Below, in pieces: positions 1 through 64,000 of a stretch of 64,000 bases of DNA. The position numbers and the translations under genes were made by a program. The notes beneath the pieces were generated by a model. The model was not told where the DNA came from. It did not search any database and saw only the letters and a program-made list of their open reading frames with translations. The stretch is from Mariniblastus sp. GTDB taxonomy: Bacteria > Planctomycetota > Planctomycetia > Pirellulales > Pirellulaceae. The stretch spans positions 62,001 to 126,000 of the forward strand of contig JAKVBG010000007.1 of the NCBI GenBank assembly GCA_022447605.1. Reading direction: 5' to 3'. How positions within the stretch are numbered: position 1 is the stretch's first letter; every line of letters begins with the position of its first letter.

Positions 1-487
1 TGACCCGGCTGCCCTGCGGCTTGACTTCGGTTACCAAGGCGCGAATTCTTTCATTTGGCTGATGAGACTCGCCCGGGATCTGTTCACTTCGCGGCAGGAT
101 GGCCTCAATCCCACCGAGCGTGACCGTGGTGACGCGCCCCTCGTTTCGATGGACGGTGCCGGTGATGATATCATTGATGATCTCATTGAACTCAATGATT
201 TGTGAATCTCGCTCTGCCTCGCGAACTTTCTGGATGATCACTTGCTTGGCCGTCTGAGCTCCAATACGGCCGATCACCTCTTCGTAGTCCAGTTCTTCCT
301 GGCCATTGCGGCCGGCGATCTGCCCGCTTTCACGATCAATAATGAATTCGATATCGGCTTCGTCGCCAAAGTGCTTGCGCGCAGCGGAAACCAACGCAGA
401 CTCAATCGCCGTGAAAACAACTTCTTTCTCGATGTTTTTGTCGCGATGAAGTGAATCGACGATGCGCAGTACTTCGTTGGCATTCAT
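1..487 (-). CDS. nusA: Transcription termination/antitermination factor NusA, N-terminal part (cut by window edge)
   Basis: The first 162 residues are visible, starting MNANEVLRIVDSLHRDKNIE, which is the NusA N-terminal RNA-polymerase-binding domain (about residues 1-125). It is followed by the beginning of an S1 domain (IITGTVHRNEGRVTTVTLGG). NusA binds RNA polymerase and modulates pausing, termination and antitermination. The KH domains lie outside the window. The ATG at 487 overlaps the TGA of the upstream ABC ATPase gene as ATGA, so its translation is probably coupled to that gene. NusA is usually found with rimP and infB; here the upstream neighbour is a transporter ATPase, which is unusual. 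Identity is secure from the N-terminal domain. Confidence 0.93.
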   Translation of the reverse strand, partial: MNANEVLRIVDSLHRDKNIEKEVVFTAIESALVSAARKHFGDEADIEFIIDRESGQIAGRNGQEELDYEEVIGRIGAQTAKQVIIQKVREAERDSQIIEFNEIINDIITGTVHRNEGRVTTVTLGGIEAILPRSEQIPGESHQPNERIRALVTEVKPQGSRV

Positions 488-1728
488 GTTTGGTCTTTCG
501 AAATATTTTTTCCGTTGCCGGCATCAAACCAGAGAATTCTTTCCGGGTTGATGGCCAAGCCTACGGTCTGGCCGATTTCAACAGTGACGCCAGCGGCACT
601 TCTGGCCACCAGCATCCCTGCCGTCGTCGGCGGTATGTTCAAATTGTCGGTTGGTAAATTGTCTGTCTGCGGGTCAATATCTTTCTTCCCGGTTTGATTG
701 TCCGTCAGCGAAACATGCACGTGAGACATGTCTCCCAGGCGGTCAACCCCGACCACCGTTCCCCGGATCGGGGGTGACGACACGTCGGTTAACCGAATAT
801 CTTCAGCTCGAAAACCTAGCACGACAGACGTCAAGTCCGCGTCTGGCCTCGGGCCAAAACAAGTTTCCATTTCAAGTTCCAACCCACCGCCTTGGAACCG
901 CAGGTTTGATCCGTGCGGTTGCACAACGCCAGGTTGCAGGTTGATCGGCACCGAGCCGATAAAACGGGCGACAAACAGGTTTGCCGGCCGATGGTAAATC
1001 GCCAAGGGTGAATCAATCTGTAATACTTTGCCACCATTCATGACAGCCACCCGATCACCGAGGGTCATGGCCTCTACTTGATCGTGTGTCACATAAATCA
1101 TGGTCGCCTGCATCTCGCGATGCAGCCGCTTAAGTTCCGACCGCATTTTCTGACGCAATTTTGCATCCAGGTTGGACAGCGGCTCGTCAAACAAAAACGC
1201 CGCCGGATCCCGCACAATCGCCCGGCCTAAGGCCACGCGCTGACGTTCACCGCCGGACAACTGATGCGGCTTGCGATGGAGCAAAGGTTCAATGCCCAAA
1301 CGCTCGGCCGTCTGTCGTACCTGCTGGTCAATTCCGCGACGCAGCTGAGTGAGCTTCGCCGCCTGACCAGGCTTAAAAAGGCGCCTTATTCCACGATTAA
1401 CTATCCCTCCGCCATAACGCAGTCGCAATCCAAACGACAAATTGTTGTAAACCGACATGTGCGGATACAACGCATAGTTTTGAAATACCATGGCCAGGTT
1501 TCGATCCTTGGGAGCCACGTCGTTGACGACGCGGTCACCGATTCGAATCTTGCCGTTGGTACATCGTTCCAATCCGGCGATCAGCCGCAACGTGGTGCTT
1601 TTACCACAGCCACTGGGGCCGACCAGGACCAGAAATTCTCGATCCTTGACGGTTAGGCTAATGTCATCGACAGCCAAGTTGCCACCGGGAAACCGCTTCG
1701 AAACATTTTCCAGGCTGACACTCGACAT
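484..1728 (-). CDS. Sugar-type (UgpC/MalK/MsmK-like) ABC transporter ATP-binding protein
   Basis: A 414-residue cytoplasmic ATPase that would power an importer of sugars or glycerol-3-phosphate. Visible motifs are Walker A GPSGCGKST (from residue 37), Q-loop Q83, signature LSGGE (157-161), Walker B with DEP (181-183) and switch H215. A MalK-type regulatory/TOBE region follows. Compared with MalK there is an insertion of about 25 residues between the Q-loop and the signature (about 104-130, Arg/Gln-rich) and another near the C-terminus containing repeated TDN/PTDN elements. The ATG at 1728 (MSSVSLENVSKRF) matches family starts; an in-frame TTG at 1770 would add 14 residues. No permease or binding protein lies beside it, so it may serve several importers, as MsmK does. 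The substrate is unknown. Confidence 0.88.
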   Translation of the reverse strand: MSSVSLENVSKRFPGGNLAVDDISLTVKDREFLVLVGPSGCGKSTTLRLIAGLERCTNGKIRIGDRVVNDVAPKDRNLAMVFQNYALYPHMSVYNNLSFGLRLRYGGGIVNRGIRRLFKPGQAAKLTQLRRGIDQQVRQTAERLGIEPLLHRKPHQLSGGERQRVALGRAIVRDPAAFLFDEPLSNLDAKLRQKMRSELKRLHREMQATMIYVTHDQVEAMTLGDRVAVMNGGKVLQIDSPLAIYHRPANLFVARFIGSVPINLQPGVVQPHGSNLRFQGGGLELEMETCFGPRPDADLTSVVLGFRAEDIRLTDVSSPPIRGTVVGVDRLGDMSHVHVSLTDNQTGKKDIDPQTDNLPTDNLNIPPTTAGMLVARSAAGVTVEIGQTVGLAINPERILWFDAGNGKNISKDQT

Positions 1729-2049
1729 GACCGATGCACGCGCGCATTTTTTCCGCAATAATCGAACCAATCAAGATAACCCTCTGGTGGGGCCGGGTCA
1801 ACGGCAGCCAGCTGTGAATTGGGGTAATTTAGGGCTGCCCGCGCCGACAAAACCCGCTATTTTTCACCTTTCATGCCTCGATCGGGCGGAAGGGAGAGAG
1901 TGGTTCCAAGGGGGCCGCCCCTGCCCTGCGCCGTGCCCCGTGCCGTGCCCCGTTCCGGCTGGACGGCTCTGGCTGCCTGGTGTCCGCTTGCAATGAAGGT
2001 GTCCACCGAGGTTTTCTGTCGGTGAAACCGCCAGGCGCTGGCGGGCGCA
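1729..2049. other. Intergenic region upstream of the ABC ATPase-nusA pair
   Basis: About 320 bases without a credible gene. It must hold the promoter of the minus-strand ABC ATPase-nusA unit and the 3' end of the preceding minus-strand gene. The only structure seen is a short GC-rich tandem repeat (1930-1953). No convincing -35/-10 pair or T-tailed hairpin was found. Confidence 0.5.
1930..1953. repeat. Two tandem copies of a 12-base GC-rich unit
   Basis: The unit GCCGTGCCCCGT occurs twice head to tail. It is probably slippage in non-coding DNA; no function is evident. Confidence 0.6.
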
Positions 2050-2844
2050 CTAGAGTTCGGACTCGGTTTCCAGAAGATCCTGGTCAACATGTTTGAGAAA
2101 GCCGGACAGGAATTCCATCGCCAACTCCACCTTGTCGGGTTTCAGCGTAAAGACGGTCGAAATGAGAATTCCTCCCTCGCTGATCTCGAGATGCCATTTT
2201 TCATTGTGGTGTTCCATTAAGTATTCCATCATGTTCTGCGAGATGAAATCGTAGGCCAGCTTCTTGTCGGCCGTGGCGACGTGCCATTGTTGGTTGAAAG
2301 CGTCAAGTTCAAATTGCACCCGGTGGTAACCCCAGTTCATCAACTGACTTTCGTCCAACCGCTTCAAGCTGGCGACCAAACCGGTCGGGGCAATGATGAC
2401 CCTGGGAAGCTTCGAGCTGCAATGTGCAAATACCGAGCTGTACTCGCCTTCCCGGTCGTCGTCGATATCAAACCAAAGCGTGTCAAAGGCCGTCATCAAG
2501 GTGTCATTCCATTGACCCTCCAGGATGTTGGCATTGGTTTGCCAGTCGCCCCGAAAGCGATTGGAACAGAAAGCCCACAGCTTGGTCTGCAGCGGGGAGT
2601 CCCCATAAAGGCGGTGAGCCATCATCGCCTTGGCGCTCAGGCTGCGACCTCCTCTTGCCCTGGCTGCGTCCGGGTTGGCCGTAGGCATCTGCATGATTTC
2701 ACCGTGGTATTCGGCCGGTTTTTTGCAGAATGAGAACTGATGGGCATTGGCCCACTTGGAGAGAGCTTTCGCCCGTTGGCTGTTCTTGACCTTGTAATAG
2801 GCCATCTGCCCGCCAAGCAAGACGGCATCGTCCAGCAAACCCAT
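2050..2844 (-). CDS. Uncharacterised 264-residue protein
   Basis: An ATG start at 2844 preceded by a strong AGGGGGA ribosome site. There is no signal peptide; a short hydrophobic stretch near the N-terminus (LLDDAVLLGG) is too short to be a clear membrane segment. The C-terminal half carries the pattern VQFELDAFNQQWHV followed by a DxxLAYDFI segment and a W-containing strand. I associate that arrangement with a widespread uncharacterised family of about 250 residues, most common in actinobacteria, but I cannot name it from sequence alone. It lies upstream of the ABC ATPase on the same strand with a gap of about 320 bases, so it is probably a separate transcription unit. Function unknown. Confidence 0.75.
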   Translation of the reverse strand: MGLLDDAVLLGGQMAYYKVKNSQRAKALSKWANAHQFSFCKKPAEYHGEIMQMPTANPDAARARGGRSLSAKAMMAHRLYGDSPLQTKLWAFCSNRFRGDWQTNANILEGQWNDTLMTAFDTLWFDIDDDREGEYSSVFAHCSSKLPRVIIAPTGLVASLKRLDESQLMNWGYHRVQFELDAFNQQWHVATADKKLAYDFISQNMMEYLMEHHNEKWHLEISEGGILISTVFTLKPDKVELAMEFLSGFLKHVDQDLLETESEL

Positions 2845-3120
2845 TCTATCCCCCTGTCATTGGCCGGGTCGGGCGTGATGGGTCCCGCTGCCCCCTCACG
2901 TACTGCCGTACCCGTCTGCTCGTTCGTTTAGTCTTGACTGGCCGACATGCTCAATGGGAGACAAGGCCAGTGCGGGAGGTGGTTGCTCGGCCAGGCCGGG
3001 AACCCGCGATTGACGAGCCCACCAAGCTAATTCTCAGGCCCGCGGCAGTCAATGTTGCCTCGCCGTAGAAAATGGAGATCGAGTCGTGTACTGGGCCAAC
3101 GACCTTCAAGAACGGCCGAC

Positions 3121-4215
3121 TCAGTCGTCAATCACAGTGTGGGTGCCCTGGTTCTGCTCGGCAATTTGCCGCATCGTCCAGGCCCCTGCCTTGCCACCCA
3201 GGGAGATCGTGTGGACAGGAATCATGCGGTCCAGGGGACTTCCCAGTGAGGCGACCTGGCTGGCGTTCCCACCCGAGCCGTTGTAGTGCTGTAAGACCGT
3301 TTTCACCAGGGCCAGGTCGTCGAATTCACCGTCGGAGAGCAGGAAGATGGCGTCGGGTCGCAATTCAAAGGCGGTCTTCAATGAGGTGGCAACGTAGGTA
3401 TTGCCAAAGGGTGTCTGCTTGCCGATCCAATTGATGGCGATTGTCTGGTTTTCCCGGTTGGCGATCACCAGCCTGGCATCCTGGTTGTTCATCGCCACGG
3501 TATACGAGTTGTACAGCAGGACCAGGAACTTCTGTGGCTCCATCAGGTTATTGATGGATGTTTTCAATTCTCGAACAGCCCGCCGCCATCGCCGGTACTC
3601 ATCCATGCTTCCCGAACAATCGATGATAAAAACAAACCGTGATCCTTTTCCTTTGACACCAAAGAACTTGACCCCTTCGGTCGCTCCCTCGGTCGTCTGG
3701 CTCAAAATTCGCTCGACTCCCGACGAGCTGATCGGTTCGTAATCATCCTGAAGTGACTGGGGACCCGTAAGTTCCAATGCATCGGTCAGTAGCGGCGCAA
3801 GTTCTTCTTCCCGGGTGACCTCGACCGGTTCGGGTGTTTCCATATTCATTTGGAGATCAGCGCCCGTGTTGGCATCGATCACGACGTCGAAGGTAACGAG
3901 GTCTTCGCTGTTGCTGGGGGAATCGATCTGCAAAGAGATCGGCTTACTTCCTGCCACCCCCAGTGTAAAAACGGCCAGCAGCAGGATTAGCGTGAGGTGA
4001 ACCACCATGCTGATCATCCAGCCCGTCATGCCGCGAACCGTATGAGACCACCAGGTGCTTTCCGTTTCAGCAGGTTCGGTTGGTTCCAGTGATTGGGCTT
4101 GTTGGGCCTGAGGTGCCGTGGTTTGGACCGGGAGTGAGGGGGGCACCAAGTCACCGGCAGCCGCCCGTGCCGGTCGGCCCGGCTGATCCGCTTGTTTCCC
4201 TAAATTTTCGCTCAT
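3121..4215 (-). CDS. Membrane-anchored von Willebrand factor A domain protein with TonB-like SxxxH anchor
   Basis: A 364-residue protein. A Pro/Gln/Ala-rich cytoplasmic stretch (1-60) precedes one transmembrane helix (about 64-86, MTGWMISMVVHLTLILLL). A linker rich in acidic residues leads to a C-terminal vWA domain with the MIDAS motif DCSGS (199-203) and a conserved LLSDGEFDD segment. Within the helix, S69 and H73 reproduce the SxxxH spacing of the TonB anchor. The start MSENLG at 4215 has an AAGGGGC ribosome site; a GTG at 4332 would add 39 residues. vWA domains mediate metal-dependent protein contacts. The gene is divergent from the secreted protein at 4496, with a shared 280-base upstream region. 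The partner is unknown. Confidence 0.85.
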   Translation of the reverse strand: MSENLGKQADQPGRPARAAAGDLVPPSLPVQTTAPQAQQAQSLEPTEPAETESTWWSHTVRGMTGWMISMVVHLTLILLLAVFTLGVAGSKPISLQIDSPSNSEDLVTFDVVIDANTGADLQMNMETPEPVEVTREEELAPLLTDALELTGPQSLQDDYEPISSSGVERILSQTTEGATEGVKFFGVKGKGSRFVFIIDCSGSMDEYRRWRRAVRELKTSINNLMEPQKFLVLLYNSYTVAMNNQDARLVIANRENQTIAINWIGKQTPFGNTYVATSLKTAFELRPDAIFLLSDGEFDDLALVKTVLQHYNGSGGNASQVASLGSPLDRMIPVHTISLGGKAGAWTMRQIAEQNQGTHTVIDD

Positions 4216-4495
4216 CACGCCCCTTCGTGTGATGCTTCCAGCCAGCTCCGGCCCTCCCGGTGCCAGTGAATATGAATCACCGTTAAGTGCTATCGGCGAG
4301 GCAGCCCAGTTCTCATTATTCCCAGTTCCCACGGCATCATCAAATTATGGCCCAATTGTAGTCATGCGGGCTGGAGAAACGCTAGCGAACCGTAGGATTT
4401 ATTCGTATTGCGTGTGATTTGACGGTGAATGTACACTTCTCCACCCTTTTTACCCCTGGCAAGTCCAGCTTACGAATTACGGACTGGAGAAACGA

Positions 4496-6265
4496 ATGAC
4501 CACAACGCCAATGGCTCACTTCGACCATCGCCTTTTTGGATCCTGCGGCAGGAAAGAGCATAGCCCGATTGGATGTCCACCACGGTTCCTCCTGAGAACC
4601 TTCTGCGCGATCATCACCGGTTGCCTGTTTGCCTGGACCGTCAGCTTGGCCTCGGGGCAGCAAGGCTGGACACCTCCTCCGACCGAATCGCCTGCCGCGA
4701 CGCCAGGTGAAGCTGCAGCGCCCAAGCCCGCCTCTCCTGTTCCGGCAACCAACAACAACCAACCGACCAGCCCCAACCTGGCGACGTTGCCGGCGAGCAC
4801 TGCCGACAACGCCAAGGTACCCACGCCGGCGACGGCTGCTCCGACGGCGTCCAACCCGGCGGCGCCTGCTCCGTCAGGCATGCCCACCACCGGCCAGGGG
4901 ACGACCACCGCCTCAGGTGCTCCTCCGAAAACGACCCCTTTCCGCGCGTCTTTCAGTCAACCCAAGCAGGGCCTCGGCACAACGTCCCCTGACAACACGT
5001 TCAGCGGTGCGGGCCAGGCGAGCGATCGCGTCGGGACCTCGTCCAGCCTGCCTTCCTTTTCATCTCCCGGATTCGCTCCACCGGCCAACAACAAGTTCAA
5101 TCCTGGACCGTCCACCGGTGGCCAAGCCGGTTCCAGCGCCGGCCAAGGTTTTGCAGCGCCCGGTTCTGCTGCCCCCTCAGCACTCAACCGGTCAACAACC
5201 ACGGCGGCAGCGCTGCCGCCAAACCAAGGGCGGGACATTTCCCGGGCGGACCAGCCGATTACCAAGGTCTCCAAATCATTCTCCCGGCTGCCGAGCACGG
5301 CGGGGCAGGTTTGGCGAGAATATGACATTACGCCCTACACGTCCCGTATCACGTCGGTCGAGGACCCGCAGCAAGCGATCATTGACTGGATTCTGCTGGA
5401 AACGGGAACCGACATGTGGTTTCACCAACCCCTGGGGATTCTGAGTGCCAACCGTCACAAGCTGTTTGTCTACCACACGCCAGAAATCCAGGCCGTCGTC
5501 AACCGCATTGTCGACCGGATGGTGAACACGCGTGGGCAACTGCAAAGTATCTCGGTCAATCTCCTCACGATTGCCAACCCCAACTGGCGCTCCGAAGCGT
5601 ACCCCGTCATGCAGCCGATTGACGTCCGTTCACCTGGTGTTGAGGCTTGGATGGTTTCCAAGGAAAACGCGGCTTACCTGTTGTCCAACTTGCGGCGTCG
5701 AGCCGATTTCCAGGAACACGGGAATGCTCGCCTTGTCCAGCACGATGGACAAACGATCAAGGTAGAAAAATACAAGCCATTGCAATTTGTCCAAAACATC
5801 CGCTGGACGCCCAACCAGGTGCCCGGCTATCAACCTCAGCTGAAGACAATTGATGAAGGCTACGCGCTGAAGCTGGCCACCTTGACATCACTTGATGGCA
5901 AGACGATCGAGGCGACGATTGAATGCACGGTCGATCAGGTAGAAAAACTGAGATCGGTCAAAATTGCCATCCCCGGTGCAGAGAACACCAATGGAGCCCA
6001 GGTCAACCTGCAGATTCCCCAGATGGTCAGTTGGGAAATCCAGGAAAGGTTCCGGTGGCCCAACGACCAGGTGTTGGTGTTGAGTTGTGGCGTGGTGGCG
6101 AACCCCAAGCCGAAAGCAAACAACCTGTTGATTCCAGACCTGTTTGAGGTCGATCGAGGACGGGCCGATGCCCTGCTGTTCATTGAGTACCGGGGGCCGG
6201 AAGTGGCCCAATTGAAGACCCAGCCCCAACCGGTCGGCCTTTCACCGGTCCAGCGCCGGCAATGA
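4496..6265 (+). CDS. Secreted planctomycete protein with Pro/Ala/Thr-rich linker and uncharacterised C-terminal domain
   Basis: A 589-residue protein. The ATG follows GGAGA at a good distance. A hydrophobic signal or anchor (about 30-53) is followed by some 200 residues of Pro/Ala/Thr/Ser/Gly low complexity, then an ordered domain from about residue 275 that begins WREYDITPYTSRITSVEDPQ. The segment with VVNRIVDRMVN, QSISVNLLTI and later repeats resembles N-domain-like folds around secretins, but no secretin channel domain is visible and the similarity is loose. It is probably an envelope protein with a disordered spacer. It is divergent from the vWA gene and may share regulation with it. Function unknown. 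Confidence 0.78.
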   Translation: MTTTPMAHFDHRLFGSCGRKEHSPIGCPPRFLLRTFCAIITGCLFAWTVSLASGQQGWTPPPTESPAATPGEAAAPKPASPVPATNNNQPTSPNLATLPASTADNAKVPTPATAAPTASNPAAPAPSGMPTTGQGTTTASGAPPKTTPFRASFSQPKQGLGTTSPDNTFSGAGQASDRVGTSSSLPSFSSPGFAPPANNKFNPGPSTGGQAGSSAGQGFAAPGSAAPSALNRSTTTAAALPPNQGRDISRADQPITKVSKSFSRLPSTAGQVWREYDITPYTSRITSVEDPQQAIIDWILLETGTDMWFHQPLGILSANRHKLFVYHTPEIQAVVNRIVDRMVNTRGQLQSISVNLLTIANPNWRSEAYPVMQPIDVRSPGVEAWMVSKENAAYLLSNLRRRADFQEHGNARLVQHDGQTIKVEKYKPLQFVQNIRWTPNQVPGYQPQLKTIDEGYALKLATLTSLDGKTIEATIECTVDQVEKLRSVKIAIPGAENTNGAQVNLQIPQMVSWEIQERFRWPNDQVLVLSCGVVANPKPKANNLLIPDLFEVDRGRADALLFIEYRGPEVAQLKTQPQPVGLSPVQRRQ

Positions 6266-6326
6266 ATGATCAACCAGAACCAGCCCTGGTGCGCGCCGAA
6301 CCGGCATTCCGCAGGAGGGCCAGCCG

Positions 6327-6354
6327 GGTGAAAGTCGGCTCGACGATTTTCACC
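6327..6354. repeat. Inverted repeat between two plus-strand genes
   Basis: GGTGAAA and TTTCACC flank an inner GTCG/CGAC pair, giving a two-tier hairpin between the stop at 6265 and the next start at 6459. There is no T-tract after it, so it is not a classical terminator; it could be an attenuator or an operator. Confidence 0.4.
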
Positions 6355-6458
6355 GGGTTCGTAGAATGGTCAAGGCCGTCGCGACTCGACGGCTGTTCCA
6401 ACCCGACCTGTTTTTAACCTGTATCCAACCTGTTTGACTGTTTAATCTTTTTGGTTCC

Positions 6459-7781
6459 ATGACTAAAGCCGATCGTCGCGTTGTAATCACAGGCATGGGC
6501 ATCATCAGCCCGATAGGATGCTCTGCCGAGTCTTTGTGGCAGTCGGCTGAGCAGGGTACCAGCGGTATCGGGCCCTTGACTCGCGTGCCTCCCGATCATT
6601 TGAATACGGGGGTCGCGGCGGAGGTGTCGGACTTCACCGGTTCGATTGACGATTTCGGCGAGTTGGAGAAAACCACGAAACGCAGCGTGAAGAAAGGTCT
6701 GAAGTTGATGTGCCGCGAGATCCAGATGGGGGTCGCAGCGGCACAGCTCTGCCTGACAGACAGCCGGTTGTCACCGGAAGTCTACGACCCTCACCGTTTT
6801 GGCACCATGTTTGGCTCTGACTATATCATTACGGAGCCTGCAGAGTTCAACCGAAGTATTCGCCATTGTCTGGATGATGATCACCAGTTTGATCCCGAGC
6901 GATGGGGAGAACACGGCATTGGTCAGATCGATCCACTGTGGCTGCTGAAGTACCTGCCCAATATGCCAGCCAGTCACGTCGCGATCTACAACGACCTGCG
7001 AGGCCCCAGCAATTCGATCACGGTCCGAGAAGCGTCTGCCAATCTTGCGGTCGGTGAAGCGGCTACCATCATCCAGCGCGATATTGCCGACTACATGTTG
7101 GTTGGCGCAACCGGTTCGCGGATTCATCTGTTGCGAACACTGCATGTGGTACTCCAGGAACAGATGGTCGATGCCGACGATCCTCGCTACGGGGGAGAGC
7201 CTCGCTGCACCAGTCGCCCGTTCGACCTGGACCGTAGTGGCATGGTCCTGGGAGAAGGGGCCGGCAGCTTGGTGGTCGAATCATTGGATGTGGCTGAAAG
7301 CCGGGGAGCGGAGATTCTGGGCGAGGTGGTCGGACATGCCTCCACGTCGGTGGCCAATCCCCAGGGCGTAGCCGATTACCACCAGGCGTTTCGGAACGTA
7401 TTGACCGGTGTGTTGCGCTCGGCCAACATTTCGCCGGCGGAAGTGGGGCATGTCAATGCCCACGGTTTGAGCAGTGTGCGATGTGACCGTGAAGAAGCGC
7501 AGGCCATCCGGGATGTCCTGGGCGACCAGGTGCCGGTTCTGTCTCTCAAGGGACACATGGGTAACATGGGTGCCGGCGGCGGTCTGGTTGAGCTCAACGC
7601 CAGCCTGCTTTGCATGCGGCACGGACGCCTGTTCAAGGCGCTCAATTACGATACGCCCGATCCCGATTGCCCGATCAACGTGGTCAACGTCGACGGTGTC
7701 GATCCGGGGGACCTGTTCATCAATCTCAGTATTTCGATGCAGGGCCAGGCGAGTGCGGTCGCTGTTCGGCGATTTTCCTGA
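6459..7781 (+). CDS. FabF-type beta-ketoacyl-ACP synthase homologue lacking the catalytic cysteine
   Basis: A 440-residue thiolase-fold protein of KAS II length, starting MTKADRRVVITGMGIISPIG. Aligned by eye to FabF, the nucleophile position in the ...SIxxxC... motif is glutamate (E191 in SITVREAS). The first histidine is kept (H335 in NAHGLSS), the motif lysine is kept (K364), and the second histidine is asparagine (N369 in KGHMGNMG). In the family the Cys-His-His triad performs transacylation and decarboxylative condensation. Without Cys, the protein may be a chain-length-factor-like partner, a malonyl-ACP decarboxylase (as proposed for Cys-to-Gln KSQ domains) or a scaffold. No acyl carrier protein or second ketosynthase is adjacent. 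Confidence 0.88.
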   Translation: MTKADRRVVITGMGIISPIGCSAESLWQSAEQGTSGIGPLTRVPPDHLNTGVAAEVSDFTGSIDDFGELEKTTKRSVKKGLKLMCREIQMGVAAAQLCLTDSRLSPEVYDPHRFGTMFGSDYIITEPAEFNRSIRHCLDDDHQFDPERWGEHGIGQIDPLWLLKYLPNMPASHVAIYNDLRGPSNSITVREASANLAVGEAATIIQRDIADYMLVGATGSRIHLLRTLHVVLQEQMVDADDPRYGGEPRCTSRPFDLDRSGMVLGEGAGSLVVESLDVAESRGAEILGEVVGHASTSVANPQGVADYHQAFRNVLTGVLRSANISPAEVGHVNAHGLSSVRCDREEAQAIRDVLGDQVPVLSLKGHMGNMGAGGGLVELNASLLCMRHGRLFKALNYDTPDPDCPINVVNVDGVDPGDLFINLSISMQGQASAVAVRRFS

Positions 7782-8059
7782 CACGTGCCGTGGCATCGAT
7801 CGAGAGGGGAGACCGCGAGGGGTCCAGCCGATCGAGAGGATGGCTCAAAGAGTGGAGAGCGCTAAACGGGCTCGGTTCAACTGAATTGGCTTTGCAGCGG
7901 GTCGACGAGCGGGGTTTTCATTGCCCATAGGGCGTACCCTTTACAGTTGAGGTGGTGTTGTCACCTTGTTCCATGTGGCCGACGTTTCGTTCGCTGGCAA
8001 AGCCCTTTCTTCAGTTGTTGTTATCAGTGGCCGAATCAACCGGTTGGAAAAAATGGCAG

Positions 8060-8086
8060 TCCTGGTTGGGGTGTCCCCAACCAGGA
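8060..8086. repeat. Perfect 12-base inverted repeat with 3-base loop
   Basis: TCCTGGTTGGGG, loop TGT, CCCCAACCAGGA. It is not followed by a T-tract on either strand. It may be a factor-independent terminator variant, an RNA hairpin or an operator. Confidence 0.7.
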
Positions 8087-8183
8087 TCTGCGGCATTTAT
8101 TTACCCGGTTCGGTTTTCCAGGATGTGTGTCCTGTGGGAACCGAAGCGTTCGGATAATTCTCTTCTTCACCACGGCAGTTGCC

Positions 8184-8202
8184 GAATCAACCTGGTTGAT
8201 TC
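8184..8202. repeat. Palindrome GAATCAACC-T-GGTTGATTC
   Basis: Nine-base arms with a single central base, followed on the plus strand by TTTTGC. Such symmetry suits either a dimeric repressor site or a hairpin. The left arm is repeated near 8031. Confidence 0.65.
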
Positions 8203-8625
8203 TTTTGCTGTCCGCAGCCTTCATGGCTCGGACCAACCTTAACCAGCCAAAGAATGAACAGCCAGCGGTCCAGTTTTGGCTATGCTTCCCTGCCTGAACT
8301 CCCAGGAGCTGTTTGGTTCACCTGGGGTTACCGGGTAAGGTTGCTCGCTAAACCATTTATCGGGAATGACTGTCGCTCCAGCCAGCTCGACGCTCCGATC
8401 TGAATTGACCGAATTATCCGTTACACATTGACAGCACCTTGCTGGTGCAGACCGCATTGGGAAGGTAGTTCGACTCGAAAAAAACCGGCCCGCCACGAGC
8501 CTTGTCGTCGCGTGCCGTCAGGAAGGGCAGAACAGCTGCATCGGGTAAAATCGTTACAGATTGCCGATGCGCGGCGCGCCGGCAGGCAGATTGCCGACTT
8601 TTTTAACGACTCAAATGGTCCGACT

Positions 8626-10038
8626 CTAGAAGTGAAACTGCATGCCGGTCAGCACGCTGAAGCCGTGGCGGTACCGCCCGTCCTGAGCGTTGTGAACCCG
8701 GTTTTCGATAAAGCCCGTATTGATCAGCTCCAGGTGCTGGTTGACCCGCCAGGTCAGCTGTCCCAGTCCCCGCCGGGTAACCGTATCGTGAATATGTCGG
8801 TTGCGGATCCAGTTTGGATCGTTTCCCGGGTCGGCGGCCGTCAGTGGTTGCGGGTGGAATTCACCGTATTCCAGTACGGCCGTCAAGCGCGGCGATTCGT
8901 AAATCAGGTTCAGGTATCCGCCCCAACCGACCGAAGGGTTGCTGTCCCCGTTGTTCATCTGCCGGTTGTAGAGGCTGCGGCCCCAGGTGATGTCGGCCAG
9001 GGTCAGGTTGGGGCGTCGCAGGCCGAATTGGTTGTAGATCCACTCGGTCGAGATCCGCCAGCGTCCCCGCCGCAGCATCAGATCAAAACCGGCGTAGTTG
9101 TTGTATTCTTTCTGCGTTTCACTGCCGATGCCATCCTGCCATTTCACGCTGACCCCCGCATTGCAGGGTTTCGTTTCGATACCGACCCGGGCACAGATCG
9201 CCTTGCTGGAATTGGTGTCCAGTCCATTGCTGCCGTTGGTGTAGGCGGTGGCCAGGCGCAGGCAGCCCGGCTGGTAGCGGATCTGCAGTCCCGTTTCCCG
9301 GTACAGGATGCACTCACTCCGAATGAACGGGGCATAGAAACGGTAGTTGGTCGTCCGGAAATTATTCGTTTGTGGGACGTAATAACGCCCAAAAGGCGTG
9401 ACGAAACGACCCAGATCGACCGCCCAGTTGTTGCGACCCACAGTCAGGAACAACTGGGACAGCTCGAATGTCTTGAGGTTCCGGAAGTTGTGAGCGAATG
9501 ACTCGCGTAGCTTGGGGTGAACCTCTGTCAGGAGGTTGTCGTCAAACGGCTGGTTCAAGTAGATCTCACCTGTGACCGAATGGGTCCAGTTGCCCCGCCG
9601 GTTGCTCCAGTGCATCAATGATTGGGCCTCGGCGGCAAACGTCTCTTCCTGGCCAGTGAATTCCCACCGCATGTCGGCGCTGTAATAAGCCCGGGCGGTG
9701 GCCCAGACGTCGAGCCGGTTGTTGCGGCAGGGCCGGAACCGAAACGACTGGCAACCGTAACCGAGTTGGTGTGGCGTGATCCAGTCACCGAAGCAGGTGG
9801 CAGCCGGGCAGCCATCACGGCTGTCCATTCGCCTGAGCGGCTGCACGATCGTTTCCAACGGTTCGACCGGGAGTTCCAGGCTGTCAGATCCGACCGGCAG
9901 CTCGTCGGCGGGTGCCAGGTCCTGGGCGACCAGCAGCCCGCTGCCACTGGCTGCGACTGCCAAGCAGATCAAGCACAGCACGAGCAGGCCGGGGGGGCCC
10001 AAGTGGCAGCGCGTTGGCAGGGGATCATTTCGCAGCAT
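8626..10038 (-). CDS. Porin-like outer-membrane beta-barrel protein
   Basis: 470 residues from the ATG at 10038. A signal peptide (LLVLCLICLAVAASGSG, ending near LLVAQ) precedes the mature protein. Amphipathic strands rich in Tyr, Trp, Arg and Asn run throughout (for example NWAVDLGRFVTPFGRYY), and the chain ends in GMQFHF, the terminal-Phe signature recognised by the barrel assembly machinery. I infer an outer-membrane channel or barrel; the substrate is unknown. Codons upstream of 10038 remain open to 10302 but encode no sensible leader. It is convergent with the ketosynthase-like gene across the 844-base gap. Confidence 0.75.
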   Translation of the reverse strand: MLRNDPLPTRCHLGPPGLLVLCLICLAVAASGSGLLVAQDLAPADELPVGSDSLELPVEPLETIVQPLRRMDSRDGCPAATCFGDWITPHQLGYGCQSFRFRPCRNNRLDVWATARAYYSADMRWEFTGQEETFAAEAQSLMHWSNRRGNWTHSVTGEIYLNQPFDDNLLTEVHPKLRESFAHNFRNLKTFELSQLFLTVGRNNWAVDLGRFVTPFGRYYVPQTNNFRTTNYRFYAPFIRSECILYRETGLQIRYQPGCLRLATAYTNGSNGLDTNSSKAICARVGIETKPCNAGVSVKWQDGIGSETQKEYNNYAGFDLMLRRGRWRISTEWIYNQFGLRRPNLTLADITWGRSLYNRQMNNGDSNPSVGWGGYLNLIYESPRLTAVLEYGEFHPQPLTAADPGNDPNWIRNRHIHDTVTRRGLGQLTWRVNQHLELINTGFIENRVHNAQDGRYRHGFSVLTGMQFHF

Positions 10039-10309
10039 GGAAGTCAATGGAAAATCGAGGTTGTGACGGTAGGCGAAAGATTTGCAGATATTCGGCTGGT
10101 TGGGAACGTACCGAACGAGACGCCTGTAACAGAATGATCGTCTAGGAAAACTTTCCGACTTGATCGACCCGCGGGCCGCTGGACCGTCCTGCCAGACAGA
10201 AATGCCTTTTGCAGTTTGCCTAATCGTTACCCCGGGAAAAGCCACGGAGCAGACGCCGCTAAAGATTGACAGATCGTCAGAGTTTACCAGTTGGTGGATC
10301 AATCCGTCG

Positions 10310-10738
10310 TTATTCGGCGATTTCCAGTCGTATTTCGGCAGCCGCCAGGACAGCCGCCTCGGCTGCCGGCGGATGGCCAGGTAATTCGACGTCGATCGTC
10401 AGATGGTTCCGTTCGACCAGCCAACCGGAAATGTCGGACCGCAGTCGCTCGGCCGGTTCGGCGCGGTTCAGAACGTGGTCATTCAGACGGACCTGGCCTG
10501 GCAGAGGGGCCAGCTCGACCACCAGGTAGACCGGCTGGCCTGCTTGCAGGCCGGTCGGTCGGTTGAAGTGGCGCTGGAGCTGGACGGTTCCCTTAAATTC
10601 GGGGCCCAGCGGCGCGGTCCAGTCGCCCGGCAGGCGACAGGAGAGCGGTTCAGGCTGAGGAGCCCCAGCTTCCTGCTGCAGGATCTGTATCTGCCAGGGG
10701 CCGTGCAATCGGATCGAGTGAAAGGTCGGATCGGACAT
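10310..10738 (-). CDS. Small beta-rich protein resembling a GH2 sugar-binding (jelly-roll) domain
   Basis: 142 residues from MSDPTF at 10738. The pattern of alternating hydrophobic strands (IRLHGPWQIQ, GTVQLQRHFNRP, VYLVVELAPLPGQVRLNDHV, NHLTIDVELPG) resembles the N-terminal galactose-binding-like domain of family 2 glycosidases standing alone. There is no signal peptide. The frame is open upstream to 10828, but that stretch runs through a terminator hairpin (10758-10792) and the end of the pseudopilin gene, so the short form is preferred. The function is not evident; the fold assignment is tentative. Confidence 0.6.
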   Translation of the reverse strand: MSDPTFHSIRLHGPWQIQILQQEAGAPQPEPLSCRLPGDWTAPLGPEFKGTVQLQRHFNRPTGLQAGQPVYLVVELAPLPGQVRLNDHVLNRAEPAERLRSDISGWLVERNHLTIDVELPGHPPAAEAAVLAAAEIRLEIAE

Positions 10739-10757
10739 CGATGTTCGCGGGAACCTG

Positions 10758-10792
10758 AAAAAAAAGACCGGCCGGCCTGTTGGCCGCCGGTC
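10758..10792 (-). terminator. Rho-independent terminator of the pseudopilin gene
   Basis: Read on the minus strand, GACCGGC-GGCC, loop AACA, GGCC-(G)-GCCGGTC is followed by eight T residues. It begins 22 bases after the stop at 10815 and separates this unit from the small gene at 10738. Confidence 0.85.
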
Positions 10793-10814
10793 ATTGTGTA
10801 CCGTGGGAAACTGA

Positions 10815-12245
10815 TTATTCCGGGACAAAACTGTGAACGACCGAGGCTTGGCGCACCTGCTTCGTGTTCTTTTCCACCAGGCGAAGCGAGACTTTCAGGC
10901 CTCGGATCGGGTGCGGGTAAGGGGGCATCGTCTCCCGCTCGGCCGTGTCATCCACGGCAATTTTACCTCCATCGTTCACGCCATTGGTTCCCTCATCGAT
11001 CAGGCTGTCATCATCCTGATCGAATCCATCAACTTCATAGACGGGCGTCCAAGTGTCATAGGCATGTTCGGTCAAAGAAAGGTTCAAGTAAAACGGGTAT
11101 GAAAGCCCCGAATCGGGATGGGGCGGGCTGCCAAACCAGCTGGCGCTACTCTCTAAGTGAGCCAAATCGACGAACGCGCCATAATGCGGGCTAGACGAGG
11201 GAAACGGTGTCTGGTTGGCAATCAATACGTCACCCGGCTCAATGACCAAGTTGTTGACCTCATTCACGGTGGCGTTCGGCGAGTAAACTCGCACGTCAAA
11301 GCCGGCGATATTGGTCAGTACGATGTCGTCACCCGAACGTACTTCGTTGGCCGCCATCTTGGAGTTGATTAAATTGAAGCGTTTTGTTTCAGTACGGCCA
11401 ACACCGTTGTCGTCGTAATCGTAAGATTGATGGGGAAAGCCATTAGCAGCATCAGAGTTGTCGAAAACGATATTGCAGTAGCGGTTACCGCGGTGCCCGA
11501 GGTCTTCCAGGGAATTGGCAACCATATTTGTCCCATCGAAGCGGGATGATATATCGCAGTAGCTGCGGAAGATGTTTTTGCGATCTTCTGGAGTGTTTGC
11601 CCGTTCCAGCACAGATGGATTCCAGGAGTTGTTTGGGTCGAACTTAGCATTGTCTAGGGGCGGCAGTGCCAGGTCGGGCCGAATCAGCAATACACGCCGG
11701 TAAACGGTGACCGATTCATCAAAATCAACCAAGCCATTCCCATTGCGGTCATCCCAGTCGGTCCACCAGATGATCTCCGCCATCGGGGATTCGACGATTT
11801 TGCCTTTCACAGAACTGCCATCTAAATAAAGCCACCTGCCTCGAAAAGGTTGTTCTGGCCGGTTGACCGTAAAACTGATGATGTCATCCACATCGCCGAG
11901 GTAAGAGTATTGTGCTTTGTTGGTGGTCACTGTCGATCCGGTCGCATCGCGGCGGGGGCCTTCGATGTATTCAAAGTAACCTTTGGGCAGCGCGGTTTGC
12001 GTCCACGGCTTCGGGTCGAGCGTGATCTGTTCCAGGTCGGATCGGAGCAGTTCCTGTGCGGCCCGCAGCTGGTTGGACATCTCGATCACGGCGCGGCTTT
12101 TCTGCATCGCTCCGCTGGCATACTTGAATGCTTCCATCATGGCGAACATCACGACCAGGGTCATCGTCATCGCAATCAGGACTTCGACGAGGGTCAAACC
12201 GGAGGGGCGGGCCAGGGGCGATCGGGCGAAGGGCGATCGAGTCAT
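10815..12245 (-). CDS. Type II secretion/type IV pilus pseudopilin-like protein (PulJ/PilW type)
   Basis: 476 residues from the ATG at 12245, which has an AGGAG ribosome site. A short basic leader precedes the prepilin peptidase and methylation motif (GLTLVEVLIAMTMTLVVMFAMM, shortened here: cleavage after G, E at +5). The mature N-terminal helix is followed by a long region with many strands and an Asp-rich segment (DGFDQDDDSLIDEGTNG) that resembles a calcium-binding loop. Minor pseudopilins cap the secretion pseudopilus; this one is much longer than PulJ, as often seen in planctomycetes. No other secretion genes are adjacent. Confidence 0.82.
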   Translation of the reverse strand: MTRSPFARSPLARPSGLTLVEVLIAMTMTLVVMFAMMEAFKYASGAMQKSRAVIEMSNQLRAAQELLRSDLEQITLDPKPWTQTALPKGYFEYIEGPRRDATGSTVTTNKAQYSYLGDVDDIISFTVNRPEQPFRGRWLYLDGSSVKGKIVESPMAEIIWWTDWDDRNGNGLVDFDESVTVYRRVLLIRPDLALPPLDNAKFDPNNSWNPSVLERANTPEDRKNIFRSYCDISSRFDGTNMVANSLEDLGHRGNRYCNIVFDNSDAANGFPHQSYDYDDNGVGRTETKRFNLINSKMAANEVRSGDDIVLTNIAGFDVRVYSPNATVNEVNNLVIEPGDVLIANQTPFPSSSPHYGAFVDLAHLESSASWFGSPPHPDSGLSYPFYLNLSLTEHAYDTWTPVYEVDGFDQDDDSLIDEGTNGVNDGGKIAVDDTAERETMPPYPHPIRGLKVSLRLVEKNTKQVRQASVVHSFVPE

Positions 12246-13078
12246 CGAGGTACTCCTATCAGGCAGGTCGGTTGTGGCGGACGCCACGCTTGTCAGCGAT
12301 CGAGAAAAGGGGACTGCAACCACAGCCCATCGGGTGACCGCAACAGGTTAGATTACCAAGTTAAATTATAAGAAGTCGGGGCAAAAGGCGAGTCCGAATT
12401 TTACCCCGTTCCCCCGCATTGTACACGTTTATTTGACGTTTACCCCGTTTCTATCGGCAAAACGCGTTGTTTGAGCGAAGCCGTTTATGGAAACCTGGGT
12501 TTTTTGAGCCCGAAAAGGGGACCCCGGACCTTGGGCGGACTGCCTCCCCTGGGGACAGTTTTCGCTTGGCTGGCGAGCCAGCAGCGACCCCTGTCGATCG
12601 CCTTGGCCTCCGGAGGGAACCCCAGAAACCAATTGTCCGGTAATATCATGCCTCCCGCTGCCGGTCTGTGCTACAAGCGGGCTCTTCCCCCTGCGGGTCC
12701 TCCCGTTTACCTCATCTGCCCTCCCGGCGACCCCCTTAACTGGAAAACTGTCGCTTTTCCATACAGCTGACCCAGCTTCGACCCCCTTTCAAGATAATGT
12801 GGTCGCCAAAGGGGCAAAATCTCTTTTCCACCCCAGCGGCAGCGCGATAAACTATGTTTATTGAAACGGGACAGGGTTGAATGGCGGTAGTCCAAGCAGG
12901 CCAATCTCGGGCGGAACGCAATACGATCGTTTTCGTCTCGGGCTTGTCATTGAGTGCTTGCGACTTGGGGTATCGCGTCACAAACGGCTTACGGATTGGC
13001 ACATCGACGGCGAACGGATCGCAGTTTGAGCAGCGACCTTTTCCCTGGTTGTGTCGATTCACCTTTCAGGAATCCGTA
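12246..13078. other. 833-base divergent intergenic region
   Basis: It separates the minus-strand pseudopilin from the plus-strand TPR operon and must contain both promoters. I see an 11-base direct repeat TTTACCCCGTT at 12400-12410 and 12439-12449, upstream of the pseudopilin gene. The open frame running into the TPR gene from 12881 lacks a protein-like leader. No RNA gene was recognised. Confidence 0.5.
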
Positions 13079-16000
13079 ATGCTTGGTTTGAAAATGGGAG
13101 CACAGGGTGTTCCATCTGTCTTGGCGTTTTGCCTGTTGACCTGGGCTCTGCTCCCGGTTGCCACCGCCATTTCCCAGGACGACACGGCTGTCTACCCGCT
13201 ATTGCAGACGGCGGCCAACGCGCAGAAGGCGGGTGATTTTCAGATCGCCCTTTCCCAATACGAGCAGGTCTTTCAGGATCACGCCGACAGCCCGGAGGTC
13301 GGCAAGGCGTATTACAACGCCGGGGTTTGCGCGGTGGAACTGGGCCAGTTTGAAAAAGCGTCTGCCTACCTGGCCAAGGCAGGCGAAACATTGGGAGAGG
13401 CCCGCGCCGTCTTGCTGCCGCAATCCCGATTGTTGCTCGGATTTGCCCAGTTGCGATGGGGCAAGCAGCTTGCGGGCGAGTCGGGCGAAAAGTCGCAGCA
13501 GCAACTGGTCGCAGCCGTTAAGAGTCTGGACGACCTGATCGGCGAGCACCCGGAGTTTGCCGATATTGACCAGGCGTACTTCTTCAAGGCGGATGCGCAG
13601 GATACCTTGCAACAACTCGACCAGGCCAAGGCGACTTACCAGCAAATGCTCGCTCTGCCCAAGGTTCAATTCAAGCAGGACGGCCTATTCTCCCTCGGTA
13701 ACCTGCACGAACGGACGGGGCAGCTGGACCAGGCGCTCGCCCTTTATCGACAGTTCCTGTCCGAGGATCCGCAACATCCGTCGGCCACCGAAGTCCAGTT
13801 TCGCCTGGCGGAAACGTTGAACCAATCGGCGATGAAAGCCGAGGCGAACGGGCAGACCGAGTTGGCGCAGCAGGCTTACCAGCAGGCTGAGCCCGTTTAC
13901 CAGGTCGTGATCGACGCACAGGTCGACCGGCTGTCGACCGAGGCGCTGTTCCAGCAGGCGATGGTCGTCAGTCGCCAGCGGGACTATGCCCGCTCGGCCG
14001 AGCTTTTTTCGCAGGTAGCGAAGTTGCCGGGCATTGGCCAGCCGGTTCGCGCCCTGACCTACGCCGGGCGGGACTACCTGCGGTCGGGCCAGGGAGCCTT
14101 GGCTGAGACCAGTCTGGAGCAGGCGATCGGCCTGGAGGGACCTTACGCGGCTGAGGCGGCGCACTGGCTGGCCAAGACCCACTTGCAAAACAACCAGTAT
14201 GAAAAAGCGTTTGCCGTGGCCCACCCGTGGATCGCGAAGACGGGGGACCCGCAGCTCCAGGTCCCATTGATTTTGGATGCGGCCGATGCGGCGTATGGCA
14301 GCAGTGCCCGTCGCAAAGCATCGGTCGATCTGTACCTGCGAGTGGTCAACGAGTTCGGTCAGCACCCGCTGGTGCCCACAGCCCTCTACAATGCGGCGTA
14401 TGCGGCGATGGAAGTGGGCGACTTGGCTCGGGCGATCGAGTTGACCGAGCAGTTCGAATCGAAATTCCCTCAGGACAGTTTCCTGCCAGACACACTGGAA
14501 GTCCGCGGTGATACGTTGTTGCTGACCCAGGATCCGGCCCGGGCCGAAGTGACGTTCCGCCAGTTGGCGACCGCTTACCCTGACCACGCCAAGCGAAACC
14601 TGTGGGTGGTGCGGGCCGGGTTGGCCGGCTACCTGCAGGGGAAGGATCAGCAGGTGATCGATTGGCTGGAAGGGTCGATCGAGCAACTCCAGGCCGGACC
14701 GGTGCAGGCCGAAGCGTGGCACTGGATCGGCTCCAGTTATTTCCGACTGGGCCAGCCCCAGGCGGCCATCCAGGCCCTCGGCTCGAGCCGCACGGCCAAC
14801 ACCGACTGGCGGCGGGCTGACGAAACGCTGCTGACTCTCTCCCGCGCCTGTCAGGCGGACGAGCAGGTGGAACTGGCCAAGTCGACCGCAAAACAGCTGT
14901 TGGAGACGTACCCCGCTTCCCCCTTGCGGGCGGAGGCCCAGTATCGACTGGCCGAGTACGCCTACGCCCAGGGAGCCTTCGCCGAGGCCCAGTCCGAATA
15001 CCGGGCCGTCACGGCCCAGCATGCCGAATCGAAATTTGTTCCCTTTGCCCTCTATGGCCAGGGCTGGTCCCAGGTCCAACAGGAAGACCTGGCCGGCGCG
15101 ATCGGGACGTTTTCCGAGTTGATCGATCAGTACCCCCAACACTCGTTGACCCAACAGGCGCTGATGGGGCGGGCGACCAGCCTGCGTCGAAATGGCCGGG
15201 CGGCCGAGTCGGTTGCCGATGTCAAGCGAGCCTTGGAGACGGAGGGCAATCTGCCCAAGGTCGATCTGCTGTACGAACTCGGTTTGGCGCAAATTGAGCA
15301 ACAGGACTGGAAACAGGTCGCCCAGACATTTCGTGAACTGGTGGAACGGGTGCCCGACGGGGAGCGGACCGACCAGTTTTATTACGAGCTGGCCTGGGCC
15401 CTCAAGTCGGACAACCAGTCCGACGCGGCGGCGGCCGAATTTTTGAACCTGGCAACCCGCTTTCCCGACAGCCAGCAGGCGGCCGAGGCAAATTTTCACG
15501 TGGCCCAGAGCGCCTATGAACAGCAGGACTTTGCCCGGGCAATCCAGCATTATGTCAACAGCCTGAAGACCGGTCAGGATCCTGCTCTCCAGGAAAAAGC
15601 GACCTACAAACTGGCCTGGTCCCACTACAAGCAGGGCAATTTCCAGACCTCCCAGGACTGGTTTGCCAAACAGGTCGAGCAGTTCAAGGAAGGACCGTTG
15701 TACGCGGACGGCCTGTTTATGGTGTCGGAATCACTCTACAAGCTGCGCGACCACGATTCCGCTTTTCAGGCCTACCGGGTGGCCAAACCTGTGGTCGATG
15801 CGTCTGCCTCCGTCTCGCCGGAAGTTCGGCACCTGACGATGTTGCACGGTGGTCAGAGTGCCAATCAGGCGAAGAAGTACAGCGAAGCGATCGAGTTCAT
15901 GAAACCGATTATCGAGGGCCAGGCAGAGGAACGTCTGAAACAGGATGCGTACCTGCAGATCGGGATCGCCCATGCCGGGCTCAAGCAGCCGAGCGAGGCG

Positions 16001-16366
16001 GTGGAATGCTGGGAGCAGGCGGCGCGGAACCTGGGCGAGACGGGTGCCCATGCCCGTTGCATGCTGGGCGACCAGTTATTTACGGACAAGAAATTTGAGG
16101 AAGCCATCACGCAGTTCAAGCTGACGTTTTACGGTTACGGGGGTACCTCAGCGGCCCCCGAGGTACAGGCCTGGCAGGCGTATGCTGCCTACGAGGCGGC
16201 CCGCTGCCGGGTCGTCCAAATCGGGACCGCCGGTACGGCCGAAGCCCAGCAGAAATTCAAGACGGAAGCGATCAAACACTTCGAGTTTCTGATTGAAAAT
16301 TATCCTGATGATCGTTTGGCCGCGCAAGCCTCGAAAGAATTGGAAAAGTTACTCGGTTCGCAATAG
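13079..16366 (+). CDS. Secreted tetratricopeptide-repeat protein
   Basis: 1095 residues from the ATG at 13079 (CAGGA upstream). A signal peptide (VLAFCLLTWALLPVATA) is followed by nearly continuous TPR-like helical pairs to the end, rich in the spacing A-x-Y-x-x-A and in Gln, Ala and Leu; many units begin with forms like YPQHSLTQQALMGRA. TPR arrays bind peptides or scaffold complexes. It is the first gene of a four-gene run with ExbB, ExbD and a TonB-like-anchored giant, 48 bases upstream of exbB, so a periplasmic scaffold for an energised envelope machine is the simplest inference. The upstream in-frame codons from 12881 are unlikely to be translated. Confidence 0.88.
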   Translation: MLGLKMGAQGVPSVLAFCLLTWALLPVATAISQDDTAVYPLLQTAANAQKAGDFQIALSQYEQVFQDHADSPEVGKAYYNAGVCAVELGQFEKASAYLAKAGETLGEARAVLLPQSRLLLGFAQLRWGKQLAGESGEKSQQQLVAAVKSLDDLIGEHPEFADIDQAYFFKADAQDTLQQLDQAKATYQQMLALPKVQFKQDGLFSLGNLHERTGQLDQALALYRQFLSEDPQHPSATEVQFRLAETLNQSAMKAEANGQTELAQQAYQQAEPVYQVVIDAQVDRLSTEALFQQAMVVSRQRDYARSAELFSQVAKLPGIGQPVRALTYAGRDYLRSGQGALAETSLEQAIGLEGPYAAEAAHWLAKTHLQNNQYEKAFAVAHPWIAKTGDPQLQVPLILDAADAAYGSSARRKASVDLYLRVVNEFGQHPLVPTALYNAAYAAMEVGDLARAIELTEQFESKFPQDSFLPDTLEVRGDTLLLTQDPARAEVTFRQLATAYPDHAKRNLWVVRAGLAGYLQGKDQQVIDWLEGSIEQLQAGPVQAEAWHWIGSSYFRLGQPQAAIQALGSSRTANTDWRRADETLLTLSRACQADEQVELAKSTAKQLLETYPASPLRAEAQYRLAEYAYAQGAFAEAQSEYRAVTAQHAESKFVPFALYGQGWSQVQQEDLAGAIGTFSELIDQYPQHSLTQQALMGRATSLRRNGRAAESVADVKRALETEGNLPKVDLLYELGLAQIEQQDWKQVAQTFRELVERVPDGERTDQFYYELAWALKSDNQSDAAAAEFLNLATRFPDSQQAAEANFHVAQSAYEQQDFARAIQHYVNSLKTGQDPALQEKATYKLAWSHYKQGNFQTSQDWFAKQVEQFKEGPLYADGLFMVSESLYKLRDHDSAFQAYRVAKPVVDASASVSPEVRHLTMLHGGQSANQAKKYSEAIEFMKPIIEGQAEERLKQDAYLQIGIAHAGLKQPSEAVECWEQAARNLGETGAHARCMLGDQLFTDKKFEEAITQFKLTFYGYGGTSAAPEVQAWQAYAAYEAARCRVVQIGTAGTAEAQQKFKTEAIKHFEFLIENYPDDRLAAQASKELEKLLGSQ

Positions 16367-16414
16367 ACAAGGCGACCTGGAGTGGCCGTGGAATCGGATG
16401 TTTGGGAGTGATAC

Positions 16415-17392
16415 ATGATCAATCACCTTGGTGTGCGTATTGGCCATCGCTGGCCAGTGGTATGGCTGGCTTTGTGGATCTTTGTCGGTTCCATTTTGGC
16501 CCAGGCGGCCCACGCCCAGGATGCCGCCCAGGATGCCCCCCTGGATGCGGGGCCCCAGCCGGCGGCCGCGACCGAGGACGGGCTCGCCGAGGCGGGCGAC
16601 GAGGCGGGCGACGAGGCTGAGGCCGGGGAGAGGGTCGTCCCGCGGGGGATCAATTTCCTGGTGTTGCTGACCAAGGGGGGCTGGTTCATGATCCCCCTGG
16701 CCATCCTCTCGGTGGTCGTGGTGATGATCGGCCTGGAGCGGTTGCTGGCCCTGCGGCGGGAGCGGGTTTTCCCCCAACCGCTGATCGACCGTCTGGCCGA
16801 AATGAGTATGGAGCCGGGCGGGCTCGACCCCCGCAAAGCGTACCAGGTCTGCCAGCAGTACCCCTCGTCGGCCAGCCAGGTCCTGCGTTCCATGCTGATC
16901 AAGGTTGGTCGCCCCCAGGTGGAAATTGAAAACGCCGTGGTCGAATCGAGCCAGCGCGAAGCGACCCGGCTCAGCCAACCCGGATCGTGGCTCAGCCTGG
17001 CGGCCGCCATTGCTCCCTTGATCGGCCTGCTGGGAACTGTCTGGGGCATCACCCAGGCCTTTTACGACACGACCCAGATGGTGGCTGGAGAGAACCGGGC
17101 CGAGGTTTTGGCCCAGGGTATTTACACCGCCCTGGTGACGACACTCTGCGGGTTGATGATCGCCATCCCGGCTGCCATCCTCTCCCACTTTTTTGAAAAC
17201 CGCGTGCTGTTATTGATGAACGAGATTGAAGAGATGATTTTCAACCTCTTGCCGCAGGTTGAGCGTTACGAGGGAAAACTGCGATTCAGTTCCGAGCCGG
17301 CCGGTTCTGCCCAGGTGGAGAGCCAGGCCGCCCCGAGCCAGGTGAAACCGGCCGTGCCGCGGCCTGAGCGTCGCGGCCCCGTCACCCCGTAA
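16415..17392 (+). CDS. exbB: ExbB/TolQ/MotA-family proton channel subunit with N-terminal signal and acidic linker
   Basis: 325 residues. A cleavable-looking signal (WLALWIFVGSILAQAAHA) is followed by an Asp/Ala/Glu-rich linker with short repeats (about 40-70) and then the three-helix ExbB core: helix one at about 85-108, and the signature pair in the C-terminal half (GSWLSLAAAIAPLIGLLGTV, then TALVTTLCGLMIAIPAAI). ExbB pentamers surround ExbD dimers and use the proton gradient to drive TonB- or TolA-type proteins. It starts after GGGAGTG and is 14 bases upstream of exbD. The extended N-terminus is longer than in E. coli ExbB. Confidence 0.93.
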   Translation: MINHLGVRIGHRWPVVWLALWIFVGSILAQAAHAQDAAQDAPLDAGPQPAAATEDGLAEAGDEAGDEAEAGERVVPRGINFLVLLTKGGWFMIPLAILSVVVVMIGLERLLALRRERVFPQPLIDRLAEMSMEPGGLDPRKAYQVCQQYPSSASQVLRSMLIKVGRPQVEIENAVVESSQREATRLSQPGSWLSLAAAIAPLIGLLGTVWGITQAFYDTTQMVAGENRAEVLAQGIYTALVTTLCGLMIAIPAAILSHFFENRVLLLMNEIEEMIFNLLPQVERYEGKLRFSSEPAGSAQVESQAAPSQVKPAVPRPERRGPVTP

Positions 17393-17406
17393 TCAGGAGT
17401 ACTCAA

Positions 17407-17817
17407 ATGGCTGTCAAACTGAAACGACCGAGCGCCGTTGGCGCATTGAGCATTACACCCCTGATCGATGTGGTATTCCTGTTGTTGATTTTCTTCCTGG
17501 TCGCCACCCGCTTTTCCGAAGAAGAACGGCAGCTGGAACTGGACCTGCCCGAAGCGACCGAAGCTTTGCCGGCCGCCGTGCAACCGAATGAAATCGTGGT
17601 CAATATTGACGCCCGCGGCCAGTACTACATTGAAGGGAAGTTTCGCCAGCTGGAGCAGGTCGAACAGATTCTCCGCCGCGCCCAGACCAACAACCCACTA
17701 TCACAAACCGTGGTTATCCGGGCCGACAAGGCCGCCGATTGGAAGTTTGTCCTGACGGCTTTCAACCTCTGTAAAAAAGTAGGGATCCAGGAGTATACGG
17801 CCACCACCGACGACTGA
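17407..17817 (+). CDS. exbD: ExbD/TolR-family protein
   Basis: 136 residues with a short basic N-terminus, then one transmembrane helix carrying the family's proton-relay aspartate (ITPLIDVVFLLLIFFLVATR), then the periplasmic domain ending in the usual strand and helix (QTVVIRADKAADWKFVLTAF). A CAGGAG ribosome site precedes the ATG. ExbD couples proton flow through ExbB to movement of an anchored periplasmic protein; the candidate partner here is encoded 10 bases downstream. Confidence 0.94.
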   Translation: MAVKLKRPSAVGALSITPLIDVVFLLLIFFLVATRFSEEERQLELDLPEATEALPAAVQPNEIVVNIDARGQYYIEGKFRQLEQVEQILRRAQTNNPLSQTVVIRADKAADWKFVLTAFNLCKKVGIQEYTATTDD

Positions 17818-17827
17818 ACGTAATGCC

Positions 17828-20800
17828 ATGAAAGAAACACGTCGATTCGTAACCCGGATTGATCCGCAGCGGCGGAGTACATTTGACCAGCAGTTCTGGC
17901 CGGTCCTGGTGGCGATCGTCGTGCTTTCAGGGATGCTGACCGGTGCCATCGTGACGCTCCTGCGAGGGGTCTGGATGTGGGGCAGCCTGCTGGTCCTGCC
18001 GGCCGCCGTCGTGGTGGCCGTGTTTGTGCTGTATCGCCTGGATAACCGACGCTTGCGACGATCGTTGCAACTGGCACTGGTGATTAGCCTGGCTGTCCAT
18101 ATGGTCGTCCTGATGGTGGCCTCGGCAACCGAGGTTTTCAACAATCCCTTTCAGGCGGAACAACCCCGCGTTGCCCAGCGTCCCCAGAAGACGATCACCA
18201 TTCGAAACCGGACAACCCCGTTTGTCTGGCAGAAATCACAGCAGAAGCCGACTCCGGAAAAAGAGGTGGAACTGAAGCGTCAGCAGGCAGAAACTACGGT
18301 CGAACAACCGCAGCCAACACCGGTCGAAAAGACGGAGCGCAACCCGCAACCCCAGGTGGTTCGGCGAGAGCAAAACCGTCCTACGGTACCCCGCCTCGAC
18401 CAGCAATTGTCCGAATTGCGTCGACAGGAACAAGACCGGAAGCCTCGCTCCTCGGTCAATACGTCGGCCGCGCCCCGGGAGGTTGTTCAGCAGGTCCCGG
18501 CACCGTCCAGCCAGTCAGAGTCGGCACCTTCACGTGTTGAAACGGGTCGCCGTTCGGCTGAATCTTCGGCCGAACGTGCAGCGCAACGGAACGCGCCCAT
18601 CACTAAAAGCCGCCAGCTGTCGCCCGTTGCCCCGCGGCGAACCAAACCGGTCGAGTCGGCCGAATCAACAGCCCGCCATTCCACCCGGACGAGCGAGCGC
18701 CCCACCAATCGGCAATCACCAAGGTTGGCCGAGGTGACCGCGACCCGGCCGGAGTCGGCCCGGCCGCAGGTCAATTCGCCTGCCCGAGCCCAGCCGACGG
18801 AGATGTCCCGACGTCCGGCGGAGACGAACCGCTCGAAACCAGAGGTGGCCGTATCGACGGTCAATACGCGCACGTTGACCCGTTCGGCCCAGCGCCGGGT
18901 CTCCGAGGTGCGCCAGCCGACCCTGTCCAGTCCTGAATCGAACCTGGCCCGGCCCCGACGCTCGATCATCAATTCACCCGTCGCGCAAACGACGGCCAAG
19001 ATCGAATCCCCGTCATTGCCGAATGCTTCGGCCACCTCGGCGCGCAACCCGGCTGCCCAGGCATTTGCCGTCAGTAAATCGACCACTGGCCAGGCGGGAA
19101 GTGGCCAGAGTGCCAACCTGGCCAAGGGGGCCGGCAGTTTAACCAGTCCCACGAGAATCGCATCTACGGCCACGGCCGAGCGGCGCACGGACAGCCGCAG
19201 CGACAGTGCCGTGTCCCTTTCCTCCCAGCAGAAGTCTTTCCAGGGCCGGCGGACGGCGACCGATATTTCACCCCAGTCGACCGTGCGCGCTACGACTGAG
19301 TTCAATGCCCGCCTGGCCGGTAGCCGGCAGCCCCGTTCGCGGGCGCTCAATGCCTCGGCCTCCCGTGTCGACTCCCGGTCCACGGCTGAGCGTTCCGAGT
19401 CCTCGGCAGAAAAAGGGAGCTCCAACCTGGAGTTGGGCCCCACCAAGGTCGTGATGGAGGAAATTTCCCAGCGGCGGGGAGGCGGGGGACAGCCTGAGCT
19501 TTCCGAGTCGAAGTCGGAAACCGATTCACCCTCGGGCCGAACGGCCGCGGACCAGGTCCCGACGATCATGGCCGAGGCGAGTGGCAATCCGCAAACGGTG
19601 AGCCAACCCCGTTCGGCACCCATGTCGAGCGAAAAGAACCAGCCCGACTCGATCGCCAATCGTGTGACCCGGTCCCAATTGGATACACCCGCCACGCGCG
19701 GTCTGAACGGGCAGAGTGAATCGGCCGAAAGTGCCGCCACGGCCAGCTTGGACCCACAGCAATCGGGTCGCCGGGCAACGGACGCTACACAAACGGCCCT
19801 GGCCGATCTCGATGGTCAGCGGGAGAGCGGTTCGTCTCGTGCCGAGCCATCCTCAAGGCCGGCCGTCTCGCCCGATCTGGCGGGCCAGGCCGATTTTGGT
19901 CAACCGGATGCGAACCAGGGGAGCCGCCTCAATCGTGAACGCCTGCCGGGAGAATCGACCACGGCGGATGTCCAACAGCGTTCAGCCAACGCCGAGGCTG
20001 CCTCCTCCCTGCAGCGCAGCGAGGCGAGCGGCATGCTGCAGGCGGCCCGCCCGGTGGCGGATGCTGGCTCGGGAGCGGGCCGACGTCCAGCGGACGACCC
20101 AATGGTTGACCAGGATCGGGCGGCTCGGTCCAACGATCGATCTGGCCGTTCGATCACGGTCAACAAGCCGAACCTTTCAGCCGTGGCCGACCTGGAAACC
20201 GGACCGGCAACGCAACGGGGCAGCGGTTCCCCCTCGGTCGCCGGTCCCCGTCTGACCCAGGTGATGCGCGACCAGGCGGAAATAGTCTCCCAGGGACCGG
20301 GTGCTGCGGTCCGGGTGGATGCGCCGGAAGGTCCGGCTGGCCTGGGTGAGACCCCCAGCGTCCGACTCGGGATCCGCAGTCGCCCCTCCTCGGCAGACAG
20401 CCCCAACATAGCGGCCCAGACGGAAACGAGGTTTAAACGTCCCGATTTTGGTGGTCTGCCCGCACTGAATCCGGCCGCTGTACTGGCCAAGAATGCGTTC
20501 CGGTCGCGCTCACCCGGAGCGGTGGCCAATGCGGCCCCCAGCACCGAGGCTGCCATCCAGAGTGGCTTGGAATTCCTGGCCCGTCATCAACGGGAAGAGG
20601 GGGGGTGGTCCTTGAGCGGATTTGATCAGGATAGTCCCCTGAACGAGTACCAGATTGAGAGTGATACGGCGGCCACCGGACTGGCCGTGTTGGCATTTCA
20701 AGGTGCCGGCTACAACCACCGGGAGTTCAAGTACGCCGGCCAACTCCAGCGGGCGCTGCAGTGGATGGTCGATCACCAGCAGGCCGATGGCGGACTGTAC

Positions 20801-21628
20801 GTCGAAGCGAACAGCCAATCGAACGCCTCGGCTCGCATGTACAGTCATGCGATTGCCGCCCTGGCGTTGACCGAGGCGTATGGGATGACGCAGGACTCGG
20901 ATCTGGAGCGGGCAGCCCAAAAAGCTCTCGATTACATTTCAGCGACCCAGGATCCGCAGCGGGGCGGCTGGCGGTACTACGCCGATCCCCAATTGCGTTC
21001 CTCCGATACCTCGGTCACCGGGTGGATGATGATGGCGCTCAAGAGTGGCCAGCTGGCTGGCCTGAAAGTGCGGCCCCGGACTCTGCAGGGAATCGAGTCC
21101 TGGTTGCAGGTGGCCGTTGACGCCGATACGGGATCGCAATTTCGATACAACCCGTACGCGGTCGACGGGCAGCAGATTTCCCGGGCCCATGGTCGCCAGG
21201 TCAGCCCCTCCATGACGGCCGTTGGCCTGTTGATGAGAGTTTACTCCGGTTGGCCGCGCGATGATCAGCGGTTCCTGGCCGGCGCGGAATCACTACTCAA
21301 GCAGCTTCCCAGCGATGCCAACACACGATTACGAGATACGTATTACTGGTACTATGCCACTCAGGTTCTCAAGCATGCAGGTGGAGAGTCATGGGAAACC
21401 TGGAACCAGGCATTGCATCCACTATTGGTGCGCACCCAGGTCAAATCGGGCGAGCTGTCCGGTAGTTGGCACCCGTATCGCCCGGTGCCCGATCGCTGGG
21501 GCGCGCACGGGGGTCGCCTGTACGTGACCACGTTAAATCTCCTGTCACTCGAGGTTCGATACCGCCTGCTGCCGTTGTACGAAAACACGGTGAACCAGGA
21601 GGAAGGGAGCCCGGCCGAAACCCGGTAA
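17828..21628 (+). CDS. Giant membrane-anchored disordered protein with C-terminal terpenoid-cyclase-like (alpha/alpha toroid) domain
   Basis: 1266 residues. Three hydrophobic segments lie at about 24-46, 50-70 and 82-103. The third (LVISLAVHMVVLMV) has S87 and H91 in the SxxxH spacing of the TonB anchor. About 800 residues of Arg/Ser/Ala/Glu/Thr/Gln-rich low complexity follow. From about residue 905 there is an ordered domain with the recurring pattern of prenyltransferase/squalene-cyclase toroids (FLARHQREEGGWS, MVDHQQADGGLY, YISATQDPQRGGWRYY, MSHAIAALAL-like helices). No DxDD or DCTAE cyclase motif is apparent, so a binding rather than a catalytic role is likely. It occupies the TonB/TolA slot after exbB-exbD. 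Confidence 0.85.
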   Translation: MKETRRFVTRIDPQRRSTFDQQFWPVLVAIVVLSGMLTGAIVTLLRGVWMWGSLLVLPAAVVVAVFVLYRLDNRRLRRSLQLALVISLAVHMVVLMVASATEVFNNPFQAEQPRVAQRPQKTITIRNRTTPFVWQKSQQKPTPEKEVELKRQQAETTVEQPQPTPVEKTERNPQPQVVRREQNRPTVPRLDQQLSELRRQEQDRKPRSSVNTSAAPREVVQQVPAPSSQSESAPSRVETGRRSAESSAERAAQRNAPITKSRQLSPVAPRRTKPVESAESTARHSTRTSERPTNRQSPRLAEVTATRPESARPQVNSPARAQPTEMSRRPAETNRSKPEVAVSTVNTRTLTRSAQRRVSEVRQPTLSSPESNLARPRRSIINSPVAQTTAKIESPSLPNASATSARNPAAQAFAVSKSTTGQAGSGQSANLAKGAGSLTSPTRIASTATAERRTDSRSDSAVSLSSQQKSFQGRRTATDISPQSTVRATTEFNARLAGSRQPRSRALNASASRVDSRSTAERSESSAEKGSSNLELGPTKVVMEEISQRRGGGGQPELSESKSETDSPSGRTAADQVPTIMAEASGNPQTVSQPRSAPMSSEKNQPDSIANRVTRSQLDTPATRGLNGQSESAESAATASLDPQQSGRRATDATQTALADLDGQRESGSSRAEPSSRPAVSPDLAGQADFGQPDANQGSRLNRERLPGESTTADVQQRSANAEAASSLQRSEASGMLQAARPVADAGSGAGRRPADDPMVDQDRAARSNDRSGRSITVNKPNLSAVADLETGPATQRGSGSPSVAGPRLTQVMRDQAEIVSQGPGAAVRVDAPEGPAGLGETPSVRLGIRSRPSSADSPNIAAQTETRFKRPDFGGLPALNPAAVLAKNAFRSRSPGAVANAAPSTEAAIQSGLEFLARHQREEGGWSLSGFDQDSPLNEYQIESDTAATGLAVLAFQGAGYNHREFKYAGQLQRALQWMVDHQQADGGLYVEANSQSNASARMYSHAIAALALTEAYGMTQDSDLERAAQKALDYISATQDPQRGGWRYYADPQLRSSDTSVTGWMMMALKSGQLAGLKVRPRTLQGIESWLQVAVDADTGSQFRYNPYAVDGQQISRAHGRQVSPSMTAVGLLMRVYSGWPRDDQRFLAGAESLLKQLPSDANTRLRDTYYWYYATQVLKHAGGESWETWNQALHPLLVRTQVKSGELSGSWHPYRPVPDRWGAHGGRLYVTTLNLLSLEVRYRLLPLYENTVNQEEGSPAETR

Positions 21629-21649
21629 TCAAACAGGACTACCTGGGGC

Positions 21650-23257
21650 TCATTGGTTGATTCGCTGTCGGATGACTTCGGCGCAATGAGCGACCTCAAT
21701 CCGTTGTTGCTCCAGTGAATCGCGGTCGCGAATGGTGACGGTGCCATCGGCCAATGTTTGGCCATCGACCGTGATGCAGTACGGTGTACCCGCCTCGTCC
21801 TGTCGCCGATAGCGACGTCCCACCGCCCCTTTTTCGTCGTAGAAAACGTTGAACTCCCGCTTCAAGTCGAGGTAGATTTCCTTCGCCTTTTCCGGCATGC
21901 CGTCCTTCTTGACCAAGGGGAATACGGCCGCCTTGATCGGGGCGATGCGAGGGTGGAACCGCATCACGGTTCGCGTTTGCAGCTTCCCCTTGTCGTCCGG
22001 GGCTTCATCTTCGGTGTAAGCTTCACAGAGGAAGGCCAGGGTGGCCCGATCGGCACCTGCCGACGGTTCGATCACGTGGGGCGTGTATTTTTCATTGCTC
22101 AGGTCATCGCGGTAACTGAGGTCCTTGCCACTGCCTTTCCATTTCGGTTTTCCGTTTTCATCCAGTTGGACTTCCAGCGGACACGTCTTTTCATCCAGTT
22201 TACCCTCCATGTGACTTCGCAGGTCGAAATCCCCCCGGTGGGCAATCCCCTCCAGTTCCCCGAATTCTCCCTCGGCCATGAATGGAAAGGCGTACTCGAT
22301 GTCGGCCGTCCCGACCGAGTAGTGGGCCAGTTCCGCTTCGTGGTGTTCTCGCATTCTCAGGCGTTCCATCGAAATACCGAGATCGGTGTACCACTTCAAT
22401 CGACGATCGCGCCAGTACCGGTACCAGTCTGCGGATTGATCGGGATGACAGAAAAACTCGATCTCCATCTGTTCGAACTCGCGCGAGCGAAAGGTAAAGT
22501 TGCGAGGTGTGATCTCATTGCGAAAACTCTTGCCGATCTGGGCAATTCCCAGTGGCAGACGGTGTCGTGTGCTGTCCAGGACATTCTTGAAATTGACGAA
22601 AATACCTTGCGCCGTTTCCGGACGGAGATAGGCGGCTCCCTCTTCGCCTGAAAGCGCACCGACAAATGTCTTGAACATCAAATTGAACTCGCGCGGCTCG
22701 GTCAGGGTCCCGGTGTTCTTGGCGTCGGGGCCCACGACCTGCTCCATGTCTTCTACCTCCGTGAGGCAGGCCACGCCTCCATCCCATTTCAAGTCATCGA
22801 CGTTCTTGGCCCGCAGGTTGAAAAACTTAAGGGCCCGCTGCTCCATCTTCTTCTGCTCGTCATCACCCGCTTCCGCCGTGACGAAGACCCGTTTGTTTTT
22901 GGCCTCTACCCAGCGCCCGTTCAGTTGATCGTGGCGGTACCGTTTCTTGGATTCCCGGCAATCGACCATGAAATCATGAAACAGATCGTAATGTCCCGAG
23001 CATTTCCACACCTGTGGGTGCATGATGATGGTGCAATCCAAACCTTCCATGCTGTAGGGTCCCGGCGCGCCGGGCAGTTGGTTCATGTCGTCGTGGCGGG
23101 CGACCATGTCCTGCCACCAGGCTTCGCGGACATTCCGTTTCAGCTCGACGCCGAGTGGACCGTAATCCCAGAATCCATTTAAACCGCCGTAGATTTCACT
23201 GGACTGAAACAGGAAGCCGCGGCGCTTGCAAAGCGAAACAATCGATTCCATCTGCAT
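21650..23257 (-). CDS. glyS: Glycine--tRNA ligase, homodimeric type
   Basis: A 535-residue class II aminoacyl-tRNA synthetase that charges tRNA-Gly. The N-terminal SLCKRRGFLFQSSEIYGG and WDYGPLGVELKRN segments, motif 2 (FRNEITPRNFTFRSREFEQ) and motif 3 (EPSAGADRATLAFL) are intact, and a C-terminal anticodon-binding domain follows (HPRIAPIKAAVFPLV). This is the alpha-2 form, not the bacterial GlyQ/GlyS tetramer. The start MQMESIV at 23257 is used; the second ATG two codons on is equally possible. It is convergent with the toroid-protein gene, with only 21 bases between stops. Confidence 0.96.
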   Translation of the reverse strand: MQMESIVSLCKRRGFLFQSSEIYGGLNGFWDYGPLGVELKRNVREAWWQDMVARHDDMNQLPGAPGPYSMEGLDCTIIMHPQVWKCSGHYDLFHDFMVDCRESKKRYRHDQLNGRWVEAKNKRVFVTAEAGDDEQKKMEQRALKFFNLRAKNVDDLKWDGGVACLTEVEDMEQVVGPDAKNTGTLTEPREFNLMFKTFVGALSGEEGAAYLRPETAQGIFVNFKNVLDSTRHRLPLGIAQIGKSFRNEITPRNFTFRSREFEQMEIEFFCHPDQSADWYRYWRDRRLKWYTDLGISMERLRMREHHEAELAHYSVGTADIEYAFPFMAEGEFGELEGIAHRGDFDLRSHMEGKLDEKTCPLEVQLDENGKPKWKGSGKDLSYRDDLSNEKYTPHVIEPSAGADRATLAFLCEAYTEDEAPDDKGKLQTRTVMRFHPRIAPIKAAVFPLVKKDGMPEKAKEIYLDLKREFNVFYDEKGAVGRRYRRQDEAGTPYCITVDGQTLADGTVTIRDRDSLEQQRIEVAHCAEVIRQRINQ

Positions 23258-23493
23258 GATGTTCTGATCCCTGTTCGAATTGAACCTGAAAGGGCGACCA
23301 TTCGGCTCTCGTTGCCAGGTCGAATGAATAAAAGAGTCTACCGTGATCCATGGTCTTCAGTCTACGGCAGGCGACCGACAAAAACGCCCCGGTTCCACGA
23401 ACCCATGAAAAGGGATTTGCGAAACAGGCGAGTCGTGGCAGCCGAATCCCGGGATGGGGCGTACTGCTTCAACGGGGCGACCCGTCCCGGGGA

Positions 23494-24255
23494 TTACTCG
23501 GACGGTGATGCCAGGAATTGGATTTTCCACTCAGCCAAATTCAACTCGGGAACTTGGTCAATCAGGTCGATTTGCGAGCAGAACCGAACGTCCTCGACGA
23601 AGTGATCGAAGTGATGGGTCAGCAGGTTGCGTCCGCCATTGGACTCGGCCAAAAAATCGAAAAGACTTTTCGAAGACAGTTCCATTTGATTGGCTGCCTG
23701 CCGCCAGTGATCGACAGCCAGGCGAGCCGAGTCGTCCAGGCTGTCATCCGGTCGGCCAATCCGATCCAGCAGCGCCCCTGCGAAAAGGACGTCTTCCGAG
23801 GAGATCAGGCCATTGGTGCCGGCACAGACGACCGTCACATCTTCGGCTTCTCGCAATTCGTTGGCCACGGCCGACAGGTTGACAAAACTCCCGACCAGCA
23901 CCCGCCTGGCCTGACGACACCGATCCATGGCAACCGTTCCATTGGTCGTGCAGAGCACGAGCGTCCGGTCGCGCACGGCTTCTTCGGTGTATTCGGGGGG
24001 TGAGCTTCCGTGATCGAAACCGTCGATGATGAAGCCGCGACGTTCCCCGCACAGCAGCGTATCGGGCCCCCATTGCTCTCGGTACTGGTGGGCAACCGGA
24101 ATGCTGTGAGCCGGCACAATCGCCCGGGCCCCGTGGGTCAAGGCCATGCAAATCGTGGTGGTGGCCCGAATCACGTCGACCACGACGACGACTCGGTCCT
24201 GCAGTGATTCGGGCTCGATCAACGATGGCAAGAGCCCGACCTGTAAACGAGGCAT
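23494..24255 (-). CDS. comB: 2-phosphosulfolactate phosphatase family protein (ComB)
   Basis: 253 residues. The family's DVIRATTT motif (about 27-34), the GERRGFIIDGFDHGSSP block and the CTTNGT motif are all present. ComB hydrolyses 2-phosphosulfolactate in the coenzyme M and sulfolactate pathways of archaea and some bacteria. In planctomycetes, which do not make coenzyme M by the archaeal route as far as I know, the physiological substrate is uncertain. It is followed on the same strand by glyS after 236 bases and is divergent from ubiE. Confidence 0.88.
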   Translation of the reverse strand: MPRLQVGLLPSLIEPESLQDRVVVVVDVIRATTTICMALTHGARAIVPAHSIPVAHQYREQWGPDTLLCGERRGFIIDGFDHGSSPPEYTEEAVRDRTLVLCTTNGTVAMDRCRQARRVLVGSFVNLSAVANELREAEDVTVVCAGTNGLISSEDVLFAGALLDRIGRPDDSLDDSARLAVDHWRQAANQMELSSKSLFDFLAESNGGRNLLTHHFDHFVEDVRFCSQIDLIDQVPELNLAEWKIQFLASPSE

Positions 24256-24392
24256 GGCTTATCCTGATTGGGTTCGGATATGGCTGTGGCTAAACAATCA
24301 TCGTAAGTTAATATATCCTGAATGATCCGGTAATAAAAAGGTGGGCGTCTGAGTGCGGCCTGCCTCCTTTCCAACAGGTGAATTTGAAAACG

Positions 24393-25100
24393 ATGGTGGT
24401 CGATAAATCAGGCAAGCGTGTCCAGAAGATGTTCGGTGAGATTGCACCGAGCTACGATCGGATGAACCACCTCCTGTCGATGAATGTCGACCGGTACTGG
24501 CGGCGACGCGCGGTGCAGGCACTGAGGCCTTACAGCCAGCGCCCCATCCTCGACTGTTGTTCCGGTACGGGGGACCTGGCCTTTGCCTTCGAGGCGGTGA
24601 CCCACTGCGAAGTCCCCGTGGTGGCGGCCGATTTTTGTCACGAGATGCTGGCGGTGGGCGAGCAGAAGCGATGCAAACGGGCCAACAGTCGTGTGACGTT
24701 TGTCGAGGCCGACACGCAGGATTTGCCCTTTCCAGATAACGAGTTCCAGGTCGTCTCTGCCGCTTTTGGTTTAAGGAATGTGGCGGACACCGATTTGGGA
24801 TTGCGCGAAATGACCCGTGTCTGTTGTCCGGGTGGCCAGGTCGCCATCCTGGAATTTTCGACCCCCCGGAGACAACCGATCAAGGGTCTTTATTCCTGGT
24901 ATTTTAAAAACATCCTGCCCAGAATCGGCCAGGCCCTGGCCCGGAACTCATCGAGCGCCTACAGCTACTTGCCCGACAGCGTCGGTGAATTTCCTGCTTA
25001 TGAACAGCTGGTGGAAAAAATGTTGAAGGCCGGTTTGTCCCAGGCGCGGTTTATCCCGCTGACATTTGGAATTGCGACCTTGTATGTCGGTGTTAAATGA
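24393..25100 (+). CDS. ubiE: UbiE/MenG-type demethylmenaquinone/2-polyprenyl-benzoquinol methyltransferase
   Basis: 235 residues from the ATG at 24393 (MVVDKSGKRVQKMF), the usual family N-terminus; an in-frame GTG at 24378 would add five residues, and neither has a clear ribosome site. Conserved blocks include APSYDRMNHLLSM, the SAM-binding DCCSGTGDLAFAF, AAFGLRNVADTDLGL, ILEFSTPRRQPIKGLY and YSYLPDSVGEFP. The enzyme C-methylates demethylmenaquinone in the last step of menaquinone synthesis. Cytoplasmic membrane-associated activity is expected from the family. Confidence 0.92.
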   Translation: MVVDKSGKRVQKMFGEIAPSYDRMNHLLSMNVDRYWRRRAVQALRPYSQRPILDCCSGTGDLAFAFEAVTHCEVPVVAADFCHEMLAVGEQKRCKRANSRVTFVEADTQDLPFPDNEFQVVSAAFGLRNVADTDLGLREMTRVCCPGGQVAILEFSTPRRQPIKGLYSWYFKNILPRIGQALARNSSSAYSYLPDSVGEFPAYEQLVEKMLKAGLSQARFIPLTFGIATLYVGVK

Positions 25101-25261
25101 ACCCCCCGACCTGAGGCGTGTTGGTGTCGCTTTGTTTCACATCAATGCGCTGGTCAGTATCGGCCGGTTCCTGGCGCCGGCGGTCGACCTGCTGTTGATC
25201 TGATGAAGTTACCGGGCGCGGGCCCTCTTTCGCGCTCGACTGAAGAGAGCTTGCGTGCGAG

Positions 25262-26050
25262 TCAAACGGCCGTTCCCGCTTGAGAGCAGAAATCACACGG
25301 TTCGACGCTCTCGAGTCGGATCTCATGGAATCGCATCTCCCGCAAGTCCATTTGCAACAGCCTCCGTTCCATGCTCTGGCCGAAGCCGGCCAACAGCTTG
25401 ATCGCTTCCAGCGCACCCATGCAGGCGACCGTTCCCGAGGTTGCTCCGAATACGGGGAACTCCCTTTTCCAGTAATCGGGCGTATCGGGTGTAATGCAGC
25501 GCAGGCAAGGCTTGCCCCCTGCAGGGAAGGTGGTGATCGTGGCTGCCGTGTCGTACATGGCGCAGTTCACCAGTGGTTTGGCGTGGCGAACACAGGCGTC
25601 GTTCATGGCAAACCGTTCTTCAAACAGGGGAGCCGCACCGACGCACAGGTCGACTTGAGGCACCCACTCCTCGGCCAGTTGTTCGTCGAGGTTGGCAGCG
25701 ATCGGAACGATGTCGAGTCGCGGATTCAGGTCCCGCAAACGTCGCTCAATCGTTTCGATGCGCGGTTTCCCCAGCCAGTCGTGGGTCATCAGCAATTGAC
25801 GATTGAGGTCCGAGTGTTTGACGTTTCCTCCGTGGGCAATCACCAGTTGACCGACCCCGGCCGCCGCCAGTTCATAGGCCACCACGCTGCCCAGCCCGCC
25901 ACAACGGGAAATCAGTACGGAGCTGTTTTTCAGTCGCCGCTGGCCCAGTTCACCAAAGTCCCGGGTCCAGATTTGCCATTGGTACGTCTTGCTCTCCTCT
26001 TCGGAAAGTGACTCGGCCGGTGGTTTGGGAAGGTGGTTAGGTGGTTTCAT
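25262..26050 (-). CDS. MoeB/ThiF/HesA-family E1-like adenylyltransferase
   Basis: 262 residues from MKPPNH at 26050 (a TTG at 26086 would add 12). The nucleotide-binding segment SRCGGLGSVVAYELAAAGVG and the following DLNRQLL arginine finger are kept. Two CxxC pairs (CLRC in the middle, CDFC near the C-terminus) match the structural zinc site of MoeB and ThiF. These enzymes adenylate the C-terminal glycine of MoaD or ThiS. The usual acidic residue at the end of strand two is replaced by an HGGNVKHS segment, so nucleotide contacts may differ. It starts 39 bases after the ModC-like gene on the same strand, which suggests it is the last gene of that operon. Confidence 0.87.
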   Translation of the reverse strand: MKPPNHLPKPPAESLSEEESKTYQWQIWTRDFGELGQRRLKNSSVLISRCGGLGSVVAYELAAAGVGQLVIAHGGNVKHSDLNRQLLMTHDWLGKPRIETIERRLRDLNPRLDIVPIAANLDEQLAEEWVPQVDLCVGAAPLFEERFAMNDACVRHAKPLVNCAMYDTAATITTFPAGGKPCLRCITPDTPDYWKREFPVFGATSGTVACMGALEAIKLLAGFGQSMERRLLQMDLREMRFHEIRLESVEPCDFCSQAGTAV

Positions 26051-26089
26051 GGTCGGGTTTCTGGGGAATGGGACGCTGTCCGCCAAGTA

Positions 26090-26734
26090 TCATAATGTGG
26101 TTTGAACAATCCGTCGGTCGACCATTTGAAAAACAATGGTTCCCAACTCGACCGCTTCGGTCGGACTGTGGGTGATGTGCAATACGTTGACTTTCTCCTG
26201 GCGGTGAACCCGCTTCAGTAAATCCGTGATCTGCGACTTGGTGGTGGCATCGAGTGCGGCCAGCGGTTCATCCAGGCAGAGTAGCCGGGGGCGAAAGGCG
26301 AGTGCTCGTGCCAAAGCGACCCGTTGGCGTTCGCCTCCCGAGAGACCCTGGGGAAAACGTTGGAGAATATTACCAATTCCCAACAACTCGGCCAACTCGG
26401 CCACCCGTTGCCGCCGCTCGTTTCGGGGCATTTTACGGACGACCAGGGCAAATTCGATCTGTTGATCGACGCGCATGGTCGGGAATAGCACGGAATCCTG
26501 TGGAACGTATCCGACGTTTCGATCAAACGGTGCATGACGAGTGACATCCGTATTACCGAGGTGGATTGACCCCCGGGACACGGGGCGCAAGCCGCAAATC
26601 GCTTCGACCAGGGTCGTTTTTCCGCAACCGGTCGGACCCATCAGGATGGCATAGCATTCGTCCGGCAAGGTCAAATTTACCTGGTCCATTTGGAAATCGC
26701 CTTGCCGGATGGCCACGTCATCAATGCGAATCAT
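26090..26734 (-). CDS. ModC-like ABC transporter ATP-binding protein (short form)
   Basis: 214 residues. Walker A GPTGCGKT (33-40), signature LSGGE (131-135), Walker B with LDEP (154-157) and the switch HITHS are intact. It resembles the ATPases of molybdate, tungstate and sulfate importers but lacks the C-terminal MOP/TOBE domain of ModC. The ATG overlaps the stop of the ModB-like permease gene by four bases (26731-26734), implying a fixed stoichiometry. The substrate is inferred from neighbours only. Confidence 0.88.
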   Translation of the reverse strand: MIRIDDVAIRQGDFQMDQVNLTLPDECYAILMGPTGCGKTTLVEAICGLRPVSRGSIHLGNTDVTRHAPFDRNVGYVPQDSVLFPTMRVDQQIEFALVVRKMPRNERRQRVAELAELLGIGNILQRFPQGLSGGERQRVALARALAFRPRLLCLDEPLAALDATTKSQITDLLKRVHRQEKVNVLHITHSPTEAVELGTIVFQMVDRRIVQTTL

Positions 26735-27657
26735 CGGCGTCCTCCGGTTGGCCCACCCAGTAACAGCAGGCGCGTCGCGATCAGCACGATCACGGCGACC
26801 GAAATCAGGATCAAGGAAGCGACCACGGCGCCGCGCAGGTTGCCGAACTGAAAATTCAGGTAGACCGTAGTCGAGAGAACCTCGGTTTTCATCCGGGCCG
26901 TGCCGGCAAAAATCAGGATCGGTCCAAATTCTCCGAGGGATCGGGCCCAGGCGAGTGTGAAAGCGGCCACGGCCCCTGGCCAGGCCTGCGGCAGGGCCAC
27001 CCGATGAAAGACCCTAAATCGCCGCGCGCCCAGCGTTAAGGCAACCAGCTCGGGGCGATCGTCAATTTGCTCGAAAGTATTTCTCATGGTGCGGATCGCA
27101 AACGCGGCTGCTACCGTGAACTGGGCCAGTACGATGGCCGGGATCTCGTAGGTGATGCCCCGGATGCCGGGAAACCCGATCCAGGAAAAAAAACTTTGCG
27201 TGGCCTGGTCCATCGAGCGACCGACGCTCGTTTGGAACAGCACCAGCAGGCTGATTCCCACGACCAAGGGGGGCAGTACGATCGGAATGTCGAGGATCGT
27301 ATCGACCGACTGCCGCAGGAACCGAGCCAGGCGATTCAGCCCCGGCTTCTGCCCCAGGTGGCGTTCGATCGCGTCGCGGCCCAAGCGGGCCAGCACGTAG
27401 CCAGTCGGGACGGCGACCCAGATGGAGAAAATGGCAGCCAGGGTACAGGTGATCAGGCTGAGACAGATGGAGAAGATGACTCGCTCATCTGCCAACGAGG
27501 TTCGAATGTCCGACAAGCTGGCGTATTGAAAATCGACCACGACCAACAGGACGATCAGGGCCAGGTACAGGCCTCCCAGTCCAGACATGGAGGTCCAGAA
27601 CAACCAGCTGGTCCGCCGACCGATCGAAGAACGGAGTTCGACAGGTTCATTCGCCAT
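26731..27657 (-). CDS. ModB/CysT-like ABC transporter permease
   Basis: 308 residues from MANEPVEL at 27657 (GGAGA upstream); an upstream in-frame start would overlap the preceding gene. At least six hydrophobic segments are visible, including LGGLYLALIVLLVVVDF, ICLSLITCTLAAIFSIWVAV and a long one at ILDIPIVLPPLVVGISLLVLF. The EAA-type loop for ATPase docking is ALTLGARRFRVFHRVALPQAWPG, abbreviated here to its core GARRFRVF...LP. This places it in the molybdate/sulfate permease family. It is in the inner membrane and pairs with the ATPase encoded next. Confidence 0.88.
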   Translation of the reverse strand: MANEPVELRSSIGRRTSWLFWTSMSGLGGLYLALIVLLVVVDFQYASLSDIRTSLADERVIFSICLSLITCTLAAIFSIWVAVPTGYVLARLGRDAIERHLGQKPGLNRLARFLRQSVDTILDIPIVLPPLVVGISLLVLFQTSVGRSMDQATQSFFSWIGFPGIRGITYEIPAIVLAQFTVAAAFAIRTMRNTFEQIDDRPELVALTLGARRFRVFHRVALPQAWPGAVAAFTLAWARSLGEFGPILIFAGTARMKTEVLSTTVYLNFQFGNLRGAVVASLILISVAVIVLIATRLLLLGGPTGGRR

Positions 27658-27718
27658 GGGGGTCAACTGTCTCCAGGTTGAACGGGAATTCGTTCGGTCA
27701 CCAATGAACCAGCACGCA

Positions 27719-29329
27719 TCAGTCTTTTTCCGGGGTCTCGACCTGGAACCCAGCCTGTTCAAAACGGTTTATTGTATCGGAACGGACGATCATCTCGAGT
27801 AATCGTTGCATCAGTTGCCGGTTTTTTGTCCCTTTGGAGATCGCCCAGGGCTGAACGGCCCGGGAATGCGTCGAGGGAGCAAGGGAAATGATTTCAATCT
27901 GTTGCATCGACTGCGGATCGGCCATCACGTTGGATCGGTAAACCAAGGCCGCATCCAGACCGCCGGCCAGCAACTGGCTGACCAGCGTGGGTCCCACATC
28001 GACCGTCACGGCCGAACGGGCTTCCAGTTGCTCATACAATCCGGCATAGGGGGGTGACGAAAGCAGCTGGCGGGTCAGCCAGCCGAGGGCCGACTGCTCC
28101 GGTTCGCAGATACCGATTCTCAGGTCGCTGGCCAACAGGTCCTGCGGGGACTCGATCCCCTCCGCCTGGGAACGTTGGACGGCCATCACGATCTCGTTAC
28201 TGCTGATGGTCACCGGTGATTCAAACCGATCCTGGACCTGTTCCAGGAACCGGAAATCACAGGCCAGGAAGGCGTCGGGGAACAGGTCGGGATCTGTGAT
28301 CGAGTTGATCGAGGCGACCAATTTTCCACAGCCTTCCCAGCGGGGGTAAACGTTGATGCCCTGCCGCCGGGCAAATTCCCGGACCTGCTGTTCCAGGACC
28401 GGCGTGAACATCGAGCCGAGGTACAGGTGGATTTCGGGGACCTCTTCCCACTGATCTCCCGGCTGGGCCGTGAAACCAAACTGACGGAATGTGGGGTTGC
28501 CCGTTTCCGGGGCCGTGGCATACCTGGCGAACTGGATGGCCAGGGTCGGGTGCCGGGTGGTGGAGACCACGCCGAGTCCGACTTCGCCGCTGAACTCATC
28601 CTGGGGATCGACCAGGGCGGCAATTTTCAGGACGGGCTGTTGGTTGGCCTGGTTCAGCTGGTTGACCGTCGTGTCCCAGAGGATGGCCGCATCCAGGTTG
28701 CCGGTGACCAGGGCCTGGGCGAGGGTCATCACGTTTTCGGCGTCTGTTTTCCGGTTCGCTTCCAGTGGCTCCAGCAGCCCGTCACGCCCGGCGACCTCCC
28801 GGGCGAGTTTGCCAATCGCCGCGCGGTTGGAGGTCAGCCCGTAGTTGAGTCCCGGACGATTGACCAGGTCGGCCAGGCTGTCGATTTCGAGTTGGCTGTC
28901 AGCGGCCACGGCAATCACGGGTCGCTGGATGGCGGCCGGAAAAATTTCTGCGATCGACTCTCCGTCTCGCCCCTTTTCCAGCAGCAGGTCATCAGCCAAC
29001 ACGACCAGGTCGGCACCCCGCTCGACACCCGATTCAAATTCGGTGGCGACCTGCCCGGCCAGTTCCCCCGAACCTCCGGTCCGCACGATTTCCACCCGGG
29101 CACCCATCCGTTCATTGAAATCGTCGATCAATTCCTGCACCGGCTTGGCAATACCGGAGGCACAGTAAACTCGCAGGTTGGTATCGTCGGCTGATGCCCG
29201 CTGTGCATCGGGCCGCAGACGGAGTGCCATCAAGATCAACAGGATCATTACGATGATCGACAGCATCCCGACCAGAGCGAATGGGACCTGGCCAGTCCGG
29301 GCAGCAGAGGGAGAACGACGGAGGGTCAT
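27719..29329 (-). CDS. Tandem-duplicated ModA-like periplasmic substrate-binding protein
   Basis: 536 residues. An N-terminal hydrophobic segment (LVGMLSIIVMILLILMALRL) acts as signal or anchor. Two type II binding-protein domains follow. The first, from about residue 45, has NLRVYCASGIAKPVQELIDD and RTGGSGELAGQV; the second, from about 300, has EIHLYLGSMFTPVLEQQVRE and RWEGCGKLVASI. The two halves share the ModA order of elements, including the later LGxxxxxxS-like loops. Two fused binding domains could raise capture efficiency or distinguish two oxyanions. Its ATG overlaps the stop of the LolD-like gene (29326-29329). Confidence 0.87.
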   Translation of the reverse strand: MTLRRSPSAARTGQVPFALVGMLSIIVMILLILMALRLRPDAQRASADDTNLRVYCASGIAKPVQELIDDFNERMGARVEIVRTGGSGELAGQVATEFESGVERGADLVVLADDLLLEKGRDGESIAEIFPAAIQRPVIAVAADSQLEIDSLADLVNRPGLNYGLTSNRAAIGKLAREVAGRDGLLEPLEANRKTDAENVMTLAQALVTGNLDAAILWDTTVNQLNQANQQPVLKIAALVDPQDEFSGEVGLGVVSTTRHPTLAIQFARYATAPETGNPTFRQFGFTAQPGDQWEEVPEIHLYLGSMFTPVLEQQVREFARRQGINVYPRWEGCGKLVASINSITDPDLFPDAFLACDFRFLEQVQDRFESPVTISSNEIVMAVQRSQAEGIESPQDLLASDLRIGICEPEQSALGWLTRQLLSSPPYAGLYEQLEARSAVTVDVGPTLVSQLLAGGLDAALVYRSNVMADPQSMQQIEIISLAPSTHSRAVQPWAISKGTKNRQLMQRLLEMIVRSDTINRFEQAGFQVETPEKD

Positions 29330-29991
29330 GGCTGTGGGCTCACTTCCTTCAGGGCACCCTCTTGAAGTGACCAGCAGTGGTCGGCATGCGCGTCGATCCG
29401 TTCGTCATGAGAGGCGACCAGCACGGCCCCTCCCGCATCGGCATAGTCGCGCAACACCCGGAAGACCAGTTCACTATTTTGCCGATCCAGGTTGCCGGTC
29501 GGTTCGTCGGCAATTACCAGATCCGGCTGGTGTACCAGCGCCCTGGCCAAGGCGCCCCGCTGCCGCTGGCCGTGGCTCAGCGCGTCCGGTTTGTGCAGCG
29601 CCCAATCGGTAAGGCCCACACGATCGAGCCAGGCATCGGCCCTGTCGTTTGAACTTCCTGCCGGCAAGCGCAGGTTGTCGCGCAGTGTCAGGTAAGGGAT
29701 CAGCTGCAGTGTTTGAAACAGGTAGCCGATCTGTCGGGAGCGCACCTGGGCCTTTTCGGTGTCTGCCAGCTGGTAGACCGACCGGCCCTTGATTTCGACA
29801 CGCCCTGCGGTCGGCCTCAACATCGTCCCGCAGTTGAGCAACAAGGTCGTCTTGCCAGCCCCGCTCTCGCCCAGCAGACCTACTAGTTGACCCGCCTGCA
29901 CATCCAGGTCGAGATGTTCCAGCACGACCCGATCGCCCGCCGGGTTGGCGTATCGATGAGAGAGGTCGGTCACATGGAGGATCGTTTCCAT
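29326..29991 (-). CDS. LolD/MacB-type ABC transporter ATP-binding protein
   Basis: 221 residues from METILHV at 29991, preceded by AAGGAGAG at ideal spacing. Walker A is GESGAGKT (41-48). The signature is LSHGQRQR (138-145), with His in place of the usual second Gly. Walker B runs into ADEPTGNLD (161-169), the LolD/MacB/FtsE hallmark. Such ATPases drive mechanotransmission by FtsX-fold permeases rather than classical import. It begins four bases after the MacB-like permease gene and overlaps the binding-protein gene. Confidence 0.9.
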   Translation of the reverse strand: METILHVTDLSHRYANPAGDRVVLEHLDLDVQAGQLVGLLGESGAGKTTLLLNCGTMLRPTAGRVEIKGRSVYQLADTEKAQVRSRQIGYLFQTLQLIPYLTLRDNLRLPAGSSNDRADAWLDRVGLTDWALHKPDALSHGQRQRGALARALVHQPDLVIADEPTGNLDRQNSELVFRVLRDYADAGGAVLVASHDERIDAHADHCWSLQEGALKEVSPQP

Positions 29992-29995
29992 TCGA

Positions 29996-31174
29996 TCAAC
30001 TCTCCTTGCCAATGGAATCGGCCGGTAAGCGGGTCGCCGAAAACAAGGCCGGAAAACAGGCGGTCAAAGCGGCCAACAGCACGGCCACCCCCAGGATGGT
30101 CAATGGTTGGGACCAGTCAATGGCAAACTTGTTACCGGTGGCCTGGAATGCCTGGAGCGAAAGCGAGTAGGAGACCAGCGCACCGGCGACCCCACCTAGC
30201 AGCGCCCCGACCAGGGTCAACACGACCGACCTACCTACCAACAGCAGCATCAAACGGACCGGCCCGTAGCCGATCGCCTGCAGGACGCCCGTTTCATTGC
30301 GCCGCTGGAGAGTATTCCAGCATGTCATCGCCACGATCGCCAAGGCCAACATGATCCACAGGCTGTTCTGGATGATTGACAGGTTGGCCTGGTTGAGTGA
30401 ACGGATGTTGAAGCGGGCGTCGGCCATCTGGTCGCGCCTCAGCAGGACCGCCTGGTCCGTGATGCGGGCCAATTCATTGCTCAGCACCACATCCGAATCG
30501 AGACCCGTGCGGGCACATTCCTCGCTGGTGCATTCGATCGCCTCGATCCGGCTCAGCTGGTTCGGTTTGTCGAGCAGCGATTGGGCCAGCTCCAGGTCGA
30601 CCAGGACAGCGGCGTCCTGCCACGTTCCATTGGATCGATTGACGCGGGCCACCGGCAGGGTTTGGCCGGCAATGGTGACTTGGGCCGGCTCGTCGCGCTG
30701 AATCCCGAGCGCCTCGGCCACCTGGCTGCCGAGCTGAACCTGTTCTTTCTCGATCGAGCGCTGCATGGGCGACTTCGGTCGCCCCGGCATGGGAACCGAG
30801 GCCGACAAGCCGACCAGGCGGGCGGCCGATCGCTTCTGGTTAAAACCGATTTCGGTCGGTTCTTCCAGCATCGGGATGAGGTGATTCAGCGAGGCGCGAT
30901 GTTCGAGCAGCTGCTGCAGCACGGCTTCATTCATCGTCTCCTCGCTGTACCCCCCTTGGACGTGATAAGCGACTTGATCGACCGCACTGGGCAGGATGAC
31001 CACGTTGGAGCCGATATCCCTCGCGTTGCGGGTCATCTCTTTTTCATAACCGGAACGGTTGATGGAAAAGAAGGTGACAGAGCCAACCATCACGGCGACC
31101 AGGCCGACCAACAGGCTGCTGGTTTTGCGACGGTGGACGATTTCTCGCAGGATTAAGGTAGGTGTGCTGATCAC
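29996..31174 (-). CDS. MacB/FtsX-fold ABC transporter permease
   Basis: 392 residues with the four-helix FtsX topology: one helix near the N-terminus (SSLLVGLVAVMVGSVTFF), a periplasmic domain of about 230 residues, then three C-terminal helices (IMLALAIVAMTCWNTL, GRSVVLTLVGALLGG and LTILGVAVLLAALTACF). The QRRNETGVLQAIGYG coupling segment is typical. It starts with GTG, overlapping the TGA of the preceding gene as GTGA. MacB/LolCE proteins push periplasmic substrates outward or extract lipoproteins; the 393-residue size and the partner ATPase fit this. The cargo is unknown, with the co-encoded secreted proteins as candidates. Confidence 0.88.
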   Translation of the reverse strand: MISTPTLILREIVHRRKTSSLLVGLVAVMVGSVTFFSINRSGYEKEMTRNARDIGSNVVILPSAVDQVAYHVQGGYSEETMNEAVLQQLLEHRASLNHLIPMLEEPTEIGFNQKRSAARLVGLSASVPMPGRPKSPMQRSIEKEQVQLGSQVAEALGIQRDEPAQVTIAGQTLPVARVNRSNGTWQDAAVLVDLELAQSLLDKPNQLSRIEAIECTSEECARTGLDSDVVLSNELARITDQAVLLRRDQMADARFNIRSLNQANLSIIQNSLWIMLALAIVAMTCWNTLQRRNETGVLQAIGYGPVRLMLLLVGRSVVLTLVGALLGGVAGALVSYSLSLQAFQATGNKFAIDWSQPLTILGVAVLLAALTACFPALFSATRLPADSIGKES

Positions 31175-32424
31175 AGTGACGTTACACCCGTTCCAGGTTT
31201 GAGACGGTGCCAGAAAATACCGATCAGGAACAGCAGGCCGAGCGTCAGGCTGCCCAACAGGAACCAGGGAATCCGCGGGGCGGCCTGTTCCCTCGGGCGG
31301 TCTGCTGCGGTGATATCCCCGGCCGGCGGGCGCGATTCTGCTGGGACAGGGGCATTCCCGGCATCCACGGTCGGTTCGGTCGGTTCGGTCGGTTCGGCCG
31401 GCGCTTCGAGTTCGTCCAGATCGTGGATGACGAGTCCCCCTCCCAGTGTGGCTGCCGGATCGATTCCGACCGCACCACCCTGCGGGTTGCTCTTCTGCAG
31501 GATCTGGGTCACTTCCGCCTGGACCAAGCTCGAGTGGGGGTCAAAATCGAGACTCGTTTCGGCCGCTCGTTCGTGGGCCAGTGTCCAGCGGTGCAGAATC
31601 TGTTGTCCATACAGCCATTCTTTGTCCAGATCGCATTCACAGTCGCGGCCACAGATACTGGCTCGCGCCACCAGTTTCTCCTGCAATTGGTCATCGGCTT
31701 CGATCGGCTCACCCAACACGACTCCCTGGCCGTACAGGACCACGACCACCGGTTTTTGAAATTCTCTGCGGATGGGTAATGGGTCAACCGATAACAGCAA
31801 CCATTCTTCCTGTTTCCGTTCCGAACTCGGTAAGCGATAGAAGGAGGGCCCCTGTTCGGGCGCTTTCTCGTACGACCACATCTGTTGGGTGACCGAGGCG
31901 ACGGCCTGCTCGACCGCTTGCCGGGCCACCGCGTCCTGTTGTTCGTCTCCCGATTCGATCAACAGGAACACGCACAAGCGGCGCGACAAATCATCGAGCA
32001 GGGAGGTTCGCAGAGGCGATTCGACCAGCTTGTCGATCTTCTCCTGCAGTTTGTCCGGGCTCCAGCAGCCGTACTTGCTACCTTGGCGGCTACCCAGACT
32101 GAAGCCGATCCCGGCATCGAGACTGTCTGCCTTGGCACCGCTGAGTCTCTGTTGCAATCTCTCTTGCAAGTATTCACCCCGGTCGACCCAGCCAAAATCG
32201 ATATTGGTCCGTTCCAGACCGGACCGCAGGATGGCATTCCAATTTTCCAGCTGGGCTGTTGTGGCACCTTCCGGTTTCAACAACCGGAGCGACCAAGGTT
32301 GTTGGTGGCTGCTGACAAAGGCCACGTCCCGCACACTGTACTTGCACGGAATGACGCTGGCCGGGTGGAACTCCGTCCCGGGCCAGAGGAGCAGCAACAG
32401 CAGTGCGGTTCTTATCAAGCTCAT
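31171..32424 (-). CDS. Uncharacterised secreted protein with CxxxCxC motif and C-terminal membrane anchor
   Basis: 417 residues. A signal peptide (LIRTALLLLLLWPGTEF) leads into a mostly polar periplasmic region. Cysteine motifs are IPCKYS near the N-terminus and CGRDCECD at about residue 270. A Pro/Thr/Glu-rich linker contains EPT repeats encoded by a 9-base tandem repeat. A C-terminal helix (IPWFLLGSLTLGLLFLIGIF) anchors it, leaving a short basic tail. I do not recognise the family. It lies 20 bases after the giant propeller gene and overlaps the MacB-like permease gene, so it is probably an accessory envelope component. The Cys-Asp cluster could bind a metal or an iron-sulfur centre; this is inference. 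Confidence 0.78.
   Translation of the reverse strand: MSLIRTALLLLLLWPGTEFHPASVIPCKYSVRDVAFVSSHQQPWSLRLLKPEGATTAQLENWNAILRSGLERTNIDFGWVDRGEYLQERLQQRLSGAKADSLDAGIGFSLGSRQGSKYGCWSPDKLQEKIDKLVESPLRTSLLDDLSRRLCVFLLIESGDEQQDAVARQAVEQAVASVTQQMWSYEKAPEQGPSFYRLPSSERKQEEWLLLSVDPLPIRREFQKPVVVVLYGQGVVLGEPIEADDQLQEKLVARASICGRDCECDLDKEWLYGQQILHRWTLAHERAAETSLDFDPHSSLVQAEVTQILQKSNPQGGAVGIDPAATLGGGLVIHDLDELEAPAEPTEPTEPTVDAGNAPVPAESRPPAGDITAADRPREQAAPRIPWFLLGSLTLGLLFLIGIFWHRLKPGTGVTSL
31369..31395. repeat. Three tandem copies of a 9-base unit inside a coding region
   Basis: GGTCGGTTC is repeated three times in phase with the reading frame and encodes Pro-Thr-Glu repeats in the linker of the secreted protein at 31171-32424. 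Copy number could vary without a frameshift. Confidence 0.75.
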
Positions 32425-32444
32425 TCAGGTTTTCCACCCCGCCG

Positions 32445-35400
32445 TTACTCGTCCGGCAGGCTTTCATTCACGCTGCGGGGAATAAAACCGATCGAGGTCT
32501 CCAGCCAGCTGCCACAGGAGCACCCCCCACCCCCCTCGGCCGAGAGGACCATCCCCTGGGCGGGCACCACGCTGATCCAGCAGTCGGTCCGCACGCGGGG
32601 AAAACGATTGACTTTGTCGTTCCGCACATCCCACCAGGTCGTCTCGCCCAGGCGTGTGAACAGACCTTGTGTGCTGAGCGAGTAACTGGAACAGCCGTGT
32701 CCGGGTGGGAATCCGCGGGTGATCGTCTGGCCACTGGCCAGGTCCATCACCTCCGGTCGCAAGTAGAGCAGTTCGCCCTGGATCGCCGGTCGGGAAATAT
32801 GTTTCCCATGGTGGTTGGTTTCCCAGGCCACGCTCCGCTTCCAGTTTCGTTGGCCCGTGTTCGGATCAAACGAGCGAATCGTAAACTCCTGGGCCTTCGC
32901 TTCGGAACCGGACAGGATCAGGCAGCGCTGCTTGGCGCTGCCGCCACCGGCCAGGTAGAGGCAGGACAGGTGACCTTGAAACGTTTCCAGTGGCTGGGCC
33001 CACAGCTTTTTACCCGTTTCCATCTCCAGGCAGACCAGTTCGTGCTGCTGGTTCTCATCGATGGAAATTCGCCGTGTCGCTCCCTGCACATGCTCCGGTG
33101 TGCGGTCTTCGATAAAGTAGAGCCGTCCATCCATCACGGTAATCGTCGGGTGCAGCACCAGGCCTGGGTACTTCCAAGCCGTCTCGCCACTACTGGCATC
33201 CAGTGCGAACAACAGGTCGCCCGCTACCAGGTGAGTATCGGCTCCAGCCGTCGAATCGAACCAGTGTTCTCCGCCCCACCAATCCAGATAGGTGGCGTCC
33301 CGTTTCATGGCTGTTCCCAACAACAGCTGGTCATGGCGAGCGATGTAACCCCAGGCCTTGGAGGGATCGGGGTTGTCCAGTGGCAACTGGAATCGCTTTT
33401 GAATATTTCCATTGCGACCATCGATCTTCCATGCTTCGTGCTCGGCCGCCACATACACGGCCTCGGTGTCGGCGCACCAATTGGAACAATCGTGCGGCAC
33501 ATTCCAGCGCATTACGGTTGGCGACTCGACACTCCACAGGATACTGCCACTGTAGCTGTCCAGAGCAATCATCCGCTGTTGTCCTTGCAGGAACAGTCGT
33601 CCGCCCACGGCCAGCGGTGATGGCTTGCGGTTTTGTCGATCAGTCTGGTAGCGGGGGCCCGGTCTGCCAACCCACTGGGCGACCAGGTCCTGCCGTGTGG
33701 AGGCCTGGGATAAGGTCTCGCCACCAAAGGCGCTGTTGTCCGCCTGCCCGTACATATGACTCCAGTCGCCGGCGCCCTTGAGCGGCTCACGTTTCCAGGC
33801 AACCTGGCTGCCGTCGTGCAGGATGCCACCGGCCGGTCGCACCAGTCGCCTTGCCTGGTCGTTGTTGTTCTCCGACAGCACGACCGTGGCAAACGCGGCC
33901 GGTAACTGTTCCAACGGGATGGCGATCGCCGAGAGTTGTTTGCCGTAGTGCACCACAGGTTCGCCCGTTTTCGATCGTTCCTGCCAGGCCTGGCGAACCC
34001 GCTGCGACGCGGCATCCGTTTCGGTCACCAGCACGACATGGAACTGACTGCCGGCAGCCAGATTGTAGGCCTGGTCGGCCATCGATTCACCGACCACGAT
34101 CGCCAGCCCGCGGGGATTGGCGGCCTGGTCAAGGATCGAGGCGATCTCCTTGGTGGGTTGGCTCTGGTTTCCGCGACCCCAGTCGAAATGAGTGTCCAAA
34201 GAATAGCTATTGCTGATTTCGGCATCGTCCGCCGCGCCACTGCGCAGTTGGTACTGGATCTCGCGGCGGTAGGGCAAATCGGAGAGGACGATCCGATGCG
34301 ACTGAGTGTTGTCGGTGGAACCTGAAATCCGACGAACCGCATCGCCACCGATGACATCCGCCATCGTGGGGCAAGCGCTCCGGGTTCCGTAGCGAATTTC
34401 CACCTGTCCCGAATCGAGATAATTCGCGTAGGGCCCCCAGGTCAGGAAACGGTTCTCGACCGGTGTTGTTACGGACGGTTCCGGGAAATCGGCTTTCCGC
34501 GATTCGTACAGTCGTTGCACGCTGGGACCATCCAGCGGCACCGAATAGAGCCGCACTTCGTGCAGCCCTCCTTGAAGTGGATAGTTCTCATTGGCGTCCT
34601 TGTACGCGCCCAGCGTGAAATGGCAGGCGTCCGAATAACTGATGGGCCCCTGCTCTGCCTGGCTGCTGGCTGCCAACGAGCCGTTGACATACAACCGCAT
34701 CTCCTGGCCATTGTAAGTTCCAACCAGGTGATTCCAGGTTTCGTTGACAAACGTTTTGGAGCTTTTCAGGTAAGTCAGTCCGCTGCCGCTACCGGCCAGG
34801 CCGAAAGAGAACTTGTCGTCGGAAAAACCGAGCACCCAGCCATGCTCGGTGGTGCCGTCATCCTGGATACATCCGACGACACCTCCCCATTGCATCGGCG
34901 CATCGACCCGGACCCAAGCTTCGGCAGAGATCGCCTCGCTGGGTAGCGACTTGATAAAACGTTTGTCAATCGGGAAAAAGCCGCCGTTCAAATCGACCCC
35001 TTCGACCTTATCCGATTCGCCGATCGCGATCGACTTGGCTGTTCCTGACAAGACAGCCTGGGCGTCCCCTTCCTGGTCCAGGACGTGGGCGCTCTTCAGA
35101 TGGGTTGTGTTGACAGGCTGACCCGTGCCATCCCGCATGCCGGATCGATGGAACACCCAGCGATGCAGCAGGTTTTTTTCGCGCACTGCGGGTACCGGGG
35201 GTGAGGGCGCGCTCTCCTGTGTGGGGCGTTGTCCCGGCTTCCAGGACGTGGGCGCCGTCTCCGAAAACCCGTACAGCTTTCCTTGATCGGTAGAAACGAT
35301 TAGCTGTTGTCCAGCCACGGCCAACCCGTAGGCGCGGCCTTCCACCTTGGCAGACCAGGTGATCTCGCCCGTTTCGGCATCGACGGCCGTCACATGATCG

Positions 35401-36494
35401 CGCCCACCGACCAGCAGGTGTCGACCGGAGCGAATCAGTTCCAGCGGTTCATCCACACTCCGCTCCCACTGGAGTTCGTTCCCTTGCCGTTTGGCCGCCA
35501 TCAGTTTTTCGCCATCAATTACGAAGAAGAACTCCGGGTCGACCACAATCGATCGCCCCCGGGGAAATGAGGCGACTCGCTCTTTCCCTTGAAAGACACC
35601 GACTTGACCGCTGCGGGCTTCGCGGCCCCCCTCGGCACGAACCACGTCCCCCGACGGTGTCAGCACGATCGTCACGCCACCCCCACCGGGAAGGTTCCCC
35701 AGTTTCTTGCCCGTGGTTCGGTCAAACAACAACGGGGCCACGCGCCCCTGGGGCACAATCAGTCGATTCTCGGCCACCAGCAACGATCCCTCCAGTGTCG
35801 CATCCGGGTGCTCCACGACGAACGTGGGCCGGTCGGTTGAGACTTCACCCGTTGTGGCATCCACGGCGCAGATGTAAGACTCTCGCCACGGCATGAACGA
35901 GGCGGCGAAATAGGCGATGCCATCGCGGACCGTAATCCCGGTGCGGATCGGGTAGCAACTGATCAGCCGGTCATTGTTGATCAACCGCCGGTTCTCGGCG
36001 TGCTTTGCTTCGCTGGGACTGAATTTCCATTGCAGTTTTCCGCTCGACTTGTCGAGGCAGTAGGCGTAGCCGTCGTCACAGCCAAAATAGAGACGATCGC
36101 CGGCCACCGTCGGCGCCAGGCGGATGGGTCCGTTGGCTACGAAGGTCCATTGCGGCTGGCCCGTTGCCAGGTCGAGGGCAAATAGCGAGTCCTGGCTGGA
36201 GGACCCGAAAAACAGGAGCTCTCCATCGCTGACCGGGTGAAAACAGGCGTCGTAGCCCCGCATGGCGGGCAGGTCACGGATCTTGGCATAGGCGTCCCAG
36301 CGGGCCGGTCCATCCCAGGCTGGGTCGGGAGCCACGGGGGATTGCCAGGACCAGGCGGGTGCCAGCTTGGAACAGTCGAGCTGGGCTTCCGCGTTCCCCG
36401 AGCGGGCGTTATCCGCGCGGTACGTGGTCCAGGACTGTGCCTCGCAGCGGGACACGACGACTGCACAAAACAGAGAAAGAAAGAGATGTTTCAC
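32445..36494 (-). CDS. Giant secreted mosaic: PQQ-type propeller, LamG, Fn3-like, methyltransferase-like region, second propeller
   Basis: 1349 residues starting at GTG 36494 (GGGAGA upstream). The signal peptide is short (LFLSLFCAVVVSRCEA). A first beta-propeller with PQQ-type repeats (for example ALDLATGQPQWTF, AVDAETGEITWSA) fills about 25-420. A LamG/concanavalin-like domain covers about 455-660 (AEAWVRVDAPMQWGG, WNHLVGTYNGQEMRLYVNG). A beta-sandwich follows, then a Rossmann-like segment (GLAIVVGESMADQAYNLA, later RLVRPAGGIL) resembling a degenerate methyltransferase. A second propeller runs from about 905 to the end, with a terminal GGGGCSCGSW motif. It is first in the operon. PQQ binding is not demonstrated, as many such repeats are purely structural. 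Confidence 0.87.
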   Translation of the reverse strand: MKHLFLSLFCAVVVSRCEAQSWTTYRADNARSGNAEAQLDCSKLAPAWSWQSPVAPDPAWDGPARWDAYAKIRDLPAMRGYDACFHPVSDGELLFFGSSSQDSLFALDLATGQPQWTFVANGPIRLAPTVAGDRLYFGCDDGYAYCLDKSSGKLQWKFSPSEAKHAENRRLINNDRLISCYPIRTGITVRDGIAYFAASFMPWRESYICAVDATTGEVSTDRPTFVVEHPDATLEGSLLVAENRLIVPQGRVAPLLFDRTTGKKLGNLPGGGGVTIVLTPSGDVVRAEGGREARSGQVGVFQGKERVASFPRGRSIVVDPEFFFVIDGEKLMAAKRQGNELQWERSVDEPLELIRSGRHLLVGGRDHVTAVDAETGEITWSAKVEGRAYGLAVAGQQLIVSTDQGKLYGFSETAPTSWKPGQRPTQESAPSPPVPAVREKNLLHRWVFHRSGMRDGTGQPVNTTHLKSAHVLDQEGDAQAVLSGTAKSIAIGESDKVEGVDLNGGFFPIDKRFIKSLPSEAISAEAWVRVDAPMQWGGVVGCIQDDGTTEHGWVLGFSDDKFSFGLAGSGSGLTYLKSSKTFVNETWNHLVGTYNGQEMRLYVNGSLAASSQAEQGPISYSDACHFTLGAYKDANENYPLQGGLHEVRLYSVPLDGPSVQRLYESRKADFPEPSVTTPVENRFLTWGPYANYLDSGQVEIRYGTRSACPTMADVIGGDAVRRISGSTDNTQSHRIVLSDLPYRREIQYQLRSGAADDAEISNSYSLDTHFDWGRGNQSQPTKEIASILDQAANPRGLAIVVGESMADQAYNLAAGSQFHVVLVTETDAASQRVRQAWQERSKTGEPVVHYGKQLSAIAIPLEQLPAAFATVVLSENNNDQARRLVRPAGGILHDGSQVAWKREPLKGAGDWSHMYGQADNSAFGGETLSQASTRQDLVAQWVGRPGPRYQTDRQNRKPSPLAVGGRLFLQGQQRMIALDSYSGSILWSVESPTVMRWNVPHDCSNWCADTEAVYVAAEHEAWKIDGRNGNIQKRFQLPLDNPDPSKAWGYIARHDQLLLGTAMKRDATYLDWWGGEHWFDSTAGADTHLVAGDLLFALDASSGETAWKYPGLVLHPTITVMDGRLYFIEDRTPEHVQGATRRISIDENQQHELVCLEMETGKKLWAQPLETFQGHLSCLYLAGGGSAKQRCLILSGSEAKAQEFTIRSFDPNTGQRNWKRSVAWETNHHGKHISRPAIQGELLYLRPEVMDLASGQTITRGFPPGHGCSSYSLSTQGLFTRLGETTWWDVRNDKVNRFPRVRTDCWISVVPAQGMVLSAEGGGGCSCGSWLETSIGFIPRSVNESLPDE

Positions 36495-36733
36495 CGTTAA
36501 TCTCCCGGCCTATTGGTTCGAGCGTTGAGGTCTATCTTGTACCAATTATTGGCAAAAGCCAATCATTGGACGACGGCTGCCATCCATTTTCCGCCTAACG
36601 TTTCTGGAATTTGCCCGGAATTGACCAATATTTCAAGTTCCGTCCCGAATCGCCTTTCGCTTTCGCCATCACTCCCTGATTGGATAGACTCATGGAGATG
36701 GTTGATTTTCTTTTTACGCCTCCGGGATGAATC

Positions 36734-37093
36734 ATGTTCTGGGAACTTTATCAGCAGAATCAGCTCCGCTCAGCCCATAGCTCTGCCAGTCGGGCGCAAG
36801 CCTCGGCCCAGCAAACCTATCGGCAAATCGAACGCCTGGAAGAAAAGGTGGACGCCCTGGCCCTGGCCTGCCAGTCGCTCTGGGAAATAGTTCGCGAGTC
36901 TTCGGATTTTTCCGAAGATCACCTGTTGGCCCGCATGGAACAGATCGATCTTCGCGACGGCAAGGCGGACGGGAAGATGTCACCGATTGGCCAGTCATGT
37001 CCGCAGTGTGGGAGAAAAACGAGTCGCCGCCGTGAACACTGCATTTACTGTGGACAAACAACTGGGCCTGCGGAGGTGTTTGGACGTCGATAA
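36734..37093 (+). CDS. Small coiled-coil protein with C-terminal zinc ribbon
   Basis: 119 residues. The N-terminal two-thirds is helical and charged (QQTYRQIERLEEKVDALALA), consistent with a coiled coil. The C-terminus has CPQC and CIYC pairs 13 residues apart, a classic zinc ribbon. There is no signal peptide. It stands alone between divergent and co-directional neighbours. The family is not recognised; a cytoplasmic protein- or nucleic-acid-binding role is possible. Confidence 0.75.
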   Translation: MFWELYQQNQLRSAHSSASRAQASAQQTYRQIERLEEKVDALALACQSLWEIVRESSDFSEDHLLARMEQIDLRDGKADGKMSPIGQSCPQCGRKTSRRREHCIYCGQTTGPAEVFGRR

Positions 37094-37198
37094 TAAGGCA
37101 TAATGGGTAGCTGACCGAAGCCAGCCCGTTTTGCCAAGGCGAGGCCTCGTCAGTTAACTACTATCCAGGCAATCAACCGCCCCGCCAGGGAGTCCAAC

Positions 37199-38689
37199 AT
37201 GACCATGGAAACCACTTCTTCCACTATCCACTCCGACATTCGTCAGCTGGAACCGGCCTCGCTGTGGAACCACTTTGCCGACCTGAATGGCGTCCCGCGG
37301 CCATCCAAGCAGGAAGAGCGCGTGATTGAGTTCATGCGCACCTTCGGCGAGTCGCTCGGGCTGGAGACGATCGTCGACCACGTGGGCAACGTGATCATTC
37401 GCAAACCAGCTTCTCCCGGGATGGAGGATCGGTTGCCGGTCGTGATGCAATCCCACCTCGATATGGTCTGTCAAAAGAACGCCGATACAGATTTTGATTT
37501 TGATACGCAGGGAATTCGCATGCGGGTGGAGGATGACTGGGTGCTGGCTGAGGGGACCACGCTCGGCGCCGACAACGGGATTGGTGTGGCGGCCATCATG
37601 GCGGTTCTGGCGGCCAGCGATATCGAGCACCCGCCGTTGGAGGGCCTGTTTACGATTGATGAAGAGACCGGGATGACGGGTGCCCAGGGGCTCGAGGGGG
37701 GCGTGCTACAGGCCCAGATCCTGCTGAACCTCGATACCGAGGACGACGATGAATTGACGATCGGTTGTGCCGGTGGGGTCAATGTGACGGCCACCGGTCA
37801 ATACACGCCGATTGATATTCCAAACGGAGCGATTGGATTCCACTTGGCCGTACGGGGTCTGCAGGGGGGCCACTCGGGGATGGACATCGCCCTGGGGCGC
37901 GGCAACGCCAATCGTATTATGAACCGCCTGTTGTGGGGCGCGTCAGCAGAATTCGGCCTGTCGGTCGTCCAGATCGAAGGGGGTGGTCTGAGGAATGCGA
38001 TTCCCCGTGAGTCGTTTGCCCAGGTGGCAGTTCCCGCCGACCGGGCCGATAACTTCCAGGCATGGTTCGACCGCCAGTCGGCCGTGATCCGGGCCGAATA
38101 CGTTTCGACCGATCCCGACTTGCAGATGGTGGCAGAGCCACTGAGCGAGGTCCCGGACAAGATGATTCCGCCCGCTCTGCAGAAATCTCTGCTCGGCGCT
38201 CTGTATTGCGTGCCTGATGGGATTTACCGGATGAGCCCGAGTATCCCGGGATTGGTCCAGACCTCCAACAACCTGGCCAGGGTAATGATCAAGGAGGGAG
38301 AATTCCAAGTTAAGAATCTGACCCGCAGTAGTGTGGATAGTGAACGGGCCGACCTGGCCACCGCGATTGGCGCCCTGCTGGAACTGACCGGGGCAGATAT
38401 CGAAGCGGCGGGAGATTATCCCGGCTGGCAGCCCGAACCGGATTCGGCCATTGTCCAGTTGATGTCGAGCCTGTACCAGGAGATGTTCGGTGAGCCGGCC
38501 AATGTGGCGGCCTGTCATGCCGGTCTGGAGTGCGGTTTACTGGGGGCCCATTACCCGCAGATGCAGCTGATCAGTTTTGGGCCCAATATTCGTGGCGCCC
38601 ACTCACCTGATGAGAAAGTCCAGATCAGCAGCGTGCAGAAGTTCTGGCGCTTCCTGATCGAGACTTTGCAGAGAATTCCTGCCCGTTAG
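37199..38689 (+). CDS. pepD: Aminoacyl-histidine dipeptidase (M20 family, PepD)
   Basis: A 496-residue cytosolic dipeptidase, close to E. coli PepD in length. Metal ligands are visible in MQSHLDMVCQKN, GADNGIGVA and DEETGMTGAQGL, and the lid-domain block GLQGGHSGMDIALGRGNANR is intact, as is the C-terminal CHAGLECGLLG and GPNIRGAHSPDE. It hydrolyses Xaa-His and other dipeptides using two zinc ions. The ATG follows CAGGGAG. It is convergent with the RimK-like gene, with 24 bases between stops. Confidence 0.95.
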   Translation: MTMETTSSTIHSDIRQLEPASLWNHFADLNGVPRPSKQEERVIEFMRTFGESLGLETIVDHVGNVIIRKPASPGMEDRLPVVMQSHLDMVCQKNADTDFDFDTQGIRMRVEDDWVLAEGTTLGADNGIGVAAIMAVLAASDIEHPPLEGLFTIDEETGMTGAQGLEGGVLQAQILLNLDTEDDDELTIGCAGGVNVTATGQYTPIDIPNGAIGFHLAVRGLQGGHSGMDIALGRGNANRIMNRLLWGASAEFGLSVVQIEGGGLRNAIPRESFAQVAVPADRADNFQAWFDRQSAVIRAEYVSTDPDLQMVAEPLSEVPDKMIPPALQKSLLGALYCVPDGIYRMSPSIPGLVQTSNNLARVMIKEGEFQVKNLTRSSVDSERADLATAIGALLELTGADIEAAGDYPGWQPEPDSAIVQLMSSLYQEMFGEPANVAACHAGLECGLLGAHYPQMQLISFGPNIRGAHSPDEKVQISSVQKFWRFLIETLQRIPAR

Positions 38690-38713
38690 GCTGATCGGTT
38701 ACGCTGGGACCGT

Positions 38714-39967
38714 TCAGGCCTGAGTCTGTTTGGTTTCCGGTGAGGACGGTTTGATGGCGACCGTCTCGGGCGGTTCCTGGTGACCCAGATCGGTTCGCAG
38801 ATCCTGGACCTCGGGTCGGCGCAGCTTGCGGGTTTTGGGTGGCACCATTTTTCGCATCAACTCGAGCTGTCCGAAACAGAGCAGCCGGTCCCCCGGTTCC
38901 AGGCGGTGCCTCGACCGCGGGTTGGGAACGACCGTGGTGCCGCGGTACAGTACCAGGACATTGATGTCCTTTTCCGTCAGGCCTGATTCGTCGATCGTTT
39001 TGCCGATGAACTCGGAACCCTCCGGGATGTAGATTTCGGCAACACCGTAACCCCGGCTGACGGTCAGGCGCTGTCGCAAATCAATTTCCGGGAAATCGAC
39101 CTGGGCGGCAATGTAGTCGATGATGGCACCGGCGATATCGAGCCGTGTGCAGGATTCGATCCCTTCCAGGCCCGGCGAAGAATTGACCTCCATGACCTGC
39201 GGGCCATCCCGTCCTTCCAGCATGTCCACCCCCGCGATCCGCAGCCCCATGATCTGTGTGGCCCGGATAGCTGTTTGGCAGTATGTGTCATCCAGGATGA
39301 CCGGCTCGGTCTTGCCGCCGCGATGGACGTTGCTGCGAAACTCCTGTCCCTGGGCCACGCGGCGGATCGCGGCGACGACCCGGTCACCAATCACAAAGGC
39401 GCGGATATCTCGACCCTTGCTCTCAGAAACAAATTTCTGCAACAGGACGTTCTGTTTGGTTGATTGCAAGGTCTCGATGATCGCCTCGGCAATACTGACC
39501 TTGTCGGCCAGGATGACGCCGACTCCCTGGGTCCCTTCCAGCAGTTTGATGATGACCGGCGCGCCACCAATTCTTTCAATCGCCGGCAGGACATCGCTGC
39601 GAGAGCGCACAAAGGCCGTTTTCGGGATGCCGATATTGTGACGGCTCAGGATTTGCAAGCTGCGCAATTTATCACGCGAGTTGGAGAGGCCTGAGGAACT
39701 GTTGGCGCAAAAGACATCCATCTGTTCAAACTGCCGGACGACGGCTGTACCGAAATAGGTGATCGAGGCGCCAATGCGTGGCAGCACGGCATCGAAATCG
39801 GGGAGCTGTTTCCCCTCGTAGAACAGGTCGGGGTCACCCTGATCAGAATCGATCGAGAACTTGAGTGTGTCGAGGACCTGGACCACTTTGCCTCGCCGCT
39901 CGGCCGCTTCACAAAGCCGTCGCGTACTGTAACAGTTCCTGCTTCGAGATAGGATGGCCAAGTTCAT
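38714..39967 (-). CDS. rimK: RimK-type ATP-grasp ligase fused to a C-terminal RCK_C (TrkA-C) domain
   Basis: 417 residues. Residues 1-290 match RimK: the N-terminal domain with NLAILSRSR, the ATP-grasp core (KLLEGTQGVGVILAD at 141-155; LLQKFVSES at 175-183) and the metal-binding EVNSSPGLEGIE (260-271). RimK adds glutamates to the C-terminus of ribosomal protein S6. Residues about 306-376 (YGVAEIYIPEGSEFIGK, LEPGDRLLCFG) form an RCK_C fold that in TrkA proteins binds small ligands such as nucleotides. The fusion suggests ligand control of the ligase. It follows the retropepsin-like gene by 77 bases on the same strand, a conserved RimK partner. Confidence 0.9.
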   Translation of the reverse strand: MNLAILSRSRNCYSTRRLCEAAERRGKVVQVLDTLKFSIDSDQGDPDLFYEGKQLPDFDAVLPRIGASITYFGTAVVRQFEQMDVFCANSSSGLSNSRDKLRSLQILSRHNIGIPKTAFVRSRSDVLPAIERIGGAPVIIKLLEGTQGVGVILADKVSIAEAIIETLQSTKQNVLLQKFVSESKGRDIRAFVIGDRVVAAIRRVAQGQEFRSNVHRGGKTEPVILDDTYCQTAIRATQIMGLRIAGVDMLEGRDGPQVMEVNSSPGLEGIESCTRLDIAGAIIDYIAAQVDFPEIDLRQRLTVSRGYGVAEIYIPEGSEFIGKTIDESGLTEKDINVLVLYRGTTVVPNPRSRHRLEPGDRLLCFGQLELMRKMVPPKTRKLRRPEVQDLRTDLGHQEPPETVAIKPSSPETKQTQA

Positions 39968-40044
39968 TGGAGTACTCGCAGATGCCGAATTCAGTCCCTC
40001 TTCAGAATTCTAATGACGGGACGATCGAAGTGTAGACAAGAAAT

Positions 40045-40521
40045 CTAATTTTCCTGATTGAGAGGGCGGTCGGGGTTCACGCCTTTCCGTTTTGGTTTCC
40101 GCCCCGCGTACGAACGGGCCGGGTCGACGAGGAACCTGCCTCGCAATGCTTCCCTGCCCAACAACATGCGGAACCCCATTTCGCTTCGGTCGACCAGGGT
40201 CAGGTCGATTTCAAACGACCGGCCGGCCAAGCGGATCGGGATGCGGATCACGGGCCGGTTCGTCTTGTGGCCTGTGGAACTCCGGATTTCACGGTATTCC
40301 AGCAGCGGGGCCTCGGTCTGGACAAAGGGTTCCTCGGCTCTCTGGCGGGGGGCCACTTTGAAACGGACTCGCGATCCCTGTTCGCCGTTGACGATTTCCA
40401 CATCGAACGCGTGCAGGCAGGAGGACCGGGCGCCCGTATCCACCTTGGCTTTGATTCGCTGGATTCCCAGTTCCGGGATGCGGACCCACTCCCTCCAGCC
40501 GAGTGTTTTCAATTCAGGCAT
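40045..40521 (-). CDS. RimK-associated retropepsin-like protease family protein (Zn_protease/PF05618 type)
   Basis: 158 residues from the ATG at 40521. The active-site-like triad DTGARSS (D28) sits at the start of the domain and HKTNRPVIRIPI and FRMLLGREAL follow, as in the family annotated as putative ATP-dependent zinc protease, which structurally resembles retropepsins. It is commonly encoded next to rimK and is thought to act on the glutamate tails RimK adds. Here it directly precedes the RimK-RCK fusion. The Arg/Lys-rich C-terminal tail is family-typical. Confidence 0.88.
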   Translation of the reverse strand: MPELKTLGWREWVRIPELGIQRIKAKVDTGARSSCLHAFDVEIVNGEQGSRVRFKVAPRQRAEEPFVQTEAPLLEYREIRSSTGHKTNRPVIRIPIRLAGRSFEIDLTLVDRSEMGFRMLLGREALRGRFLVDPARSYAGRKPKRKGVNPDRPLNQEN

Positions 40522-40659
40522 GACAAACAACGATCCCGCAGTGGCGAACTCAATTTGGTAGAGCCGGGCCCGGGCAAACGGTTCTGCCGGTCACTGGCTT
40601 GCTAACTACTATTTCAGGAATCAAGAAAATATCCAGTCAGAATCTTTCCCGCAGGGCAA

Positions 40660-41973
40660 TTAACGGGCCAGGCAATACAGCCACTGTTGCGTTTCGCCAT
40701 CCCGTTGAAAACCGACCCGCATGTAGATGCGGTCGTTGACGATCGTCAGGCTGGCAAAACAGGATTCACCCAGCTGGTTTTCAGCCACCGGTTCGTAGCG
40801 ATCGGGGTTCGGTTTGAACACAAAGGTTTTGCCTCGCTCGGTGGTGATATAGAGATGCCCACCCGCCAGGACGGGCGACGCGCTGACCGGCCCGGCCAAT
40901 CGCTGCTTCCACATTTCCCGGCCTGTTTCGGCATCCCAGCAGTAACCGATACCACGGTCGCTGATACCGTAGACAAACCCGTCGTGGACCAGAAGCGATT
41001 GCTCATACACTTTGACCGTGTTGCTCCAGACGAGCTGCCCCGTACCATCCGCCTTAACGGCTACCGTGCCGCCACGGGGGAAACCGCCGTTGGCAATCAC
41101 GATGTCCTGATGAAACACCATGGTGCTGCAGGTGACCTCCCAGGGGCCCTTGGCCGACCAGATCTCTTGCCCGTTTCGGGGGTCATAGCTGGTGACCCGG
41201 CTGCTGCCACTGAGCAGAAGCTGGTCCCTGCCGGCTACAGGCTGGACGATCGGTGAAGAATACCCGGTTCCCAAGTTGCGCGGTGTTCGCCAGATTTCCG
41301 ACCCATCGGCTTGGTCGAAGGCAGTCAAAGAACCTTTTTGTTCACATTCCGCAGAGACGATCACCATGTTTTGGTAAAGGCAGGGAGAGGCTCCGTAGCC
41401 GAAAGGGTAACGCGAGATGAATTGGCCAGCCGTTTTTTTCCAGAGTAGATTACCGTCGTGATCCAACGCTGCCAGAACGACGCGGTCCTTGTTCCAGAAG
41501 GTGGCAAACAGCCGGTCCTCGGTGGCCGCGATGGTCGGCGAGGCGTGGCTGTTGTTCGGGTGGATCTTCGGGCTGAGGTCTCCTTGGCAGATGGTCGTCT
41601 GCCAGAGCTGCTTACCCGTTTTGCGGTCGATCGACAGGACCGATTGGGTCTGGTGAGATGCCTCGCTGGTCGTCAGGAATATCTTGTCACCAACGACGAT
41701 GGGGCTGGAGTGACCTCGCCCCGGGATGGCGGTCTTCCAGAGAACATTCCTGGTTTCGTCCCACTCCGTCGGCGGTTGCTGTCCGGCCTGGGCAATCCCG
41801 TCTTTGGTCGGTCCCCGCCAGGTCGGCCATTCGTCCGTACCGGTGGCGACCGCCGACAGACTGGCCAGATAGCAGGCCAGGCCGAGAGTGATCCAAGCCG
41901 GCCGGCGGTTGCTTGCCGTGGCAGGGTCCCTCGCTGTCCGGTGCAAGCCGGGAAGTTGACGACCTTGATTCAT
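40660..41973 (-). CDS. Secreted PQQ-type/BamB-like beta-propeller protein
   Basis: 437 residues from the ATG at 41973 (a GTG at 41985 adds four). A signal sequence (WITLGLACYLASLSAVATG) is followed by WPTWRGPTKDG, the characteristic start of planctomycete propeller proteins, and about seven blades with the pattern LDxxTGKxLWxxx (for example SIDRKTGKQLWQT, CWDAETGREMWKQ). It is periplasmic or secreted. The gene starts 24 bases after the cmoB stop, so it is probably co-transcribed with cmoB although the functions seem unrelated. A role as outer-membrane assembly or sugar-oxidation scaffold cannot be separated from sequence alone. Confidence 0.85.
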   Translation of the reverse strand: MNQGRQLPGLHRTARDPATASNRRPAWITLGLACYLASLSAVATGTDEWPTWRGPTKDGIAQAGQQPPTEWDETRNVLWKTAIPGRGHSSPIVVGDKIFLTTSEASHQTQSVLSIDRKTGKQLWQTTICQGDLSPKIHPNNSHASPTIAATEDRLFATFWNKDRVVLAALDHDGNLLWKKTAGQFISRYPFGYGASPCLYQNMVIVSAECEQKGSLTAFDQADGSEIWRTPRNLGTGYSSPIVQPVAGRDQLLLSGSSRVTSYDPRNGQEIWSAKGPWEVTCSTMVFHQDIVIANGGFPRGGTVAVKADGTGQLVWSNTVKVYEQSLLVHDGFVYGISDRGIGYCWDAETGREMWKQRLAGPVSASPVLAGGHLYITTERGKTFVFKPNPDRYEPVAENQLGESCFASLTIVNDRIYMRVGFQRDGETQQWLYCLAR

Positions 41974-41997
41974 GAAGCATTCCACCGGTTGGCGTTC

Positions 41998-42987
41998 CTA
42001 TTGAAACTGTCGTTCTGCCCGGATGACGGTCCGGTAAGGGGCGGGATAGCCTTCCACGGTTTGGTTGCCGTCGAGCGGATCGATAAAATCGACCAGGCTT
42101 TCATAGGGAGCCAGTTCGGTCGATCGCTGCTCTTCAAAGGTGACTTTGGTGTGGGAGACGATTTCGACCTGTTTGAACCCGCTCCGCCGGATCCAGTTTA
42201 CCAGACACTCGGCGGTTGGCACAAAATAGACATTGCGGGCCTTGGCGTATCGCTCTTGGGGAAACAGTGCGATGGAACCGGTCCCCGGAATCGTCTGGCT
42301 CTCGATGATCAGTGTACCACCGACTCTTACGGCGCGGTGCAGGCGCTGCAGGATTTCGATCGGGTTGCGGTGGTGGTACAAGATCCCCATGCACCAGACC
42401 ATGTCAAAATCTCGATCGAACAGATCGAGATCCCCGACACCCATCAGTTCGTACTGGAGGTTGGGCAAATGCAGATACCGTTGCATCAGTTCAAACTGCA
42501 GGTAAAACGGGATCGAGGGGTCAATTCCCAGTACAAGCCGGGGCTGTTGGTGCGCGGCGCGGAACATGTAATAGCCATTTCCACAACCGACGTCGAGAAT
42601 CTGTTTGCCTTCGAGGCAGCCCAGTTCCGAAATGATGCGATCCCACTTCATGTGGGATTGCCATTCGGCATCGATTTCGTGGCCAAACATTCGAAAGGGT
42701 CCCTTCCGCCACGGCAGGAGCTGGTAGATTGCCTTTTCGAGTAATTCGTGTTGTTCCTCGGTTAGGTCCAAGGGGCGACCGATGGTAACATGGTTCAGGT
42801 CGAGATGCTGTTCGACCGCGTTGGGCAGCTCTGCGGCGGTAGGTAGTTTGCCGATGGCATTGGCCTGCTCCAGAAAATGGGGGCGTTCCATTTTCTGGCG
42901 GCGCTCACGACGTAACTGCTCGACTTTGTGGAAGTCAACTTGGTTGAGTTTCGTTTTGAAAATGTCGGGTCGTTGCCAGGTTAGCAT
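41998..42987 (-). CDS. cmoB: tRNA U34 carboxymethyltransferase CmoB
   Basis: 329 residues from MLTWQRPDIF at 42987. Family blocks are DAEWQSHMKWDRI, the SAM-site LDVGCGNGYYMFRAA, GIDPSIPFYLQFEL, MGILYHHRNPIEIL and ESQTIPG. CmoB transfers the carboxymethyl group of carboxy-SAM to 5-hydroxyuridine at the wobble position of tRNAs, giving cmo5U and widening codon reading. The open frame continues upstream to 43548 but that stretch is antisense to cmoA and not protein-like. Its partner gene cmoA is divergent, 54 bases away. Confidence 0.95.
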   Translation of the reverse strand: MLTWQRPDIFKTKLNQVDFHKVEQLRRERRQKMERPHFLEQANAIGKLPTAAELPNAVEQHLDLNHVTIGRPLDLTEEQHELLEKAIYQLLPWRKGPFRMFGHEIDAEWQSHMKWDRIISELGCLEGKQILDVGCGNGYYMFRAAHQQPRLVLGIDPSIPFYLQFELMQRYLHLPNLQYELMGVGDLDLFDRDFDMVWCMGILYHHRNPIEILQRLHRAVRVGGTLIIESQTIPGTGSIALFPQERYAKARNVYFVPTAECLVNWIRRSGFKQVEIVSHTKVTFEEQRSTELAPYESLVDFIDPLDGNQTVEGYPAPYRTVIRAERQFQ

Positions 42988-43041
42988 CGTAGGGAATGAT
43001 ACAAACGCGAAAGGGTCAGGGACCGGAGCCAAGTCAGTATT
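42988..43041. promoter_or_regulatory. Short divergent intergenic region between cmoB and cmoA
   Basis: Only 54 bases separate the two start codons, so both promoters must overlap here or lie inside the opposite gene's 5' region. No consensus boxes are obvious. Confidence 0.5.
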
Positions 43042-43779
43042 ATGGTGCAAATTGATCGTTTGTTTAATGAGATCAATCCAAAACTGGGGGAATTTACGTT
43101 TGATGAAAACGTGGCCCATGTTTTTGATGACATGATTTCGCGCAGCGTCCCCCTGTACGACGATGTCCAGCGGGTACTGCCGGTGTTGGCCAGCCTGCTG
43201 GACCACCCAGTCATCAGGGTGGTCGACCTCGGATGCTCGACCGGGACCTCGCTGATCCAGCTGGCGCAGGCGTTGCCTCACCGCCAGTTGGAGCTGATCG
43301 GAGTCGACAATTCCCAGGCCATGCTCGACAAGTGCGCCGAAAAGCTGTCGAGCCTCGATATACAGCCGCAGGTGGAACTGGTGCGGGCAGACATACGTGA
43401 TTACGAGCCGCGGGATGCATCCATTATCCTGATGAATTACACGTTGCAGTTTGTCGATTTGCCGAGTCGTCCCAAGCTGCTCTCCCGGATTTGCCAGTCG
43501 ATCCGCCCTGACGGATTCATGCTGGTCAGTGAGAAGGTCTCTCATCACCAGGTTGCCGTGGATGACGCATTGGTCGAACTCTATTTTGAATTCAAGCGGC
43601 GCAACGGGTACAGCGAGCTGGAAATCGCCCGTAAGCGGGAAGCTTTGGAGACTGTGCTGGTGCCGGTAACGGTTGACGAGAATGGTCGAATGTTCCGGGA
43701 AGCCGGATTTGCCGAGGTGGAACTCCTGTTGAAGTGGTTCAACTTTGCCACATTTGTTGTTCGTAAATCGGCCGGATAG
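43042..43779 (+). CDS. cmoA: Carboxy-S-adenosyl-L-methionine synthase CmoA
   Basis: 245 residues, matching E. coli CmoA in length. Visible blocks are FDENVAHVFDDMISRSVPLY, the SAM-binding VVDLGCSTGTSLIQLA, SNYTLQF-like MNYTLQFVD and EKVSHHQVAVDDAL. CmoA makes carboxy-SAM from SAM and prephenate, the donor used by CmoB. ATG 43042 is the only sensible start. Together the two genes give the complete last two steps of cmo5U34 synthesis. Confidence 0.95.
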   Translation: MVQIDRLFNEINPKLGEFTFDENVAHVFDDMISRSVPLYDDVQRVLPVLASLLDHPVIRVVDLGCSTGTSLIQLAQALPHRQLELIGVDNSQAMLDKCAEKLSSLDIQPQVELVRADIRDYEPRDASIILMNYTLQFVDLPSRPKLLSRICQSIRPDGFMLVSEKVSHHQVAVDDALVELYFEFKRRNGYSELEIARKREALETVLVPVTVDENGRMFREAGFAEVELLLKWFNFATFVVRKSAG

Positions 43780-44449
43780 TATTGGATAGTCGGTCGTCGC
43801 CCCCGCTGGGTGCAGGGATCGGTGGTTGCCCCAGAGTCCTTTTCCTGCTGGGTGCTGCTTGCCAGCCAGCCCTTCGTGCTCAAGTTGATGGCGCCCTGTG
43901 GCCCGGAAGAAGAGGGGGTGGCTGATCTCGATGGGGGCTGGGATTTTCGTCTCGGTTATGAACTACGGGAGATGGCGAAGTGGCTCCAGTAGATGGATCA
44001 GCGGGCAGCTCGACAGAATCCTCAAAATCCAACCCTCGGCCGCCAGCCTCATCCTTGGCGGCAGACCTATCCCGCCTCGAAGGTCCGTTTCCGGGCAATT
44101 TTTGGGCTTCCCAGCCAAGCTGATCGAGGCCGCACCGCAGTGTCCGCTCTACCTCGCCGTCAAGAACATCAGGTCGCGTGAGCCGCGCCAGCAGCATGAG
44201 CAACCAGACGAGTCCTCCGGGAAGTAACGGCTATTCCGGTTTCCCCGGTTACGAAAACTTCCGCAGTTAGCGAAAAGGCGCAACGATTGTTGCGACCGGC
44301 GCCTGGTAGGGATATCCGCCCGAATATTTTACCCAACTTCTTGAAAAAGAGGCGTTCTCATGATGTTGCGAGCTAGAGTTCCTCTGACATGGCTGCTGGA
44401 GCATGGCCCAACACGCTTGTCGATGTCCTTCAACACACGGGTAACTCTG
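43780..44449. other. 670-base region without a supported gene
   Basis: Between cmoA and a small membrane-protein gene, both on the plus strand. Several overlapping short frames on both strands have no recognisable content. A 24-codon frame at 44196-44270 is rich in Gly, Tyr and Phe but cannot be supported. An alternative ATG for the downstream gene lies at 44360. The function of the remainder is unknown. Confidence 0.45.
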
Positions 44450-44965
44450 ATGAATACGAATAAGACTAGAATCGCAGTTTGTCTTGGGTTGGCATTGGCC
44501 GTCCTGGTATTTGGCTTCCTCGCTTTGAGCGGCACGGCGTCCTCTACCCTCGAGCTGACCCCGGCCGAACAGGCTCTCGTGGATGCGGGTATTCCCGAGA
44601 TTCCCAATGCCGAGATCTGCCAGGCCGCCGCCACGCTGGTCGACAACGAAATCCGAAAAACGGTTACGACCGAACGATCGGTTTCAGAGACACGCGATTT
44701 CTACGAGGCAAAGCTGGAGCAGAATGGTTGGGAATACCAGCCGTTGGAGATGAATCACTCCAGCTCCTATTGCAATCAGTTCCTGAAAGGCAACCAGGTG
44801 TTCTTGCTTTCAGCAACGCCCGCACAAAGCAACCACAAACATACTTTCGTGCAGATCAGCTATCGACGAACAATCAATGAGCCGGGCACGAAACCGAACG
44901 GGGACCAGGGTGGGTTCCGATACATGCAGCCGGATCAACGAACACGGGAAGTTGGTTTTCAGTAA
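44450..44965 (+). CDS. Small membrane-anchored or secreted hypothetical protein
   Basis: 171 residues from the ATG at 44450, giving a short basic start and a hydrophobic segment (IAVCLGLALAVLVFGFLAL) as signal or anchor. An upstream in-frame ATG at 44360 has a GAGGCG ribosome-like site and would add 30 residues. The mature part contains a helix-rich region (TPAEQALVDAGIPEIPNAE) and a segment RDFYEAKLEQNGWEYQPLEM typical of small periplasmic stress or binding domains. I do not recognise a named family. It ends before a strong terminator. Confidence 0.7.
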   Translation: MNTNKTRIAVCLGLALAVLVFGFLALSGTASSTLELTPAEQALVDAGIPEIPNAEICQAAATLVDNEIRKTVTTERSVSETRDFYEAKLEQNGWEYQPLEMNHSSSYCNQFLKGNQVFLLSATPAQSNHKHTFVQISYRRTINEPGTKPNGDQGGFRYMQPDQRTREVGFQ

Positions 44966-44994
44966 GATGAGATGATCACCAATTCACCTAGGTA

Positions 44995-45027
44995 GCCCGG
45001 TGTGTTTTCACACCGGGCATTTTTTTT
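44995..45027 (+). terminator. Rho-independent terminator
   Basis: A perfect 10-base stem GCCCGGTGTG/CACACCGGGC with a TTTT loop is followed by A and eight T residues. It lies 30 bases after the stop at 44965. The opposite strand has no T-tract, so it acts on the plus-strand gene. Confidence 0.93.
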
Positions 45028-45069
45028 GCGCGGCCCCCGACGGGTGACGCATCACAATGGCTTCCCACG

Positions 45070-46527
45070 TCAGGAAGTGGTGGCCGAGGTCTGCAGTCGG
45101 GGTACCTCGTAGCCTGCCCGGTACTCGCGGGACATCATGTCGGCGGCCCGATCATTGCCGATCACCGTCTCGTCGGCTGGGTTCATCTTGATATCGGCGC
45201 CCAGGATGATGGCCGAATCGTCATCAAGACCAACACCGTTGGCGGCGAGGTGATCAATCATCCGTCGGGCTGAATCCTGGAACAGCTGCGATTCGCTCTC
45301 CATCACTTCGGTGATTTCCCGCTTGGACATCGACTCTCCCAGTTGGTGCGAGACACCGCCGGTGTGACAGAGGGCGCTGGAGAGGTGGCCCTCTTCGATC
45401 GGCGCATTGAGCAAGCTCGCGTCGTGCGCTTCGACCGCTTGCAGGAAGTTCTGGTAATGGTTTCCACCGCCATTCCATTTTTCCAGCTGGTTGTTGTCGT
45501 TGTCATAGGCCATGGCGGATGTATAACTCGGGATCACGACATAGCCGTTTTCACACTGGACAATTACTCCAATCCGGGAGCCGCGGTAATTGTCCATGTT
45601 GCCACCCCAGTTGTTGCTCTGGAATTCCTTCGCTTTGGGCAGCCCGCGGGTCTCGAAAATCAGTGGGGCCCCGGGGTAATCATGAATCACGGTCTGCGTG
45701 TTGGGTGTATCTCCTGCATCGTCGTAACCCAACCGTCCGCCGATACTGAGTACGCGGGGTGACACGGTCTGGTACCCGAGGAACCAGCGGGCAATGTCCA
45801 TCTGGTGGATTCCCTGGTTGCCCATGTCGCCGTTACCCGTATTGAAGTCCCAGTGCCAGTCGTAATGCAGCCGCGGTCGCATCAGCGATCGTTTTTCAGC
45901 CGGTCCGCACCACAGGTCGTAATTGACCGACTTGGCGATCTCCAAGGGCTTGTCGAGCTTGCCGATACTCTTGCGAGGTTTGTAGCAGGTGCCAACGGCA
46001 TGCTTGATTTTCCCCAGCTTGCCACTCTGCACGTAGTCAACTGCTTTGTGCAGGGACGGACTCGAGCGACTTTGCGTACCGCACTGAATCACGCGGTCGT
46101 ACTTTTTGGCGGACTCGGCCAATTGCCGGCCTTCCCAGACGTTGTGGGAAACAGGTTTTTCGCAATAGACATCTTTGCCGGCAGCGGCTGCCGCGATGCC
46201 GATCAACGAGTGGGTGTGGTTGGGCGTAGCGATGGAAACCACGTCGACGGATTTCTGATCCAATAGTTTGCGGTAATCGACATACGTTTCTACGTCCCGG
46301 TCTTTGGCCCGCTGATTAAGAATGTTCTCATCACAGTCACAGAGGGCAACCAGGTTGTCTTTGAATCCATCCATGTGGCTTCGCCCGCGACCGTTCAGGC
46401 CGACCACAGCGGCGCGGATTTTTTCGTTGCTGCCAAGAATTCGTCCGTAGGAGAGAGCTGGAAGGGCTGCTGCGGTGCCGGCTGCCAGTACACCGGACTT
46501 GATGATGGTTCGCCTCGAATAGTTCAT
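45070..46527 (-). CDS. Tat-exported Gfo/Idh/MocA-family oxidoreductase
   Basis: 485 residues from MNYSRRTIIKSG at 46527. SRRTIIK followed by a hydrophobic stretch (GVLAAGTAAALPAL) is a twin-arginine signal, so the folded, cofactor-loaded enzyme is exported. The NAD(P)-binding fold has RAAVVGLNGRGRSHM and the conserved EKP motif is DVYCEKPVSHN. The C-terminal domain continues with WHWDFNTGNGDMGNQGIHQ, typical of the large planctomycete subfamily acting on sugars or inositol-like compounds. The substrate is unknown. It stands alone, with its promoter in the 46528-46838 gap. Confidence 0.92.
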   Translation of the reverse strand: MNYSRRTIIKSGVLAAGTAAALPALSYGRILGSNEKIRAAVVGLNGRGRSHMDGFKDNLVALCDCDENILNQRAKDRDVETYVDYRKLLDQKSVDVVSIATPNHTHSLIGIAAAAAGKDVYCEKPVSHNVWEGRQLAESAKKYDRVIQCGTQSRSSPSLHKAVDYVQSGKLGKIKHAVGTCYKPRKSIGKLDKPLEIAKSVNYDLWCGPAEKRSLMRPRLHYDWHWDFNTGNGDMGNQGIHQMDIARWFLGYQTVSPRVLSIGGRLGYDDAGDTPNTQTVIHDYPGAPLIFETRGLPKAKEFQSNNWGGNMDNYRGSRIGVIVQCENGYVVIPSYTSAMAYDNDNNQLEKWNGGGNHYQNFLQAVEAHDASLLNAPIEEGHLSSALCHTGGVSHQLGESMSKREITEVMESESQLFQDSARRMIDHLAANGVGLDDDSAIILGADIKMNPADETVIGNDRAADMMSREYRAGYEVPRLQTSATTS

Positions 46528-46838
46528 TTGGGTTTCCAATGCAAACGTGTTGAAAATGTTCGTACCTGTCCTGTTGCCTGTTCAACCGGACGGTTGAACT
46601 TCCAGGCTTGTATTGTACGCGATCCTATCCAACAACCAAACAAGGTCACTGCGGAAGTCTGGCCGGCATCCCTCCTTTTGTGGTATTTTTGCCATTAGCG
46701 ACCTCTGGCCAATCGTTGTGAGGGAAACGGCTCCCTAGCAACACCTGGCGGGTCTGTTGCGAGTGGAAGATTTTCGGCTTGGTGGAGCAGGGCCTTGGGC
46801 CCCGGCCGGATGGTTTGCAATCAGCGACTGACAGTCGT
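46528..46838. other. 311-base intergenic region upstream of the oxidoreductase
   Basis: It holds the promoter of the minus-strand oxidoreductase. An AT-richer stretch lies at about 46605-46700. No gene or strong hairpin was seen apart from the terminator at its right edge. Confidence 0.45.
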
Positions 46839-46870
46839 AAAAAAAAGCCGCCTGCATCCGCAAGCGGCTT
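46839..46870 (-). terminator. Rho-independent terminator of the HMA selenoprotein gene
   Basis: On the minus strand, AAGCCGCTTGC, loop GGAT, GCAGGCGGCTT forms an 11-base stem with one G-U pair, followed by a run of eight T residues. It starts 35 bases after the TAA at 46906, which supports that TAA, not the UGA at 47086, as the true gene end. Confidence 0.92.
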
Positions 46871-46905
46871 TCCATGGTCTTTCAAGACACCGTGGTCGTT
46901 GGAAG

Positions 46906-47409
46906 TTACTTCTGCGACCAACCGTTAATGTGCTTGTTGTTTTCGGACAGGTCGTCCAAAACTTTTTTGACGTCCAGACCTTTGACGGCTACGAAGGTAG
47001 CCGTAGTGGTGCCGGTGTCACATTCTAATTCTGAGATTCCTTCAACTTTGGTCAATGCGTTTCGGACCGAAACAGCACATCCGCCTCATGTCATGTTGGG
47101 CAAGTTGAGAGAGACCATTTGGGTTTCCCCATCGTCAGACATTTTCGGACTGTAAGAAGCAGTTGCCTGCTCGGCAGGTGCATCTTTGGCGGCAGCTCCG
47201 TCATCGGCTTTGGCTGCATCGTCATCCTTCTTGGCTTCATCGCCTTCGGCGTGATCGTGGTCTTCACCTTCTTCGTGATCGTGATCGCCGTCAGCAGCGG
47301 GTGGGGGGGTAGCGGCAGGCTCTTTTTTCTTTGCTTCACCGCATCCCGCCAAAATCACGGTGCTGCCCAGGAACAGGCTGAGCACCATAAGTTTCAGTGG
47401 GGTTTTCAT
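46906..47409 (-). CDS. Predicted selenocysteine-containing lipoprotein with heavy-metal-associated (HMA) domain, UxxC motif
   Basis: 167 residues if UGA codon 108 (47086-47088) is read as selenocysteine. A lipoprotein signal with lipobox LAGC (KLMVLSLFLGSTVILAGC) follows a GGAGA ribosome site. Next comes a His/Asp/Glu-rich segment (DGDHDHEEGEDHDHAEGDE) and an Ala/Lys/Asp linker. From about residue 97 an HMA domain begins with MVSLNLPNMT-U-GGCAVSVR, where families have MTCxxC. The frame then runs through complete HMA elements (VEGISELECD, TATFVAVKGL, VKKVLDDLSE) to TAA. HMA domains bind Cu, Hg, Zn or Cd through the two thiols; here one is a selenolate. A terminator follows the TAA. Alternatives are a sequencing error or a pseudogene, but the adjacent SECIS-like hairpin argues against both. 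Confidence 0.85.
47057..47088 (-). promoter_or_regulatory. UGA codon with bacterial SECIS-like hairpin
   Basis: Reading the minus strand from UGA (47088-47086), nine bases lead to GC (47076-47075), a bulged U (47074), GUUUC (47073-47069), apical loop GGUCC (47068-47064), GAAAC (47063-47059) and GC (47058-47057). All arms pair perfectly. The E. coli fdhF SECIS has a bulged U and a GGU in its apical loop at almost the same distance from UGA; SelB recognises those bases. The loop GGU starts 18 bases after UGA here, 19 in fdhF as I recall it. Confidence 0.82.
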
Positions 47410-47933
47410 CTGTTTATCTCCAAATTGAAATGAATCTCAGTGGGGCCAAGCAACACTTGGCTCCCATTACATTTTGTGCGAATCGGCTGCAGATTAACAG
47501 CGATAATCCGACAGGAAATCACGGAATATTGGACGCAAAGGTGATAAATCCGGTTCCTTTTTCCTTTTTCCGCCAGTTCGTACAGGAAAAACGGGGCTGT
47601 TTGAATGAGCCAGCGGACCGCAAAATGAGGTTGGGCCTTGACCGATCACGGCTGGGGAAGGGAACCAGTTCTTTGCCATTCAATAGGACATCACTTTGGT
47701 GCCCCTCTGATTTTGACTCGTGGGGTGGGGCGACACCACCTTTTACAGGCCGGAATGAAAGCCGTTATACTACTGGCACTGACGCGGGTAGAGCGGTGTT
47801 GCCAGGCACCTGGACAACGTTGGCGATGCCCCGGTAACAGGTGCCCTGCTTGAGATGGTTGCCAAGTCGGGTGAAGCGCCCCGGGTCGATCATCTTCTGA
47901 TTGAGGTGAGGGTCAGGTTTCGGCGAGGTTAAT
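47410..47933. other. 524-base divergent region between the selenoprotein gene and hemY
   Basis: It contains promoters for both directions. The part nearest the selenoprotein start holds a 9-base-pair hairpin at 47442-47464. Around 47500-47560 it is relatively AT-rich. The frame overlapping its left half does not encode a recognisable protein. Confidence 0.5.
47442..47464. repeat. Inverted repeat in the 5' leader/promoter of the selenoprotein gene
   Basis: GGGGCCAAG, loop CAACA, CTTGGCTCC (one G-U pair if RNA). It lies 33-55 bases upstream of the ATG at 47409. It could be an operator for a metal- or redox-responsive regulator, or a leader hairpin. Confidence 0.5.
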
Positions 47934-49358
47934 TTGAGTCAGCGATATGCGATCATTGGCGGAGGGATCACCGGGCTGGCGGCATGTTTGCAACTGGAGC
48001 GTCAGCGGCCCGGCGCCGAGATCACTCTGATCGAGGCGACCGATCGCCTGGGTGGGATCCTGCAGACTCGTCACGAGCAGGGATATCTGGTGGAACAGAG
48101 TGCCGACATGTTCACCAACGAATCGGGGATCATGCTGGACCTCTGCCGTCAATTGGGCGCGGAAAGCGAATTGATTGAGACCCGCCCGATCGGGCGCCGA
48201 GCCTATGTCGCCCGGGGCGACCAGCTTTACCCGGTTCCGACCGGTTTTTCCTTGATGCTGCCCGGCCGGCCGGACGCCATCCTGGATTCGGAAATCCTCG
48301 ATGCGGCGGGACGCTGGCGATTGTTGGCCGAGCGCTGGGTGCCCAGGCAAACGGGCGATTCGGATGAAAGCCTGCAGTCGTTTGCCGTGCGTCGATTTGG
48401 GCAGCAGGCGTTTGACCGCCTGATCCAACCGCTGATCAGCGGCATCTATTCAGCCGACCCGGACAAGCTGAGCATGCGGGCTTCCCTGGGTCGATTTGTC
48501 GATATGGAGCGAGACCACGGCAGCCTGATACGGGCTGCCCAATCGGGCCGGCAAGCTGGCTCGGTTGACGAGGAATCGAGTGGTGCCCGTTACCAAATGT
48601 TTCTGGCCATGAGAAACGGTATGCAGTCCCTGGTGGAACGGATGCGGAACCACCTGGCCCGCACCGAAATCATCTTGAATTGCAGTGTGAACAGCCTGGC
48701 GCCAGCGACCGATGGGACCTGGCATATCGAGACGGACCAGGAGCGCGCCGATCGGTGGACGTCCTTTGACGGCCTGGTCCTGGCGACCCGGGCGACCGTG
48801 ACGGGGAAAATACTGGAGCGGCTGGATCCCAACTTGTCGCGACAGCTGTCGACGGTCGAAACGGCCTCGATGGCGATCGTGGTCATGGGGGTCGATGTGC
48901 AGCAGATCCCACGGGCCCCCCGTTGCTTTGGGTTTGTCGTTCCCGAAATCGAGAACCGGAACCTGGTGGCCTGTAGTTTTGCCAGCAACAAATTTTCCGG
49001 TCGCGCACCTGAAGGCAAAGTCCTGCTTCGCTGCTTCATCGGGGGCAGCCTGCATGCGGATCGGGTCGCACAGGACGATCATCAGTTGATCGAGATGGCG
49101 CGAAAGGACCTGGCCGACCTGGTTGGCCTGCAGGGAGAGCCCGACTTCCAACAGGTGATTCGCTGGCGGAATTGCATGCCCCAGTATCACGTCGGTCATG
49201 TCGATCGCGTGGGTGCCATGCAACAGGCGATGCGAGCCCACCCGGGCCTGGAAATGGCGGGTAACAGTTACGCCGGCGTGGGAATCCCGGTCTGCGTGGC
49301 CAGTGGCCAGCAGGCCGCCGACCGTCTGTTGGCCCCGGCTGATTCGACGAAACGGTAA
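47934..49358 (+). CDS. hemY: Protoporphyrinogen/coproporphyrinogen oxidase, oxygen-dependent HemY type
   Basis: A 474-residue FAD protein. The N-terminal dinucleotide motif is YAIIGGGITGLAACLQLE, then the flavin-site block EATDRLGGILQT, and near the C-terminus GNSYAGVGIPVCVASGQQAAD, as in HemG/HemY oxidases. It oxidises the porphyrinogen ring in haem biosynthesis; whether the substrate is coproporphyrinogen III or protoporphyrinogen IX cannot be decided. It starts with TTG (SQRYAII), as no ATG lies before the GGGITG motif. The GPx gene follows after 96 bases. Confidence 0.92.
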   Translation: MSQRYAIIGGGITGLAACLQLERQRPGAEITLIEATDRLGGILQTRHEQGYLVEQSADMFTNESGIMLDLCRQLGAESELIETRPIGRRAYVARGDQLYPVPTGFSLMLPGRPDAILDSEILDAAGRWRLLAERWVPRQTGDSDESLQSFAVRRFGQQAFDRLIQPLISGIYSADPDKLSMRASLGRFVDMERDHGSLIRAAQSGRQAGSVDEESSGARYQMFLAMRNGMQSLVERMRNHLARTEIILNCSVNSLAPATDGTWHIETDQERADRWTSFDGLVLATRATVTGKILERLDPNLSRQLSTVETASMAIVVMGVDVQQIPRAPRCFGFVVPEIENRNLVACSFASNKFSGRAPEGKVLLRCFIGGSLHADRVAQDDHQLIEMARKDLADLVGLQGEPDFQQVIRWRNCMPQYHVGHVDRVGAMQQAMRAHPGLEMAGNSYAGVGIPVCVASGQQAADRLLAPADSTKR

Positions 49359-49388
49359 GTTTCCGATAACATTGAACGGTCGACCTGA

Positions 49389-49409
49389 AGCCGGGCGGAA
49401 TGCCCGGCT
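49389..49409 (+). terminator. Hairpin downstream of hemY, possible terminator
   Basis: AGCCGGGC, loop GGAAT, GCCCGGCT is a perfect 8-base stem 30 bases after the hemY stop. The T-tract is delayed, so termination strength is doubtful; a smaller second hairpin follows directly. Confidence 0.4.
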
Positions 49410-49454
49410 GACTGGCTGGGCCAGCTTAACCCTTTTTGCTTATTGGAAGAGATG

Positions 49455-50048
49455 ATGAATCTGAGAAAAATGCAGTACGTCGCGTTGTGGATCGGTATAG
49501 CCGCCTACCTGGTAACGGGTGTCCAGGCACAGGACGAGGCCAAGAGCGAAGCGGGCAAAAAAAACGCACTCGATTTCAAAGTGAAATCGATCGATGGTCA
49601 AAAGATCGATCTGTCCAAGTACACGGGCAAGGTGGTCGTAGTCGTCAACACGGCTTCGAAGTGCGGATTGACGCCCCAGTATGCCGGTCTGCAGAAACTG
49701 TATGACCAGCACTCGGAGAAAGGTTTGGTCGTGCTCGGTTTCCCCTGCAACCAGTTTGGCAGGCAGGAGCCGGGGACCGAGTCGGAGATCAAGACGTTCT
49801 GCACAGAAAACTACGGTGTTGCCTTTCCCATGTTTTCCAAGGTCGACGTGAATGGGGAGGGGCAATCACCCTTCTATAAAAACCTTTGCCAGCTCGATCT
49901 TCAGCCGAAAGGACCTGGCAAGGTCCAGTGGAATTTTGAAAAGTTCGTGATCGACCGCCAAGGCCAGCCGGTTGCCCGGTTCAGTCCCCGCACCAAGCCG
50001 AACGACCCGGAGTTCCAGAAAGTGATCCAATCGGCCCTGGCCAAGTAA
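49455..50048 (+). CDS. Secreted glutathione peroxidase-family thiol peroxidase (cysteine form)
   Basis: 197 residues from the ATG at 49455 (GGAAGAG upstream). A signal peptide (YVALWIGIAAYLVTGVQA) exports it. The peroxidatic cysteine is in NTASKCGLTPQY, where animal enzymes use selenocysteine; the second-site Cys and FPCNQFGRQEP follow, and WNFEKFVID completes the active site. The monomeric GPx family usually uses thioredoxin rather than glutathione. It reduces hydroperoxides in the periplasm. Confidence 0.92.
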   Translation: MNLRKMQYVALWIGIAAYLVTGVQAQDEAKSEAGKKNALDFKVKSIDGQKIDLSKYTGKVVVVVNTASKCGLTPQYAGLQKLYDQHSEKGLVVLGFPCNQFGRQEPGTESEIKTFCTENYGVAFPMFSKVDVNGEGQSPFYKNLCQLDLQPKGPGKVQWNFEKFVIDRQGQPVARFSPRTKPNDPEFQKVIQSALAK

Positions 50049-50121
50049 TTTCCGTCTGCGTTATCACCCTGGAAACCGTCGCGGCCCGCGAAGGCCAGGC
50101 CCGTTTCCGGGGACTGTCCCC

Positions 50122-50144
50122 AAGGCTACTACCCTAAGGCTACT
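50122..50144. repeat. 10-base direct repeat upstream of the M28 peptidase
   Basis: AAGGCTACTA occurs at 50122-50131 and 50135-50144, 13 bases apart start to start, just upstream of the ribosome site. It may be a regulator site or chance. Confidence 0.5.
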
Positions 50145-50161
50145 ATCAAGAGAGATTTTTC

Positions 50162-51577
50162 ATGAAGCGATTGAGCGTGTTAACGGCCTTTGTTTTTTTT
50201 ACGGCAGCTTTCCCGTTGATGGGGCAGGAGCTGGATGCCACGGTTGAGAGTTATCGTGAGGTGGCTAACCAGTTGATCAAGGCGGGGCGGCAAGGGAACG
50301 ACTCGTACCGGAAACTACAGGAATTGTGTGACGACATTGGCCATCGGTTGAGCGGAAGCAAGTCGCTGGAACAGGCGATCGAATGGGCCCAGCAATCGAT
50401 GAAAGAGGATGGCCAGGAGAATGTTCATGCGGAAAAAGTCATGGTCCGCAAATGGGTCCGCGGTGAAGAGAGTTGTCATATGCTCTCACCCCGGGAAGTG
50501 GAAATCGGCATGCTCGGGCTTGGCGGGTCGGTTGCGACCCCTCCCGACGGGGTCACGGCTGAAGTGATTGTCGTCCGGGACCAGGAGGAGTTGAACGCGT
50601 TGCCGGATGAAGCGATTCGAGGCAAGATTGTCGTGTTTAATTTCCCCATGCCACCCTATTCACCGACCGAGGGTTCCGGTTACGGTGCGGCGGTGGCCTA
50701 CCGAACCAACGGAGCCACCTGGGCTGCCGAACGCGGTGCGGTGGCGGCCCTGGTCCGGTCGTGTACGGCTTATTCGTTGACCACCCCTCATACCGGCGCC
50801 ATGAAATACAGTGGTGGACCGGATGTTAAAAAAATTCCGGCAGCCGCCATTACGATCGAAGGCGCTACCTTGTTGGCCCGTTTGCAGGCGCGGGGTAAGC
50901 AGCCTGTCGTCCGGCTCAAGATGAGCGCTCAGGACCACGGTGAAGTCCCCTCAGCCAATGTACTGGCAGAGATTGTCGGCAGTGAAAAACCAGGGGAGAT
51001 TGTCGTGATTGGTGGCCATATCGATTCCTGGGATGCGGGGACCGGCGCTCAGGACGATGGCTGTGGTTGCGTGGCTGCCATGGAGGCGTTGAACATGATT
51101 CGCAAAGCGGGATTGAAGCCGCGCCGGACGATTCGTGTGGTCCTCTGGACCAACGAGGAAAACGGGACGGCCGGGGCGCGCAGTTATGCCGTGCGTCACC
51201 AGGCAGAAACCCACGTGGCAGGCATCGAATCCGATGCGGGTGGTTTTGCTCCACAAGGCTTGTCGGTCCAGATGGAAGATGATCGGAAAGAGCAGGTTGC
51301 TGTCCGCCAGCTGAGCCAGATCCTCTCGTTGTTGGAGCCGATCGGTTCGACCCGGGTGCGACCCGGCTTCTCTGGTGTGGACGTGCAAGAACTGAACCAG
51401 TTGGGCGCGGCCTGCATGGGGCTGGAGGTGGATGGGAGGCTCTATTTCAACACCCATCACACCTGGGCCGACACGGTGGACAAGGTCGATCCCCAGGAAC
51501 TGACTGACTGCACGATCACCATGGCGGTGGCCGCTTTTGTGATTGCCGATATGCCCAAACGATTGGGTGAAGAATAG
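50162..51577 (+). CDS. Secreted M28-family zinc aminopeptidase
   Basis: 471 residues. A signal peptide (LSVLTAFVFFTAAFPLMG) precedes a PA domain (about 140-255, with VRDQEELNALPDEAIRGKIV) and the M28 catalytic domain. Zinc ligands appear in VVIGGHIDSWDAGTGAQDDG, WTNEENGTAGA, GIESDAGGF and HHTWADTVDKVD. This is the bacterial/plasma glutamate carboxypeptidase-like M28 group, which trims peptides outside the cytoplasm. Start ATG 50162 has AGAGAG upstream. A 10-base direct repeat AAGGCTACTA (50122-50131, 50135-50144) lies in the leader. Confidence 0.92.
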   Translation: MKRLSVLTAFVFFTAAFPLMGQELDATVESYREVANQLIKAGRQGNDSYRKLQELCDDIGHRLSGSKSLEQAIEWAQQSMKEDGQENVHAEKVMVRKWVRGEESCHMLSPREVEIGMLGLGGSVATPPDGVTAEVIVVRDQEELNALPDEAIRGKIVVFNFPMPPYSPTEGSGYGAAVAYRTNGATWAAERGAVAALVRSCTAYSLTTPHTGAMKYSGGPDVKKIPAAAITIEGATLLARLQARGKQPVVRLKMSAQDHGEVPSANVLAEIVGSEKPGEIVVIGGHIDSWDAGTGAQDDGCGCVAAMEALNMIRKAGLKPRRTIRVVLWTNEENGTAGARSYAVRHQAETHVAGIESDAGGFAPQGLSVQMEDDRKEQVAVRQLSQILSLLEPIGSTRVRPGFSGVDVQELNQLGAACMGLEVDGRLYFNTHHTWADTVDKVDPQELTDCTITMAVAAFVIADMPKRLGEE

Positions 51578-51606
51578 GGGAGCCGGCGTCTGTTTCGGCA
51601 GAACCG

Positions 51607-52347
51607 CTAGAGATCAATCGCCTGGCCATCAAACGGAACGGCCAGGTTGCCGTAAATTGACTCCACCGAAGCGAGGTTGAGTGGTTCGTCCGATTCATTG
51701 AGCGGATTGACATGAACCAGGAAGGCCCGCTCCACCCCTGCCCTGGCGGCTACTTGGGCGACCGGTGTGAGACAGCTGTGCCCGGTCAACTCGGCTTTTT
51801 CTTCCTGGCCATCGGCAAAGTAACATTCATGAATGAGGGTGGTAACGCCTTGGATCTGGTCGACGTAGGGCGCCTCGACACGGGCCGTCGTGTCGGTGAT
51901 GTAGGCCAGGCTGCTGGTCTCCCAATCGAACCGGAAGCCATGGCTCCCACCCGGGTGTTGCAAGGGGATGGCCCGAACCTCCGATCCATCGTGCAACCGG
52001 ATCGTTTCGTCCTCAAAGGCCTGGATCGTGAAGTTGGGTCGCACTGGGAAAAGCAACGGGTCAAACAGGTGGTTCTCGATGGTTGAAACCTTGTCGGATG
52101 CCACGTGGACCGTGACCGTGACCTCATGGGAGTGCAGGACATCGTAAAGAAAGGTCAGGCCAATTACATGATCCAGGTGGGTGTGTGACAGGAGGATGTC
52201 CAGGTGTTTCGTCTCGATCAGATCACTGGCCCGGAACAGCCCGGTCCCCGCATCCAGAATGACGCCCATTTCGGGCAGCATCAGGCAGGCCGTTTGGCGA
52301 AGGTTGTTCGGGTGGTATCCGGTGGTACCGAGAAAGTGGAGCTTCAC
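51607..52347 (-). CDS. Metallo-beta-lactamase-fold hydrolase (RNase Z/phosphodiesterase-like)
   Basis: 246 residues from a GTG at 52347 (KLHFLGTTGYHPNN is the canonical first strand). The metal motif HTHLDH is at residues 55-60, with later ligands in LQHPGGSHGF, YITDTTA, HECYF and LVHVNP. This arrangement is close to RNase Z-like and cyclic-nucleotide phosphodiesterase-like members without the flexible exosite arm. Upstream codons remain open to 52476 (TTG) but are not family-like. It lies 163 bases after the AsmA-like gene on the same strand. The substrate is unassigned. Confidence 0.85.
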   Translation of the reverse strand: MKLHFLGTTGYHPNNLRQTACLMLPEMGVILDAGTGLFRASDLIETKHLDILLSHTHLDHVIGLTFLYDVLHSHEVTVTVHVASDKVSTIENHLFDPLLFPVRPNFTIQAFEDETIRLHDGSEVRAIPLQHPGGSHGFRFDWETSSLAYITDTTARVEAPYVDQIQGVTTLIHECYFADGQEEKAELTGHSCLTPVAQVAARAGVERAFLVHVNPLNESDEPLNLASVESIYGNLAVPFDGQAIDL

Positions 52348-52510
52348 GGGATGGTTTGAATCAGGGGTAAAGACCGTTTTTCGTATTCTATCCAAAGCGG
52401 GAGGCCTGTGACAAACCTCAGGCCGAATCCAGTTTAATTTTTGCGGTGTCGATGGTCGGTCGGGGGTATCCCTCAATTGAATCCAGTAAACGACAGCCGG
52501 ACGCGGAAAG

Positions 52511-55500
52511 CTATTTCTCTTTTCCGCGGTTAAACAGCTGGTTCAGTCCGTTTCGCCAGCCCTCTTCCAAGCGGTCGCCCACATCTTCCTGCAGGATGCG
52601 GTTGAATTGTCCCTCCAGTCGATCCAGTTCTTCGTTCACTTTTCCGCCCAGCGTTTCGCCTGCCTGTTCCAGTTGTCCCTGGACGACGTTGTTCAAGGCG
52701 GAGCGGGCTGTCTGTTTCAGGAAATCACGCGACAGGCCGGCGAGGGCCTGGCGATTCAATTTCGGTTGGGAAAGTGTGCCGGAGATCGGAATCTTGATCG
52801 ATTCCCCGCGCAGTCCCGCCAGCAGCGGTTCTTTTTCAATCCAGTGGTCCAGGATGTGAATCGAGGCAACAATGTCGAGGGTTTGATCGAAACCGACGGA
52901 CCCGCTGGTTTCTACATTGATTCCCTGGTAATTGAATTTCAGGTGATCATGGTATACACGTTCATCCTGCACCGCGAACTGCACAACCTGTTCCTGGAGT
53001 GTCATCCATTTCGTCTTGCGGGATTGATCGGCGATCGAAGGCTTGATCAACATCAGGATCTGATCGACCAGGGGCAATAGCTGGTGAGTCAGGGGGCCAG
53101 GCCCGATCGTCAGGTCTTTCAGGTGGACTTGGCCGCGGGCTGCGGATTGGTTTGGCTGCAGCAGAGGAACGCGGGCTCCCTGGATGGATAATCCGATAAT
53201 CCCATCGGCGGACGTGGCGTCGGCCAGGACGGGTGTTGCAAATTTCAGCCACTGCCGCGTATGTTCCTCGGTCAGTTGCAAGTCATTGAGGATGACACCC
53301 TGTTGCAGGGTCAGTACGGGGTCAGCCGTACTGAGGTCCAGTCGCGGAGAGAGTTTCGCGAGATTGCCGATGATGCCCGGGGAATCGCTTTCCAGTTGCA
53401 CGACCGAGTCATTCAGGCTGACCTTCAAATGACTGGGTGCGATGGGAATTTCCAACAGTTGTGCCTGCTTCCAGGCGATGTTGGTCTCGGCCTGTAATTG
53501 CCGATTGACCCAGGGGTCTGAACCATTGTCGGTTGCCTGTAGAGGTCCTTGGATCACGATATCCTGCCAGCCGGCGCCGCGAATCGTGACCAGGGGTCCC
53601 AGCCGTGACTGGATCAGTTGGCTGATCGCATCCCACTGGATGTTCCATTTGCCCTGGATATTGGCCATCCGTTGTGATTGGATCCCGTCAATCCTGCCGT
53701 TGCCGCGCAGGTCGACCAGTTTGGAGTCGACTTTGAGACCGCCAAACCAGACGGATTGAAACTGATTGTCAACAAACAGATTGGTGCTGAACAGGAGCTC
53801 GTCTTCCTGCCATAAAATGGAAGGTCCCTCCGGTAGCGGGCTGAGTGCCATCGGGTTGGCACGGGGGCCACTGGTGGGTGCCCCGACAGGTCCCGCTTCA
53901 CGGACTACCAACTGGGCGATACGAGCGGAGATCGCGCCACCGAGGGCCTTGTTTTTTTCCGTGAAATCAAGCTGCCCATTGGCGATGCCGCTGACGGCAA
54001 TCGAGCCGGCCGTCTGGCCCAGCCCCAGCCAGTTCCCGGCCCGTTGCAAGTCCATCTGGTAAGCGATCGGCCCTTTCAGCCGCAAGTCATCGGAACCGCC
54101 GATTGACAGATTGTTGGTGGTCAGGGCCAGGGCCGAGCTGGAGAGTGAGCCGCGACGTACCAGGACCCGGCCGGTTGCAAGTTCAACGTCGAGGTCTCCA
54201 CTGGCAACGACCCGTGGCTCTTCGATCTGGAGACGATCGGCGGCCAGGGCAAACCGATTGGCCGTCGCCGTCAGCTCGCGGATCTGCAGAATGCCATCGG
54301 ATATCTGTACGACGTACTTGGCGTTGAAACCACCCGCCAGGTCAAACGGCGGCAGCTCCACCAGGTTTCGCAGATGAACCAACCAGCGATCGAGTGAACC
54401 GGTCGTGGTGCAGGAGGCCTGGAGGCCGTCAAAGGGTTGGTTCTCTTGGGCGGGTTGGAGATCGTTCCAAGGCTGGAAGATCGGTTCCAGGCTCAGCGGT
54501 TGGAGAAGATCAACTGACAGGACCTCGCTTCCGACCAGCAGCCCGAGATGCCCCGCTTCGATCGAGGCCGTGCCGGACAGGTAGGGTTGGATTTTTCCGT
54601 TCAACTCGACTTGCATCTTCGGTTCGCTCCAGTGCCCAACCCCGGGCACGGAAAGGATCGGCTGTTCCACCACGAAATTTCCGTCAAATTGAAGCGGGGC
54701 AAGTTGGCCGGCCGGCGAGGCAACCCGGTTTTCCTGCCAACTGAGCCGCCCGCCGATCTGACCGGCTACCTGGTACGACGAGAGGTCCATCAGGTTGCCC
54801 AGTTGCTGTTTGAGTTCAGCCAGGTCACCCCGGAAGGTCAGGTTCCCCTGGGCCAGCGAGGCTTTGCCGACCAGCTCGAAAAAACCGGAGTCAACTGAGA
54901 GGTTCTCGATAATCACCTGGCCATTGTTCTCCGAGGCGGCCCCCGTGAGTCGCAACGGCCGATTCCAGGCGATCAATTGGTTGCCCTGTTGGGCCCGCAC
55001 GTTGGCCACATCCAGATTGAACATGATTCGCTGGACATCGGATTGGTTGCGGGTATTGGCGTGGAGTGTTGCCGTGCCGGAGGTGACTTGAACATCGTTT
55101 CGGAGGCGCAAGGTTTCGGGCAGCATTTGGAGGATGCTGGCCAGGTCGGCTTCGGCGTCCAGTTCGAAGGGAGAGGATGGCAGCTGGCCTTGGGCCGCCA
55201 GCTTGATCATTTGGGATACATCGAATTCGCCGTCTACTTTCAACTTGCCGACATCGGACTCGACGGAAAATCGATTTGCCGTGATGCGCTGGGGTGACAG
55301 GGCGAGTTGACCACTGGCGCCAATGCGCTGGATCGAGATCTGGTCTGAACCGAGGTAGGCCGGGGCCTGCAGGCGAATCGCCTCGGCATTGAGTCGCTCG
55401 GTATCGAGTGAGATGTGTGAGTTCAGGGAGTCGATGCGGACGGTCAAGTCACCAGTCAGGTTTCCCTGCATTTCAATTGGACCGGACCATCGATCGAACA

Positions 55501-56227
55501 ACGGCACGATTGCGTTCAAGGGGAACTGATCGGATTCCAGTTTGGCGTAAAGCGTTGAAGCGGTGGATTGGCTTTTGCCCGGACCGACGGCGCAGTCGAT
55601 CGACAGTTTGCCTGTGCCCGAGTCGTTGGTGGGTGTCTGTAAGGAAACCAGGCAGTGAACCGAATTCTGGCCGCTGCCGATCTTGAGATTCGCCTCGATC
55701 GCATCGAATTTCTGAACGGCATGGCCGGCCGGTCCCGAGAGCGACAACGTACCACCGGTGATGTCTATTTCCAGTTGAGGAAGGGAATCCAGGGAATCAG
55801 CGTCCGCTTGCAGATACTCGGCCAAGGCCGTTTCAAGATTGCTTCCCTCCCGGGTCAGTTCGATCTGGAGTGTCGGCTTGGCCAGTTCAATCCGACCCAG
55901 TTGTTCGGACCGCAGAAAGTCAATCAGTCGCTTGGACGTTGTGACTTGGGGCACTGAGGCGATGACCTGCCCATTTTCGTCCAGTAGTTCCAATCCGCGG
56001 ATGCGGATGGGAGAAAACCAGCCCGTGGAGATCGATTCCATTTGCACCTGGCCATGCAGATCGGACAGGGCCCAGTCGACCAGCCGTTGCCGGATGGGTC
56101 CCAGCAGGATCAACGAGGGGAGGAAATAGACCAACAGCATCAGGCCAGCCAGCAGGATCGCCAGGCGGCGCGGCCATTTCCTCTTCTGGGGGAGTTCGTT
56201 GGAGCTGTCGTGATTCGTTGAGGCCAT
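52511..56227 (-). CDS. AsmA/TamB-like envelope protein
   Basis: 1238 residues from MASTNHDSS at 56227. A single N-terminal helix (LAILLAGLMLLVYFLPSLILL) anchors a long periplasmic region made of repeated amphipathic beta strands with no cysteines apparent, and short conserved motifs such as ISTGWFSPIRIRGLEL and, at the C-terminus, HLKFNYQGINVETSGSVGFD and IPISGTLSQPKLN, which match the AsmA C-terminal block. A terminal amphipathic helix follows. AsmA-like proteins are proposed to bridge the envelope and carry phospholipids. It is divergent from the metal efflux operon. Confidence 0.85.
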   Translation of the reverse strand: MASTNHDSSNELPQKRKWPRRLAILLAGLMLLVYFLPSLILLGPIRQRLVDWALSDLHGQVQMESISTGWFSPIRIRGLELLDENGQVIASVPQVTTSKRLIDFLRSEQLGRIELAKPTLQIELTREGSNLETALAEYLQADADSLDSLPQLEIDITGGTLSLSGPAGHAVQKFDAIEANLKIGSGQNSVHCLVSLQTPTNDSGTGKLSIDCAVGPGKSQSTASTLYAKLESDQFPLNAIVPLFDRWSGPIEMQGNLTGDLTVRIDSLNSHISLDTERLNAEAIRLQAPAYLGSDQISIQRIGASGQLALSPQRITANRFSVESDVGKLKVDGEFDVSQMIKLAAQGQLPSSPFELDAEADLASILQMLPETLRLRNDVQVTSGTATLHANTRNQSDVQRIMFNLDVANVRAQQGNQLIAWNRPLRLTGAASENNGQVIIENLSVDSGFFELVGKASLAQGNLTFRGDLAELKQQLGNLMDLSSYQVAGQIGGRLSWQENRVASPAGQLAPLQFDGNFVVEQPILSVPGVGHWSEPKMQVELNGKIQPYLSGTASIEAGHLGLLVGSEVLSVDLLQPLSLEPIFQPWNDLQPAQENQPFDGLQASCTTTGSLDRWLVHLRNLVELPPFDLAGGFNAKYVVQISDGILQIRELTATANRFALAADRLQIEEPRVVASGDLDVELATGRVLVRRGSLSSSALALTTNNLSIGGSDDLRLKGPIAYQMDLQRAGNWLGLGQTAGSIAVSGIANGQLDFTEKNKALGGAISARIAQLVVREAGPVGAPTSGPRANPMALSPLPEGPSILWQEDELLFSTNLFVDNQFQSVWFGGLKVDSKLVDLRGNGRIDGIQSQRMANIQGKWNIQWDAISQLIQSRLGPLVTIRGAGWQDIVIQGPLQATDNGSDPWVNRQLQAETNIAWKQAQLLEIPIAPSHLKVSLNDSVVQLESDSPGIIGNLAKLSPRLDLSTADPVLTLQQGVILNDLQLTEEHTRQWLKFATPVLADATSADGIIGLSIQGARVPLLQPNQSAARGQVHLKDLTIGPGPLTHQLLPLVDQILMLIKPSIADQSRKTKWMTLQEQVVQFAVQDERVYHDHLKFNYQGINVETSGSVGFDQTLDIVASIHILDHWIEKEPLLAGLRGESIKIPISGTLSQPKLNRQALAGLSRDFLKQTARSALNNVVQGQLEQAGETLGGKVNEELDRLEGQFNRILQEDVGDRLEEGWRNGLNQLFNRGKEK

Positions 56228-56546
56228 GACGGAGTCTTCGAAGAACGGGTGGCAACTGTGGATACCTGGCTCGAATGACCAAGGCGTGACCGCCAGGTTG
56301 TGGGGTGTCACGGGCCCAATCATCTCCGGGGCAGCTGAATTCTAGGAGTCCAAAAGAAATAAACCTAGTCGAATCCAGGTCGCCAGGGGGGAGCACCGCC
56401 GGCTGATACTGCTAGCAATTGGCCCGATTGTCAGCCGCAGACTTTATCCAGATACCGCAGGGAGCATCCTTCAGGGGCTGCTTTATTCCTACAACCGGAA
56501 ATTTCGATACAACAGTAGAAGCTTCTTGATCAGTGTTCGTCCTGCA
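56228..56546. other. 319-base divergent intergenic region before the metal efflux operon
   Basis: It must hold promoters for the AsmA-like gene (minus) and the efflux operon (plus). No MerR-type spaced palindrome or other clear operator was found by eye. There is no regulator gene nearby. Confidence 0.45.
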
Positions 56547-58133
56547 ATGACTCGCTACTACCTGGTTCTGCTGTTGTTGGCCCTGCCTTGCCTGTTTTCA
56601 GGCTGCGCATCCGACGGCCGAATCACCCATTCCATGGCTCCCGGGGTTGATGATCCCCATTGGGCGGAAGGCCCCCGTTCGGTGCTGCGCCATCGTCCAC
56701 CGGCTGTCAGCCCGGATGACGATCCCAATCTGTACGTCATCGATGCGAAGGATGGCTATCTCAAACCGCGCAAGTCGAGCCCGTTGCCCGCCTCATCAGT
56801 CGACCAAACGGCGGTGCTCGATCCTCCGGACGAACTTACGCGGCTCTGTGAAACTACATTGCGCCGACAGGATCCGCACATCGGCCCCGCCCCGGATTTC
56901 CACCCGGCCGAAGACCCGCCCAGCGCGCAACCACCTGACGATCGGCAGTCGACGGAAATCGAAGGGCTGCATACTCTCGAGGACTTTGAGTCGTGGGCCC
57001 TGTCCACCAACCCGGTTGTCTTCGAGTTGCAGGCCAAACTCCAGTCGCTGCAGGGCAAGCTGGTGCAAGTCGGGCTGAGGCCGAACCCGGTGGTTGGCGT
57101 GAATGGCCAGGATATCAACGAGACGGGTGGAGCGGGCATGTACGGTGTCTTTTTCGGGCGGGAGTTGGTGCGAGGCAATAAGTTGCAGCTTTCCCGGTCG
57201 GTTGTCTGTGCCGAGATCGAGGTGGCCCAGCAGGAATTGAACGAAATGAAACAGCGGCTGGCAACCGATATTCGCGTGGCTTTCTACGACCTGCTGGTTG
57301 CCCAGGAGAAACTGGACCTGGCCAACTTGCTCGCTCAGATTGGCCAGGTGGCGGCCGACACGTCCGAAAAATTATTCGAGGCCAAAGAAGTTGCCCGCTC
57401 GGCCGTACTCCAAGCTCAGATGGAATCACAAAACGCTGTGGTGATTCGCGGGCAGGCGATTAACCAGGAGCAGGCCGCCCGACGAAGACTGGCGGCCCTG
57501 CTGGGTGAACCGGACTTGCCTGAACATCGTATCGAAGGGGACCTGCAGCAAATTTCCAGGTTGGCTGATTTTGAGCGGACCTACGACCAGTTGCTGGTAG
57601 ACAGCCCGGAACTGGCCAAGCTGTTCGAGAATATTCAGCGCGCCCGGCGTCAATTGACCAGGGAACGTGTTGAGCCGATTCCCAATGTTACCTGGCAGGC
57701 AACCGTGCAATTCGATACGGTGGGCGACACGGTAGTCTCCGGCTTCCAGGTCGGCTTTCCAATTCCCAAGTACAACCGGAATCAGGGGGCGATCCGCCAA
57801 GCGGAACAGGAGGTTGCCCGGGCCGAGTTTCGGGTCGAGAAAAAGGTATTGGAATTAAGGCAGCGCCTGGCAACGGCTTACGCCAATTACTCGCAGGCCA
57901 AGATCCAGGTCGACATTTACAGTCAGGAAATCCTGCCCAAGGCAAAATCGACTTTCGAGCTGATTTCCGAGGGCTACCGGCAGGGAGAGGTCGATTTTGT
58001 TTCGTTCCTGACGGCCCAACGGACGTACTTTGATGCCAACCTGGCCTATGTGTCGGGTTTGAAACAACTTTGGCAGGAACACAATTTAATCCAAGGCTTA
58101 CTTCTCAGTGCCAGCCTGAGCCATGAGAATTAG
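56547..58133 (+). CDS. Outer-membrane efflux lipoprotein (CusC/CzcC/TolC type)
   Basis: 528 residues from MTRYYLVL at 56547. The signal ends in a lipobox (LFSGC), so the protein is acylated. A proline-rich spacer of about 130 residues follows, longer than in CusC. The two helical/barrel repeats of outer-membrane factors follow from about residue 145 (ALSTNPVVFELQAKLQ) and from about residue 340, including LRQRLATAYANYSQAKIQVD and ISEGYRQGEVDFVSFL. It forms the trimeric exit duct for the adaptor and pump encoded next. Confidence 0.9.
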   Translation: MTRYYLVLLLLALPCLFSGCASDGRITHSMAPGVDDPHWAEGPRSVLRHRPPAVSPDDDPNLYVIDAKDGYLKPRKSSPLPASSVDQTAVLDPPDELTRLCETTLRRQDPHIGPAPDFHPAEDPPSAQPPDDRQSTEIEGLHTLEDFESWALSTNPVVFELQAKLQSLQGKLVQVGLRPNPVVGVNGQDINETGGAGMYGVFFGRELVRGNKLQLSRSVVCAEIEVAQQELNEMKQRLATDIRVAFYDLLVAQEKLDLANLLAQIGQVAADTSEKLFEAKEVARSAVLQAQMESQNAVVIRGQAINQEQAARRRLAALLGEPDLPEHRIEGDLQQISRLADFERTYDQLLVDSPELAKLFENIQRARRQLTRERVEPIPNVTWQATVQFDTVGDTVVSGFQVGFPIPKYNRNQGAIRQAEQEVARAEFRVEKKVLELRQRLATAYANYSQAKIQVDIYSQEILPKAKSTFELISEGYRQGEVDFVSFLTAQRTYFDANLAYVSGLKQLWQEHNLIQGLLLSASLSHEN

Positions 58134-58201
58134 GGTTCGACCCGGACCCTCGGTGCGGACCGAGTCGAGCCAAGCGGTTGCCAGTAGGAACAGAGCCTGA
58201 A

Positions 58202-59602
58202 ATGAAAAAGAAAACAGCCACCACTGCCAGCGTGTTCGTGTTGATCGGCCTGGCCACGGCGGCCGCATTGACCTACGGCTACTGGTTGCCCGTGCTGCGC
58301 GAATACTTTGTTTCGATGCAGGGTCGAAACGAACAGGCTGACACGCTCGACGGCGATACGGCCGACCCAGTCACCGACACTCCCCCCGGTCACGATTCGA
58401 GCCAGGCGGCTGAGTCCGAGGACTCTCTTCATCTTTCACCTGAAGCTCGGCAGAACATCGGCCTGACCACGGCCGTCGCATCGAGGCAGGACTTTACGAG
58501 GACCGTTGCCGTCCCGGCCGTGGTCGTGGAACGTCCTGGCCACTCCCAGATCGAGATCACAGCACCCATGACAGGTGTGATCAAGAACATCTTCATCCAG
58601 GAAGGGATGTCTGAGCAACCGGAAGATAATTTATTCAGCCTGAGACTTACCCACGAGGATGTGGTTGCCGCGCAGAGGGACTTTCTCAAGTTCCTGCAGG
58701 AGCGTGACGTGATCCAACGGGAGATTGACCGGCTGAAAAAGATTGGCACCGATATCATCCCCGAGCGACGGGTGATCGAGCAGCAGTACCAATACGATAA
58801 AGCAGAAGCTTCCATCAAGGCGCTGGAACAGAGTCTCATCCTGCACGGTTTGACGCCGGAACAGGTCGAGACGATTGCCCGGACCCGCGATGTGCTGAAG
58901 GAGATCAGTATCGTGGCCCCCGAGTATGAAGAGGGTGGGGGGGGTCAAAACATCGAACCGGTTTACCATGTCCAGCAGATTTCCGTGAACCGGGGCCAGA
59001 GCGTCGTTGCCGGCCAGAAACTGGGAACGCTGGCCAATCACAGTTTGCTTTTTGTCGAAGGCCAGGCGTTTGAAGAGGATGCCAAACGATTGGTCAATGC
59101 GATGAATTCAGGCCAGAACCTGAAAGTGGTCCCCGTATCGGGCCCAGCGGCCCAGGCCAGTGATTTGAAATTGTTGTTTGTGGCGGATCATGTGGAGCAG
59201 CAGTCGCGGGCGTTGAATTTCTACCTGTTGTTGCCCAACCGGCGGGTCGATCAGTCGGGTGATGTTTCCAGTGGTTCTGCCTTCCTTTCCTGGAAGTTTC
59301 GCCCCGGTCAACGGATGGAGATTCAATTACCAACGGATGAGACCTGGCAGGACCAGCTGGTTTTGCCTCCCGAGGCAGTGGTCGTCGAGGGCCCGAGCGC
59401 GTTTGTATTTAAACAGAGCGGCAATCATTTTGAACGGGTTGAAGTCCGCACGCTGTACCGGGACAAAAACGTCGTTGTGGTTGAGGATGAGGGGCAACTT
59501 GCGGGAAAGACTCTGGTCATGAGCGGCGCCTACGAAATGTACTTGGCCTTGAAGAACCAGGCTGGCGGCGGGGTGGACCCGCAGCACGGCCACAGCCACT
59601 GA
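58202..59602 (+). CDS. Periplasmic adaptor (CusB/CzcB-type membrane fusion protein)
   Basis: 466 residues from MKKKTATT at 58202. A signal-anchor (VFVLIGLATAAALTYGYWL) precedes a lipoyl/barrel-sandwich half (VTAPMTGVIKNIFIQEG-like, about 125-150), an alpha-helical hairpin, the second lipoyl half (VNRGQSVVAGQKLGTLANH) and beta-barrel domains (RPGQRMEIQLPTDE, VVLPPEAVV-like). It links the inner-membrane pump to the outer duct. The C-terminus ends in a His-rich HGHSH that could bind metal. Confidence 0.9.
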   Translation: MKKKTATTASVFVLIGLATAAALTYGYWLPVLREYFVSMQGRNEQADTLDGDTADPVTDTPPGHDSSQAAESEDSLHLSPEARQNIGLTTAVASRQDFTRTVAVPAVVVERPGHSQIEITAPMTGVIKNIFIQEGMSEQPEDNLFSLRLTHEDVVAAQRDFLKFLQERDVIQREIDRLKKIGTDIIPERRVIEQQYQYDKAEASIKALEQSLILHGLTPEQVETIARTRDVLKEISIVAPEYEEGGGGQNIEPVYHVQQISVNRGQSVVAGQKLGTLANHSLLFVEGQAFEEDAKRLVNAMNSGQNLKVVPVSGPAAQASDLKLLFVADHVEQQSRALNFYLLLPNRRVDQSGDVSSGSAFLSWKFRPGQRMEIQLPTDETWQDQLVLPPEAVVVEGPSAFVFKQSGNHFERVEVRTLYRDKNVVVVEDEGQLAGKTLVMSGAYEMYLALKNQAGGGVDPQHGHSH

Positions 59603-59650
59603 GTGGAGACGGTTGCGGAATCGCCATTGGATGGAAATACAGAGTAAACG

Positions 59651-62600
59651 ATGCTGTCTTCTTTCTTGAACGGAATCATACGGTTTTCACTGCACCACCG
59701 GGTGCTGGTGGCGGGGATTGCCTCGGCACTGGTGTTGTATGGTGGTTGGCAGATGACTCAGTTGCCGATCGATGTGTTCCCTGATCTGAACCGTCCCCGT
59801 GTGGTCGTGATGACCGAAGCGCACGGCCTGGCGCCCGAGGAAGTGGAGACTTTGGTCACCTTCCCCATGGAAACTGCTCTGAATGGAGCGGCTGGTGTGC
59901 AGACGGTCCGCTCCTCATCGGGTGTGGGATTGTCGGTGATATACGTGGAATTTGACTGGGGCACCGATATCTACGACGACCGTCAAATCGTGGCCGAACG
60001 TTTAGCACTGGTTCGTGAGCAGCTGCCCCAGGGCGTCAATCCGCAACTGGCCCCTATTTCTTCGTTGATGGGCCAGATCGTATTGGCCGGGATGATCAGC
60101 GTGCCGAACGAAAAAACGTTATTGTTCACCACGGGTCGACTCGACCCGGCTGCGACCGGGCAGCTTGACTCGGGCCAGTTGCCGGCAGAACTGAGAAAGG
60201 CCCTCGATCAACGTGGGGTTCCGTTGTCTCCCGACTTGGCCGTTGGGACGAATGTAATCGGTGAACAGTGGTCGATTCAGGACCGGGAAACGGGTCGCTG
60301 GTGGACCGCGCGGCGGCTCGATTCAGGAGTTTTTGAGATTCATCGCCGCACTTCGCCGATGGATTTGCGCACGATTGGCGACTGGATTGTTCGCCAACAG
60401 CTCCTGACAATTCCCGGTGTTTCGCAGGTGTTTGTGATGGGGGGAGAGCGCAAACAGTTCCAGGTTCTGGTGGATCCCAACCTGCTGCTCAAGTACGGGC
60501 TCTCATTGCCTCAGGTTGAGCGGGCATTGGCCCGCAGCAACCAGAACTCGACCGGTGGCTACCTCGACGAACAAGGGCCAAATGAATACCTGGTGCGGGC
60601 CCTGGGGCGGGTTCAGTCAGCAGAAGACATCCGCAATGTCGTCATACTGGAAAGGGACCGCCAGTCCATCACGCTGGGCCAGGTCGCCCGCGTCGTTGAA
60701 GGGGCGAAGGTGGCGCGCGGCGACAGCGCGGCGTACGAGCGCACGGCAAGCGATCGACCGGGCAACCACTTCCAGGGTGGACCCTCGGTGGTCTTGACGA
60801 TTACCAAGCAACCGGGCGCCGATACGGTGGATGTAACCAATCGAATCGATGCCATGATTGCCGGGCTGGAAGGCCGCTTGCAGGATGACGTGACCTTGAC
60901 GACCCGGCTCTACCGGCAAAAGGGTTTTATTGACTTGGCGATCGAGAATGTCGTCGAGGCGCTGCGCGATGGCGGGATCCTGGTCGTCATCATCCTGTTC
61001 CTGTTCCTGCTCAATTTTCGCACGACGTTCATTACCCTCACCGCGATCCCTTTGTCGATCGTGATGACGGCCCTTGTGTTCAAGTGGTTCGGGTTGTCGA
61101 TCAACACGATGACCCTGGGCGGTCTCGCGGTGGCCATTGGAGAACTGGTCGATGATGCAATCGTTGATGTGGAGAATATTTTTCGCCGTCTGAAAGAGAA
61201 TCGCAGGAAGGAAAATCCCAGGAACTCGCTGTTGGTGGTCTTCCAGGCGAGTGTTGAAATTCGCAACTCGATCGTTTTTGGCACGATGATTGTCGTGTTG
61301 GTGTTCATCCCCCTGTTTGCGCTGGGCGGCATGGAGGGCCGGCTGTTTACTCCGTTGGGGATCGCCTACATCGTTTCGATTCTCAGCTCACTGCTAGTCT
61401 CGTTAACCGTGACGCCCGTCCTCTCTTACTGGCTGCTCGGCCGGAGTCGTGCGGGGCACACGAAGCGACCGGAACGCGATTCGTTTGTGCTGGTCGGTCT
61501 CAAGGGGTTGGCCGGCCTGGTGATCCGGGCCAGCCTGCGGCTTTCCCTGCCGATCCTGGCCATCGCGGCCGTGGCGGTCGCCATCTCGGGAATCGCGCTG
61601 TACACACTGGAGAGGGATTTCCTGCCACCGTTCGATGAGGGGGCGGTTCAGATCAATGTGTTGATGCCACCCGGCACGTCGCTGGCCAAGTCGCAGGACG
61701 TGGCGCGGATGGCCGATCGACGACTGCAGGCAATCCCGGAAATTCAAACACTGGTGCGCCGTACGGGTCGGGCGGAATTGGACGAGCATGCCATGGGAGT
61801 CAATGTATCGGAGATTGTCGCCTCGCTCGATACGGACAGTCCCCGCAGCCGAAAGGAGATCCTGGATGACATTCGCCTGTCGATGCAGGAGATCCCCGGT
61901 ATCGTGGTCAGTGTCGAGCAGCCGCTGGCCCACCTGATTTCCCATCTGTTGTCGGGTGTCAAGGCGCAAATCGCCATCAAGCTGTATGGCAACGACCTGG
62001 CTACCTTGCGGCGCAATGCGTCTCGTATCAAGTCGGCGATCGAGGCGATTCCCGGCGTCACGGATCTGCAGGTGGAGCAGCAGGTTGAAATCCCTCAATT
62101 GAGGATCGAGGTCCGAGGGGACCAGTTGCGACAATTTGGTCTGACCCGAGCGGATGTGACCGAGTTTGTCGAGACGGCGATGAACGGCCAGGTGGTCTCG
62201 GACGTGCTGGAAGGACAGAAGAAGTTCGATTTGATGGTGCGGCTCGACGAGTCGTTTCGCGAGGATATCAACACACTGGGCCGACTCAGCATGGACCTGC
62301 CAGGTGGTGGTAAAACGATGCTGGAAAACGTGGCCGACCTGCGCATCGGAACCGGCCCCAACACGATCAACCGGGAGAATGTCCAGAGACGTATCGTGGT
62401 TCAGTGCAACGTGTCGGGGCGCGGATTGGTGGATGTGGTACAGGAAATCAAAGAGAAAGTTGCCCCGCTGGAAAAGGAACTGCCATCAGGTTATTTCGTT
62501 GAGTACGGTGGTCAATTTGAAAGTCAGCAAAGTGCCTCGCGCCTGATTGCCATCCTGTTCAGTATTTCCCTGTTGGCGATGGTCCTCGTTCTGTACTCCA

Positions 62601-63100
62601 TGTTTCGCAGCCTCAACCTGGCACTGCAGGTGATGGTCGCTTTGCCGATGGCCTTCATAGGAAGTGTGGCGGCCCTTTATCTGACCCAGCAGACTTTGAC
62701 CATCGCGGCCATGGTCGGGTTCATTTCACTTTGCGGGATCGCCACGCGAAACGGGATTCTCTTGATCAACCATTACCTGCACCTGGTGCAGTACCAGGGT
62801 GAGTCCTTTTCGCGGGAGATGATCGTACGGGCTGGCAAGGAACGCCTGGCACCGGTCCTGATGACGGCGTTGACATCCGGCATCGGACTGGTGCCCCTGG
62901 CAATGGCCGCCGGTGAGCCGGGCAAGGAAATTCTCTACCCGGTTGCCACGGTCATTATCGGAGGGCTGATCACCTGTACCTTGCTGGAGTTTCTGGTGCG
63001 GCCTGCCCTGTTCTGGTCGTTTGGTATCGGGGCGGCCGAGCGCGCTTGCCAGGCCCAGCGGAACCAGGTGGACCTGGTTGAACCGACGATCGATCCTTGA
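59651..63100 (+). CDS. Heavy-metal efflux RND pump (CusA/CzcA type) with porter-domain insertion
   Basis: 1149 residues against about 1040-1065 for CusA/CzcA. The N-terminus (PIDVFPDLNRPRVVVMTEA) and the TM4 motif AIGELVDDAIVDVENIFRR are family-typical; the Asp-Glu pair for proton relay is kept, while the first Asp of the CzcA motif is Ala, as in CusA. About 60 extra residues are inserted in the periplasmic porter domain (about 152-236). Twelve membrane helices are expected. It exports Cu/Ag or Zn/Cd/Co using the proton gradient. It starts 48 bases after the adaptor gene. Confidence 0.92.
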   Translation: MLSSFLNGIIRFSLHHRVLVAGIASALVLYGGWQMTQLPIDVFPDLNRPRVVVMTEAHGLAPEEVETLVTFPMETALNGAAGVQTVRSSSGVGLSVIYVEFDWGTDIYDDRQIVAERLALVREQLPQGVNPQLAPISSLMGQIVLAGMISVPNEKTLLFTTGRLDPAATGQLDSGQLPAELRKALDQRGVPLSPDLAVGTNVIGEQWSIQDRETGRWWTARRLDSGVFEIHRRTSPMDLRTIGDWIVRQQLLTIPGVSQVFVMGGERKQFQVLVDPNLLLKYGLSLPQVERALARSNQNSTGGYLDEQGPNEYLVRALGRVQSAEDIRNVVILERDRQSITLGQVARVVEGAKVARGDSAAYERTASDRPGNHFQGGPSVVLTITKQPGADTVDVTNRIDAMIAGLEGRLQDDVTLTTRLYRQKGFIDLAIENVVEALRDGGILVVIILFLFLLNFRTTFITLTAIPLSIVMTALVFKWFGLSINTMTLGGLAVAIGELVDDAIVDVENIFRRLKENRRKENPRNSLLVVFQASVEIRNSIVFGTMIVVLVFIPLFALGGMEGRLFTPLGIAYIVSILSSLLVSLTVTPVLSYWLLGRSRAGHTKRPERDSFVLVGLKGLAGLVIRASLRLSLPILAIAAVAVAISGIALYTLERDFLPPFDEGAVQINVLMPPGTSLAKSQDVARMADRRLQAIPEIQTLVRRTGRAELDEHAMGVNVSEIVASLDTDSPRSRKEILDDIRLSMQEIPGIVVSVEQPLAHLISHLLSGVKAQIAIKLYGNDLATLRRNASRIKSAIEAIPGVTDLQVEQQVEIPQLRIEVRGDQLRQFGLTRADVTEFVETAMNGQVVSDVLEGQKKFDLMVRLDESFREDINTLGRLSMDLPGGGKTMLENVADLRIGTGPNTINRENVQRRIVVQCNVSGRGLVDVVQEIKEKVAPLEKELPSGYFVEYGGQFESQQSASRLIAILFSISLLAMVLVLYSMFRSLNLALQVMVALPMAFIGSVAALYLTQQTLTIAAMVGFISLCGIATRNGILLINHYLHLVQYQGESFSREMIVRAGKERLAPVLMTALTSGIGLVPLAMAAGEPGKEILYPVATVIIGGLITCTLLEFLVRPALFWSFGIGAAERACQAQRNQVDLVEPTIDP

Positions 63101-63139
63101 ACGGTCCCCGGTGTCAGGTGCTTGGCCGGGTGTGCCTGA

Positions 63140-64000
63140 TCAGGCTCCGTCTTGCTGGCTGGCCCAGAGTTTCACGATTTCGACACCGACTTCACAGGCG
63201 GCCAGCATCTCGTCCAGGCAGGCCCATTCCAGTGGCGAGTGGATGTTGTGCTGGCCGGAGGAGAGGTTCGGGGTAGGCAGGCCCAGCTCGGTCAGACGGG
63301 ACCCGTCGGTGCCGCCCCGGATGATCGTCTCCTCGGCCGTGCGGCCCAGGTTTTGATGCGCCTGGACCGCCAGGCTGACGGCCCGCGGTTCGGTTGCCAG
63401 TCCATCGGCCATGTTGCGGTACTGGGGTCGGACGGCCACTTCGATGCTGACTCCCGGGGTCTGCTGCTCGACGGATTCGGCCAGTTTTTCCAAAACAGCG
63501 GCGTGGTCCGCCAGTCGCGATGTCTGGAAATCACGCAACAGGATCTTCAGGGAAACACTCGCCACACCCCCTTCCAGTACGTAAGGGTGCAGGAAACCAT
63601 CCCGCCCAGCGGTGCACTCGGGAGACAAGTCGGCCGGTAACTGGGCCAGGAAGTGCCCGGCGGACCTCAGGGCATTTTTCATCTTGTCCTTGGCGATCGC
63701 CGGGTGGATGTTGATGCCCGTGAAGGTAACGACAGCCAGATCGGCCGAAAATGTCTCCACGTCCACCATGTCCTGACCGCCACCATCAAACGTATAACAG
63801 ACCGTGGCACCCAGCTTTTCAATGTCGACATGGTCCACGCCATGACCAATCTCTTCATCGCAGGTAAACAGCAGGCGAACCGGACCGTGTTCGATGTCGG
63901 GAGATTCGATGAGGTGATTGGCCAGCTCCATCATGATGGCCATTCCCGCCTTGTCGTCTCCCCCGAGCAAGGTTGTCCCATCGGTGGTGATAATGGTCTT
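63140..64000 (-). CDS. pepT: Peptidase T (tripeptide aminopeptidase, M20), C-terminal part cut by window edge
   Basis: The last 286 residues are visible, in frame to the window end. Zinc-site elements are LLGGDDKAGMA and FTCDEEIGHGVDHVD; the PepT-specific blocks CYTFDGGGQ, FTGINIHPAIAKDKM, IRGGTDGSRLT and SGQHNIHSPLEW are present. PepT removes the N-terminal residue from tripeptides in the cytosol. It is convergent with the RND pump gene, 39 bases apart. With pepD at 37 kb, this is a second M20 peptidase. Confidence 0.95.
   Translation of the reverse strand, partial: KTIITTDGTTLLGGDDKAGMAIMMELANHLIESPDIEHGPVRLLFTCDEEIGHGVDHVDIEKLGATVCYTFDGGGQDMVDVETFSADLAVVTFTGINIHPAIAKDKMKNALRSAGHFLAQLPADLSPECTAGRDGFLHPYVLEGGVASVSLKILLRDFQTSRLADHAAVLEKLAESVEQQTPGVSIEVAVRPQYRNMADGLATEPRAVSLAVQAHQNLGRTAEETIIRGGTDGSRLTELGLPTPNLSSGQHNIHSPLEWACLDEMLAACEVGVEIVKLWASQQDGA

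Follow-up and report, generated by a model that had tools for sequence, protein, structure and literature searches.

Where does a gene end when its apparent stop codon interrupts a metal-binding motif? This question is raised by a lipoprotein gene on the minus strand of a 64,000-nucleotide stretch of Mariniblastus sp. DNA (the window). Its frame opens at ATG 47409, meets an in-frame UGA at 47088-47086 and carries on through 59 sense codons to a TAA at 46908-46906. The initial annotation read this UGA as a selenocysteine (Sec) codon in place of the first cysteine of an HMA metal-binding motif, and its coordinates are exact on the sequence. Is the UGA translated as Sec? Is this residue a metal ligand or a redox residue? 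What is the protein doing in the cell envelope? The comparisons described here indicate that codon 108 almost certainly specifies Sec. The whole chain, in which a Sec-HMA lipoprotein of the envelope would serve as a soft-metal scavenger or buffer, is given a probability of about 0.62.

Layout of the gene

The 167-residue frame contains a single TGA. The residues right after codon 108 are GGCAVSVRNALTKVEG, and the C-terminal domain starts VSLNLPNMTUGGCAVSVRNAL (U = UGA). A low-complexity linker separates this domain from the lipobox (Table 1). A lipobox and a His/Asp-rich segment had both been claimed at the outset; both are present in the window protein, but this type of linker is not general among relatives, being found in few of those whose N-termini were inspected (L014 has one). 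Lipoboxes such as VSVGC escape the pattern used, which was strict. A probable terminator downstream of the TAA was recognised by eye, and a terminator scan with loops of up to 8 nt does not list this hairpin, whose loop has 12 nt. Rfam returned sub-threshold matches only on 46600-47700, the best by E-value being RcsR1 (32.8 bits against a cut-off of 60), which covers the terminator.

Table 1. Features of the Sec-HMA gene and its surroundings in window coordinates
Feature	Position	Strand	Basis
Sec-HMA lipoprotein gene, 167 codons (UGA read as Sec) and TAA	46906..47409	-	sequence, homologues
Lipoprotein signal peptide (predicted), residues 1-22	47344..47409	-	sequence pattern match
Cys23 of the lipobox LAGC (residues 20-23)	47343-47341	-	pattern match
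His/Asp/Glu-rich part of the linker, residues 40-57	47239..47292	-	sequence
HMA domain with UxxC loop, residues 101-167	46909..47109	-	PF00403, AlphaFold2, PDB match
UGA codon 108, putative selenocysteine; second ligand Cys111 (UGGC)	47086..47088	-	sequence, homologues
SECIS-type hairpin GUUUCG-GUC-CGAAAC, GGUCC apex	47059..47073	-	comparison
Probable intrinsic terminator 3' of the TAA, stem AAAGCCGC / GCGGCTTT, 12-nt loop, T run	46839..46871	-	by eye

An HMA domain that spans the UGA

With Cys set at position 108, the Pfam HMA model (PF00403) matches residues 101-141 at 33.4 bits (cut-off 24.8), and the match runs across the UGA, in agreement with the original placement of this codon at the first Cys of the motif. 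An AlphaFold2 model of residues 94-167, with Cys for Sec, has the HMA (ferredoxin-like) fold with a mean pLDDT of 96.9. Its best match in the PDB is oxidised MerP (1osd, TM 0.82), followed by further HMA domains, of which one from a copper ATPase ranks highest. By score and by ferredoxin-like fold the domain belongs to PF00403, and the CxxC ligand pair is present as UxxC, its role as a ligand pair being predicted. Across 66 aligned domains P11, M13, V22 and L26 are invariant; U15 and C18 show no change either, as must be the case in a set selected for these two residues. At position 67, which follows directly on the second helix, 53 of these 66 domains have His, 12 have Lys and one has Gln. 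A His or Lys in a loop of this type tunes copper in other HMA proteins.

The UGA site across relatives

A homologue search in 241 genomes of the host's taxonomic family yielded 122 rows, which come from 82 genomes. An in-frame TGA is present in 71 of these rows (50 genomes), and inspection of every one places it at the first HMA metal-ligand position (71/71). The second ligand Cys, which makes the motif UxxC, is retained in 70. The only row lacking it, L083, has Arg instead, and its matched region contains an additional TAG; this locus (G062, contig C275) is a decayed Sec-HMA copy. The 66-site set used for the domain and hairpin comparisons required U plus the second Cys. It therefore lacks L083, as well as L084 and L085 (pattern misfit) and L170 and L171 (added later); all five were inspected separately and carry the TGA at the first ligand position.

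What do the relatives without a TGA have at this site? Residue 108 is covered by 22 of the 51 TGA-free rows, the other 29 matching the signal and linker part only. An HMM scan finds Cys at the Sec site in 19 of the 22, as expected if the initial annotation was right in looking for Cys at position 108. Four of these are near homologues (L012, L025, L030, L060) and 15 are weaker matches, mostly general HMA domains; the remaining three rows (L172, L176, L184) have no clear HMA domain. The UGA-bearing relatives continue beyond the UGA and do not end at residue 107, an outcome that would have spoken against Sec. The orthologues L010 (78% identity) and L011 (70%) share the single TGA with the window gene. 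Pairwise comparison of the post-UGA stretch in the three closest orthologues gives a dN of 0.08-0.13 and a dS of 0.59-1.22; judged by these rates, the coding stretch 3' of the UGA is under purifying selection among them. In a tree built on 72 columns, with many forks open, the Cys form L012 falls within the same branch as the window gene (support 99/97), and the starred branches force at least three Sec/Cys label changes across the full tree with its outgroup rows. Since a Cys form lies within the window-gene branch, Sec and Cys have interchanged. Just upstream of orthologues, at G118:C371:52168-52347 and G119:C4:133865-134059, lie frames that resemble the lipoprotein signal and linker and have no HMA match.

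A SECIS-type hairpin behind the UGA

How would the ribosome distinguish this UGA from a stop? The window RNA can pair into the hairpin given in Table 1, which starts 15 nt past the U of the UGA, has GGUCC at its apex and resembles the E. coli fdhF element. The loop of the fdhF SECIS is GGUCU. A Watson-Crick stem of at least 5 bp with a GT apex is found at 54 of the 66 UGA sites against 3.7 expected from synonymous-codon shuffles (200 replicates, maximum 12), and the four near Cys homologues named above have stems of at most 2 bp. Seven of the 12 sites missed by this strict 5-bp rule share one bulged form. Covariation was analysed in the 47 sites with Arg eight codons past the UGA, which make up 44 distinct rows; five of the 47 (L013, L055 and three of L028) belong to a branch with a shifted stem. 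In these rows 95.9% of the cells are paired. Double changes in the stem number 31, compared with 7.0 in shuffles (0/500 as high) and with 2-8 when the partner is slid. Taken by itself the window hairpin is no more stable than its shuffles (z -0.42), so the case for a SECIS rests on comparison, the energy of the single hairpin being unremarkable. Judged in this way, there is a SECIS-type hairpin directly 3' of the UGA, with compensatory changes, that is absent from the near Cys homologues.

Selenocysteine machinery

A Sec codon requires a host able to read it, and the presence of the Sec genes in the same genome was an obvious check. The window genome (a 4.99-Mb assembly, 94% complete) has them all: selA (573.5 bits), selB (377.1), selD (270.8) and a tRNA-Sec scoring 68.7 bits, to which ARAGORN assigns the anticodon tca. 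Sec genes in Planctomycetes are also reported in the available text of PMC4807772. The selD at L043:1396-3594 is part of a 733-residue frame in which AIRS domains follow an N-terminal Pyr_redox_2 domain, and its loop has Cys, not Sec (CLGCGGK).

Does the UGA form follow the machinery? Either selB over its cut-off or a tRNA-Sec of at least 60 bits (a line set from the score gap between 63.1 and 58.9) is found in 47 of 48 UGA-HMA genomes versus 74 of 193 others (Fisher P 1.6e-15, with relatedness among genomes left uncorrected). This table counts 48 of the 50 UGA-HMA genomes as such; the other two, G079 and G056, have both markers and stand among the 193. The one exception, G135 (80% complete), carries a UGA-HMA with neither selB over the cut-off nor a 60-bit tRNA-Sec. 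Two of the near Cys homologues, L030 (G005) and L060 (G004), come from genomes without selB over the cut-off and without a tRNA-Sec match; L012 and L025 come from genomes with both.

As far as comparison of sequences can establish it, the Sec coding, the SECIS-type element, the domain and their conservation all hold, and Sec is the practically certain reading of UGA 108. The selenoprotein proposed initially is borne out by the Sec genes, by Cys in relatives, by the continuing frame and by a further point absent from that proposal, the covarying hairpin.

Metal ligand or redox residue?

How might the protein work? SelB with Sec-tRNA would recognise the hairpin just 3' of the UGA, and Sec would be inserted; ribosomes missing the hairpin would leave a 107-residue lipoprotein without the HMA domain. 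The lipobox cysteine is predicted to anchor the mature protein in the envelope, with the flexible acidic/His-rich linker holding the HMA domain outside the cytoplasm. In this position the selenolate/thiolate pair is most likely a binding site for a soft metal ion such as Cu(I) or Hg(II), and the lipoprotein may act as a high-affinity metal scavenger or buffer. This is what we infer for the localisation, metal binding and scavenging role of the window protein.

Could the same selenoprotein be using its UxxC for redox chemistry? The pair would then alternate between selenolate/thiol and selenenylsulfide, in an envelope thiol-disulfide or peroxide-reducing module that is HMA only in shape. According to the available text of PMC13188914, most uncharacterised prokaryotic selenoproteins are likely redox and UxxC is a redox motif. 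The match to MerP in its oxidised form would suit such a module, as would the lack of a metal-resistance neighbour in the Pfam run on the window and, by eye, in the flanking clusters. Against it, the HMA context has been kept, with Met two residues ahead of Sec and His or Lys at position 67 in 65/66 domains. Metal-binding HMA domains have the same context. Soft-metal binding is favoured over redox because of the MerP-like HMA fold, the invariant residues and the His/Lys at position 67, and a redox role is considered rather unlikely, though it is the main competitor. Bacterial selenoproteins are mostly regarded as redox proteins; in this family Sec is presumed to be a ligand for metal, and the domain is a simple one that has been studied well. 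As natural Cys versions exist for direct comparison, the contribution of selenium to metal binding versus catalysis can be tested.

Neighbourhood and other metal proteins

Is the gene part of a metal operon? Of nine window neighbours searched with Pfam, one has no match; the others are a PQQ-type propeller protein, two methyltransferases, a Gfo/Idh oxidoreductase, a flavin amine-oxidoreductase, a glutathione peroxidase, an M28 peptidase and a beta-lactamase-fold protein. No metal gene, and no mer gene, is among the nine. The glutathione peroxidase (49443-50048, plus strand; PF00255, 145.6 bits) has Cys in its ASKCG site in a Sec-capable genome. For a wider view, the ORFs of 40 flanking stretches, of L039 and of the window were clustered and the clusters judged by eye. 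Those present in at least four loci comprise the HMA genes, housekeeping genes that surround one paralogue, a gene of Gfo/Idh type next to the window orthologues and general families (sulfatase-like, kinase-like, regulator-like), with no conserved neighbour recognisable by eye as a metal gene. An operon-based assignment of function was dropped, as no metal gene was recognised in the shared neighbour clusters by eye or among the nine window neighbours by Pfam.

Does the HMA lipoprotein have a partner for metal transfer? With PF00403 (E up to 0.01) the window genome gives two HMA matches, both of them UGA forms (the window gene and L062), and no third. The genome also encodes two heavy-metal P-type ATPases (L159, L160), neither of which has an HMA match; L159 carries the N-terminal Cys motifs CPMC and CPMH. 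With no obvious HMA partner for a chaperone relay, scavenging or buffering would be favoured over hand-off.

Architectures and multi-Sec proteins

Ten proteins were run through Pfam for their architectures. The first architecture is that of the window protein, a lipoprotein with an HMA domain. In the second, seen in four proteins, the HMA domain is combined with a YceI domain (96 to 113 bits); L062:1995-3026, on contig C90 of the window genome, has YceI followed by a UxxC HMA and is the second Sec-HMA protein there. The third has an N-terminal region weakly similar to LTXXQ (L055) or Spy (L015), both below cut-off.

Some proteins carry several Sec-HMA domains. L028:391-1740 of G062 encodes a single lipoprotein of 450 residues in which each of four HMA domains has a UGA of its own, an array seen in G062 only among the inspected loci; L164 and L165, from other taxonomic families, have two Sec-HMA domains per frame. 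A Cys-rich insert (CCASKKACCKAC) lies between the first and second HMA domains of L028:391-1740. Might such multi-Sec envelope proteins store or deliver selenium? Selenoprotein P holds selenium in animals, and both the four-domain lipoprotein and the two-domain frames would lend themselves to such a role. The other inspected proteins, the window one included, have a single Sec-HMA domain, however, and the Sec occupies the ligand position of a folded domain with its partner Cys in 70/71 rows, which makes storage or delivery improbable. Whatever its role, the four-Sec lipoprotein surpasses the 1 to 3 Sec per protein (2-3 in a small subset) given in the available text of PMC13188914. At L068 (G044), a Cys-HMA (55.9 bits) stands behind the Sec-HMA if the intervening TGA is read through; the gene may end at that TGA.

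Other readings of the UGA

Is the UGA a genuine stop after all, with a 107-residue lipoprotein as the product and the HMA sequence decayed or unused? An ORF list made with table 11 does end the gene at 107 aa. A stop would hardly recur at the same place in all 71 TGA rows of 50 genomes, be followed by sequence under coding constraint with a covarying hairpin, and face Cys at the site in TGA-free relatives; a true stop or decay was rejected in view of the conserved UGA, the downstream coding sequence and the hairpin, and retains a very small probability. Sequencing error was likewise rejected, as the TGA recurs in 50 genomes. Translation of the UGA as another residue, by an altered code or a suppressor tRNA, would account for the open frame alone and has next to no probability, given that UGA ends 15 of the 34 long non-overlapping window ORFs (a changed genetic code is ruled out by this ordinary use as a stop and by the tRNA-Sec), that selA, selB, selD and a tRNA-Sec with anticodon TCA are present, and that TGA-free relatives have Cys at the site.

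Known Sec-containing metal proteins

How does the window protein compare with known systems? MerP (TIGR02052), also a secreted single HMA domain, is its best match in both NCBIfam and the PDB. The score is 37.1 bits against a cut-off of 92.55, however, and the window protein differs in being a lipoprotein with a long linker and no mer gene among its nine neighbours. NF045683 (MerT_CopZ_Se, a MerT/CopZ fusion-like heavy metal transport selenoprotein) matches the window HMA domain with its C-terminal part; the match (32.5 versus 375 bits) is limited to the HMA end of the model, leaving the MerT part unmatched. NF041115 (UxxU_metal_bind) is likewise a small HMA-like domain with Sec in its ligand loop, but it has two Sec (UxxU) where the window protein has one (UxxC); the window protein scores 27.7 against 95 bits. 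Neither the NF045683 nor the NF041115 cut-off is reached by any of the 15 proteins scanned, the best NF041115 score being that of L165 (70.9 versus 95). When the 66 domains were compared with NCBIfam at E 0.001, MerP was matched by 65 and NF041115 by 58, a tally in which scores were set against cut-offs for the first member only. Filing the protein as a MerP, UxxU or MerT/CopZ selenoprotein was rejected, the scores being under the cut-offs. The CopZ and Atx1 copper chaperones share the HMA fold and the MT[C/U]xxC loop; the CopZ models, however, stay below cut-off for the 15 proteins scanned. These chaperones are cytosolic and Cys-based.

Sec in metal-handling proteins has precedents. The GOS survey lists MerP, with 2 sequences, among its selenoproteins (available text of PMC2398784). 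Table 1 of PMC13188914, a 2026 review, covers 119 families/subfamilies in the text available, including a P-type ATPase with UxxC, a MerT-type protein and a UxxU protein with 2 Sec described as a putative mercuric reductase. The P-type ATPase resembles the window protein in having UxxC in a metal-handling protein (compared by motif only), but the window protein is a predicted stand-alone envelope lipoprotein and no ATPase. Sec-containing MerP/MerT-type proteins, mentioned in the initial annotation, are on record: MerP, a MerT-type protein and a MerT/CopZ-like fusion exist in print or as NCBI models. Its suggestion that the lipoprotein architecture may be new also stands, since by name, domain or motif the 119 families of that table, as available, include no HMA lipoprotein and no YceI entry. 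In the open-licence literature no paper was found on selenoprotein and YceI or on Mariniblastus and selenocysteine, and no title among the matches listed describes a Sec-HMA envelope family. Because Sec is known in MerP, in a MerT-type protein, in a MerT/CopZ-like fusion, in UxxU and in a P-type ATPase, the novelty lies in the family, its architectures and its spread. No earlier description of the Sec-HMA envelope family, its fusions, the four-Sec array or the spread over Planctomycetota appears to exist in the searchable literature; an earlier sighting in the supplementary candidate table of PMC4807772, a source available in part, is possible.

Spread over Planctomycetota

Is Sec-HMA confined to the host's family? 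A profile search (E 1e-6) of 392 genomes drawn from the phylum found a match in 111, most rows being without TGA. Among the matches listed, 13 TGA loci lie outside the host family, and in 13/13 the TGA occupies the first ligand position; the closest outside locus listed, L088 (98.7 bits), belongs to another family of the same class. Eight of the 13 have one extra residue in the loop (UxxxC, for example MTUGAGCPP), some of them with a hairpin such as GTGCGGTCTGCAC, and L167 also has a UxxU domain. A broader picture may be sketched tentatively, at somewhat less than even odds: in Planctomycetota, Sec would be a regular soft-metal ligand of the envelope, displayed phylum-wide on secreted Sec-HMA modules (UxxC, UxxxC, one UxxU) with lipoprotein anchors, YceI or Spy-like regions and up to four Sec per protein, and would have fully displaced Cys-HMA in some genomes. 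Since gene callers lacking a Sec model would truncate such genes at the UGA, annotations of Planctomycetota may miss a metal-handling function. The UxxxC form (MTUGAGCPP type) was seen in planctomycetes of other families at L111, L162, L163, L165, L166, L167, L168, L169 and L154, and several UxxxC loci have, by eye, a signal peptide or lipobox and a hairpin with a GGTCT loop.
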